Assembly (NCBI GenBank): GCA_024277175.1
Contig: JAJRVT010000083.1
Span: 1-41,752, forward strand
Source: Chloroflexota bacterium
GTDB lineage: Bacteria; Chloroflexota; Anaerolineae; Caldilineales; Caldilineaceae
DNA: 41,752 bases
Direction of reading: 5' to 3'
This document shows, piece by piece, positions 1 to 41,752 of this stretch. A program made the position numbers and the translations under genes. Below the pieces are notes generated by a model, which made no database searches, was not told the origin of the DNA, and worked only from the letters and a program-made list of their open reading frames with translations. Every line of letters begins with the position of its first letter. Position 1 is the first letter of the stretch.

Positions 1-1207
1 CCAGGAAGGGGAAGTTTTCGTATGCGATCTCAACCTGTTCCTGGACAATGGACGGCTCCTCCAACGCCCGATCCAGGGCCTGATCCCATTCCTCGTCGGT
101 GGATTCCCAGCCGATGACGACACCGGATCCGCCGTAGTCGTCATTGGGTTTGAGCACGAGATGGTCTTTGTTATGGCTGGCCCATGGCAAGAGGTCAATA
201 TGTGCGCCCTGGTCATCGACTGTATAGCGCCGCTCGACCACCCGGGTCCACGGAATATGATCGTAGATGGCCCGCAGTTCCCGGCGGGTGAAGAGATGCT
301 CGTTGCGCTCATCGGAGACGAAGGCGAAGCTGGCCTTTTTGTGCACCAGCTTGCAGGTGAAGGGGTTGACCATACAGATGGCCCCATCCCGCAGCGCGTG
401 GACGATGGGGTGATCCAGTCCATAGCGGCCCAATAACTCGCTGCTCAGCACCCGCTTATAGATCAGATCGACCGGCTTGCCGTCAGCATACATCTGGCCG
501 TTGCGGTATTCCAGATCTTCCGGCGTACAGATGACGCCGACGATGCCCTGGCGGCCAAAATACTCGGCCAGCATCTGGAATTCGGTGGTCGTGGGCACGC
601 CATACCAGTCCACAATGGCGATGGTCGGCAGCTTGTCCCGATTGCCGCGCCACTCGTAGTAGCTTTGGAGCAATGCATCCAGCGCGTGGCGGCGGCTGAG
701 GAGCGGCTTGAAGGCGTAACGATCGTTGAACCGTTTCATGAGCGGCAGTTGCATGAACAGCTCGGCTAGCACATCCCCATAAGCCATGCCAGCCGGGCTT
801 TCGCCGTTGAATTCGAGAAAGCTGAGGTTGATGCGCCCATCATCATGGCGAACGAAAAAGCTGTCCAGGCGCGCGGTAGGGATGTTGGTGCGATAGCCGG
901 TGGGAATCCGGATCAACTCTTCTTCCAGGGGCGTCAGATGGATCTGGCTGCGCAGTTCGGCATCATCCATCATGGCGTCGCTGGCCTTGCGAAACACATC
1001 CAGCATGGTTTCGGAGCGCTCGCGCAGGTAGGCCCAGCCGCGACGGGTATGGAAGAGGGGGCGCACCACCGTGGTGAGGAGGCGGTCGCCAAAGATCAAC
1101 TGCTGCTGGCGAAGCCCCGCCTCCATCATGCGCCAACTGTCCTGCCCCAGATGGTCGGTCAACGCCAGTTCATTGTAATAGTTGATGACATCATGGATTT
1201 CAATCAT
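1..1207 (-). CDS. Circularly permuted ATP-grasp-type protein (partial, 3' end outside window)
   Basis: The frame is open from an ATG at 1207 (protein begins [16 protein letters not shown]) to the left edge, about 402 codons, so the C-terminus is missing. The C-terminal part visible here has an ATP-grasp-like nucleotide-binding segment, [19 protein letters not shown], followed by a conserved-looking IVQEQVEIA strand. Earlier, [18 protein letters not shown] resembles the substrate/metal-binding part of circularly permuted ATP-grasp (glutathionylspermidine synthase-like) proteins. Such enzymes join a carboxylate to an amine using ATP; the substrate cannot be read from sequence. It lies directly upstream of the purine nucleoside phosphorylase gene on the other side of a 28-bp gap, same strand, so it is probably the downstream cistron of that operon. 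Family assignment is by motif only. Confidence 0.75.
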
Positions 1208-1235
1208 AATGCGTTTCCTTGGCCAATAGGCTGGA

Positions 1236-2093
1236 TCAGGCCAGATCCGCCAGGATACCGAGCAGCAGACGGCTCAGTTTGGGCACAACGATTTTTCCGG
1301 CTTCGAGCACTTCTTTATGGGTCGGTTCGTCGACCGCGTCCAAGGAATCGATAGCCTGGTTGGTGATGGTGCTCACGCCCAGGACCTCCATGTCGGCATG
1401 GCGAGCGACCAGGGCTTCATGCACGGTGCTCATGCCGACCGCGTCGCCGCCGAGCATGCGCAGCATGCGGATCTCTGCCGGCGTCTCGAAACTGGGGCCG
1501 GCCACCGCAGCGTAAACGCCGTGACGCAACTCGATCCCTTGCCGCTCAGCCACCTCATCGGCCAGGGTCCGCAGCCGTTTGGTGTAGGTGCGGTTGGCCG
1601 AAGGGAAACGCGTGCCGAACTCCTCCAGGTTGGGGCCGCGCAACGGGTTGTGGCCGGCCATGCCAGGAAAGTTGATATGATCTTCGATCAGCATCAGATC
1701 GCCCACAGCAAAATCTGGATTCAGGCCGCCGGCCGCATTGGTCAGGATCAACGTCTCGACGCCCAGCAATTTCATCACGCGCACGGGCGCCGTCACCTGT
1801 TGCAGGCTGTATCCTTCGTAGTAATGAAAACGCCCCTGCATCACGCAGACGGGCGCGCCGGCCAGGACGCCGATGATCAGGCGGCCCACATGCCCGGGCG
1901 CGGTGCTGGTGGGGAAATGGGGGATGTCCTGGTAAGGGATGATATGGGCGTCCTCCACCTGGTCGGCCATGGAGCTAAGCCCGCTCCCCAGGATCAGCCC
2001 CACGCGCGGTTCGAGGGGGGTGTGCCAGCGAATATAGCTCGCGGCCTCGTCATAGGCGGCCATCGTATATGAAGATTCGTTGTTGGGTTGCAT
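1236..2093 (-). CDS. Purine nucleoside phosphorylase (trimeric PNP-I family)
   Basis: Catalyses phosphorolysis of purine (deoxy)nucleosides, typically inosine/guanosine, to free base and (deoxy)ribose-1-phosphate in the cytoplasm. Family hallmarks are in order: the phosphate-binding GSGLSSMAD, the GRFHYYEGY loop, LTNAAGGLN, and the base-binding segment [30 protein letters not shown] followed by TITNQA. The protein is about 285 aa, a normal length for low-molecular-mass trimeric PNPs. An upstream in-frame ATG exists at 2120, but the ATG at 2093 has AGAGG four bases before it while 2120 has no recognisable ribosome site, so 2093 is chosen. The ATP-grasp gene follows on the same strand; a terminator separates this gene from the recombinase gene upstream. 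Confidence 0.93.
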
Positions 2094-2195
2094 AACGCCT
2101 CTTTGGAATGGATCCATCATTTGTTCTCAAAACGAGGGTGTAGAGAATTGCAGGTTATAGGAGTCTCATCGGTCAGACGTCCGCATCGGTGAGGG

Positions 2196-2237
2196 CGTTG
2201 AAAAACTAAGGCAGCCGACCAATGCCGACTGCCTTAG
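2196..2237 (-). terminator. Rho-independent terminator after the recombinase gene
   Basis: On the minus strand a 9-bp perfect stem (CTAAGGCAG/CTGCCTTAG, plus strand 2206-2214 with 2229-2237) is followed by TTTTT (plus-strand AAAAA at 2201-2205). It lies 35 bp past the stop of the recombinase gene and ahead of the PNP start, so it should end the recombinase transcript and leave PNP to its own promoter. Confidence 0.8.
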
Positions 2238-2271
2238 TGTAACCGATTTTTCAATTTTATCAACTCTGCAT

Positions 2272-3192
2272 TCAGGCCCCGACGACCGGCGTCACTTTGC
2301 CATCCACAACCAACTCCGAGGCGTGTTCATCCGAGACCTGCTGATAGACCTGGGTGGTGCTCAGGTTGGCGTGACCAAGTCGCTCCTGAACTTCTTTCAG
2401 ATCTGCGCCGGAGTCGAGCATGTGGGCGGCGAAGCTGTGGCGCAAGGTGTGGGGCGTCACCGAACCCTCGATGCCGGCCTCGGACACGTAGCGCTTGATG
2501 ATCAGCCACAAGCCCTGGCGCGTCAGGCGCTGTCCACGATGGTTGAGGAAGAGCGCCTTCTCGTCAGGATCGATGAGCAATTGAGGGCGCCCCCGATCGA
2601 GATAGACCCCCAGCGCCCGAACCGCCTTGTCGTAGATGGGCGCCACCCGGCTACGGCGGGTGGACGCTCCACAGACGACCGTTTTCTTCTTCAGATCTAC
2701 ATCCCCGACATCCAGGCTCACCAGTTCCGTCACCCGCATACCGGTAGCGTAAAGCGTTTCCATCAGGGCTTTGTCCCGCAGGGACTTGGGTGATTTGTTT
2801 CGGGTCGGCGCGTTCAAAAGACGCTCGATCTCATCTGGATCGATGGTGCGGGGCAAACTCTTCTGGACCTTGGGCGATTCCAACCCCACGGTGGGATCGC
2901 TGTCGACCTCGCCTGTATTGTACAGATACTGGCAGAAACTTTTGACCGCCGCAAACTTACGCGCCACCGTCGATGAGGCGTATTCGCGCCCCTTTAAGTA
3001 GAGCAAATAATTTTGCAGAACGTTAGAATCCAGATCGCGCCAGGACGCGACTTGCTTCTTATCCGGTGCAGAGTAACTTTCCAGAAAATGAATGAACTGC
3101 GTGAGATCGTTGCGATAGGCTGCCGTCGTATTTACGGTGCAGTCCTTGTCGGAAACCAGATAATCCAAGAACTGATCGATTTGCTGGCGCAT
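2272..3192 (-). CDS. Tyrosine recombinase, XerC/XerD type
   Basis: A 306-aa site-specific recombinase with an N-terminal SAM-like core-binding domain (about residues 1-90) and a C-terminal catalytic domain. Catalytic residues seen are Arg153 (TGMRVTEL), His248 and Arg251 (TPHTLRHSFA), His274 (RLGHANL) and Tyr283 (TTQVYQQV). Start 3192 is preceded by AAGGAG seven bases upstream, whereas the longer in-frame start at 3297 would read through the promoter region. Oddity: the usual GKGxK beta-hairpin carrying the catalytic Lys reads CGASTRRSR, without Lys. No phage, integron or cassette genes flank it, so a chromosome-dimer-resolution type role is more likely than a mobile-element role, but no dif-like site was identified here. 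Confidence 0.9.
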   Translation of the reverse strand: MRQQIDQFLDYLVSDKDCTVNTTAAYRNDLTQFIHFLESYSAPDKKQVASWRDLDSNVLQNYLLYLKGREYASSTVARKFAAVKSFCQYLYNTGEVDSDPTVGLESPKVQKSLPRTIDPDEIERLLNAPTRNKSPKSLRDKALMETLYATGMRVTELVSLDVGDVDLKKKTVVCGASTRRSRVAPIYDKAVRALGVYLDRGRPQLLIDPDEKALFLNHRGQRLTRQGLWLIIKRYVSEAGIEGSVTPHTLRHSFAAHMLDSGADLKEVQERLGHANLSTTQVYQQVSDEHASELVVDGKVTPVVGA

Positions 3193-3229
3193 CCAGTTTC
3201 TCCTTGTGGTTATGACATAATGTGCCGTT

Positions 3230-3259
3230 ATTGTAACATGACTTTGCATAATCATCCAA
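3230..3259 (-). promoter_or_regulatory. Likely sigma70-type promoter of the recombinase gene
   Basis: On the minus strand TTGGAT (plus 3254-3259) and TACAAT (plus 3230-3235) are 18 bp apart, about 38 bp before the recombinase ATG and its AAGGAG site. The divergent plus-strand gene starts 114 bp away. Confidence 0.5.
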
Positions 3260-3357
3260 GACGTATGAATCGCAAAAAAGTCGCGCCCAATTTCCATAAT
3301 CTGCTAAAATTCGTTTCTTCCGACCATGATTGCTGATTCGAAAAGGCCCATCTGTGC

Positions 3358-3363
3358 TATAAT
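3358..3363 (+). promoter_or_regulatory. Perfect -10 box nine bases before the next ATG (leaderless start?)
   Basis: TATAAT sits at 3358-3363 and the ATG of the cysteine-array gene at 3373. A transcript started the usual 6-8 bases after the -10 box would begin within a few bases of the start codon. No Shine-Dalgarno sequence precedes the ATG and no good -35 box was found at normal spacing. Confidence 0.45.
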
Positions 3364-3372
3364 AATCCGGTT

Positions 3373-5538
3373 ATGGCGGCTAAACTCGACCTACAATCAT
3401 CCACTTCCGACATTTCCGCGCTTCACCGGTTCACCCGGGAGTTTTTCCATCTCTTCGGTGCGGACATCCGCCCCCTGAATCGACAAGCCGACGCCCCCCT
3501 TCATGTGACGCTCCCGGATGATCTGGCCGATCATTTCGGCACACGCGAGTTTTCCCTCTGTTTTCATCACGAAGACGTCCGCGCCGGCCGGGAGCTGGTC
3601 GCCCTTGGCAGCCGCGCCTTCGACCGTATGATGACCTGGCTGGATCAGCGGGGTGTGCTGACTGCGCTCGTCCTGCCCGTTCGCTTCCCGGCCGGCGACG
3701 AGTTGTTACAGGCTGTGCGCCCCCTTAACGCCGCCATCACCGGGCTGCGCATGCGCGAGGAGAGCCGCCGCCTGCTGATTTTCAACTGGCGCATCACCTA
3801 TCGCGCCGACGACAAGCGTGAAGAACTCTTCACCGTGGCCCTGGACGAGGAGGGAACGCGCCTGCCGCTGGTCGGCGAGAGCCAGGAGCCGGACCCGAAG
3901 GCCCTGGATCTGAACGCGCTGATGGCCGCGGCCAAGCCGCCAATGGCGAAAGAAGGGAGCCAATCGCCTGCGATCAAGTTGCCGCCCATGACCCAACTCA
4001 CCCGCTGGGCCGAGGCCGCACGCAAATACGCCATCTACCACGCCGACGCTCGCTGTATCACCCATGAGGCCGAGATCCTGCCCCGACTGCACAAGACCCT
4101 CAGCCGCCTCATCACCTACTATGAGCAGCAAATCAGCGAGGTCTACGACGCCCACGATCCCAGCGGCGAGAAGCGGCGCGCGCTGGAGGCGGATCTGCAA
4201 CGCAAAGTCGAAGAAGAGGTCGAGAATCACCGGCTGCGGGTGCGGGTGACCCTGGTCAGCTATGCGGTCATTCAGGTCCCCACTGCGGTGGCCGATCTGA
4301 CCCTGGCCGCCTATGGTCGCGAGACGCCGGTTCGCGTCACCCTGGATCGCTTCGATGGCTCCCTGACGCGCCCGGCTTGCCATGCCTGCGGGCGGGAGGT
4401 GAGCGCCATCACCCTGGATCGAAACGGCCACGTCACCTGCGACGCCTGTCTGCACCCGTGCGCCACCTGTGGCGATCTCCTCTGCGACGTCTGCGGCGTG
4501 GACGCGTGCCCGGTCTGTGGCGCGGAAAACTGCGAAACGTGTAGCCAGTTCTGTTGGTCCTGTGGCGAACGGGCCTGCACCGACCATATCAGCCCCTGCC
4601 CGGTCTGCGGCGACATGGTCTGTCACGCCTGTCAGGGTGAGTGCGCCGAGTGCGGCGTGCGCCAATGTCGCAGCCACCTGCGCCTGGACGCGGTGGATAT
4701 CGCCCGCGGCGAAACCCGGCTTATCTGCCCGGCCTGTGCGGTCCGCTGCCCCGGCTGCCAGCAGTACACCACCCATCTGGGCGTGTGCAGCGCCAGCGGC
4801 CAGCGTTTCTGCGACGATTGCCTGGTTACGTGCAGCGTCTGCGGCCGGCCGGTGGGGCCTGGCTTCTACGAACGCAATCCGGTCACAGGCGCGCCCGTCT
4901 GTCGGGACTGTCTGGCCTACTGTCCCACATGCGGCGTGGTGGCGTTCGAGGAGCGAACGTGTGCGGTCTGCGGGCGCGTCGGCTGCCCGGCTTGTAGCGC
5001 CACCTGCCAGGTCTGCGGCGAATCCCTCTGCCAGGAGCACGCACTGACGCTGGAAGAGTGCGGCCATGTCCTGTGCGAGTCTCATCTGGGTGCGTGTAAT
5101 GTGGGCGGCGAGCCGGTCTGTCCCCTCTGCAACGAGCCATGCCCCATCTGCGGCGAGTATTATTGTGAGGAGCACAGCAGCACCTGTAAACTTTGCTGGG
5201 GGAGCTACTGCAACCAATGCGTGGACGAAAAAGGAGTGTGCGCCACCTGCGCCGGCCTTGTTCAGGAGGGCGCGCCGGTGGAGATGGCCGATGAGCCGTG
5301 GGTCGATGACTATGATGTGGCCCGACTTGCAGAGGAGGAGTACGTCTGGTTACGCGCTGAAAACAGGCGATATATCATCTATTTGGGGCGTGCATCCCTC
5401 ATGCATGACGCGATGGTGGCGGTGCAAAAGGCGCCCACCGGCGGCCAGGTGGTCATGGCGCGCGAGTTGAACCTGAACGATCTGCTGCGGGTTCGCTTCT
5501 GGCGCGACGATCGAAGCGGTGGAGGGGACGATGGCTGA
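3373..5538 (+). CDS. Large cysteine-array (zinc-ribbon-rich) protein of unknown function
   Basis: I do not recognise a characterised family. The 721-aa protein has three parts. Residues 1-330 lack Cys clusters and include an acidic/basic, probably helical stretch ([60 protein letters not shown]; positions about 230-290). Residues about 335-626 hold roughly 56 Cys, almost all as CxxC or CxxH pairs, enough for a dozen or more zinc sites. A C-terminal 95-residue tail follows ([29 protein letters not shown]). The N-terminal segment [21 protein letters not shown] faintly recalls RapA-type helicase C-terminal modules, which is weak. No signal peptide or membrane segment is seen. The stop overlaps the start of the radical SAM gene, so the two are probably co-translated. 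Confidence 0.85.
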
Positions 5539-6349
5539 CGCCCGGCTGGCCAACGCCCATCTGGCGGATTGTCACCTCTGTCCCCATCACTGCGGCCCCG
5601 CGCGCGCCGAGGCCCGGGGCGTCTGTCGCGTCGGTGAGGAGAGTTATATCGCCAGCGAAATGCTGCACATGGGAGAAGAGGAGATCCTGCGCCCGGCCCA
5701 CGCCATTTTCTTCAGCGGCTGCACCGCGACCTGCTCCTTTTGCACCGCGGCCCGCTTCGCCTTCCGCCCCACCTATGGCGTGACGGTCACGCCGGCGCAA
5801 CTGGCCGCGCGTATGGTCCAACGTCAGGAGCAGGGCGCGCGCGCCATCTGCTTCATCGGCGGCGACCCCGCGCCCCACATCCCCTTTATCCTGGCCACGC
5901 TGGCCGAGTTGGGTGACCGCAAACGGATTCCTGTGGTCCTTAATTCCAATTTCTACCTGACCGACGATGCGCTCGATCTGTTGGAAGGCGCCATCGACAT
6001 CTGGCTGCCGGATCTCAAATTCGGTCCTGCAGCGGGGCCAGCCGGCTGTGGCGAACGACTGGGGGGCCTGCCCGACTACTGGCGCACTGTGACCGGGGCC
6101 ATCGACCGGGTGCGCAGGGATGGGAGGGCTGTCATCGTGCGCCATCTACTCATGCCCGGCCATTTCGACTGCTGCACCGCACCCATCCTGGCCTGGCTGG
6201 CGGATCGGCCCGACCTCCAGGTGAGTCTACTCACCCAGTACCTGGCCCCGGCCTACGCCAAAGGCGAGTTAGCGGCTACACTAAATGCAAATGAGATAGA
6301 GTGGGCGCGGCGTATGGCTGAGGGGTATGGGTTGAGGTTGATTGACTGA
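5531..6349 (+). CDS. Radical SAM protein, PflX/PflA-like (COG1313 type)
   Basis: A 272-aa radical SAM enzyme. The SAM-cluster motif CxxxCxxC is at Cys64, Cys68 and Cys71 ([12 protein letters not shown]). An additional N-terminal Cys set, Cys14, 17, 21 and 32 (CHLCPHHCG...GVCRVG), is characteristic of PflX-like activase homologues and probably binds another metal centre. [14 protein letters not shown] corresponds to the GGxP SAM-binding strand (GGD here). Family members generate a 5'-deoxyadenosyl radical; the target of PflX is unknown. ATG 5531 is preceded by GGAGGGG inside the upstream gene and overlaps that gene by 8 nt, so the pair is translationally coupled and likely works together. No glycyl-radical enzyme gene is visible nearby. 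Confidence 0.88.
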
Positions 6350-6372
6350 AAGATTGGAAGATTGGAGGTTGA

Positions 6373-6448
6373 GAGATTAGAGATTAGAGATTAGAGATTG
6401 GAGACTGGGGCGGGCGTCGATCCCCAATCTCCCCAATCTCTCGATCTC
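6373..6448. repeat. Inverted tandem 7-mer repeats between convergent genes
   Basis: Five tandem copies of GAGATTA-like heptamers (6373-6407: three exact, then GAGATTG and GAGACTG) are followed after a short spacer by opposite-strand copies (CCCCAATCTC CCCAATCTCTC, from about 6422). The transcript of either strand could fold. The element fills the gap between the convergent radical SAM and NfeD-like genes and may terminate both. Confidence 0.65.
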
Positions 6449-6462
6449 AAAACGTCCCCGAT

Positions 6463-6936
6463 TCAATCCTGTCCAAAGGGCCGACGACGGGGAAGTGGTT
6501 CATTGGGCAGCGGGCGGACGCGCAGGCGGTCGTTTTGCAGCGCCAACACCATCACCTGCGTGCCATCCGGGATCAGTTCGCCGGTGTCGGAGAAGGCTTT
6601 CCAGGTTTCGTTATCGACCCGCACCCGGCCGGTGAGCCGCTCAGGATCGATGGCGGTGACGACAACGCCTTCCTGTCCGATCAGACGCTCAAGGCCAAAG
6701 ACCGTTTCAGCGGCAGCGGTGGCGAATGTCCGCGAGCGTGGACGCAGCAATAGACCAATGATGACGAAAAGGAGAAACGCCCCGATCTGGACCAGGGGGA
6801 TGAAGCCGGCCAGCGTAAGCAGCGCGGCCACGAGCGCGCCGATGGCGATGTAAAGCAACGTCGCGTTGGGGATCAGAAGTTGGACGAGTATCAGGAGCAA
6901 CGCGATAACGATCCACACCCACTGCATTATTTCCAT
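6463..6936 (-). CDS. NfeD-like membrane protein with C-terminal OB fold (short form)
   Basis: About 157 aa. The N-terminal 65 residues form hydrophobic membrane segments (WVWIVIALLLILVQLLI, LLYIAIGALVAALLTLAGF, IGAFLLFVIIGLLL). They are followed by a soluble C-terminal domain beginning IGQEGVVVTAIDPERLTGRVRVDNETWKA, the typical OB-fold NfeD domain. The ClpP-like protease domain of long NfeD proteins is absent. NfeD proteins commonly partner with stomatin/flotillin-type proteins in membrane microdomains; no such partner lies in this window. ATG 6936 has GAGG eight bases upstream; the longer reading frame to 7098 is basic, low in hydrophobicity and unlike the family. It is convergent with the radical SAM gene. 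Confidence 0.87.
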   Translation of the reverse strand: MEIMQWVWIVIALLLILVQLLIPNATLLYIAIGALVAALLTLAGFIPLVQIGAFLLFVIIGLLLRPRSRTFATAAAETVFGLERLIGQEGVVVTAIDPERLTGRVRVDNETWKAFSDTGELIPDGTQVMVLALQNDRLRVRPLPNEPLPRRRPFGQD

Positions 6937-7149
6937 CAGGCTGTCCTCACGGGTCTGGGCGCATGGCGCTTGGCTGGATGATTGGACAAACGTGGGACGA
7001 GATGTGCGCCGACCAACAAGCCCGGGCGCGTAAACGCGCCGCCGGTCTGCATGCATCTCACGCATAGTATACCGGATCGGCGCGCTTGACGCCAGCATCT
7101 TTTTCAGTCGATGAAAATTTCCACGCGCTCGTCGCCTCTTACGGCTCGC

Positions 7150-7842
7150 CTATTTTCTGCGTTGGTAGTACCGGGGGTAATCGCCCACCATCAAATAGAG
7201 GGGCGGCTCGTCTTCTTCGATGGTGGGGAAGCGGCCCAGGGATTCGAGGAAGCGGTTGTCGCTGTTGTCGTCGTTGACTACCGACACCTCGCCGATCAGG
7301 ACCCGGCTCTCCACGCCCCAGAACTGGTGATAAAGGCCCGTGGGCAGGGTGATGCTCTCGCCAGGAGAGAGCACGACGATATGGCCGGCGGGGAAGGTGT
7401 AACGAACGCCGTCCATGCTTACTGTCACGTCGGTGTCGGCCAGGCCGCCGTCTTCGGTGGAGTTGTAAAGCTGGATGGCCAGCTTGCCCCCGCCGCGCAC
7501 GATAATGTCCTCGGTCTTCGACCAGTGGAAATGATAGGGCGTCAACTGATCCACCTCGGCCATCATCAGCTTTTCTGCGTAGGTTTTGCCTGTGCAGGTC
7601 TTCAGATTTTCCACCCGACCATTGCGCACAGTGAAGAGGATCAGCCCCACCTTTTCGAAATTCCCGCTCCCCATGTCGGTGACGTCCCAGCCCAGCATGC
7701 AGTCCACGATCTCGGACGCTTCTTCACCTTTGTGGGTCCACTCCTCTGGTGTCCAATAGGCGAATGGCGGCAGGTGAAAGCCGTGGGCGCGCATGAATTC
7801 GTCGGCCTCGCGGATAATAGCATTGATCTGTGATCGTTTCAT
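7150..7842 (-). CDS. D-lyxose/D-mannose isomerase family protein (cupin sugar isomerase)
   Basis: A 230-aa protein of the D-lyxose isomerase family (cupin fold), which interconverts D-lyxose with D-xylulose and usually D-mannose with D-fructose using a divalent metal. Metal-site candidates include the HFHW cluster (LTPYHFHWSKTEDIIVRGGGKLAIQLYN) with the following Glu, and the later LPTGLYHQFWG His. ATG 7842 has AGGAG nine bases upstream. It is the last gene of the long minus-strand sugar island and would feed mannose released by the GH38 enzyme into fructose metabolism. A palindromic repeat separates it from the corrinoid protein gene upstream. Confidence 0.88.
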   Translation of the reverse strand: MKRSQINAIIREADEFMRAHGFHLPPFAYWTPEEWTHKGEEASEIVDCMLGWDVTDMGSGNFEKVGLILFTVRNGRVENLKTCTGKTYAEKLMMAEVDQLTPYHFHWSKTEDIIVRGGGKLAIQLYNSTEDGGLADTDVTVSMDGVRYTFPAGHIVVLSPGESITLPTGLYHQFWGVESRVLIGEVSVVNDDNSDNRFLESLGRFPTIEEDEPPLYLMVGDYPRYYQRRK

Positions 7843-7863
7843 GGTGATACGCTCCTGATTTTA

Positions 7864-7950
7864 TAGAACGCGGATGAAGCGGATTGGACTGAAAGAGCCG
7901 GATTTTTAAAATCCGTACATATCCGCCTAATCCGCAGAATCCGCGTTCTA
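7864..7950. repeat. Palindromic repeat family 1, copy A (short, diverged)
   Basis: An 87-bp dyad with exact 12-bp ends TAGAACGCGGAT/ATCCGCGTTCTA, inner GCGGATT/AATCCGC arms and a central CCGGATTTTTAAAATCCG hairpin. It shares its ends and ATCCG motifs with the copies at 11202, 21350, 29223 and 40510 but lacks the outer CTATTCAG arms. It lies between the corrinoid protein and isomerase genes. Confidence 0.75.
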
Positions 7951-7963
7951 TGCTGTTTTTCTT

Positions 7964-8614
7964 CTACGCGATATCGAGCAATTTTTTGGTCAGCCGCACG
8001 GTGGCGCTGGCGTCGGGTGCGAAGCCGTCGGCGCCGATCAGGTCCGCGTAGTCTTGGGTGATGGGCGCACCGCCCACCAGGATCTTGACCTGGTCCCGCA
8101 GGCCAGCCTCGCCGATCTCGTCGATGGTGACCTTGGCCATGGGCATGGTGGTGGTCAGGAACGCGCTCATGCCCACCGCGTCGGGCTGGTGCTCGCGGAT
8201 GGCCTCCACGAAGCGTTCGGGCGGCACGTTCACGCCCAGGTCGATGACCTCAAAGCCGGCCCCCTCCAGCATGACGTTACAGAGGTTCTTACCGATGTCG
8301 TGGATATCGCCCTTGACCGTGCCCATGACGAAGGAGCCGATGGGCTTGGCTCCAGACTCAGCGATGAGCGGCTTGAGGATATCCATAGCTCCGGCCATGG
8401 CATTGGCGGCCACCAGCATCTCGGGTACGAAATATTCGCCCTGCTCGAAAAGGCGTCCCACCTCCTCCAGTGCAGGAATGAGGGCGTCGAACAGGACCAC
8501 CATGGGGTCCATGCCCAGGGCCAGGGCCTCATTGGTCAGTTCGACCACAGGCTCGTCTTCGCCGTCCAGGGTGTAGTCGTACAGTTCGTCCAGAATTTCA
8601 GCTTCGCGTGTCAC
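7964..8614 (-). CDS. Corrinoid (B12-binding) methyltransferase protein, MtbC/MtaC type
   Basis: A 216-aa two-domain corrinoid protein. The N-terminal four-helix cap (about residues 5-90, PALEEVGRLFEQGEYFVPEMLVAANAM) is followed by a Rossmann B12-binding domain. That domain carries the lower-ligand motif D103-x-H105-x-x-G108 in GTVKGDIHDIGKN, then SAF and GG loops (VGMSAFLTT, ILVGGAPITQDYA). It shuttles a methyl group between a substrate:corrinoid methyltransferase and a second methyltransferase. The GTG at 8614 is preceded by AAGGGG with good spacing; upstream in-frame codons lie in the 5' leader of a clear promoter. Two UroD-fold genes are in the same island and are the obvious partners. No corrinoid-reductive activator is seen. 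Confidence 0.92.
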   Translation of the reverse strand: MTREAEILDELYDYTLDGEDEPVVELTNEALALGMDPMVVLFDALIPALEEVGRLFEQGEYFVPEMLVAANAMAGAMDILKPLIAESGAKPIGSFVMGTVKGDIHDIGKNLCNVMLEGAGFEVIDLGVNVPPERFVEAIREHQPDAVGMSAFLTTTMPMAKVTIDEIGEAGLRDQVKILVGGAPITQDYADLIGADGFAPDASATVRLTKKLLDIA

Positions 8615-8944
8615 AGAATTTCCCCTTTGTGTGAAACATGCTCGGATAACGCAATCCTGCCGTAGACAGGTCAAAGGCATACAAACATAAACAAAAGCAA
8701 TCTGGCCATAAACTATTATCGATTTCAACAATTCTGACCGATTGTCCCTTATTCTAACGGAAAATGATAAGCTGTCAACAAACCTGCACACATGGCGCGA
8801 GGGCGGGCATTCCTATCATGGTGCAATCCACAACCGTGTCGTTTCCGATGTCAGGCCCAACCTCTGGGAGAGGGCCTGAAATTGTTCGGTCATGGGGGCG
8901 CCGCTGGCCGCCTCCCGGAGGTTCTCAACTCATTTTGGGCGTCC
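8615..8944. other. Intergenic 330 bp: promoter, leader and a dyad; no gene
   Basis: The region holds the corrinoid gene promoter (8751-8778), a leader of about 130 nt, and an 8-bp dyad TCAGGCCC/GGGCCTGA at 8851-8879 with an inner CTCT/AGAG arm, which could end the HAD transcript although no T-run follows. I looked for a cobalamin riboswitch in the leader and found no convincing B12-box. Confidence 0.6.
8751..8778 (-). promoter_or_regulatory. Strong sigma70-type promoter for the corrinoid protein gene
   Basis: On the minus strand a consensus TTGACA (plus 8773-8778) lies 16 bp from TAGAAT (plus 8751-8756, 5/6 match). It predicts a leader of roughly 130 nt ahead of the GTG at 8614, so the corrinoid protein can be expressed independently of the upstream sugar operon. 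Confidence 0.7.
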
Positions 8945-9931
8945 CTAAATGACCGTCAATATTTCATCCAAGGAATGGAAGTAGTGGTTGCATAGATCTC
9001 TGACCCCACTCTGATTGATATTGCCGCCATCGACGCCGATGGCTGAAAACCCTGCCAGCCGGATCGAGCAGACGCCCGCCCCGCTGTCCTCGATACCGAT
9101 CATATGATGCCGTTCGGCGAAGGGGATACCCAGGCCGACCGTGGCCGCCTCGGCATAGAGCCATGGGTGGGGTTTGGGCGTCAGCTCCCCCAGGGTGCCC
9201 GGGGTCCCGGCCTGCAACGGAAACCCGGCGGTGATAATCGCGTCATAGAAAGTTTCCGGATCGCCCAATCCCAATTCGTGAAAAACCGCAACGATGGCCG
9301 GGTAGGCCTTCTCGTAGAGGCCGGACGTCACCAGAGCGATGCGGATATGCCGCTCTTTCAAGGCCAGAAGAAATTCTTTGAGACCGGGCGTGGGTTGAAA
9401 GGCATCAACGCGCCCTTCCCCCTGGGCGATCGCCGCCAGTTCGGCGCGCGCATGAACGAAGTAGAGACGTCGGGCATCCTCAAGCGATTTCTCCGGGCAA
9501 TACTTCTCCAGGCAGTAGCTGAGATGTTCGGAGACGCTATGGCCCGATACATAGGGCAGGTCGGCATCTTCGAGCTCAAAAGCGGGCTGCTCTATCAACG
9601 AAGCGATGGAGCGCTGGATGATCCAGATCCAGAAGTCCTCGCTGTGCACGCTGGTGCCATCCAGATCCATGAGCACGGCCTTGACCGGCTTCTGGACAGC
9701 GACCGGGTGAACAGGATAATAGGCGGGATAGCCAAGCGCTGAGCGGACGTAGGCCAACGTATGGCCGGCAAAGACGATAAATTCCACCTTGCCATCACCG
9801 GTGGCGACCACAGAGACGACGCCATTCCGGCCCGGCACATGGAGGCCGTCACTGCACGCAACGAGCGGGATCAGCCCGGAGTCAAGCGAAACCGTCCCTA
9901 GCCCTGGAATTTCGAGATTCGTGGAATTCAT
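8945..9931 (-). CDS. HAD-superfamily phosphatase with an extra N-terminal domain
   Basis: 328 aa. Residues from about 85 onward form a HAD hydrolase of the phosphoglucomutase/phosphatase type. The nucleophile motif is MDLDGTSVHSE, followed by a helical cap, motif II LVTSG, motif III Lys in TPKPHPWLYAEA, and motif IV IGIEDSGAGV. It should hydrolyse or isomerise a small phosphorylated metabolite; the substrate is not readable. The first ~85 residues (PGLGTVSLDSGLIPLVACSDGL... FIVFAGHTLAYVRSALGYP) do not belong to the HAD fold and are unrecognised. ATG 9931 has AGGA seven bases upstream; the longer frame to 10015 would translate a palindromic repeat and is rejected. It follows the UroD-like gene on the same strand. 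Confidence 0.87.
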   Translation of the reverse strand: MNSTNLEIPGLGTVSLDSGLIPLVACSDGLHVPGRNGVVSVVATGDGKVEFIVFAGHTLAYVRSALGYPAYYPVHPVAVQKPVKAVLMDLDGTSVHSEDFWIWIIQRSIASLIEQPAFELEDADLPYVSGHSVSEHLSYCLEKYCPEKSLEDARRLYFVHARAELAAIAQGEGRVDAFQPTPGLKEFLLALKERHIRIALVTSGLYEKAYPAIVAVFHELGLGDPETFYDAIITAGFPLQAGTPGTLGELTPKPHPWLYAEAATVGLGIPFAERHHMIGIEDSGAGVCSIRLAGFSAIGVDGGNINQSGVRDLCNHYFHSLDEILTVI

Positions 9932-9962
9932 AGCCGTCCTGCAACCCTCACTTTTGTTTGCA

Positions 9963-9993
9963 CCTTCCTGGAAGCTCGGAGCTTCCAGGAAGG
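9963..9993. repeat. Palindromic repeat family 2, copy 1 (31-bp perfect palindrome)
   Basis: CCTTCCTGGAAGCTC at 9963-9977 and its exact complement GAGCTTCCAGGAAGG at 9979-9993 flank a single base. The element lies between the UroD-like and HAD genes. Near-identical copies occur at 15249-15306 and 31761-31790. Confidence 0.9.
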
Positions 9994-10011
9994 CCGGGAT
10001 GCAATACCCTA

Positions 10012-11142
10012 TCAAACCCGCGGCGTCTCCAGCCCGGCCAGTTCGCGCACGGTCTCGATATAGGCGACGATGTTCTCCATGGGCGTATCCCAGAGCACCT
10101 GGTGGCTGGTCTGGAGGATATAGCCGCCTCCTTCGCCCAGTTTCTCAGCCAATTCCTTCACCTCGGCGCGGACGTCGTCGGGCGTGCCGAAGGGCATGGT
10201 GCGCTCCACATCCACCCCGCCGTAGAAGGTCACCTTGTCGCCGTAGAGCCGCTTCATCTCCATCCGATCCATGGCCGCCGGTTCCAGCGGATTGAAGATG
10301 TCCAGCCCCATTTCGACCAACTCCGGGAAAAGGCGCTGGATACGGCCATCGGAATGGAGGCCGACATAGACGCCGCGTTCGTGACAGTGATCGAAGATGG
10401 CGGCCAGGCGGGGCTTGATGAAGGTGCGCCACATCTTGGGGCTGAACATGAGTCCGGAGGAGGTGCCCCAGTCGTCGGCGAAATAGAAGCCGTCCACGCC
10501 GATATCGATCTGCTGGTCAATGATGGGCAGGTTCCATTCCACCAGGATGCGGTCCAGCAGTTCGTGGACGAATTCCGGGCGCTGCACCATATCGACCATC
10601 AACTGGACCATGCCCCGGATGCTCCAGGCGCGCTCGAAGAGGACCATGCCCAACTTGCCGAAGAGGAAGGCCCGGTCGCGCCAGCGGTCGGCCAGCGCCT
10701 GGGCGGCGTCGAAGCGCCCCTCGTGGTAGGGATCGGGGAACTCATACGTGTCGAGCAGCCGGTAGTCCTCGGCCAGGGGGTGCTGGACCGGGTGGGGCAT
10801 GCCCGACGAGCGATCCCACACACAGCCAAACTCGTCCATGTGCAGCTCGCCCTCGGCGTCCAGGTTCGTGTGCACCGGCCCACCGCTGGGCGTCAGATCC
10901 ACCTGTGCGATCTCGCTGGCCCAGGGGTTGTAGTTGAAATCGGTGCCGATCTTGACCACATGGTTGCCGATGAAGTCGGCCACCTGTTCGCTGTTCTCCA
11001 GGCCGTAGTAGTCGCGAATCTTGTGGTAGACCATGGGGATGGCGTGGAAGTTGTAGGGAACGAAGTCCGTCTCCTGGTGTTGGACGGCTTGCAGAACGCG
11101 CTCGCGCCGGTTGGTGGGCGTTCCGTAGGCGAATAGATCCAT
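10012..11142 (-). CDS. Uroporphyrinogen decarboxylase-family protein (methyltransferase-like), copy 1
   Basis: 376 aa with the UroD TIM-barrel fold: N-terminal TNRRERVLQAVQHQETDFVPYNF, central FYFADDWGTSSGLMFSPKMWRTFIKPRL, then GVYVGLHSDGRI (His263-Ser-Asp265) and FYGGVDVERTMPFGTPDDVRAEVKEL. It lacks the N-terminal Arg-rich haem-precursor site typical of HemE and sits in a sugar/corrinoid island, so methyl transfer is more likely than haem synthesis. The HxC and later Cys zinc ligands of MtaA/MtbA-type methyltransferases are not present (HxD here, and GGGYILQTSHQV where Cys would be expected). ATG 11142 has AGGAGG seven bases upstream. Neighbours are the HAD gene downstream and PfkB upstream, separated by a MITE-like repeat. 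Confidence 0.88.
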   Translation of the reverse strand: MDLFAYGTPTNRRERVLQAVQHQETDFVPYNFHAIPMVYHKIRDYYGLENSEQVADFIGNHVVKIGTDFNYNPWASEIAQVDLTPSGGPVHTNLDAEGELHMDEFGCVWDRSSGMPHPVQHPLAEDYRLLDTYEFPDPYHEGRFDAAQALADRWRDRAFLFGKLGMVLFERAWSIRGMVQLMVDMVQRPEFVHELLDRILVEWNLPIIDQQIDIGVDGFYFADDWGTSSGLMFSPKMWRTFIKPRLAAIFDHCHERGVYVGLHSDGRIQRLFPELVEMGLDIFNPLEPAAMDRMEMKRLYGDKVTFYGGVDVERTMPFGTPDDVRAEVKELAEKLGEGGGYILQTSHQVLWDTPMENIVAYIETVRELAGLETPRV

Positions 11143-11201
11143 GGCGTGCCTCCTCAGAGGAAGTTGGTTCGTGGTGATTATGTACGTCGTCAACTCTGTA
11201 T

Positions 11202-11334
11202 CTATTCAGGTGGGATCTGTTGGAACACGGATTTGCGCTGATAAAAACGGATTTTCACGGATTTCCCCTGAAAAATCCGTGAAAATCCGGCTCCATTCGG
11301 TAAAATCAGCGTTCCAATGATGATCACTGAATAG
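11202..11334. repeat. Palindromic repeat family 1, copy B (133 bp, intact ends)
   Basis: Exact terminal inverted repeats CTATTCAG (11202-11209) and CTGAATAG (11327-11334). Inside are further arms: TTGGAACACGGAT against ATCAGCGTTCCAA, and a central hairpin CACGGATTT...AAATCCGTG. It lies between the PfkB and UroD-like genes. It has no coding capacity. Confidence 0.85.
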
Positions 11335-11345
11335 ACACTCAACTT

Positions 11346-12539
11346 TTAACGATTCCAGAGCTGGGACTCGATATCGAACCGCCAGCCCGGAATATCGATA
11401 TTGAGCGCATGTTTGAGCCAACCATCATCGATGCGTCGGCGGGTCGCCTCCCACGGCAGGATGCCGCTGAGGCCGTCGGCGGCTTCCACGTTACACGCGC
11501 CGACCGCCGTCGCCATGATGACCGCCTCTTCCGGTGACATGTCGCGCAGCAGGGCCGCATGGAACCCAGCGATGGAGGCGTCGCCCGCGCCTGTGGCGCC
11601 CACCTCCTTCACCCGGAACGCAGGTCCCCATATCTCCTTCTGCGCCCAGCGTTCGGGCTGAGCTGGCAGCGCTCGGCCCATGTTGGCGATACGCGTGGGG
11701 TCGCCTGTGCGCAGATAAAAGCCCCGGCGTCCAAGTTTGATGACGACGATCGCCGCGCCCATGTCGAGCAGTTCCGCACCCAGATCGGAGAGCAATTGGG
11801 GCGTCACCTGCTCAAGCAGATCGCCCGCGGCCGTGAACTCCTGAAACTGTTGGCGACGGAGCATAAACAGAATCTCCTCGCCGCTGGGCAAGAAAATGTC
11901 CACATCAGGCAACGTTTTCGTCAGGATGGCGCGCCAATCCGCCCTGCCGCTGGGCGACGACGGGTCGGGTACGGACATGTCCAGGGCGGTCGTCACGCCT
12001 GTGGCTTTGACCCGGCGGAACAGCTCACTCAATTCCGCGCCGCCGCGCTCGTACATGGAGCGCATGATGGGCGGGTAGCCGAAATGAAAGAGGCGACTGC
12101 GTTCGACCCGATCGAGTCGCACATCAGCAGCCCGAAACGACGCGTTCGCCCCCGCGAAATGGAGAAAAGTGCGGTCGATCCCGGGCGGATTGATCACGAT
12201 GGTGTAGGATGTGCTGGAATCGCCATCGACAACCATGCCCGCCGCCAGCCGCGGGTCGCTCTCGCTGATCAGTTTACGAATTTCCTCGCCGTACAGATCG
12301 TCCCCCACCTTGCCCATCAACTGAGTCTTGATCCCCAGCCGGTGAAGGGCAAGCCCGGTATTGGCCACCGGTCCACCGGTTGCGAACGCGATCTCCCCCA
12401 CTTCGACCAGGCGACCGGGCTGAAATAGCCGCTGAAATTCTGCGCCGTCGTTTTGGCTCAAGTCTGGGATGACGTCCAGGCAGATATGGCCGGCGACGGT
12501 GACGTCGATCACGGTTTCGGTGGCGTTACTCACTAGCAT
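11346..12539 (-). CDS. PfkB-family carbohydrate kinase
   Basis: 397 aa. Ribokinase/PfkB family signatures are the N-terminal GEIAFATGGPVANTGLALHRLG with KVGDDLYG, and the C-terminal VGATGAGDASIAGF containing the anion hole and the catalytic Asp. It phosphorylates a sugar or sugar phosphate with ATP; the substrate is unknown. The ATG at 12539 directly abuts AAAGGA, whereas a GTG two codons later (12533) has ideal spacing from the same site, so translation may really begin at that GTG. It lies 33 bp downstream of the FGGY kinase gene in one operon with the ABC permeases, UroD-like protein 2 and GH38. Confidence 0.92.
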   Translation of the reverse strand: MLVSNATETVIDVTVAGHICLDVIPDLSQNDGAEFQRLFQPGRLVEVGEIAFATGGPVANTGLALHRLGIKTQLMGKVGDDLYGEEIRKLISESDPRLAAGMVVDGDSSTSYTIVINPPGIDRTFLHFAGANASFRAADVRLDRVERSRLFHFGYPPIMRSMYERGGAELSELFRRVKATGVTTALDMSVPDPSSPSGRADWRAILTKTLPDVDIFLPSGEEILFMLRRQQFQEFTAAGDLLEQVTPQLLSDLGAELLDMGAAIVVIKLGRRGFYLRTGDPTRIANMGRALPAQPERWAQKEIWGPAFRVKEVGATGAGDASIAGFHAALLRDMSPEEAVIMATAVGACNVEAADGLSGILPWEATRRRIDDGWLKHALNIDIPGWRFDIESQLWNR

Positions 12540-12572
12540 TCCTTTCCAATATCATCCACGATTGCATTACTC

Positions 12573-14135
12573 TCATACCTTCGCCCACGTGGGAAGATGG
12601 GTAATCTCTGCAAAAGCTGGCTGGGTCTCGTTGAGCAGCTTTTCGTAGACACGGGCATAGTCGCGATAAAAGGCGTGAACCTCTGGCCGAGGGTCGAAGC
12701 GCGCACTGTGCCGCACGAACTGTTCCGCGGTGCGCGCCATGTCATCATAAACGCCCAGCGCGTAGCCGGCCAGGATGGCGTTGCCGATGGGGGCCATATC
12801 CTCCCGGTCGAGCAGTACGTGGGGAACGCCGATGACGTCCGCCTTGATCTGATTCCAGAGCGCGCTCCGGGTCCCGCCGCCATAGGCGACGATCTCGGCG
12901 ACGGCCAGGTCGGGATTGGACGCCTGAAAGGCCTGGAACTGCAACCACTGTTCATAGGCGATCGATTCCAAAATGGCGCGATAAAAATGGGGGCGACCGT
13001 GGGTCCAGGTGAAGCCGAACCAGGCGCCCTTCATGTCTGTATTGCTCGGGCAGGCGCGCCCGCCCAGGTGAGGCAGGAAGAAGAGCTTTTCCGAGCCCGG
13101 GGGGAGCTGCACGGCGTTGGCATCCAACACGTCATAGACTGACGCACCCGCATCGCGTTTTTCCGCCTCCAGTTCATCGGCCAGGGCGAAGGTTTCTTGA
13201 AACCAATGGTGGCTGAGTCCGCCGCCGATGATATAGGAGGTCGGGTTCCAAAGGCCGGGGATGACCGAGGGGATGATCTCGGCCATCCGGTTCTCCATAT
13301 CGGGCCGGAACTGGTCGGTGCAGACGGCCAGCACCGGATAGGTGCCGGCGTTGGACGCCATGCGGTTGGCTTTGGTGATGCCGGCGGCGATATAACCGGC
13401 CGATTGGTCCGAAGCGCCGGCGACCACGGGCGTCCCCGCCAGCAGGCCCGACGCCGCCGCGGCCTCGGCGCACACGCCGCTGATGATGTCCGACGAGCGG
13501 ACGATGCGCGGCAGCTTGTCCATGGGGAGATCCATCATGCGGCAGAGTTCCTCTGACCAAGCGTAGTTCTGGGTGTCGCTGAGACCGCTGGCCCACAGGT
13601 AGGTCTGGTCCACGAAGGCCTGGTCGGCGCGCAAACCAGCCATCTTGCCGATGACATAGCCGCTGATGGTCAGGAATTTGGCGGTTGCGCGGTAGAGATC
13701 GGGAAACTCTTCGCGAATCCACAACATTTTGGGTGCGATGGTGGGCTGGCCGGAACCGGTCAACTGGCGTATGGGGGCGTGGAAATGCTCCAGCGTCCAG
13801 TTCAGGTGCGGGAGGAAGCGCAGGTCCAGCGTGGTTGTATAAGGCGTGGTGGCCTCGCCGTCGGCGTCGACGCCCATGGCCCCGCTGATCATGGCGTCGA
13901 GAGAGACGGCCGCGATCTCCCCGGGAGCCAGGCCGGACTTGTCCAATAGTTCGCGGATGGAGTCATACACCGCACCCAGCAGCGTGGGGCCGTCATACTC
14001 GGCCACGCCCGCGCGCGGCTGGGCTGGATGCGTGTCCCGTTTGGCATCGGCGATCACGGTCCCCTGGCTGTCGACGATGGACGACTTGGTGAAACTGGAG
14101 CCGATATCCACGCCGATGAAATATGTGTTTGTCAT
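12573..14135 (-). CDS. FGGY-family carbohydrate kinase (xylulokinase-like)
   Basis: 520 aa, normal for the family. N-terminal phosphate-binding GVDIGSSFTKSSIVD, the substrate/catalytic Asp region GASDQSAGYIAAGI, and the C-terminal AYGGGTRSALWNQIKADVIGVPHVLL with GNAILAGYALGVYDD (FGGY signature 2 region) are all present. It phosphorylates a pentulose, hexulose or polyol; substrate class cannot be settled from sequence. The ATG at 14135 lies behind GAGGAAGG; a GTG two codons upstream is less well placed. The gap to the UroD-like gene upstream is only about 15 bp, and PfkB follows, so the operon encodes two different sugar kinases. Confidence 0.92.
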   Translation of the reverse strand: MTNTYFIGVDIGSSFTKSSIVDSQGTVIADAKRDTHPAQPRAGVAEYDGPTLLGAVYDSIRELLDKSGLAPGEIAAVSLDAMISGAMGVDADGEATTPYTTTLDLRFLPHLNWTLEHFHAPIRQLTGSGQPTIAPKMLWIREEFPDLYRATAKFLTISGYVIGKMAGLRADQAFVDQTYLWASGLSDTQNYAWSEELCRMMDLPMDKLPRIVRSSDIISGVCAEAAAASGLLAGTPVVAGASDQSAGYIAAGITKANRMASNAGTYPVLAVCTDQFRPDMENRMAEIIPSVIPGLWNPTSYIIGGGLSHHWFQETFALADELEAEKRDAGASVYDVLDANAVQLPPGSEKLFFLPHLGGRACPSNTDMKGAWFGFTWTHGRPHFYRAILESIAYEQWLQFQAFQASNPDLAVAEIVAYGGGTRSALWNQIKADVIGVPHVLLDREDMAPIGNAILAGYALGVYDDMARTAEQFVRHSARFDPRPEVHAFYRDYARVYEKLLNETQPAFAEITHLPTWAKV

Positions 14136-14150
14136 GGCCACCTTCCTCGG

Positions 14151-15215
14151 TTATGTCGCCGGCGCTAGCTTGTCCATGTCCAATGGATAGACGCCATATT
14201 CCCGGATGGCGTCCAGCATGGCGATATAGAGATTGGGTTTGACGCCGGAGTGGATGGAATTGCTGGACGAGCACGCGTATCCGCCGCCAGGACCAGCGAT
14301 GCGAATACAGTCCTTGACCGCTTCCACGACTTCAGCCTCCTCGCCGGTGACAAGCAGATAGGCGCAGTCCACGTTGCCCTTGATGGCGATGCGATCGCCC
14401 CAGCGCTCCTTCACAGTGGCCAGGTCCATCTTGGCCAGGGGATCGATGGGATCGATGCCGTCGATGCCCGCCTCCACCAGCCCATCCAGCACCGTCATGA
14501 TATTGCCGTCTGTGTGCTTCCAGTAGTAGAGGTCGTGGTCGTGGATGGCCTGCACCCAGCGGCGGAAGTGGGGCATAAAGATCGAATTCCACATTTTAGG
14601 CGAGATCAGGGTGCGGCGATTGTCGGCGATGTCATCGCCGGACATGACCACTTCCGCACCCAGTTCGGCGGCCACATCCAGCAGGGCGATGCTCTGGTTG
14701 ACGCATTTCTCCACCAGCGCCCCGACCAGGTCAGGCTGCTTCTTGCATAAGACGAACAGGTTTTCATAGCCAAGCAGATCGCGCGGGTTGGACCACACGT
14801 CCCGGAGCTGGACGAAGATGGCCCGCTTGCCCTTGAACCGGGCCACCCGTCGCTTCATCGTCTCGAAACGATGGGGGGCGTATGGATCGGGCGGTTCCCA
14901 TTTCTCCAGATCGGCCATGCTCCTGATAGGGGCGAATTCATCCACGGCCATGGCGTACGCTTCGTGGCCCCGGGTGCGGGTGACGCCCCACTCATCCAGC
15001 AAGAGGCCATTGTCAAGCGGAGTCTTGATGTAGTCCGGACCGCACATCACGGCATCGAGATCGAACTGCTCGATGAAGTCTTCATAGGAGCCGCCCCCCG
15101 TCATCAGGGAGATCAGATCGGGGTCGATATCCCATTCAAAGGTGGGCACTCGGTCCGGCTCTTGCCGTTGAATCACCGCCAATACGCGCTCGCTGCTGGT
15201 CATTGCACTCGTCAT
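14151..15215 (-). CDS. Uroporphyrinogen decarboxylase-family protein (methyltransferase-like), copy 2
   Basis: 354 aa, UroD TIM-barrel fold: TSSERVLAVIQRQEPDRVPTFEW, VVMSGDDIADNRRTLISPKMWNSIFMPHFRRW, YYWKHTDGNIM (His234-Thr-Asp236) and IAIKGNVDCAYLLVTGEEAEVVEAVKD. Unlike copy 1 it keeps a Cys at 315 in GGYACSSSNSIHSGV, where MtaA/MtbA-type enzymes have a zinc Cys; the HxC partner is HxD. It is clearly only distantly similar to copy 1. The ATG at 15215 has AGGGAG about 11-12 bases upstream, a loose but usable site. It is sandwiched between the sugar permeases and the FGGY kinase, so a role in processing the imported sugar is implied. Confidence 0.88.
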   Translation of the reverse strand: MTSAMTSSERVLAVIQRQEPDRVPTFEWDIDPDLISLMTGGGSYEDFIEQFDLDAVMCGPDYIKTPLDNGLLLDEWGVTRTRGHEAYAMAVDEFAPIRSMADLEKWEPPDPYAPHRFETMKRRVARFKGKRAIFVQLRDVWSNPRDLLGYENLFVLCKKQPDLVGALVEKCVNQSIALLDVAAELGAEVVMSGDDIADNRRTLISPKMWNSIFMPHFRRWVQAIHDHDLYYWKHTDGNIMTVLDGLVEAGIDGIDPIDPLAKMDLATVKERWGDRIAIKGNVDCAYLLVTGEEAEVVEAVKDCIRIAGPGGGYACSSSNSIHSGVKPNLYIAMLDAIREYGVYPLDMDKLAPAT

Positions 15216-15248
15216 TAGTCTATCATCTCCCTGAAATAATGCTTACTG

Positions 15249-15306
15249 ATCTTCCTGGAAGCTCTGGTCAAGCCATTGGCTGGTGGCGACTAGCTTCCAG
15301 GAAGAT
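15249..15306. repeat. Palindromic repeat family 2, copy 2 (15-bp arms, 28-base loop)
   Basis: ATCTTCCTGGAAGCT (15249-15263) and its exact complement AGCTTCCAGGAAGAT (15292-15306) flank 28 bases. It lies between the second permease gene and the UroD-like gene, so on RNA it could act as a processing or attenuation hairpin. Confidence 0.85.
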
Positions 15307-15326
15307 GTTTCGAATCAGCCTACGGT

Positions 15327-16163
15327 TTACTCGCCGCTGGTGGCCAGTGTCATGCCCCGCAATAGATATCGACCCAACAAAATAAAGATCAGGATCGTCG
15401 GCACCGAAGCCAGCAGCGCGCCAGCCAGAACGCCGGGCGTATTCTGGGACGAATAGATGCCCTGTAATCCGGCCAGACCCGCCATGATTGGGCGCACATC
15501 GGCTGACTTTGCAAGCGTGATGCCAAACAGCAGATCGTTCCATATCCATGTGAACTGGAAAAGGAAGAGCGCGGAAATGGCTGCAACGGAAAGAGGGATG
15601 TAGATGCGTCGATAAATGCCAAAATTCGACAGGCCGTCTATTTTGGCGGCTTCGATGATTTCCTGGGAAATGGTCGTAAAATGATTTCTGAGGACGAACA
15701 GGCAAAAAGGGATGGCGATCGCGGTGTAAAACAGCAATAGCCCGATCCGCGTGTCATATAGCGAGGTTGTTTGGTAGAGATAGAAAAGGGGCAGAAGATA
15801 CATCTGGAACGGGAAGACCGTTCCGGCGTAGATCAACAAAAACCAGCCGAAGGGGCGACTCGGACGCAGTTGCACCAACGCGAACCCGGCCAGTGAGGCG
15901 AACACGATGGCCAATGCCGCACCGACGCCGGCGTAGAGCATGCTCTGAACAAAGCTCTGCCCCAGCTTGCCGGCGCTCCAGGCCCAGCGAAGGTTGTCTA
16001 TGAGCGCGAAGCCCTGGGGCAATTGCCAGGGCAGGGTTGCGCCCGCCTCCTTCTGGGTTTTCAAGGCGGTCATAAAGGTGATGAAAAGCGGCGTCATCCA
16101 CAGGATGACCAGGAAAGTCATCACCAGCATGAGCATGCCGCGGGAAAAGTGCTTTCTGGACAT
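15327..16163 (-). CDS. CUT1-type sugar ABC transporter permease, MalG-like
   Basis: 278 aa with about six membrane segments, starting with MLMLVMTFLVILWMTPLFITFMTALKT. The cytoplasmic EAA loop that contacts the ATPase reads EIIEAAKIDGLSNFGIYRRIYIPLS. The C-terminus LLGRYLLRGMTLATSGE is typical of MalG-like subunits. It is six bases from the stop of the MalF-like gene. No ATPase gene accompanies the operon. Confidence 0.93.
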   Translation of the reverse strand: MSRKHFSRGMLMLVMTFLVILWMTPLFITFMTALKTQKEAGATLPWQLPQGFALIDNLRWAWSAGKLGQSFVQSMLYAGVGAALAIVFASLAGFALVQLRPSRPFGWFLLIYAGTVFPFQMYLLPLFYLYQTTSLYDTRIGLLLFYTAIAIPFCLFVLRNHFTTISQEIIEAAKIDGLSNFGIYRRIYIPLSVAAISALFLFQFTWIWNDLLFGITLAKSADVRPIMAGLAGLQGIYSSQNTPGVLAGALLASVPTILIFILLGRYLLRGMTLATSGE

Positions 16164-16169
16164 CGTTCT

Positions 16170-17126
16170 TCAACTCTCCTGGCGAAAAATAGATCGCAAG
16201 TAGACGACGGAAAATAGAATTACAATGATTGAAAGTAGGCTGGCGATCGAAGCGCCGAAGCCCAGCCGGAATTGGACGAAGGACTCTCTGTACATGGTGA
16301 CGGCCAATGTCTCTGAAGAGCGGTAGGGGCCGCCTTGCGTCATCACCCAGATCAAATCGAAGACTTTGAAGCTGTTCACCACCGCCAATGTGATCACCAC
16401 GGTGGTGATCGGTTTTAACAGCGGCAAGGTGATGTGCCGAAAAATCTGGAAAGCATTGGCGCCGTCCAGCTTGGCCGCTTCGATCGGATCGGTGGGGATG
16501 GATTGCAGACCGACCAGGAAGAGAATCATGTTGGTGCCGGTCGTCTGCCAGGTGAACGCGATCAGCATGACGATGGTGTTCCAGGGGGGGATGATCAGCC
16601 AGGACCGCGCCAGCCCGCCCAGGCCCACTTCCCGCAAGAAGGCGTTGACGACGCCGACCGGTGACAGCATGAATCCCCAGATGACGGCTCCACTGGTGGC
16701 GGATATGGCGTAGGGCAGGTAAAAAACGGATTTATAAAACCCTTGCAAGGGGATGCGATTGACGAACACGGCCAGCATCAGGCCCAGCATCACCGGAAAA
16801 AGCAGCGTCGCCACAACCCAGATCAACGTGTTCCTGAGCGAGGTCTGGAAAACAGGTTCTTTGACGATTTGGAAGTAGTTCTGCAGACCGATAAATTGAG
16901 GCGGGTTGAGGCCATCCCATTTCGTAAAGCTGATATAGAACGTGTATACCGCCGGGTAGAGGAGAAAAACCCCAACGAATAGGACTGCCGGAAACAGATA
17001 CAGGTATGGTTCAACCCAGTTGCGAAACGAATGCAACTTTGCCGGTGACTGCCGATAGATAACCGCTGTTTCAGTTTCTGTGTTCAAGATGTTTGACCTC
17101 GACAGGGTGGATGAAGATGGCCGCAC
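16170..17126 (-). CDS. CUT1-type sugar ABC transporter permease, MalF-like
   Basis: 318 aa. The membrane core begins at EPYLYLFPAVLFVGVFLLYPAVYTFYISFTKWDG, the EAA loop is PIEAAKLDGANAFQIFRHITLPLLKP, and the end is VVYLRSIFRQES. It pairs with the MalG-like subunit to form the inner-membrane channel for the sugar bound by the upstream lipoprotein. The frame starts with GTG at 17126, which has no strong ribosome site; an in-frame TTG at 17087 follows GAGG and is an alternative start. A 42-bp perfect palindrome separates it from the binding-protein gene. Confidence 0.92.
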   Translation of the reverse strand: MRPSSSTLSRSNILNTETETAVIYRQSPAKLHSFRNWVEPYLYLFPAVLFVGVFLLYPAVYTFYISFTKWDGLNPPQFIGLQNYFQIVKEPVFQTSLRNTLIWVVATLLFPVMLGLMLAVFVNRIPLQGFYKSVFYLPYAISATSGAVIWGFMLSPVGVVNAFLREVGLGGLARSWLIIPPWNTIVMLIAFTWQTTGTNMILFLVGLQSIPTDPIEAAKLDGANAFQIFRHITLPLLKPITTVVITLAVVNSFKVFDLIWVMTQGGPYRSSETLAVTMYRESFVQFRLGFGASIASLLSIIVILFSVVYLRSIFRQES

Positions 17127-17143
17127 TTGCAGGGAATGTCACG

Positions 17144-17185
17144 GTTCGTAGTGAGCGCTTTAGCGCTAAAGCGCTCACTACGAAC
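17144..17185. repeat. 42-bp perfect palindrome between binding-protein and permease genes
   Basis: The 21 bases from 17144 (GTTCGTAGTGAGCGCTTTAG then C) are followed directly by their exact complement up to 17185. On the minus-strand mRNA it forms a very stable hairpin 24 bp after the binding-protein stop codon. Its position matches the REP elements of malE-malF that protect upstream mRNA and lower permease expression. Confidence 0.9.
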
Positions 17186-17208
17186 GGGGCGTCGTACGCC
17201 GTCGTGCG

Positions 17209-18546
17209 TTAGCGGTCAGCCCAGACAGAGTCGGCCTTCTGCTGGATGGAGTTCAGCACCTCCATGTACTGATCCGGGTTGAGCATGAAGCGGGCGAACT
17301 CATCCACTGCCGTTTCGACGATATCGGGCGGCGTGGCCTCCCAATAGCGCTGGACCGCGATCGCCTCGTTGTCGCCGATCCATTGGACGACCTCGGAGCT
17401 CACGGGATTGACCGTCTCCGCCTTGGCGTTGGGCGACGTGAAGCCCATCAGCGAACTCCATTCCTTCTGGGCCGGCTCAGACATCCACCAGTCCGCAATC
17501 TTGATCGCGTCTTCCTTATTGGGACCATTGGCCGAGACCAGCAACGGACCGGTCTCAAAGAAGAGCGCCGCGGGAAGGTCCGGGTTCTCGTTTGGCATGA
17601 TGAAGGCGCCATAGTCGACGCCCGGCTCCATGCCGGCGCCGGTGAGCGTCGCCGAGTACCAGTCACCGATGGGGATCATGGCCACCTGTCCATTCTGGAA
17701 GAGGGGCAGCATGGCGTTGTCACCCGTGCCAAAGGAGATGCCGGGATCGGTGAAGTATCCCTTCTCGATCATGCCCTTCCACACTTCCATGGCCTTGACG
17801 ACTTCCGGGTCCGTGTATTTCGCCTCTCCGCTCATCAGTTTGTCATAGAAGTCGGGACCCGCCGTGCGCAGGATCATCTCTTCGAAAATGATGAAAGTGG
17901 GCCAGCGTCCATCCAACGTCATGGCCAGGGGGGTGACGCCTTTCTCGAGCAGGGTGTCGTTCAGCGCCATGAACTCATCCCAGGTGGTCGGCGGTTGCAG
18001 ACCATTCTCTTCGAAGAGGCTCTTGTTGTAGTAGACGACCCAATAGGCGACATTGAACGGCACTGCATAGACTTTGCCGTCAAACGTGTACGCCGATGCG
18101 ATGCCGGGGGTGTACTCGCCTGATGCGAGATACTTATCCCAGATGGCTGACAGATCTTCAGCCCCACCTGAATTGACGATGTCCTCCATGCGATAGCCTG
18201 ACCACCAGGTGAACATATCGGGCGCTTTGTCCGTGCCGAGGGCTGCGCGCACGGTCGACTGATAGGTGGTCGTGTCGGGGAAGGGGACGGAAGCGAAGCC
18301 CACGCCGATGGCTTCGGCCGCGGCCTGCCCCATGATGTCGGTGTTGTCGGCCCAACTCGCCTTATCATGGTAGAGTTCGAGCATTTTCACCTCTGCGGGG
18401 GCGGCCGCCGGTTCGGCAGCCGTTCCCTGATCCTGTGCAGCCGGAGCGGCGGCTGGCGCGGTGCAGGCCGCAAATGCAAAGATCAGGAACGCGGCGACGA
18501 TGGTAAGCAGCAAAATACGTTTGACGCCTACTTTATTGCGTTGCAT
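17209..18546 (-). CDS. Sugar ABC transporter solute-binding lipoprotein (CUT1)
   Basis: 445 aa. The signal peptide MQRNKVGVKRILLLTIVAAF ends in a lipobox FAAC with lipidated Cys28, followed by an Ala/Pro/Gln linker and a family 1 sugar-binding protein. Recognisable segments are DKAPDMFTWWSG, YAVPFNVAYWVVYYNKSLFEENGLQPPTTWDEF and GQVAMIPIGDWY. It captures a sugar or oligosaccharide outside the membrane. ATG 18546 has AAAGGAG seven bases upstream; the longer frame to 18630 would precede the signal peptide and is rejected. It lies downstream of the GH38 gene and upstream of the two permeases. Confidence 0.94.
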   Translation of the reverse strand: MQRNKVGVKRILLLTIVAAFLIFAFAACTAPAAAPAAQDQGTAAEPAAAPAEVKMLELYHDKASWADNTDIMGQAAAEAIGVGFASVPFPDTTTYQSTVRAALGTDKAPDMFTWWSGYRMEDIVNSGGAEDLSAIWDKYLASGEYTPGIASAYTFDGKVYAVPFNVAYWVVYYNKSLFEENGLQPPTTWDEFMALNDTLLEKGVTPLAMTLDGRWPTFIIFEEMILRTAGPDFYDKLMSGEAKYTDPEVVKAMEVWKGMIEKGYFTDPGISFGTGDNAMLPLFQNGQVAMIPIGDWYSATLTGAGMEPGVDYGAFIMPNENPDLPAALFFETGPLLVSANGPNKEDAIKIADWWMSEPAQKEWSSLMGFTSPNAKAETVNPVSSEVVQWIGDNEAIAVQRYWEATPPDIVETAVDEFARFMLNPDQYMEVLNSIQQKADSVWADR

Positions 18547-18656
18547 ATCTTTTCTCCTTTCAGAAAATTTTGGTAACGAAGAACAAACGAAAACCACTGA
18601 AAACATCTTACTCTCGGAATCGATGATCACCCCCTGTTGATGCGTACAAAGATCGG

Positions 18657-21320
18657 CTATCGTCCAACTTCTTCCTCGAAAATCATCCGGGCGCAGACCA
18701 ATGCGCGCGGCGGTGCGGATATCGCTATCGAGTCGCTTGCAACCTCAAGCTCTGCCCCATCCTCTTCGATGGGGGAGCAGAGCCGGGCGATTTTCAGCCC
18801 GGCAAGCGGAGAATGGATCGTCAATTCCTGTGGTTGGGGGGTGAAATTGAACGCCCTGACAATCAACCCTTTGCCGTTCGCGGCGCGCTTGATCTGCACG
18901 TCGGCGACTCCTTCCGGCTCCACCGTCAGGAATTGGCCGGTTACATGGGTGGAAGCGCCCGGCGCTCTGACGATGATGGGGGGCGTCAACTGTTCAGCGG
19001 CGAAGCGGCTGGCCGCGGCCGGATCATAGGCGGGCATGGACGTGAGACGATAGCGGAAGAGCAATTCCCCGCTCTGGCTCGCCTTGAAATTGGTGGTCCA
19101 ATGATTCTGCACCGGCCACGAGACGAGGGTGGCCGCGTCCGGCTGTAGACGCTTCGCCCAGCGTCCGGTCGTGATCCCGCCCACCTGCACGAGCGGCGCA
19201 TCCACCGGGACCAGAACGACGGATGTATCGCTGTCCGCGACCTCCGCCCACCGCTGCACGCCATACCAGTCGCGACAGCTCCCCGGCAGTTGTTCCACCT
19301 CCGGTTCCAGGGCCACGCCGTTCAGGTCCAGGTGAAAGATCGGATTCGTCAGCGCGAAGGGGAAAATCATGTAGATGGATTCCGGGTCGGTGACGCGTTC
19401 TTTGTCCACCACCATGTCGATATAGAGGGCCTTGTGGTGATGGGGAAGCGAGTAGCGGATACGCAGCGAACGCGCGCCCGGAACGTCGAGAAACGCCTCC
19501 AAACTTGACGCCAGTGCGCCCATGCGCGGCGGAGCCACGGCCACGCCCGTCGCGCCCCGGCGACGAAATGGCGTATCCCGGAACGGGATCCCATAGCGCA
19601 TCCGCGTGAAATCGGTCTTGAAGATCGCCTCCCGGCCGCGTGGATCGTCCACCCATTCATACACATACTGGCCCATGCGCCAGGGCCCGTCGGCGGCGGC
19701 CAGCTCTCGCCCCTGCTCCCGATCATACCAGCGGAGCAGCCCTCCTGTGCGCGGGTCGATTTCGACGCGATACCATCGGTTCTCGATGACACCGTCCGTG
19801 GCTTTCGCCGCAGGCGGCGTCGCTCCTTGGCTGGGGGAGATGACAGCGTAGCCGAAGGCGGGCAGGGCGACTTGAAGAGATTGGGCGTCTCCCGCCTCTG
19901 TGGTGCGAGCATGGCCCTCCCCCGGGTTTTGGGGGTAGGCGTCACGGTAGTTCTCTGTAAACTGGGCTTCCAGGATGTGATAGGGCGCGCTGCCGCCGCT
20001 GTCCGGGGGCGGCGGTAGTGCTATCCGCCGCGACCAGGAAAGCGGGTTGATGACCAGGAAGCGTTGTTCGCTGGCGTCACCCGTAGCGCCCCGATCCCGC
20101 CCCCCTCGCCAATGACGCCACACATCGCCCTCCGGCGTTTTGCCTGTGATCCCACACGTGATCTGGCGCCCCGCGCGCGCCAGTAACTCGTTGACCAGCG
20201 CGTAGCCGTCATAGGCGAAGCCAGCCTTGGCGTTCCACTGGGCGCGGGTGAAGGGGGCATAGGGCTGGATGATGCTGTTGAAAGCGCCCCAGGTGTGCTC
20301 ATCATAGAGAGAGACGTTGTGATACGCCTCCTCGATCAGGGCGGAATCGACATCGCTGGCCTGTGACGCCAGCAGATCCAGGGCGGGCAACAGCGCCTCT
20401 GTGGTGCGGTTGAGGGAGGTTTCGAAGGCCGATGACGCCACGCCGTCGGCCCACCAGTCGGTCCAGTCGCCGCGCAGGGTCGGCGATTGGTCGGCGTAGC
20501 GCGCGTGCAGTATCTTCAGGAAACCGTCAACCGTTGTGAATTCCAGACGCGGCGTGCGCCCCGATTCGTTCCAATCGCGGATGATGTCAGAAAGTGCCCC
20601 GTAGGGTCCGCCGTTGTCCGGCAGCGCCGGATGGGTGACCTGGGCATAGAGGAAATCATACGGATAGTCATCCCGCTCTTCCATCCGCTGCACGACCTCG
20701 GGCAGGGTCTCCGCGATATCATCCACGCTTTGTAGCCCGTAGAAATGAAGACCGTAGGCGTAATGGGGACCGTTATAGGTCAGCAGGCGACCGCCACCCG
20801 GCCCCTCCCACCAGAAGGCGTTGAACCACGGTCGCGGCCGCGCGCCCCGGTACGGGTTGATAGACATGGTCAGGCCGGTGACGCCGATGGCCGGCAGCAG
20901 ATCGGCCCAAAGCCAGCTCACGCCATCCACGTCGCATTGCATGGCGGAGGAGATGTGAACGCCATAGTCGCTCCGCAGGCGCATGGCCGGATAGAGGGAT
21001 CGCACCATGGCCGCGGGAGAGAGCAGGGGCGTCCAGTGATAGGCCATGGCGCCCACCGCGATCCGGCCGGCGGCGTTGAGCGCAAGAAAGCGATCCACCT
21101 GGCTGGCCGGACGGCTGCGAACGAAGCGCTCCACAGACGATGCGACCTCACAGGTCCACCGGTACTGGGCTTCGGTCGGGTAGTCAGCTGTGGCCTCGCA
21201 GAGATCGATGGCCCGGTCGATGAATTCGGAGTGCTGGCGAAAGAGGGCCGACTGATGATCGGTGTAGCCAATGTCCGTGTGGGTGTGGCTGATAATATAG
21301 ACTGTCTTAATGCGTTTCAT
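18657..21320 (-). CDS. Glycoside hydrolase family 38-like alpha-mannosidase
   Basis: 887 aa. The N-terminal (beta/alpha) domain opens with YIISHTHTDIGYTDHQ; His14 and Asp16 match the zinc ligands of GH38 (HxD). HISSAMQCDVDGVSWLWADLLPAIGV is the likely nucleophile region. A helical middle domain (about 280-380) and beta-rich C-terminal mannosidase domains follow (ENRWYRVEIDPRTGGLLRWYDREQGRELA; LRIRYSLPHHHKALYIDMVVDKE). No signal peptide is seen, so it acts in the cytoplasm on imported mannosides. The zinc-site His further down was not assigned. The nucleophile context differs from the classic DPFGHS, so other alpha-glycosides are possible. Ribosome site is weak (GAAAG region). It precedes the ABC transporter genes. 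Confidence 0.85.
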   Translation of the reverse strand: MKRIKTVYIISHTHTDIGYTDHQSALFRQHSEFIDRAIDLCEATADYPTEAQYRWTCEVASSVERFVRSRPASQVDRFLALNAAGRIAVGAMAYHWTPLLSPAAMVRSLYPAMRLRSDYGVHISSAMQCDVDGVSWLWADLLPAIGVTGLTMSINPYRGARPRPWFNAFWWEGPGGGRLLTYNGPHYAYGLHFYGLQSVDDIAETLPEVVQRMEERDDYPYDFLYAQVTHPALPDNGGPYGALSDIIRDWNESGRTPRLEFTTVDGFLKILHARYADQSPTLRGDWTDWWADGVASSAFETSLNRTTEALLPALDLLASQASDVDSALIEEAYHNVSLYDEHTWGAFNSIIQPYAPFTRAQWNAKAGFAYDGYALVNELLARAGRQITCGITGKTPEGDVWRHWRGGRDRGATGDASEQRFLVINPLSWSRRIALPPPPDSGGSAPYHILEAQFTENYRDAYPQNPGEGHARTTEAGDAQSLQVALPAFGYAVISPSQGATPPAAKATDGVIENRWYRVEIDPRTGGLLRWYDREQGRELAAADGPWRMGQYVYEWVDDPRGREAIFKTDFTRMRYGIPFRDTPFRRRGATGVAVAPPRMGALASSLEAFLDVPGARSLRIRYSLPHHHKALYIDMVVDKERVTDPESIYMIFPFALTNPIFHLDLNGVALEPEVEQLPGSCRDWYGVQRWAEVADSDTSVVLVPVDAPLVQVGGITTGRWAKRLQPDAATLVSWPVQNHWTTNFKASQSGELLFRYRLTSMPAYDPAAASRFAAEQLTPPIIVRAPGASTHVTGQFLTVEPEGVADVQIKRAANGKGLIVRAFNFTPQPQELTIHSPLAGLKIARLCSPIEEDGAELEVASDSIAISAPPRALVCARMIFEEEVGR

Positions 21321-21349
21321 TGTCCATTCGCTTTCTTCATGCGAAGTAT

Positions 21350-21465
21350 CTATTCAACGACCACTATTTGAACGCGGATTTTATCGGATGGAGGCAGATT
21401 TTCACGGATTTTCAGAGAAAATCCGTGAAAACCCGTCTTTAGTCAGCGATAATCCGCGTTCCAAC
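21350..21465. repeat. Palindromic repeat family 1, copy C (one end decayed)
   Basis: The left part, CTATTCAACGACCACTATTT then GAACGCGGATT, matches the reverse complement of the right end of copy D almost base for base. The centre is TTTTCACGGATTTTC...GAAAATCCGTGAAAA and the right arm AATCCGCGTTCCAA. The outer right CTGAATAG is missing. It lies between the mutarotase-like and GH38 genes. Confidence 0.8.
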
Positions 21466-21496
21466 GAAGCCGCCTACATAGTTACCATGTGAACTG

Positions 21497-22591
21497 CTAC
21501 GCGCTTTGCCCGCTGACCGCGCCTTGGGCCGTGACTTCATGGACGCGTGTAAGCCCCTGGTAAGCGACGGCGGTCAGGCTGGTCTCGATCTGCTGGCCCG
21601 GCTGCAACGTCAGCGCAGTGTCATTTGCAATCGCCTCGTTCAGGCCGTTGGTCGGGTAGCTTGACCAGGGTTCCAGGGCGGCGACATGGGTGCGTCCCCA
21701 CCACGGGTAGCCTTTGGCCACATTCCCCAGTTGCTGCCAGTACCAGATAGATGAAAAGATCGCCGGATCGAAGCGGATCGCAAAGCCGATTTTACGGGTG
21801 GGATTGGTGATGGCATACCATCCGTCGCTCAAGTCCGTCAGATAGGCCATCTCCTGGGCCTGGGTTTCTCCGTAGGCCGGGATCAGGCTGGCGTCCTCAA
21901 GTGCGCCATCAGGTGCGGGGATCAGGGGCCAGTCCGCTGTGACGCCCGGCTGAAAACGGCGCGGCTCATAGCCCGGCATGGCTTCGTGGACAATAAAGCG
22001 GCCGGCGGGCGCATCGATAACCGTCTCTTCTTCCAAAAATGGCCGCCCGAACGCAATGTGATGCCCCCACATCAGATGCAAGGTCTCTCCGCCCTCATTG
22101 GTGAGCCGCTCTTCGATCATGAGGGCGGGCTTGCCGGGCTCCATGGATAGCGTCTTCTCCAGAAAAAAGGGCGTTCGGATCGGTCGCACCCACATGCGCA
22201 CCGCTACGCGTTCAGGCGAATCCTCCAGGATGGCGTAGCTCCAGGGGATGAGGCTGACTTCGCCGTGCTGGCCCAGTTCAGCGCCTTTGTAGTTCACCGG
22301 AGGTCCGCCATTGGGTAGGATCTCGTTCCATCCTCCGCTGTAGTAATCCAGAAACGCTCCCCCGGACGGGGCGGATGCAACGCTCTGGTTGGGGTTGCGA
22401 ACGCCGCCGGGCGCCAGGTAGAGAAAATCCAAATCGGTGGGTTTATGGCGAAACTCGATGATATCGCCGCCCTTGTCGACGAGCACAGTCACGCGCAGCA
22501 ATTCATTTTCCAGGATGATTGTCTGCATCCCATGCAGCGACCAGGCGTCTGAGATGCGACAACCATGATTTCGCGGCCTTGCGAACGACAT
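21497..22591 (-). CDS. Galactose-mutarotase-superfamily protein (DUF4432/aldose epimerase-like)
   Basis: 364 aa. A beta-sandwich sugar-binding fold is suggested by LLRVTVLVDKGGDIIEFRHKPTDLDFLY, YYSGGWNEILPNGGPPVNYKGAELGQHGEVSLIPWS, LMWGHHIAFGRPFL and the late HVAALEPWSSYP. The His/Glu pattern fits aldose 1-epimerase-like proteins, which interconvert anomers or bind sugars, but catalytic function is unproven. ATG 22591 has AGGAG seven bases upstream. The longer frame to 22684 encodes KREGV repeats from a DNA tandem repeat and is rejected. It is the first enzyme gene after the regulator. Confidence 0.85.
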   Translation of the reverse strand: MSFARPRNHGCRISDAWSLHGMQTIILENELLRVTVLVDKGGDIIEFRHKPTDLDFLYLAPGGVRNPNQSVASAPSGGAFLDYYSGGWNEILPNGGPPVNYKGAELGQHGEVSLIPWSYAILEDSPERVAVRMWVRPIRTPFFLEKTLSMEPGKPALMIEERLTNEGGETLHLMWGHHIAFGRPFLEEETVIDAPAGRFIVHEAMPGYEPRRFQPGVTADWPLIPAPDGALEDASLIPAYGETQAQEMAYLTDLSDGWYAITNPTRKIGFAIRFDPAIFSSIWYWQQLGNVAKGYPWWGRTHVAALEPWSSYPTNGLNEAIANDTALTLQPGQQIETSLTAVAYQGLTRVHEVTAQGAVSGQSA

Positions 22592-22626
22592 CTGCGCGCT
22601 CCTGATTTCTGTGTGCGTCTTCACGC

Positions 22627-22686
22627 CTTCACGCTTTACGTCTTCACGTTTTACGCCTTCACGTTTTACGCCTTCACGTTTCACGC
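22627..22686. repeat. Four tandem 15-bp repeats abutting a stop codon
   Basis: Four consecutive 15-mers of the form CTTCACGTTTTACGC (22627-22641, 22642-22656 and 22657-22671, 22672-22686; the middle two identical, the outer ones with one to two changes), preceded by a partial copy. The last base of the array is the last base of the regulator's stop codon on the minus strand. Read in frame it would code for a KREGV-type repeat, which is not translated from the chosen start. Confidence 0.85.
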
Positions 22687-24422
22687 TAACCCATCACCAA
22701 CGGCGCTTCTTCGGCGATGGTGACGGTAATATCTTTCTGCGCCAGCGCCAGGCGGTGGCGGGAACTGATCGCGCTGTCGGTGATCAGGTGATTGATCTTC
22801 TCGACAGGGGCGATCCGCACCAAAGACTCCACGCCCAGTTTGGAAGAGTCGGCCAGCAGAATCGTCTCGCGCGCGGCCGCGATCATGGCCCGCTTGACAG
22901 CGGCCTCGGCCATATTGGTATTGGACAGGCCAAACTCCAGGCTGAGGCCCGTGGTGGAGACGAACGCCTTGTCAACGCGCAGATGCTGGAACGCGGCCTC
23001 CGCCCTGGAATCGACCAGCGACTGGCTCTCCTTGCGCACAATGCCGCCGCTTGAAACGAGCGTTATGCCCGCTTCATCCTTCAGTTCGGCCAGAACCCGC
23101 AGCGAATTCGTGATCACGGTGATGCCTTCTCGTCCCCGCAACGCCCTGGCGAGGTAAGCGGTCGTTGTCCCGGCATCGAGGATGATGGTATCGCCTGCAT
23201 TCACGAATTGGGCCGCGGATTTCCCGATGGCGCTTCTCAGGGCGTCGACTTCCTGGTCCATATCCTGGCTGGCGTCGATCATCTCCAAAATGGCCCCCGA
23301 CGCACGGCTGCGCATCTGCATAGCGCTGCGTAAATTTTGATACCAAGCATGGGAACTGAAGACGCCGATGTAGCCGATTCGCCTGGGCTTGCGCCGAACC
23401 TGATCCTTTCCGAGCATGGAGAAGCCGGCGCTTCCCGATTGCAACTGCTCCACCCGAGACCAGTCCGTTCGCCAGCCGCCGGTCCGTTCATCACGATAGT
23501 AAAAGGAATGGAGCGTTTTGGGGGTGACAATCGCGTACGGCGTAGCGATGCATTCCGGGATCGGATAGCCCCCGTAAGCGCAGACGGCGGCGTCCACGCA
23601 CGCCCGTCCCACAAGCTCCGGGAACATGGCCACGCTGATGGTATATGGTTGGCCCCGTTCCAGCAGATCCTTGGCGGCATCACCCTCCAGCCCAAACAAG
23701 ACCAGAAGCAACTTGCTTTCATCCAGCCCTGCGGCCTGATAGGCCTCCAACGCGCCCAGCGTCGAGTCATCATTGATGCCGAAGATCACATTGATTTCAG
23801 GATGAACGTCCAGTGCATCGGCTGTGATCTGGCGGGCGGTTTCAAAAAGGCCCATGCCGTTGATGCTGATAATGGTTCTCTGGCCGGCAGGCAACTGATG
23901 CAGGCCGTCGGCGAAGCCCCGACTGCGCGCCTCCGTGTTGGATTGGGGATAGGAAACGTCCAGGGCGACAACTTGTCCGTCGAAATGCCGGTTGGCGTAC
24001 TCGGCCACCCGCTGTCCAACCTCGCGGCCGGCCTGGTAATTGTCTGTGGAGATGACGGTGACGGCTCCGGGATAGTACTTGGATTCGGCGATGATGGGGA
24101 TGCCGGCGCTCTTGCACTGTTCCACGAGCAGGTGGGTCGCCTTGGTGTCGCTGGGGGTGACGATCAGCACATCGGCCCGGTCGGCCAGGGCGATGCGGGC
24201 TTCGATCAATCCGCCTCCCGTGGGGCGTCTTGGCGCCTGCGAATCGATCGTAATCGCCCCGCCATGGGTGCGGAACAGCTCACCGCGTTCTTCGAGCCGC
24301 CGCAGATCCCGGCGCGCGGTCTCGGGAGAGCAGTTGCAATGGGCGCAGATCTGGGCGACCGTGACAATGCCACGTTGTGCAAGCAACTGTTGGATAATTG
24401 CATCGCGTTCGCTCGGGATCAT
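22686..24422 (-). CDS. Mosaic transcription regulator: DeoR HTH, permuted periplasmic-binding domain, DeoR effector domain
   Basis: 578 aa. Residues 4-55 form a DeoR-type winged HTH (RDAIIQQLLAQRGIVTVAQICAHCNCSPETARRDLRRLEERGELFRTHGGA). Residues about 75-310 look like a ribose-type periplasmic-binding protein lacking its first units (ADVLIVTPSDTKATHLL, IPIIAES, TDNYQAGREVGQ, VIFGINDDSTLGALEA, ending AIVTPKTLHSFY). Residues about 346-390 (RRIGYIGVFSSHAWYQNL, ILEMIDASQD) look like the missing first strand-helix-strand. Residues about 395-550 are a DeoR effector domain (GDTIILDAGTTTAYLARAL, ITVITNSLRV, ADSSKLG). It probably senses the island's sugar or its phosphate. A strong promoter at 24484-24512 rules out the longer frame to 24512; the ATG at 24422 has only a weak ribosome site. 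It heads the minus-strand operon. Confidence 0.85.
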   Translation of the reverse strand: MIPSERDAIIQQLLAQRGIVTVAQICAHCNCSPETARRDLRRLEERGELFRTHGGAITIDSQAPRRPTGGGLIEARIALADRADVLIVTPSDTKATHLLVEQCKSAGIPIIAESKYYPGAVTVISTDNYQAGREVGQRVAEYANRHFDGQVVALDVSYPQSNTEARSRGFADGLHQLPAGQRTIISINGMGLFETARQITADALDVHPEINVIFGINDDSTLGALEAYQAAGLDESKLLLVLFGLEGDAAKDLLERGQPYTISVAMFPELVGRACVDAAVCAYGGYPIPECIATPYAIVTPKTLHSFYYRDERTGGWRTDWSRVEQLQSGSAGFSMLGKDQVRRKPRRIGYIGVFSSHAWYQNLRSAMQMRSRASGAILEMIDASQDMDQEVDALRSAIGKSAAQFVNAGDTIILDAGTTTAYLARALRGREGITVITNSLRVLAELKDEAGITLVSSGGIVRKESQSLVDSRAEAAFQHLRVDKAFVSTTGLSLEFGLSNTNMAEAAVKRAMIAAARETILLADSSKLGVESLVRIAPVEKINHLITDSAISSRHRLALAQKDITVTIAEEAPLVMG

Positions 24423-24483
24423 GATTATTTCGCTGTTTTGTGACCGAGATTGGCTGACTTTGAGGGAGGCGTCTCGTATCTTT

Positions 24484-24512
24484 ACTATACGCCGGCCATA
24501 CAGCCATGTCAA
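24484..24512 (-). promoter_or_regulatory. Strong promoter of the regulator/sugar-catabolic operon
   Basis: On the minus strand a consensus TTGACA (plus 24507-24512) is 17 bp from TATAGT (plus 24484-24489). Transcription would start near 24477, giving a leader of about 55 nt to the ATG at 24422. Confidence 0.75.
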
Positions 24513-24521
24513 CGACTGCTA

Positions 24522-24540
24522 TTGACCGAATTTGACCGAA
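24522..24540. promoter_or_regulatory. Direct repeat TTGACCGAA with 10-bp period (candidate operator)
   Basis: TTGACCGAA occurs at 24522-24530 and again at 24532-24540, one helical turn apart and immediately upstream of the -35 box of the regulator promoter. DeoR-family proteins often bind direct repeats, so this is a candidate autoregulatory site. Confidence 0.45.
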
Positions 24541-24600
24541 AATCAGGCGCGGGATAAATGACTGAGGAAGAATGTGGGGTGTAGCACTTTATCGGAGATC

Positions 24601-24619
24601 GTGCGGCTGCAAGCCGCAC
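24601..24619. repeat. Short perfect hairpin right after the dehydratase stop codon
   Basis: GTGCGGCT and AGCCGCAC flank GCA (24601-24619) and touch the stop codon of the IlvD/Edd gene. No T-run follows, so it is either a REP-like element or a weak terminator. Confidence 0.6.
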
Positions 24620-26326
24620 CTACAGCTCATCTTGCAGCGACTCATGGCGTAGGAAATCGAAGTCCATTCCCAGGTGGGCCTGCTGGACGGAACGGTGGAA
24701 GAGGCGTTCGTAGCCCCTGGCGGGCGGGGCTGCGGGGGGCGGCTGTTCGGCCCGACGTCTCGCCAACTCCTCTTCATCCACCAGCAGGTTCAACTCGCGC
24801 CTGTCCACACTTAGTTCGATCAGGTCGCCATCGCGCACCAAACTCAATGGCCCGCCAACCGCAGCTTCGGGCGAAACGTGGAGGATGATGGTCCCGAACG
24901 CGGTGCCGCTCATGCGGGCGTCGGAAATGCGCACCATGTCCTTGACGCCCGTCAGCTTGCGCGGGATGGGCAGATAGCCGGATTCAGGCATGCCGGGCGC
25001 GCCCACCGGCCCCGCGTTTTGCAACACCAGGAAGTCATCTGGCCGAACATCCAGATTCGGGTCATCGATCCGGGCGGAGAGGTCCGCCAGGGAAGTGAAG
25101 ACGACCGCGCGGCCAGTGGCGTTGAGCAGATGCGGGCTGGCCGCCGAACGCTTGAGAATCGCCCCGTCAGGCGCGAGGTTCCCCCGCGGCACGACCTGCG
25201 CCCCCTTCTCCCGCAGCGGGTCGTCCACAGGCCGGATGACCGACTGCCAGTCCGGCCAGCGATAGTCATCAGAGAGCCAACCGCCCAAGGTCTCGCCGGT
25301 CACCGTCATCACATCGAGATGCAGTTTGGGCTTCAACTCGTGCAACACCACCGGCATGCCGCCGGCGCGGTGGAAGTCCTCCATGTAATACTCGCCCGAC
25401 GGCTTGAGCGCAACCAGGACCGGCGTGTCCTCGCTCACATCATCCAGCGCTTGCAGGTCGAGGCGGATCCCCAGCCGGCCGGCCATGGCGGTGAGGTGAA
25501 TGATGGCGTTGGTGGAGCCTCCGATGGCCTGGAGGACGCGGAGTGCGTTTTCGAAAGCGGCCTCGGTCATGATCTGGTCGGGCGTCAACCCGGTTCGAGC
25601 CAATTCGACGGCCTGCTTCCCGCTCAGTTCACCGTGGCGCAGGCGATCGGCGTAGACCGCGGGCACAGACGCCCCGCCGGGCAACATCATACCCAAGGCC
25701 TCGATCAGGCAGGCCATGGTGCTGGCCGTGCCCATGACGCCGCAGGTGCCGGCCGTGGGCGCAAGCTGTCCTTCCACGTGATCGATGGTCGGGCGATCGA
25801 TCTCGCCCCGTCGGTATTTCCCCCAGAAGCGGCGGCAATCGGTGCACGCCCCCAGCCGCTCGCCCTGGTAGCTGCCGGCGAGCATGGGGCCGGCCGCCAG
25901 GATGATGGCGGGCAGGCCGGCGCTGGCCGCGCCCATGAGCAGGGCGGGCAGGGTCTTGTCACATCCCCCCATAAGCACCACCGCGTCTAGAGGCTGGGCG
26001 CGCAGCATGGCCTCCACATCCATGGAGAGCAGGTTGCGATACATCATGCTGGTGGGGTGGAGAAAGACCTCGCCCAGGGAAATGGCGGGAAACTCCAGGG
26101 GCAATCCGCCCGCCTGCCACACGCCCCGTTTGACCGCTTCCGCCAGTTCAGGGAACCCCCGGTGACAGTTGTTGAGTTCGCTGTATGTATTGAGGACGCC
26201 GACGATGGGTTTGTCCAGCGCTTCGTCGCTGAATCCCATGGATTTAGCGAACGATCGGCGCAGATAGAGGGCGAACTCCCGGTCCCCATATTCGGTGAGT
26301 CGATTGGCCAGCCCCTGGGTCTTCAT
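24620..26326 (-). CDS. IlvD/Edd-family dehydratase (probable sugar-acid dehydratase)
   Basis: 568 aa, the family's usual length. Iron-sulfur/Mg-site segments are seen in order: LMGGCDKTLPALLMGAASAG, LGACTDCRRFWGKYRRGE and APTAGTCGVMGTASTMACLIEALG; later IGGSTNAIIHLTAMAGRLGI. The enzymes remove water from 2,3-dihydroxy acids to give 2-keto-3-deoxy acids. The operon context (dehydrogenase, ThDP enzyme, sugar importer) and lack of other branched-chain amino-acid genes favour an aldonate such as a pentonate or hexonate rather than dihydroxy-isovalerate. Its ATG is 3 bp after the ThDP enzyme's stop codon, with AAGGA upstream inside that gene. It is the last cistron of the iclR-led operon. Confidence 0.92.
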   Translation of the reverse strand: MKTQGLANRLTEYGDREFALYLRRSFAKSMGFSDEALDKPIVGVLNTYSELNNCHRGFPELAEAVKRGVWQAGGLPLEFPAISLGEVFLHPTSMMYRNLLSMDVEAMLRAQPLDAVVLMGGCDKTLPALLMGAASAGLPAIILAAGPMLAGSYQGERLGACTDCRRFWGKYRRGEIDRPTIDHVEGQLAPTAGTCGVMGTASTMACLIEALGMMLPGGASVPAVYADRLRHGELSGKQAVELARTGLTPDQIMTEAAFENALRVLQAIGGSTNAIIHLTAMAGRLGIRLDLQALDDVSEDTPVLVALKPSGEYYMEDFHRAGGMPVVLHELKPKLHLDVMTVTGETLGGWLSDDYRWPDWQSVIRPVDDPLREKGAQVVPRGNLAPDGAILKRSAASPHLLNATGRAVVFTSLADLSARIDDPNLDVRPDDFLVLQNAGPVGAPGMPESGYLPIPRKLTGVKDMVRISDARMSGTAFGTIILHVSPEAAVGGPLSLVRDGDLIELSVDRRELNLLVDEEELARRRAEQPPPAAPPARGYERLFHRSVQQAHLGMDFDFLRHESLQDEL

Positions 26327-26329
26327 GGC

Positions 26330-28135
26330 TTACACCCGCTCTTCCTTTCGGCCTTCCTGGTAGGCCGCGTGTTGGTCGGGGAAATATTCGGGCACCGGCA
26401 CATCCCACCAGCCGGGAGCCAACCCGCCCGACTGGCCGAACGCCATATCCACCATCACTTCGATCACAGATGGACGCCCGGAAGCCAACGCCTCCTCCAG
26501 CGCCGGGGCCACCTTGTCTGGCTCGGTGATGCGCACGGCATGCGCCCCAAAGGCTTTGGCCGCGTCGGCCAGGTGGGGTGATTGGGGCTGACCGGCCCGC
26601 TCGAACATGGTGGCGTAGTCGGTTCCATCCCCGAACGCGATCTTTTGCAGGTCCCGAATGGCCTGCCACCCCTGGTTGTTCACGATGACAGCCACCACCG
26701 GGATGTTGTACTGGACGGCCGTGGCCACCTCCTGGATGGTCATCAAAAAATCGCCGTCGCCGACCATGGCCACCACAGGCGCATGGGGCGCGGCCAGCTT
26801 TGCGCCCAGGGCCGCGGGGTAGGACCAGCCCATGGTGCTGAACCCGCCGGCGGAGAGATAGGTGCGGGGGCGGGTGAACCCCATTTCCTGGAAGACCTGG
26901 GCCTGGATATTGCCCGACGATGAGAGCACGATGCCCTCGGGCGGCAACGCCTTGCGCACCTCGGTGATGACTCGCCCCATGGTGACCGGCGCACTCTCTG
27001 CTTCCCGCAGCGCGCGGTTATTGGCCCACCAGTCGGCCACCCGTTCCCCGATCTCCCGGGTGTAGGGCGCATTCATCCAGTCCCTGGCCGGCGTCGACTC
27101 TTTGGCGGCGCTGACGAATTCGGAGAGCACGGCCTTGGCGTCGCCCACGACGCCCACCGTCACCGGGTAATTCTTGCCGATCTCGAACGGGTCGATATCC
27201 ACGTGGATTAGTTGGGTGGGCGGAATGTTGAAGGATTCGCCCGGCCGGTAGGAAGAGGTGGCCTTATCCGCGAAACGGACGCCCACCGCCAGGATAACAT
27301 CCGCGTGGACGGTCATGTAGTTGCCGCAGGTGGTGGCGTTGCTGCCCATGTGCCAGGCGTAGAGGGGATGATTCTCCGGGATCGCGCTCTTTCCCTGCAT
27401 GGTGGTGACCACGCAAGCGCCCAGATGCTCGGCCAGTTGCAGCAACTCCTCCTCCGCGCGGGAGAGGATCACCCCGCCGCCGGCGACGATGACCGGGCGT
27501 TTCGCCTGGCTCAGCAGCTTGACGGCCCGGCGCACCTCGGCCGGATCGCCGGCGGGGCGATCGTGGGGGCGGCGGGCGGGCGAGTCCAGCAACTCGTCAT
27601 GGACATCCACGCTCTGGGCCTGGACGTCCATGGGCAATTCGACCATGACTGGGCCGGGTCGCCCGGTGCGCATGGCGTTGAACGCCTGACTCACGGCCCG
27701 GGGCAGTTGCCCGGCGCTGTCGATGCGCCAACTGCGCTTGACCGTCGGCTCCAGGATGCGCGGCATATCCGACCAGCGTTTGCGCTCCAACTCCTGCAGG
27801 ACGCCCACCCCGCGCATGTACGTGTGGGTTTCGCCGATCAGCAGCAGCAACGGGATCGAGTCCACATACGCCGTGGCCAGGCCGATGGCGGTGTTGGACG
27901 CGCCCGCACCGATGGAGGTGAAGACCGCCAGCGGCTCGCCCTTGACCCGGAAGTAACCGTCCGCCATGTGAACGGCGGCCTGCTCGTGGCGGGGCATGAT
28001 CACCTGGATGCGATCCTGGTAGCGCCGAAAAGCCTCCACCAGCGGCAGGTTCCCATGGCCCGGAATGCCGATGGCGTAGGGGACCTCTTCGCGGGCGAGT
28101 ATTTCAGCAATGATTTCCGATCCTGTAAGTTTCAT
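26330..28135 (-). CDS. Thiamine-diphosphate-dependent enzyme, acetolactate synthase-like
   Basis: 601 aa with the three ThDP-enzyme domains. N-terminal PYR domain: RHEQAAVHMADGYFR contains the catalytic Glu. Middle Rossmann-like domain: RPVIVAGGGVILSRAEEELLQLAEHLG. C-terminal PP domain: VGDGDFLMTIQEVATAVQYNIPVVAVIVNN is the GDG...NN ThDP/Mg motif. Family members decarboxylate 2-keto acids and release or ligate the aldehyde. With a sugar-acid dehydratase directly downstream, a role on a 2-keto-3-deoxy acid (decarboxylase or carboligase) is plausible; IolD-like hydrolysis or true acetolactate synthesis are alternatives. No regulatory small subunit of acetolactate synthase is nearby, which argues against the anabolic enzyme. 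Confidence 0.9.
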   Translation of the reverse strand: MKLTGSEIIAEILAREEVPYAIGIPGHGNLPLVEAFRRYQDRIQVIMPRHEQAAVHMADGYFRVKGEPLAVFTSIGAGASNTAIGLATAYVDSIPLLLLIGETHTYMRGVGVLQELERKRWSDMPRILEPTVKRSWRIDSAGQLPRAVSQAFNAMRTGRPGPVMVELPMDVQAQSVDVHDELLDSPARRPHDRPAGDPAEVRRAVKLLSQAKRPVIVAGGGVILSRAEEELLQLAEHLGACVVTTMQGKSAIPENHPLYAWHMGSNATTCGNYMTVHADVILAVGVRFADKATSSYRPGESFNIPPTQLIHVDIDPFEIGKNYPVTVGVVGDAKAVLSEFVSAAKESTPARDWMNAPYTREIGERVADWWANNRALREAESAPVTMGRVITEVRKALPPEGIVLSSSGNIQAQVFQEMGFTRPRTYLSAGGFSTMGWSYPAALGAKLAAPHAPVVAMVGDGDFLMTIQEVATAVQYNIPVVAVIVNNQGWQAIRDLQKIAFGDGTDYATMFERAGQPQSPHLADAAKAFGAHAVRITEPDKVAPALEEALASGRPSVIEVMVDMAFGQSGGLAPGWWDVPVPEYFPDQHAAYQEGRKEERV

Positions 28136-28144
28136 GATTCCTCC

Positions 28145-29206
28145 CTACAGTATGACGGCCTGACCCACACGCGCCGACTCCTGGGCGGCCAGGGCGAAAC
28201 GCAGGACGTCGCGCCCCTCGCGGCCAGTCAGGCTGGGCGGCTCACCTTTGAAGTAGGCGTCGATGAAGTGGCGGGTCGAGTTGATGAAACTGTGCTCCCA
28301 CCCCGCGGGCATGTCGAAGAAGGTGAACGTCCGCCTGTCCCGATAGAGCACAACCGGGGGAACGTCGAGCATCTTGCCATGCCCGCGCGTGATCCAAAGC
28401 ACGCCGCGGGTGCCTGTGATCTCGATGCGATCATCTTGCGCATAATGATTGGTTTCGAGCATGAGGTCGGGGGAGAAAACGACTTCGAGCGATCCGTAGC
28501 GGTTGCCGGGAATTTTCCAGGACACCATGGCCGGCGCGTCAAAGGCCAGCCCAGGCATGAATTCGGTCTCCCCAATCCAGGCGTGCACTTCCTCAGCCAG
28601 CCCCATGAAGAACCAGGCGAGGGAGAATTTATGATGGCCGTCGTCAAAAACCAAAGGGCCGCCTCCGCAATGTTCAGGATTGAAACGCCAGGCCCAGGCG
28701 GAGGGCGGCACCTCCCAGGCGTTGGGGCTGGTCCCGGCATTGCTCTTGATGCGAATGGTGAGCGGGTCGCCGATCTCGCCGGCTTCGATCAGGGCTTTGG
28801 CGCGCTGCACCGGCGGATAGAAGATGAAATTTTCGAAAACCTTGAAAATGACGCCGGCGTCATCCGCGGCCGCGATCATCTCGTCCGCCTCGGCCACCGT
28901 GAGCGCCATGGGTTTTTGGAGGGAGATGTGTTTGCCGGCCGCGGCTGCGGCCAGCATGGCCTCCCGGTGCAGGTGATGGGGTAGCAGGATCTCCACCAGG
29001 TCCACGTCTTTCAGGGCCAGCAGATCGTGATACTCGGTGAAGACCCGGTCATCCGGCACGTCCCATTTGCGCGCCTGTTTTTGGGCGATATCCCGATCGA
29101 TGTCGCACACAGCCACGATCCGGGCCCGCTCGTTACGCAGATACTCCAGGGCGTGCAGATCGGAAATACGACCTGCACCGATGAACCCTACTCTAAGCTG
29201 ATCCAT
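28145..29206 (-). CDS. Gfo/Idh/MocA-family NAD(P)-dependent oxidoreductase
   Basis: 353 aa. The N-terminal Rossmann fold has GFIGAGRISDLHALEY and VCDIDRD; the family EKP motif appears as LQKPMALTVAEADEM, giving Gln instead of Glu before the catalytic Lys. The C-terminal substrate domain includes GGGPLVFDDGHHKFSLAWFFMG, matching the D-x-G-x-H pattern of sugar/inositol dehydrogenases, and an ITGTRGVLWITRGHG strand. It likely oxidises a sugar, polyol or sugar acid. It is 9 bp from the ThDP enzyme gene in the same operon; a MITE-like repeat separates it from iclR. Confidence 0.92.
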   Translation of the reverse strand: MDQLRVGFIGAGRISDLHALEYLRNERARIVAVCDIDRDIAQKQARKWDVPDDRVFTEYHDLLALKDVDLVEILLPHHLHREAMLAAAAAGKHISLQKPMALTVAEADEMIAAADDAGVIFKVFENFIFYPPVQRAKALIEAGEIGDPLTIRIKSNAGTSPNAWEVPPSAWAWRFNPEHCGGGPLVFDDGHHKFSLAWFFMGLAEEVHAWIGETEFMPGLAFDAPAMVSWKIPGNRYGSLEVVFSPDLMLETNHYAQDDRIEITGTRGVLWITRGHGKMLDVPPVVLYRDRRTFTFFDMPAGWEHSFINSTRHFIDAYFKGEPPSLTGREGRDVLRFALAAQESARVGQAVIL

Positions 29207-29222
29207 GCTCCCTCCATGACAT

Positions 29223-29345
29223 CTCTTCAGCCAGACTCCGTTGGAACGCGGGTTTCCGCTGATTCAAACGGATTTTGCAGAAAAAATCCGTGAAAATCCA
29301 GCTTCATCCGGTAAGATCCGCGTTCCAATAGTGGTCGCTGAATAG
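29223..29345. repeat. Palindromic repeat family 1, copy D (123 bp)
   Basis: The outer arms are CTCTTCAG (29223, one change from CTATTCAG) and CTGAATAG (29338-29345). Inner arms are TTGGAACGCGG...CCGCGTTCCAA and the central ACGGATTTTGCAG/GAAAAAATCCGTG hairpin. It lies between iclR and the Gfo/Idh gene. Confidence 0.85.
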
Positions 29346-29405
29346 ATCCCCTTCATGATAAAAATCGAGCAGCGCCGTTCAAAGCGCGGTTCGGCTGGAT
29401 GACGT

Positions 29406-30146
29406 TTATGGACGTTTGAAGCTGAGATGATCGGACAGCGCCTGGGCGACGCCGGTCACCTTGGCCGCCATGGTGGAAATGGTCTCCAGGCTCATCCGGT
29501 TTGACGGGCCGGAGATGCCCATGGCGGCGACCATTTCGCCGTTCAGGTTGTAGACGGGGGCGGCGATACAGCGGACGCCGTAGTCGTACTCCTCATCGTC
29601 GATGGCGTATCCCTGCCGTCTCACCTGCTCCAGGTGCATTTTCAACGCCCCCTGATCGGTGATGGTCCTGGGCGTATGGGCCGTCAACGCTGTGGGGAGG
29701 GGGACGTCACCAAAGGCCAGAAGCACCTTGCCCAGCGCGGTGCAATGCAGGGGGGCCAGATGACCGATGTCCGCATTGACCCGCAAGGTGGCGGGCGAAT
29801 CGACCTGGTCGATGTAGAGGACCTGCCCCTGGGCTGCGATGGCCAGATGGGCGCATTCATTGGTGATCGCGACCAGCTCGCGCAGATAGGGTTTGGCTTC
29901 GTCTCGAAACGGCATGCGCGCCAACAGGCTTTGGCTCAACTCGACGATTTTCGGTCCCAAACGATAGCGTTGGGTGTCCCGATCTTTTTCGGCATAGCCG
30001 TAGTTGGCCAAGGTCTGCATGAGCCGGGACGCGCTGGCCTTGTCCACGTTGAGCTGGTCAGCCACTTCCGTGATGCTGACCTTGTCCGTGGCCGCCAATA
30101 GTTCCAGAATTTTCAGACCTCGCGCCAGCGATTGAATTTCCGCCAA
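29406..30146 (-). CDS. IclR-family transcriptional regulator
   Basis: About 246 aa. A winged HTH (LARGLKILELLAATDKVSITEVADQLNVDKASASRLMQTLANYGYAEKD) is followed by the IclR effector domain. That domain is recognised by APLHCTALGKVLLAFGD, GYAIDDEEYDYGVRCIAAPVYNLNGEMVAAMGISGPSNRMS. Effectors of such regulators are usually small acids or pathway intermediates. The TTG at 30146 follows an AGGCAGG site; upstream in-frame codons to 30245 include the promoter and operator and are unlikely to be translated. It sits at the centre of a divergent regulon: catabolic genes downstream on its own strand and an importer on the other. Confidence 0.9.
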   Translation of the reverse strand: MAEIQSLARGLKILELLAATDKVSITEVADQLNVDKASASRLMQTLANYGYAEKDRDTQRYRLGPKIVELSQSLLARMPFRDEAKPYLRELVAITNECAHLAIAAQGQVLYIDQVDSPATLRVNADIGHLAPLHCTALGKVLLAFGDVPLPTALTAHTPRTITDQGALKMHLEQVRRQGYAIDDEEYDYGVRCIAAPVYNLNGEMVAAMGISGPSNRMSLETISTMAAKVTGVAQALSDHLSFKRP

Positions 30147-30209
30147 GGTAATTTGCCTGCCTTTATTAATGGGACACGACGATTGGGTCGCGCCGATAAG
30201 AGTAAATTC

Positions 30210-30226
30210 GTTGCATATTGTACAAC
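30210..30226. promoter_or_regulatory. Operator 1: GTTG...CAAC palindrome over the iclR -10 box
   Basis: GTTGCATATTGTACAAC, 17 bp, overlaps the -10 box of the iclR promoter. It shares GTTG, central ATTG and CAAC with operator 2 at 30271-30287. Confidence 0.6.
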
Positions 30227-30245
30227 CAAGTGCAAAAAATGTCAA
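30217..30245 (-). promoter_or_regulatory. iclR promoter (leftward)
   Basis: On the minus strand a consensus TTGACA (plus 30240-30245) is 17 bp from TACAAT (plus 30217-30222). Its -10 box lies within operator 1, which implies autoregulation. Confidence 0.75.
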
Positions 30246-30270
30246 GGTTGTGGAAAATTGCGGCCAAATA

Positions 30271-30306
30271 GTTGATAATTGCGCAACAGTGTTGTATTAT
30301 CACAAC
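30271..30306. promoter_or_regulatory. Operators 2 and 3: two GTTG...CAAC palindromes over the importer promoter
   Basis: GTTGATAATTGCGCAAC (30271-30287) covers the -35 box and GTTGTATTATCACAAC (30291-30306) covers the -10 box of the rightward promoter. The two sites start 20 bp apart, about two helical turns, and operator 2 starts 61 bp from operator 1. Confidence 0.65.
30272..30300 (+). promoter_or_regulatory. Importer/AOR operon promoter (rightward)
   Basis: TTGATA (30272-30277) and TATTAT (30295-30300) are 17 bp apart; each matches its consensus at 5 of 6 positions. A leader of about 108 nt precedes the ATG at 30415. Confidence 0.72.
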
Positions 30307-30414
30307 GGCACGCCTTGTTTCCCCTGGCTGACAGAATGCTTTTCCGGATCATTGCAACAGTTCAATGAGCACCACCTTTCTTTTTTCTCTGACGCATTTC
30401 AGGAGGACGAAACA

Positions 30415-31734
30415 ATGAAAACCCACAGACTTGTCACATTCGTTGCGATGGTGATTTTGCTATCGCTGGCCCTGAGCGCCTGCACCGCTCCGGTGGCGCC
30501 GGCCCCCGCTGACGGCGGGCAGCAGGCGTCCGAGCCCGCAGAAGAGCTCAGCGTGACCGCCATGCACTATTTCAGCGGCACGTTGGGGCGGGGCGCTCTG
30601 GCCGACATTTTTAAGAGCTTCCAGGAGGCCAACCCGGGCATCACCGTGTTCGATAACCCCATCGGCCATGAAGATTTCAAGACCACCATCCTGGTCATGC
30701 TGGCCGGTGGCGATCCCCCCGACATTTTCTCTTACTGGGCAGGCGCTCGGGTGCAGTTCATCGTCGACAGCGATCGTCTGGCCCCCATCGATGACCTGTG
30801 GGATGAAAACAATCTAGATGAGGTTGTGCCCGCTTCCTTGGCGGCCGGGGCCACCGTGTACAACGATCAGCGCTACCTGATCCCTTTCGGATACCACTAT
30901 GTTGGTATGTTCTACAATCCGAAGGTGATGGCGGATGCCGGCGTCACCGAGTTCCCCACCACCTGGGACGAGCTGATCACGCTGGCTGACACGCTGCAAG
31001 CCGCCGGTGTCAAACCCTTCGCCCTCGGCTCCATGAACCGCTGGCCCGCCCAGTTCTGGTTCGACTATCTGCTGCTGCGCACGGCCGGCCCGGAATACCG
31101 GAGCAAGCTGATGGCCGGCGAGGCCTCCTACACCGACCCTGAAGTGCAGCGGGTGATGGAGATGTGGAAGGAACTGGTGGACAAGGGCTACTTTGTCGAC
31201 GACGCCAACGCCTATGACTGGACCGACGCCGCCGATCAGGTGGCCAACGGCGAAGCCGCGATGACGCTGATGGGCACCTGGATCACGGGCTACTGGAACA
31301 CCAATGAGCTGACGCCCGGCGAAGACTACGATTTCTTCATCTTCCCGACCATCGAGGAAGGCGTGCCCATGGCCGCCCTGGGTCCTGTGGATGGCTGGGT
31401 GCTGGCCAAAGACGCCAAACACCCCAACGCCGCCCGCAAACTGCTCGCCTACCTGATCACCGACACCCAGTCCCAGGGGGATTGGGCCATCGCCCAGGGT
31501 GCGCTGTCGCCGAACGTCAACGTCGATCCGAGCATCTACAATGACGTCATGCAGAACGCGCTGGCCGCGGTGGATTCGGCGGACACGTTCACGTTCAACT
31601 ACGACCTGGCCACCACGCCACCCATGGCCGAAGGCGGTCTGGATATGTTCGCCCAGTTCATGAACGATCCCAGCGGTTACATGGACTACCTGGAACAGAC
31701 CCAGGCGGTCGCCGAGGATGTGTTCGCCCAGTAA
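30415..31734 (+). CDS. Sugar ABC transporter solute-binding lipoprotein (CUT1), second system
   Basis: 439 aa. Signal peptide with lipobox LSAC (lipidated Cys23), a short Ala/Pro linker, then a family 1 binding protein (GGDPPDIFSYWAGARVQFIVDSDRLAPIDDLWDE, YLIPFGYHYVGMFYNPKVMADAGVTEFPTTWDEL, GEAAMTLMGTWITGYW). ATG 30415 has AGGAGG nine bases upstream; the longer frame from 30169 would cross the promoter and operators and is rejected. It is related to the binding protein at 17209-18546 (compare EMWKGMIEKGYF and EMWKELVDKGYF). It is first in an operon with two permeases, an aldehyde:ferredoxin oxidoreductase and a MoaD/ThiS-like protein. Confidence 0.94.
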   Translation: MKTHRLVTFVAMVILLSLALSACTAPVAPAPADGGQQASEPAEELSVTAMHYFSGTLGRGALADIFKSFQEANPGITVFDNPIGHEDFKTTILVMLAGGDPPDIFSYWAGARVQFIVDSDRLAPIDDLWDENNLDEVVPASLAAGATVYNDQRYLIPFGYHYVGMFYNPKVMADAGVTEFPTTWDELITLADTLQAAGVKPFALGSMNRWPAQFWFDYLLLRTAGPEYRSKLMAGEASYTDPEVQRVMEMWKELVDKGYFVDDANAYDWTDAADQVANGEAAMTLMGTWITGYWNTNELTPGEDYDFFIFPTIEEGVPMAALGPVDGWVLAKDAKHPNAARKLLAYLITDTQSQGDWAIAQGALSPNVNVDPSIYNDVMQNALAAVDSADTFTFNYDLATTPPMAEGGLDMFAQFMNDPSGYMDYLEQTQAVAEDVFAQ

Positions 31735-31760
31735 GGACTGACGGCTAAATAACTCGGAAA

Positions 31761-31790
31761 CCTTCCTGGAAGCTCAGAGCTTCCAGGAAG
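31761..31790. repeat. Palindromic repeat family 2, copy 3 (between binding-protein and permease genes)
   Basis: CCTTCCTGGAAGCTC (31761-31775) and GAGCTTCCAGGAAG (31777-31790) flank one base, 27 bp after the binding-protein stop. Nearly identical to the palindrome at 9963-9993. Confidence 0.9.
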
Positions 31791-31856
31791 ATGAGCTCGA
31801 TGATTTATTTGCTCGCCGGTCCTAAGAGTGATTCTCCATCGTGTTGAATGGAACTG

Positions 31857-31886
31857 CCGGGCAGGCGAACATTGTCGTCTGCCCGG
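31857..31886 (+). other. Second hairpin in the binding-protein/permease gap
   Basis: CCGGGCAG (31857-31864) pairs with CTGCCCGG (31879-31886); the stem can continue inward through CG/CG with bulges. There is no T-run, so it is more likely an mRNA-stability or processing structure than a terminator. Confidence 0.55.
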
Positions 31887-31964
31887 TGGTATGTTTGCTC
31901 TGTAAGTCTCGCCTCGTTTCCAGCGTACAGGGTTTCCAGCGTACGAAGAATGAAGGGACCAAGC

Positions 31965-32849
31965 ATGATCAAAAGGCAGCGACGGCTATGGACTATTGGC
32001 TTCATAAGCATCCCGCTTGTGGTGTACACGATTATCGTCGTCGCCCCCCTCTTTTACTCCTTTTTCTATAGCCTGACGGACTGGAATGGGTTGAGTTCGG
32101 ACTTCAATTTTGTGGGGTTCAAGAACTTCGCCAAGGTATTCAGCGATCCGCTCTTCGCCAACGCCATCAAGAACACGGTCATCTGGACCGTGGTGGCGAT
32201 CACCGCGCCAACCCTGGCTGGCCTGACCCTGGCGCTGATCCTGCGTGAGGGCATTCGCGGGGCGAACATCTACAAGTCCCTCTTCTATTTGCCCATCGCC
32301 CTCTCACTGGCGGTGATCGGCCAGATCTGGATCTGGATCTATCAGCCTCGTTGGGGACTGCTCAACGTGGCGCTGGAAGCGATCGGACTGGAGAGTGCAA
32401 CCCGGGCCTGGCTGGCCGATCCCCAGACCGCGCTCATTTCCGTCATCGCCGCTTGGTCATGGCAACAGGTGGGCCTCAGCATGGTGATTTTCCTGGCCGG
32501 CCTAACCTCGATTTCGCCGGAACTGACCGAGGCCGCGCAGATCGACGGAGCCAACTACTGGCAGTCGCTGCGCTATGTGATCATCCCCCTGCTGCGCCCG
32601 GCGTCTATCGTCGTCGTCGCCCTGGCGGTCATCAACTCCCTGAAAAGTTTCGACATCGTCTTCACCATGACCAAGGGGGGGCCGTTTCATTCGTCTGATA
32701 CGCTGGCCATGTTCATGTACAACGAGTCCTTCAAGAAATACTACATGGGTTACGGCAGCGCCATTGCCGTGGTCCTCTTTCTGATCGCGCTTGTGGTCAT
32801 TGCCCTCTATTTCCGACAAGTGAAAGCGGTGGAGCAGCTCTATGACTGA
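31965..32849 (+). CDS. CUT1-type sugar ABC transporter permease, MalF-like, second system
   Basis: 294 aa with six or so membrane segments starting LWTIGFISIPLVVYTIIVVAPLFYSFFYSLTDWNG. The EAA loop is ELTEAAQIDGANYWQSLRYVIIPLLRP and the end VVIALYFRQVKAVEQLYD. ATG 31965 has AAGGGA about seven bases upstream; the longer frame from 31848 lacks any family similarity and starts inside a hairpin. The stop overlaps the start of the MalG-like gene by 8 nt. Confidence 0.93.
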   Translation: MIKRQRRLWTIGFISIPLVVYTIIVVAPLFYSFFYSLTDWNGLSSDFNFVGFKNFAKVFSDPLFANAIKNTVIWTVVAITAPTLAGLTLALILREGIRGANIYKSLFYLPIALSLAVIGQIWIWIYQPRWGLLNVALEAIGLESATRAWLADPQTALISVIAAWSWQQVGLSMVIFLAGLTSISPELTEAAQIDGANYWQSLRYVIIPLLRPASIVVVALAVINSLKSFDIVFTMTKGGPFHSSDTLAMFMYNESFKKYYMGYGSAIAVVLFLIALVVIALYFRQVKAVEQLYD

Positions 32850-33720
32850 GTCACTTGACAGCGCCCAACAACCTACGCCTGAAAAGCGGAAGAAGCGAAA
32901 TTGGGGAGCGATGGCCCTGCTTTATGTGGTGCTGACGGCGATCGTCATCGTCTACTCCATGCCAGGCATAGGCGTGCTGATCACCTCCGTGAAGACCAAC
33001 GAAGAGATCGCCAAGGACGGGCTGTGGTCGTTGCCCGAAGAGTTCAGGCTCAGCAACTACCAGGAGGCCTGGACCAACGGCAATCTGAAAACCTACACTA
33101 TTAATTCTATCCTGGTCACCATCCCGGGCGCGTTTGCCTCCATCGCCCTGGGCCTCCTGCTGGGCTATGTGTTCAGCAAACTGCCGTTCCGGGGCAGCAA
33201 TGCGCTTTTCATTTTTGTGGTCGCCGGCATGTTCTATCCACCCCAGATCGTACTGATCCCGCTTTTTCGCCTTTTCAACGCGGTGGGGTTGTATGACACT
33301 CTGTGGCCCATGATCATCGTACACACAGCCTTTGGCATCCCCATCTGCACGCTGATCATGCGCAACTTCTTCGCCACTGTGCCCAACGCCCTGCGCGAAG
33401 CCGCGATCATCGATGGCGCCAACGAGGGCCAGATATTGCGCAAGATCATGCTGCCGCTGAGCCTGCCGGCCTTGGCGGTGCTGGCCACGCTCCAATTCAC
33501 TTGGATCTGGAACGACTTCCTCTGGCCGCTGATTTTCACCCAGTCGGATTCAGTGCGCACCATTATGATCGGCATCGTCGCCATGCGCGGACAGTATTCC
33601 GTGGCTTGGGGCGTCCAGGGAGCCATGTCCGTCATCGCCAGCCTGCCGACGCTGCTCATCTTCATTTTCCTGCAACGATACTTCATCCGCGGACTTACAT
33701 TAGGGTCAGTAAAAGGGTAA
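32842..33720 (+). CDS. CUT1-type sugar ABC transporter permease, MalG-like, second system
   Basis: 292 aa. First membrane segment AMALLYVVLTAIVIVYSMPGIGVLITSVKTNEEI, EAA loop ALREAAIIDGANEGQILRKIMLPLS, and C-terminus FLQRYFIRGLTLGSVKG, typical of MalG-like subunits. Its ATG lies inside the last codons of the MalF-like gene, implying translational coupling. The aldehyde:ferredoxin oxidoreductase gene begins 10 bp after its stop, which ties import to that oxidation step. Confidence 0.94.
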   Translation: MTESLDSAQQPTPEKRKKRNWGAMALLYVVLTAIVIVYSMPGIGVLITSVKTNEEIAKDGLWSLPEEFRLSNYQEAWTNGNLKTYTINSILVTIPGAFASIALGLLLGYVFSKLPFRGSNALFIFVVAGMFYPPQIVLIPLFRLFNAVGLYDTLWPMIIVHTAFGIPICTLIMRNFFATVPNALREAAIIDGANEGQILRKIMLPLSLPALAVLATLQFTWIWNDFLWPLIFTQSDSVRTIMIGIVAMRGQYSVAWGVQGAMSVIASLPTLLIFIFLQRYFIRGLTLGSVKG

Positions 33721-33729
33721 GGTTTCACC

Positions 33730-35430
33730 ATGCAAATTCTGCGAGTCAACCTCACAACCAACGCCGTCTTGTATAAGGACGTCCCCGAAAGCTGGCGCGC
33801 CTATGGCGGGCGCGCCTTGGTCGCGCGCTTTCTCCTGGACGAGGTGCCCCCGACGTGCGAGCCGCTGGGACCGCGCAACAAGCTGATCTGGGCGCCCGGC
33901 CTGCTGGTGGGGCATATGCTCTCTAGCGTGGACCGGATCTCCGTGGGCGGGAAAAGCCCGCTGACCGGCGGCGTCAAAGAGGCCAACGCTGGCGGAACCA
34001 CGGGCATGAAAATGGCGTGGCTGGGGCTGCATGCGTTGATCATCGAAGGCGGACCGCCGGCGGACGGAAGCTGGAAGATCCTCTACATCGACGCCGAAGG
34101 GGCCAGGCTCGAACCCGCGGGCGATCTGGTTGGTCTGGGCCTGAAGGAGACGGGGGAGCGCCTGACCGAACGATATGGGAGTAAAATCGGCATCTCCGCC
34201 ATCGGCCCGGCCGGGGAGCGGCTCTATCGCTCCGCGGGCGTCACCCACATGGACGCGGACCTCAACCTCACCCGCCTCTCGGCCCGGGGCGGGCTGGGCG
34301 CGGTGATGGGATCGAAGCATCTCAAAGCCATTATTTTCGACCAGCCGCGGGCCAATCGCCCGCCGGTCGTGGATGAGCAACGGTTCAAAGACGCCTCGCG
34401 GGCCTACCTCAAGATTCTGCGCGAGCACCCCCAGACCGGCCAGATCTACCCGACCTATGGCACCGCTGGCATGGTGGAGTTATGCAACGCGGTGGGCGCA
34501 CTGCCGACGCGCAACTTCTCGGCCGGCCGCTTCGAGGCCGCCGACCGCATCAGCGGCGAAGCCATCCACGATCTCAACCTGGCCAGGGGCGGGCAGATCG
34601 CCCACGCCTGCATGCCCGGCTGCATCATCAAATGCTCCAACATCTATTTCGGCCCGGACGGCAAGCCCCTGGTCACGCCCCTGGAATACGAAACCATCGG
34701 CCTGATGGGGTCAAACCTGGGCATTGACGACCCGGACGTCATCGCCAGGATGAACGACATCGCCAACGACATGGGTATGGACACCATCGACACGGGCGCG
34801 GCCCTGGGCGTGGCCGCCGAGGTCGGCCTCCTGGCCTTCGGCGACGGAGAACGGGCGCTGGTGCTGATGGAGGAGGTGAAGACAGGGACGCCCCTGGGCC
34901 GCATCCTCGGCAACGGCGCGGCTCTGGCCGGGCAGGTGCTAGGCGTGACCCGGGTTCCAGTGGTCAAGGGGCAGGCCATCTCGGCCTATGACCCGCGCGG
35001 GACCAAGGGCACGGGCGTCACCTACGCCACCTCGCCCCAGGGCGCGGACCACACCAATGGCCTCACCATCCGGGCCGACGTGGACCACACAGATCCTAAG
35101 GGCAAGGTGGAGCTATCCCGCCCGGCCCAGCTCAATATGGGAGGATATGACTCGTTGGGCGTCTGCCTCATGGGCACGTTCGCCTTTGGCGTGGATCCGA
35201 CCCTGATCCCGGAACTCGTCAATGGCCGCTACGGCTGGGATATGGAGCCGGACTATCTTCAGCAGTTGGGGCTTGAATGCATTCGCATGGAGCGGGAGTT
35301 CAACCGCCGGGCGGGGTTCACCGCGGCCGACGATCGCATCCCGGAATGGATGACAGTAGAGCCATTGTCGCCACTCAACTCTGTCTTCGACGTGCCTGAT
35401 GAGGAACTGGACGCCATCTTCGATGGATGA
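33730..35430 (+). CDS. Aldehyde:ferredoxin oxidoreductase-family tungstoenzyme
   Basis: 566 aa, slightly shorter than the ~600-aa norm. The N-terminal pterin-binding domain shows RVNLTTNAVLYKDVPESWRAYGGRALVARFL, SSVDRISVGGKSPLTGGVKEANAGGTTGMKM and LSARGGLGAVMGSKHLKAI. The [4Fe-4S] ligands are Cys294, Cys298 and Cys302 (HACMPGCIIKCSN), with a distal Cys479 (DSLGVCLMG). The spacing CxxxCxxxC is one residue wider than the CxxCxxxC of the Pyrococcus enzyme. The family oxidises aldehydes to acids using W-bispyranopterin and ferredoxin. In the operon it follows sugar permeases and overlaps a MoaD/ThiS-like gene, so the aldehyde is probably a catabolic intermediate of the imported compound. Confidence 0.9.
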   Translation: MQILRVNLTTNAVLYKDVPESWRAYGGRALVARFLLDEVPPTCEPLGPRNKLIWAPGLLVGHMLSSVDRISVGGKSPLTGGVKEANAGGTTGMKMAWLGLHALIIEGGPPADGSWKILYIDAEGARLEPAGDLVGLGLKETGERLTERYGSKIGISAIGPAGERLYRSAGVTHMDADLNLTRLSARGGLGAVMGSKHLKAIIFDQPRANRPPVVDEQRFKDASRAYLKILREHPQTGQIYPTYGTAGMVELCNAVGALPTRNFSAGRFEAADRISGEAIHDLNLARGGQIAHACMPGCIIKCSNIYFGPDGKPLVTPLEYETIGLMGSNLGIDDPDVIARMNDIANDMGMDTIDTGAALGVAAEVGLLAFGDGERALVLMEEVKTGTPLGRILGNGAALAGQVLGVTRVPVVKGQAISAYDPRGTKGTGVTYATSPQGADHTNGLTIRADVDHTDPKGKVELSRPAQLNMGGYDSLGVCLMGTFAFGVDPTLIPELVNGRYGWDMEPDYLQQLGLECIRMEREFNRRAGFTAADDRIPEWMTVEPLSPLNSVFDVPDEELDAIFDG

Positions 35431-35440
35431 ACCTGAGACC

Positions 35441-35674
35441 ATGGCCGTCACGGTTCGCCTGCTCTCCATCCTGCGGCACCGTGACGGCGCTATCGTCGAC
35501 CAACTTCACCTGCAACTGCCCTTAGGCAGCCAGGCCAGTGATGCGTTGCGGGCCGCAGAGATCCCCAGTCAGGTGGAATTTATCCTCACCGTCAACGGAG
35601 AGTTGGCCCACGAAGGCGTCACGCTCAACCAGGGAGACCAAATTTCACTGATCCCCATCATCGCCGGCGGCTGA
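35441..35674 (+). CDS. MoaD/ThiS-like sulfur-carrier protein
   Basis: 77 aa with a beta-grasp pattern (AVTVRLLSILRHRDG... VEFILTVNGELAHEGVTLNQGDQISLIPIIAGG) and the essential C-terminal Gly-Gly, which is adenylated and thiocarboxylated by an MoeB-type partner. Such proteins supply sulfur to molybdo/tungstopterin; MoaD-like genes often accompany tungsten aldehyde oxidoreductases. An in-frame ATG at 35423 overlaps the oxidoreductase stop codon and is an alternative start; both have weak ribosome sites, and 35441 matches where the family fold begins. Confidence 0.85.
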   Translation: MAVTVRLLSILRHRDGAIVDQLHLQLPLGSQASDALRAAEIPSQVEFILTVNGELAHEGVTLNQGDQISLIPIIAGG

Positions 35675-35993
35675 ATGGGCTCGCTTCCGTCCGCAAAAAA
35701 CAGTTGCTCGTTTCCCCTTCCCTGTTGTATACTCCAATTACTGTAACAACGCGCTCGGCATCCCATTGCCCACCGCCTCCGATTCATTCGCATCAACACG
35801 TAGTGTTCACGTAGTCACTTCACGAAAATATGCGCAGCTTAGGCCGATTTAGGAGGTTTCCGCCTCTGTAAGGGCGGCTGCCTTCTTGGTCCCAGGCGTT
35901 TTTGAAATCCGGCAAATTTTGCGTCAATGCTTTGGCTTCACGTGCGCCCCCGACTATCAATCCACCAATAGTATAATCACCAAGGAGAAAGCC
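35675..35993. other. Intergenic 319 bp upstream of the peptide-type ABC operon
   Basis: No gene is seen. A possible promoter is TTGCTC (35704-35709) with TATACT (35728-35733) 18 bp apart. CACGTAGT occurs twice with an 11-bp period (35797-35804 and 35808-35815), which could be a regulatory repeat. A perfect TATAAT at 35972-35977 lies too close to the ribosome site to serve the ATG at 35994 and has no good -35 box. Confidence 0.45.
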
Positions 35994-37586
35994 ATGAAAC
36001 GACTACTGTTGATTCTCGCCATCATGCTGGCAGTGAGCATCGCGCTGACCGCATGCGCCGCACCCGCCGCGCCGGAGACAGCCGCGGAGGGGACGGCAGG
36101 AGAGGCGGCGGCCGCGCCAGCGGAAGCGCCGACGGAAGGCTCCACCCTGCGCGTCGCGCTCTCCACCTTCCCCAATTCGCTCGATATGCCCATCGCCGCC
36201 GAGCGCAACGCGAGCAACGCAGCCTGGCAATTGTACAACAGCCTGGTCTGGGTGGACGATGACGGCGCGGTGGTCCCAGCGCTGGCCGAAAGCTGGGAAG
36301 TCTCCGAGGATGGCTCTGAAATCACCATGAAATTGAGGGAAGACGTCACCTTCCACAATGGCGAACCATTCAGCGCCGATTCGGTCATCTTCTCCTGGGA
36401 GCGGGGCATGCGGCCTGACATGCAATGGAGCGACCGCTGGGCCATGGTTACGGACATCGAGAAAGTAGACGACTATATGATCGTTCTCAAGACCGAGGAA
36501 CCCAACCCCCTCTTGCTGCGCATCATCGCCGAAAACTGGGCCATGGTTCCGCCCCAGTATATCGAAGAGGTGGGAGAGGATGGCTTCGCCGCCCATCCGG
36601 TGGGCACCGGACCCTTCGAATTCGTCGAATGGAACAAAGGCGATCGTATCGTCATGAAAGCCTATAGCGACTACTGGGAGGAGGGCTATCCCAAGGTGGA
36701 CAACCTAATCTTCCGCCCCATCCCTGAATCCTCGACCCGGGTGGCCGCCATCAAGACAGGCGAGATCGACATCGTCGGCCGCCTGAGTGCGGAAGAAGCC
36801 GCCCAGCTTAAGGGTGTAGATGGCGTAGAGGTGATTTCCTACCCCGTGGATCGGGTCTACTACATCGCCTTCAACAACCTGACCACAGGCGTGGACATGC
36901 CCACCGAGGACCCCAAGGTGCGCCAGGCCATGAACTACGCCGTGGATGTGGACGCCATCATCGACGCCCTCTTCGCCGGCAATGGCCGTCCCTCGACCGG
37001 CTACGTCACGCCTGCAAACTGGGGCTATGACACCGAGATTCAACCCTTTGGCTACGATCCGGACAAGGCGCGCGAACTGCTGGCCGAAGCCGGCTATCCC
37101 GACGGCTTCGAGATCGACTTCGCCTGCCCATCCGGGGCTTACACCAATTTCGAGCAGGTATGCGAGGCCATCGTCGGCTATCTGGGCGACGTAGGCATCA
37201 CCGCCAATCTGGAGTTGATGGAGTCCGGTCAATACTGGGACCTGGAAGCCAAGAAGGAGTTGCCGCCCCTCTTTGGCGATAGCTGGTCCGAGACCAGCGG
37301 CGAGGCCTATCCGCGCCTCACCGGCGCGCTGGGTGGATGGGACGCCAGCTTCTCGGCCTGGTCCGACCCGGAGATCGACCGGCTGCTGGGCGAGATCGGC
37401 AAAGAGATGGACGATGACGCCCGCGCCGGCCTCTATGTGGAACTGCAACGATATATGCAGGAGAACCCGCCCTTCATCTATCTCTACGAGCCGGTGACCT
37501 TCGAAGCCAAGAGCACTCGGGTGAAGGACTACCGGCCGCGTCCGGCGGAGAATTACTACCTCAAGTACACGTACATAGAGGAATAG
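35994..37586 (+). CDS. Peptide/nickel-type ABC transporter substrate-binding lipoprotein (SBP family 5)
   Basis: 530 aa. Signal peptide MKRLLLILAIMLAVSIALTA ends at lipobox LTAC (Cys21), followed by an Ala/Glu/Pro linker. The family 5 binding protein is recognised by LVWVDDDGAVVPALAESWEVSEDGSEITMKLREDVTFHNGEPFSADSVIFSWER, IAENWAMVPPQYIEEVGEDGFAAHPVGTGPFEFVEWNKGDRIVMKAYSDYW and VRQAMNYAVDVDAIIDALFAGNGRP. It may bind oligopeptides, glycans or other ligands. ATG 35994 has AAGGAG seven bases upstream. Two DppB/DppC-type permeases follow; no ATPases are in the window. Confidence 0.94.
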   Translation: MKRLLLILAIMLAVSIALTACAAPAAPETAAEGTAGEAAAAPAEAPTEGSTLRVALSTFPNSLDMPIAAERNASNAAWQLYNSLVWVDDDGAVVPALAESWEVSEDGSEITMKLREDVTFHNGEPFSADSVIFSWERGMRPDMQWSDRWAMVTDIEKVDDYMIVLKTEEPNPLLLRIIAENWAMVPPQYIEEVGEDGFAAHPVGTGPFEFVEWNKGDRIVMKAYSDYWEEGYPKVDNLIFRPIPESSTRVAAIKTGEIDIVGRLSAEEAAQLKGVDGVEVISYPVDRVYYIAFNNLTTGVDMPTEDPKVRQAMNYAVDVDAIIDALFAGNGRPSTGYVTPANWGYDTEIQPFGYDPDKARELLAEAGYPDGFEIDFACPSGAYTNFEQVCEAIVGYLGDVGITANLELMESGQYWDLEAKKELPPLFGDSWSETSGEAYPRLTGALGGWDASFSAWSDPEIDRLLGEIGKEMDDDARAGLYVELQRYMQENPPFIYLYEPVTFEAKSTRVKDYRPRPAENYYLKYTYIEE

Positions 37587-37597
37587 ATCTGATGCTA

Positions 37598-37628
37598 GAG
37601 ACCGGGTTTCTGTGAGAAACCCGGTCTC
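37598..37628 (+). repeat. Perfect 14-bp hairpin between binding-protein and DppB-like genes
   Basis: GAGACCGGGTTTCT (37598-37611) and its exact complement AGAAACCCGGTCTC (37615-37628) flank GTG. It starts 12 bp after the binding-protein stop. No T-run follows; placement parallels the palindromes in the other two importer operons. Confidence 0.9.
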
Positions 37629-37674
37629 GCGTCCCCCAGCTTCATCCCGATCAACCAAAGGTCGAAAGGATCCC

Positions 37675-38625
37675 ATGCAACGCTATCTCTTCTCCCGCGT
37701 CATCCAGTCAATTCTTCTGCTCTTCGGCGTTCTGCTCCTGGTCTTCCTGATGATGCGTCTCACCGGCGATCCGGCCAGCCTCATGGTCTCCCGCAACGCT
37801 TCGCCGGAGCAGATTGAAGCGGTGCGCGAAGAGATGGGCTTGAATGACCCGCTGATTGTGCAGTTCTGGCGCTTCGCATCAGGAGCGGTGGTGGGCGATT
37901 TCGGCATGTCCATCCGTCATCGAGAACCGGCGCTGGATCTGATCCTGGAGCGGCTGCCGGCCACGGTGGAGTTGGCGACGGTCTCGCTGTTCCTGTCCAT
38001 GGTGGTTGGCATACCGCTGGGGCTTCTGGCCGGCTCCCGACCGGGGAGCATCTGGGACGCACTGGCGCGCATCGCCGGTCTGATCGGCCAGACCATCCCC
38101 AATTTTTGGCTGGCGCTCATCCTCATCCTGGTCTTTTCCGTCCAACTGCGCATCTTCCCTACCTTTGGCCGGGAGACGTGGGAGATCTGTTGTGGCGTGG
38201 AACTGCCCACCAAATCGGTCATCCTGCCCGCGATCGCGCTGGGCGTCTTCACCATGGGCCAGTTGGTGCGCTTCACCCGCTCCTCTGTGCTAGAGATCCG
38301 AAACGAGGACTACATCCGCACCGCACGCAGCAAGGGGCTTTCTGATCGCCGCATCTACCTCGGCCACATCCTCCGCAACGCAGCCATTCCACTCATCAGC
38401 ATCATCGGCGTCCAGTTCGGTTACCTCCTGAGCGGCTCCATCTACATCGAGACCATCTTCTCCTGGCCAGGTTTGGGCAACCTGCTGGCCGAAGCTATCG
38501 GCAACCGGGACTTCGCCCTGGTCCAGGCCATCGCCGTTTTCACCAGCTTAGCGGTGATCACGATCAACCTATTGGCCGATGTGGCGTACGCTGTCGCCGA
38601 CCCGCGCATCAAGTACGGAGGGTAG
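37675..38625 (+). CDS. Peptide-type ABC transporter permease, DppB-like
   Basis: 316 aa. It begins MQRYLFSRVIQSILLLFGVLLLVFLMMRLTGDPA, the usual DppB N-terminus, with further membrane segments such as ELATVSLFLSMVVGIPLGLLAG. Conserved loops LVRFTRSSVLEIRNEDYIRTARSKGLSDRRIYLGHILRNAAIPLISIIGVQFGYLLSGSIYIETIFSWPGLG follow. ATG 37675 has AAAGGA upstream; the longer frame from 37612 would start within the intercistronic hairpin. Its stop is 4 bp before the DppC-like ATG. Confidence 0.95.
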   Translation: MQRYLFSRVIQSILLLFGVLLLVFLMMRLTGDPASLMVSRNASPEQIEAVREEMGLNDPLIVQFWRFASGAVVGDFGMSIRHREPALDLILERLPATVELATVSLFLSMVVGIPLGLLAGSRPGSIWDALARIAGLIGQTIPNFWLALILILVFSVQLRIFPTFGRETWEICCGVELPTKSVILPAIALGVFTMGQLVRFTRSSVLEIRNEDYIRTARSKGLSDRRIYLGHILRNAAIPLISIIGVQFGYLLSGSIYIETIFSWPGLGNLLAEAIGNRDFALVQAIAVFTSLAVITINLLADVAYAVADPRIKYGG

Positions 38626-38629
38626 CCCC

Positions 38630-39559
38630 ATGACGCAAACCACAGGCTCCAGCGCGGTGACGACCATGGAACTGGATCGGGATGTCGGATTCACGCGGCG
38701 GGTCAACCACGCGGGCAGGCTACTCTGGCGGGACAAATCAGGCCTGATCGGCCTGATCATGTTTCTCTCGGTGGTCTTCGCCGCCGTCTTCGCCCCTGTC
38801 ATCACGCCCTATGACCCGCTGAAACAGAACCTGCGCGAGGCCAAGATGCCGCCGGCCTGGCGGGAAGGGGGCGACTGGAGCCATATCTTGGGCACCGACA
38901 ACCTGGGGCGGGACGTCTACACTCGCATCATCTACGGCAGCCGGGTCTCGCTCACCGTGGGCTTCTTCGGCGTGCTGATCGCCACCTCCCTGGGCATGAT
39001 CCTGGGGTTGATCGCCGGCTACAACGGGGGAAAGGCGGACGCCCTGATCATGGGCTTCGTCAACCTTATCCTGTCGCTGCCTTACCTGGTGGTGGTGGTG
39101 ACGGTGGCCGCGATCCTGGGACGCAGTCTGCTCAACGTCATCCTCATCTTCGGGGTCACGGACCTGGCCATCTTCGCCCGCATCACCCGGGGCGAGGTGC
39201 TGCGCATGCGCGAGTCGGATTTCATCAAATCCGCGGTCAGCGTGGGGTCCGGCACGTCGCGCATCCTCTTCAGGCACATCACGCCCAACCTGGTCGGCCC
39301 CCTGGTCACCATCGTCACCTTCGAGATGTCGGCCATGATCTTCTACGAGGCTGGGCTGGGCTTCCTGGGACTGAGCGTCCCGCCCACGGTGCCCAGTTGG
39401 GGGAACATGCTCGCATCCGGTCGCCAGTATCTCACCATCTACCCCTGGATCGCCATCTTCCCCGGGTTGGCCATCGTCTACACCGGCTTGGCCATGAACT
39501 TGCTGGGCGACTGGCTCCGGGACGCGCTGGATCCCCGGTCCCGGCGGGTGAAGAAGTAG
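38630..39559 (+). CDS. Peptide-type ABC transporter permease, DppC-like
   Basis: 309 aa. Family features: an N-terminal segment with a membrane helix (SGLIGLIMFLSVVFAAVFAPVITPYDP), LGTDNLGRDVYTRIIYGSRVSLTVGFFGVLIATSLG, the EAA-type loop ESDFIKSAVSVGSGTSRILFRHITPNLVGPL, and FYEAGLGFLGLSVPPTVPSWGNML. ATG 38630 follows GGAGGG. The operon ends here: the next gene is convergent, so DppD/DppF-type ATPases must be encoded elsewhere. Confidence 0.95.
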   Translation: MTQTTGSSAVTTMELDRDVGFTRRVNHAGRLLWRDKSGLIGLIMFLSVVFAAVFAPVITPYDPLKQNLREAKMPPAWREGGDWSHILGTDNLGRDVYTRIIYGSRVSLTVGFFGVLIATSLGMILGLIAGYNGGKADALIMGFVNLILSLPYLVVVVTVAAILGRSLLNVILIFGVTDLAIFARITRGEVLRMRESDFIKSAVSVGSGTSRILFRHITPNLVGPLVTIVTFEMSAMIFYEAGLGFLGLSVPPTVPSWGNMLASGRQYLTIYPWIAIFPGLAIVYTGLAMNLLGDWLRDALDPRSRRVKK

Positions 39560-39616
39560 GAAAGCGAAAGGGAGCAAAATCCGCAGCGGGCCTGCCCCGG
39601 AGCCGCTGATCGCGAC

Positions 39617-40384
39617 CTACGGGGAGAGCAGTTTTTCTCCCAACGCCTCCGCCAGCGGATCTGCGCCCGGCGGACCGTAGCCCAGGTGCAGGTGCTGCGT
39701 CCACCCCTCGGCATAGGCAAAGCGACCTGACATGCGCCCCACCTCGCGGGTCATCTCCTCCATGTGGTTCAGATAGGAATCGATCCCCTGGGTTGCGTCA
39801 AGCCATTCCTTCTGGCTGCGGTGCATGGCCAGCGCGACCCGCTTGACCTCCAGGACCTCCGTTACATCCACATACATCCCCGGCGAAACCGAACGCCCCA
39901 GCGGATCGCGTAGGCCATAGGGCAGGGCGTGGTAGATGGTCACCGGTCCATCCACCGGCGGGTGCGGCGGCTGGGTCGCGAAGTTAGGAACCCCCAGGGC
40001 GAAGGCCGCGGTCAGCGTCAGGCGACAGGTGTTCATGTGGTCTTCCATATAGTCATGGGGCGGGTGGGTGAGGATGATGTTCGGGGCCACCTCGCGCATG
40101 ACGGAGCCTAATCGCTGCAAGGTCAACTTGTCATAGAAAATCTCCAGGTCATCGCAGAGGCTCTCGTGGTAGACCGCGTCCAGCAGCCCGGCCGCATCCA
40201 TAGACTCCTGGCGGCGGATGCGGGCGATGGTGGACGCGTCCTCCACCATGGATCCGCACGAGCCATTGGCCACGGTCATGTAGTGGAGTTCGTAACCGGC
40301 CCGCCGGAGGAGGATCAGGGTCCCCGCCATCATAAATTCGATGTCATCGGGGTGGGCGACGACAGCGAACGCTCGCTTCGGCAT
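39617..40384 (-). CDS. PIG-L (LmbE-like) family N-deacetylase
   Basis: 255 aa. Zinc-site motifs are VVAHPDDIEFMMAGTL near the N-terminus and THPPHDYMEDHMNT in the middle (about 115-130), giving the His/Asp/Asp/His set of PIG-L deacetylases. Members remove acetyl groups from N-acetylglucosaminyl conjugates or related amides in the cytoplasm. ATG 40384 has AGGGGG seven bases upstream. It is convergent with the peptide-type ABC operon 57 bp away, so a shared substrate is possible but not shown. Confidence 0.92.
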   Translation of the reverse strand: MPKRAFAVVAHPDDIEFMMAGTLILLRRAGYELHYMTVANGSCGSMVEDASTIARIRRQESMDAAGLLDAVYHESLCDDLEIFYDKLTLQRLGSVMREVAPNIILTHPPHDYMEDHMNTCRLTLTAAFALGVPNFATQPPHPPVDGPVTIYHALPYGLRDPLGRSVSPGMYVDVTEVLEVKRVALAMHRSQKEWLDATQGIDSYLNHMEEMTREVGRMSGRFAYAEGWTQHLHLGYGPPGADPLAEALGEKLLSP

Positions 40385-40404
40385 GCAAGTCCCCCTTATA
40401 GGTC

Positions 40405-40499
40405 TACTGCGAAAAGTCGCCACAAAGGCGCAGAACGCACAAAGCATCTCTGGAAAAACCGTTATGTTCTTCGTATCTTTGTCGCGACTTTTTGCAGTA
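40405..40499. repeat. 95-bp inverted-repeat element of a different type
   Basis: TACTGCGAAAAGTCGC (40405-40420) and GCGACTTTTTGCAGTA (40484-40499) are complementary at 15 of 16 positions. The interior has CACAAAGGCG and ATCTTTGTCG arms. It lies 10 bp from repeat family 1 copy E, upstream of the PIG-L gene. Confidence 0.75.
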
Positions 40500-40509
40500 A
40501 AGCCCGTGA

Positions 40510-40624
40510 CTATTCAGACAGGCTCCGGTAGAACGCGGATTTTCGCTGATACAAACGGATTTTCACGGATTTTTTCTGAAAAAATCCGTGAAAATCCGCG
40601 TTCCCTCTGATGCTCGCTGAATAG
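40510..40624. repeat. Palindromic repeat family 1, copy E (115 bp, intact ends)
   Basis: Exact outer arms CTATTCAG (40510-40517) and CTGAATAG (40617-40624). Inside are GAACGCGGATTTTCGC/...AAAATCCGCGTTC and the central TTTTCACGGATTTTTT/AAAAAATCCGTGAAAA arms. It is the most symmetrical copy and lies between ileS and the PIG-L gene. Confidence 0.88.
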
Positions 40625-40672
40625 TTACTAAAGCCCTTTGTCGATTCTGAAAACCAACTGCGGATTATATCA

Positions 40673-41752
40673 CTACTTCTTGCTCACCGCGATGGTCACC
40701 GGCTTGCCGTTGATCTCGAAGCTGGCCTGGGGCAGGTGCGCGGGGATGCGCTCATCCTCTTCCGTGGAGAGGTGCACCAGGTCCGTGCTCAGGGTCTCCT
40801 GGCGGATGTAGCGGCCAAAGGTGACCAGGACGTCGTGGAGCAGGTCCGAGTTCTCGATGTAGGTGACGATGCGGTCGCTGATCTCCAAATTGGCATCCTT
40901 GCGCAGTTGTTGGATGCGCCGCACCAACTCCCGCGCGTAGCCCTCCTGCTCCAGTTCAGGCGTCAGGTCTGTGGTGACCGCGACCAGATAGCCGCCGTCT
41001 TCGGCCACGCTGTAGCCCACCCGGGGTGAGGTGCGCACCTCCACATCCTCCGGCTTGACCGCGTAGACTTCGCCGTCGGCCTCGATCTCCACCGTCTCGC
41101 CCGCCTGGAAGCGGGCGGCCAGTTCGGCCTGGTCCATGCCGCTGATCGCGGCCCGGATCTTGGGAAAGCCCCGGCCATATTTCTGGCCAAGCTGGCGCGG
41201 GTAGGGGAAGACCTCCACGTCCACCAGATCGGCGCTGGCGTGGGTGGACGCCAGTTCCTTGACGTTCAACTCGCTCAGCAGCAGGTCTTTGAGCCGCTGC
41301 AGGCTGGCATCCTCCTCCTCGGAGCGGGTGCGGACGATGACCTGGGCCAGGGGCTGGCGCACCTTCAGGTTGGCGTTCTGGCGCGCGGCGTGGCCCAGCC
41401 GGGTCACCTTCTGCACCAGCACCATGTCCTCGCTCAACTGCTCGTCGATCAGGGCCTCGTTTACCTGGGGCCAGCGGCTGAGATGGACGCTGTCGGGCGC
41501 GTTCTCGTCGACGTTGGCCACCAGGTTCTGGTAGAGGGCCTCGGCGATAAAGGGCGTCGTCGGGGCCAGCAGATGGGCCACCGTCACCAGCACGTGGTGC
41601 AAGGTCTCCAGGGCCGCGGCCTCACCGTCCCAGAAGCGACGGCGGCTCAGGCGCACGTACCAATTGCTCAGCCCGTCCACGAACTCGGCGATGGGCCGGG
41701 TCGCGCCCAGCACGTCATAGTTTTCGAAAGCCTCGGTCACGTCCCGGACCAG
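40673..41752 (-). CDS. ileS: Isoleucyl-tRNA synthetase, C-terminal part (gene continues past right edge)
   Basis: The frame is open through the right edge ([13 protein letters not shown]...) and 360 codons are visible. Class I synthetase anticodon-binding region: [54 protein letters not shown]. Then the IleRS-specific C-terminal region: [57 protein letters not shown]. The end ([16 protein letters not shown]) has no Cys cluster, so it lacks the zinc finger of E. coli-type IleRS and resembles the eukaryote-like type that is often mupirocin-tolerant. The KMSKS and HIGH motifs lie outside the window. Confidence 0.93.

Follow-up and report, generated by a model that had tools for sequence, protein, structure and literature searches.

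A regulator of the IclR family usually controls its own gene and one or two neighbouring operons, and these proteins can form tetramers (PMC8222616). In the same paper, Suvorova and Gelfand (2021) define a group 1 of the family that includes a subgroup GTT-11-AAC, the only one among the tabulated group-1 subgroups in which Chloroflexi sites occur, and report that 94 orthologous groups have tandem sites with a spacing of 18-22 bp. Some members of the family, such as PcaR and BhcR, activate or both activate and repress. For the IclR-family regulator PcaR of Pseudomonas putida, a title cited in PMC8222616 (Guo and Houghton, 1999) places activation and repression at the -35 and -10 elements. PcaR, and PcaU and PobR of Acinetobacter, have a half-site, GTTCGAT, that is related to the one described here, and are associated with aromatic acids; the site of PcaU consists of three boxes. 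BhcR of Paracoccus denitrificans is divergent from the operon that it regulates, control of both promoters has been proposed, and a dual-role model has been described (PMC11323563).

The locus reported here lies in the window, i.e. the whole stretch of 41,752 nucleotides that was analysed, and belongs to a genome of 5.2 Mb in 440 contigs (G000). An iclR gene and a carbohydrate importer operon diverge from an intergenic region that holds three GTTG...CAAC elements.

26330..28135, minus strand: thiamine-diphosphate enzyme gene, acetolactate-synthase-like (Pfam)
28145..29206, minus strand: Gfo/Idh/MocA dehydrogenase gene, downstream of iclR (Pfam)
29406..30146, minus strand: IclR-family regulator gene (Pfam HTH_IclR 54.5 bits, IclR_C 157.5 bits)
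30210..30226, no strand: putative operator site 1, GTTGCATATTGTACAAC, 17-bp dyad that covers the iclR -10 box
30217..30245, minus strand: iclR promoter TTGACA-17-TACAAT (consensus scan, 11/12 matches)
30271..30287, no strand: putative operator site 2, GTTGATAATTGCGCAAC, 17-bp dyad that covers the importer -35 box (TTGATA)
30272..30300, plus strand: importer promoter TTGATA-17-TATTAT (consensus scan, 10/12 matches)
30291..30306, no strand: putative operator site 3, GTTGTATTATCACAAC, 16-bp variant that covers the importer -10 box (TATTAT)
30415..31734, plus strand: extracellular solute-binding lipoprotein of a carbohydrate ABC importer (Pfam SBP_bac_1 167 bits)
31848..33720, plus strand: two ABC permease genes of the importer (open reading frames; syntenic homologues)

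Both Pfam scores of the regulator exceed their cut-offs (22 bits for HTH_IclR and 24 for IclR_C), which places it in the IclR family, and the protein matches PDB entries 1mkm, 8eju, 1ysp and others. Its best NCBIfam match is BhcR (NF045644), where it scores 208.2 bits against an equivalog cut-off of 350; for PcaR/PcaU/PobR (TIGR02431) it reaches 178.7 bits against a cut-off of 284.75. Unlike in the BhcR system, the genes examined around iclR include none that was recognised as part of the beta-hydroxyaspartate cycle, and the putative site of BhcR lies upstream of the bhcA -35 box and not on it. The PcaR/PcaU/PobR systems differ in their GTTC arms, where the window has GTTG, and in serving aromatic acids instead of carbohydrate import. 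Translation of iclR probably starts at the TTG at 30146, which is preceded by AGGCAGG; a longer reading frame, to 30245, would begin at the -35 box of iclR's own promoter.

The solute-binding lipoprotein gene is the first of the divergent operon, a homologue is divergent from iclR in 10 of 20 orthologue loci, and one importer permease (32842-33720) has NCBIfam sugar-permease matches. Directly after the permeases, at 33730-35674 on the plus strand, lie an aldehyde ferredoxin oxidoreductase-type gene and then a ThiS/MoaD-like gene. Among the catabolic genes downstream of iclR, which also include a sugar-acid-type dehydratase gene, the Gfo/Idh/MocA dehydrogenase has a 67-80% identical counterpart as neighbour of iclR in five other genomes (G256, G331, G159, G238 and G207) and is possibly co-regulated; the thiamine-diphosphate enzyme has a 77-78% identical syntenic homologue in the first three of these.

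The original prediction described three palindromes placed exactly on two divergent promoters. Sequence and coordinates of the three elements proved exact, and a consensus scan confirmed that they lie on the -10 box of iclR and on the -35 and -10 boxes of the importer. The two promoters, divergent and of sigma-70 type, are the best two of the region (four found, 0.6 expected), and the scan gives each the predicted 17-bp spacer. Measured between centres, site 3 is 19.5 bp from site 2, and site 1 is 61 bp (5.8 turns) from site 2, in agreement with the predicted two and six helical turns. The term palindrome holds for the outer 4-bp GTTG/CAAC arms, which are perfect in all three sites, but not for the inner bases, which pair only partly (base pairs in all: 6/8 in site 1, 5/8 in site 2 and 6/8 in site 3); the sites are dyads with perfect 4-bp arms, not full palindromes. 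The core proposed for them, GTTG-n3-ATTG-n2-CAAC, had to be abandoned: it fits sites 1 and 2 only, ATTG is not conserved, and the comparative consensus is GTTGYRTAWWRYRCAAC. Searched genome-wide as GTTGNNANTTGNNCAAC with one mismatch, this core gave 17 matches, against 25 for a reversed-pattern control, and is therefore no useful motif.

The pattern GTTG-N8/9-CAAC has three matches in the 268-bp intergenic region, compared with a mean of 0.024 in dinucleotide shuffles, and at least three such dyads were obtained in one of 20,000 shuffles (5e-5). Over the whole window the bare pattern with one mismatch allowed is not enriched (14 found, 13.8 expected); the signal is thus local, and the argument rests on position and conservation.

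When compared with the GTT-11-AAC class, for which sugar uptake and use are typical, sites 1 and 2 and the consensus show its odd length of 17 bp, its GTT...AAC ends and its A/T-rich three-base centre (W3); site 3 has 16 bp. The published class has a pyrimidine at base 4 (GTTYC...GRAAC), whereas the window has G (GTTG...CAAC). This variant has precedent, since the published TphR site, TTTTTGCGCATAGCGCAAAAA, has G there too. The centres of the tandem sites, 19.5 bp apart here and 20 bp in the orthologues, fall within the published range of 18-22 bp. The motif, which had been put forward as new, is by its sequence a G4 variant of the GTT-11-AAC class with the tandem spacing already published (PMC8222616), and an identical group may already stand in the supplementary tables of that paper. 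In our reading this is a real, well-conserved operator system of an already known kind of switch.

Absence of the motif near orthologous iclR genes, which the original prediction named as counter-evidence, is not what we found. The orthologue set comprises 63 iclR copies with 45-64% identity from the same class; many of them come from one genus (g141), so that the number of independent observations is nearer to that of genera than of genomes. A palindromic profile was built from the upstream regions of the initial 26 orthologues, the window being excluded from training. It ranks site 1 first in the window (22.1 bits) and site 2 second (16.9 bits), followed by a position with 9.0 bits; with one central position deleted, site 3 is the best 16-bp match in the window (19.0 bits). 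Site 2 fits the profile less well than site 1, and part of its match is the -35 box itself. Base 4 is G in about 83% of the orthologue sites in the profile. Profiles were also cross-trained between two sets of families, each being tested on the set not used for its training; counting sites of at least 9 bits, at most 300 bp upstream, they detected the motif in 53 of 54 orthologues of one family and in all nine from other families, that is upstream of iclR in 62 of 63 orthologues and, by genus labels, in 16 of 17 genera. The exception is G207, upstream of whose iclR no recognisable site was found. Among distant paralogues (33-41% identity), 5 of 30 have the motif upstream.

This IclR occurs once in the genome of the window, where the other IclR match is a distant paralogue (32% identity); a scan of genome contigs gave only relatives with 29-30% identity. 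No further orthologue was found in a 400-genome sample of the phylum at E ≤ 1e-60. Thirty-six genomes of the same family have no close IclR orthologue while many occur in other families of the class, and because of this distribution the iclR locus may have moved horizontally.

The close orthologues examined have Asp-Lys at the first two recognition-helix positions (27-28 in the numbering of PMC8222616, assigned by visual comparison with the positions given there for TtgV and PobR), with the exception of G207, which has Glu-Lys. Of 81 other IclR proteins of the class, all three with Asp-Lys have a strong upstream GTTG dyad (19-21.5 bits), compared with a dyad of at least 17 bits in three of the 78 without it (Fisher p = 2e-4, for a small sample and with kinship ignored). 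The arms tend to follow the helix, Ser-Lys going with GTTCT, Pro-Lys with GTTCC and Asn-Lys with GTTTC (loci L148-L200 and earlier paralogue loci). In the IclR paralogue loci, bases 4-5 of the upstream dyad vary with the first residue of the recognition helix. The pairing of Asp27-Lys28 with GTTG is a possible residue-to-base rule that would extend the published IclR recognition map.

The arrangement of the sites recurs as well: several families combine two tandem sites, 20 bp apart on the divergent promoter, with a third one on iclR. The place of site 3 is taken in the orthologues by a 17-bp site, 20 bp away from the inner one; site 3, with 16 bp instead of 17, may bind weakly. All 34 divergent-side tandem pairs have TTGACA (at least 5/6 match) within the inner site, the positional counterpart of site 2, and 27 of them have a -10-like hexamer (at least 4/6) in the outer site, after a further 17 bp. 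Because the tandem sites carry both the -35 and the -10, the 17-bp promoter spacer and the 20-bp operator period amount to one constraint; with operators built into both promoter hexamers, the operator period sets the spacer. The -35/operator geometry of the iclR promoter is shared by 21 of 62 iclR-proximal sites. In three genomes (G119, G390 and G057) the tandem pair lies on iclR's own promoter and no importer homologue was found beside iclR, on contigs that are short in G057 and G119; the motif is therefore tied to iclR and not to the importer.

The distance from the inner site to the iclR site is 49-52 bp (about 51) in three families (f56, f48 and f36) and several genera of a fourth (f20), and 61 bp in the window; the outer distance, 70-72 bp in most loci, is 80-81 bp in the window as in genus g154. 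The spacing thus changes by one whole helical turn, not by half a turn, which is compatible with placement on the same face and is no proof of looping.

The dyads are present, non-random, conserved with IclR orthologues and in their spacing, and overlap both promoters exactly. It is probable that sites 1-3 are operators of the adjacent IclR, which would cover both core promoters and repress its own gene and the importer until a ligand arrives. Position and conservation support the predicted control of both promoters. Binding by this IclR, repression and not activation, the oligomeric state and the ligand are what we infer. Without inducer, IclR dimers would occupy site 1, and a pair of dimers or a tetramer the tandem sites 2 and 3, which lie two helical turns apart on the same face. 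By occupying sites that overlap the -10 box of iclR and both boxes of the importer promoter, bound IclR would exclude RNA polymerase, and both iclR and the importer operon would be repressed. Both operons would be turned on when IclR is released by an intracellular ligand, for which the imported sugar or sugar acid, or a keto acid derived from it, is the probable candidate. For an uncharacterised group of IclR regulators, represented here by genome assemblies only, this yields a concrete and testable set of predicted operators and a small regulon.

As an addition to repression, IclR at site 1 and at the tandem pair might hold the 61-bp segment between them as a small loop or bridge, so that the two promoters switch together. 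We consider this possible but tentative. The one-turn differences in both the inner and the outer distance would suit it, as would the tetramers that IclR proteins can form; a loop of 50-60 bp is stiff, however, the tandem pair can occupy a tetramer by itself, and several orthologues are without one of the partner sites. Same-face placement can also be kept by other constraints, and the shift is seen in few independent lineages. A literature search on IclR looping at divergent promoters found nothing direct. Somewhat more speculative is a combined version, in which the helical phase between the iclR operator and the promoter-embedded tandem pair would be under selection (about 51 bp, with a whole-turn shift in two lineages), a tetramer would couple the promoters via a very short loop, and Asp27-Lys28 would read the GTTG arm.

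The main rival to repression of both promoters is a dual role, in which IclR would repress its own gene at site 1 and, with ligand, activate the importer via the tandem sites. The best subfamily matches of the protein, BhcR and PcaR/PcaU/PobR, would be in line with such a role, albeit all below cut-offs, given the dual model for BhcR (PMC11323563) and what the cited title says of PcaR, and the importer -35, TTGATA, is one step off consensus. Against an activating role, which we judge unlikely, speak the burial of both core elements by the sites, the lack of any site upstream of the importer -35, and the near-perfect promoter that orthologues have at this place (TTGACA-17-TACAAT in G331), which would need no activator.

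It is very improbable that the sites belong to another regulator, such as the DeoR-type fusion protein encoded at 22686-24512. Its gene lies about 6 kb away and palindromes alone do not identify their binder, but the motif follows iclR orthologues even in loci without a homologue of the fusion protein by tblastn, and it belongs to a published IclR class (PMC8222616). A chance origin from promoter hexamers (GTTGACA and GTTGTATAAT read into GTTG) is refuted by the orthologue data and has a negligible probability, for although the TTG of the -35 shares letters with the GTTG arm and the bare pattern lacks window-wide enrichment, the opposite CAAC arms hold no promoter letters and yet are conserved across families, and three sites are as rare in shuffles as given above.

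With regard to the regulon of the predicted IclR repressor, no position of its 5.2-Mb genome other than site 1 matches the consensus without mismatch, and a search there with RTTGNNNAWTNNNCAAY added only weak candidates. In 24 other genomes the exact consensus occurs only at iclR, once also just after it, and five control genomes without a close orthologue have no exact match. Three further positions were rejected as targets, C118:40089 (17.8 bits; inside long open reading frames), C351:5828 (16.6 bits; overlapping the start of a 139-aa frame) and C10:9343 (14.7 bits; before a 142-aa frame of unrelated appearance), and no convincing extra target was found among the candidates in this genome. 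In 8 of 20 orthologue loci (L088, L089, L090, L096, L097, L098, L099 and L105) an extra GTTG...CAAC site of at least 14 bits follows the iclR stop at a distance of 17-93 bp, at or before the start of the next gene. The profile scan found no such operator between iclR and the next gene in the window, where a dispersed repeat (29236-29332) is located instead, so the catabolic genes downstream may be served here either by the iclR promoter, through read-through, or by a different promoter.

Two further features of the window were observed. The protein encoded at 22686-24512 on the minus strand is an unusual regulator that combines, in this order, a DeoR helix-turn-helix, a periplasmic-binding-protein type-1 domain and a DeoR C-terminal sensor domain, and since near full-length matches exist in G051 (52%) and G057 (38%) the fusion is real. 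The dispersed repeat is about 97 bp long, has inverted-repeat ends (TTGGAACGCGG...CCGCGTTCCAA) and occurs in another copy at 11216-11318; it was matched at about 40 places in the genome, with 408 first-look candidates.
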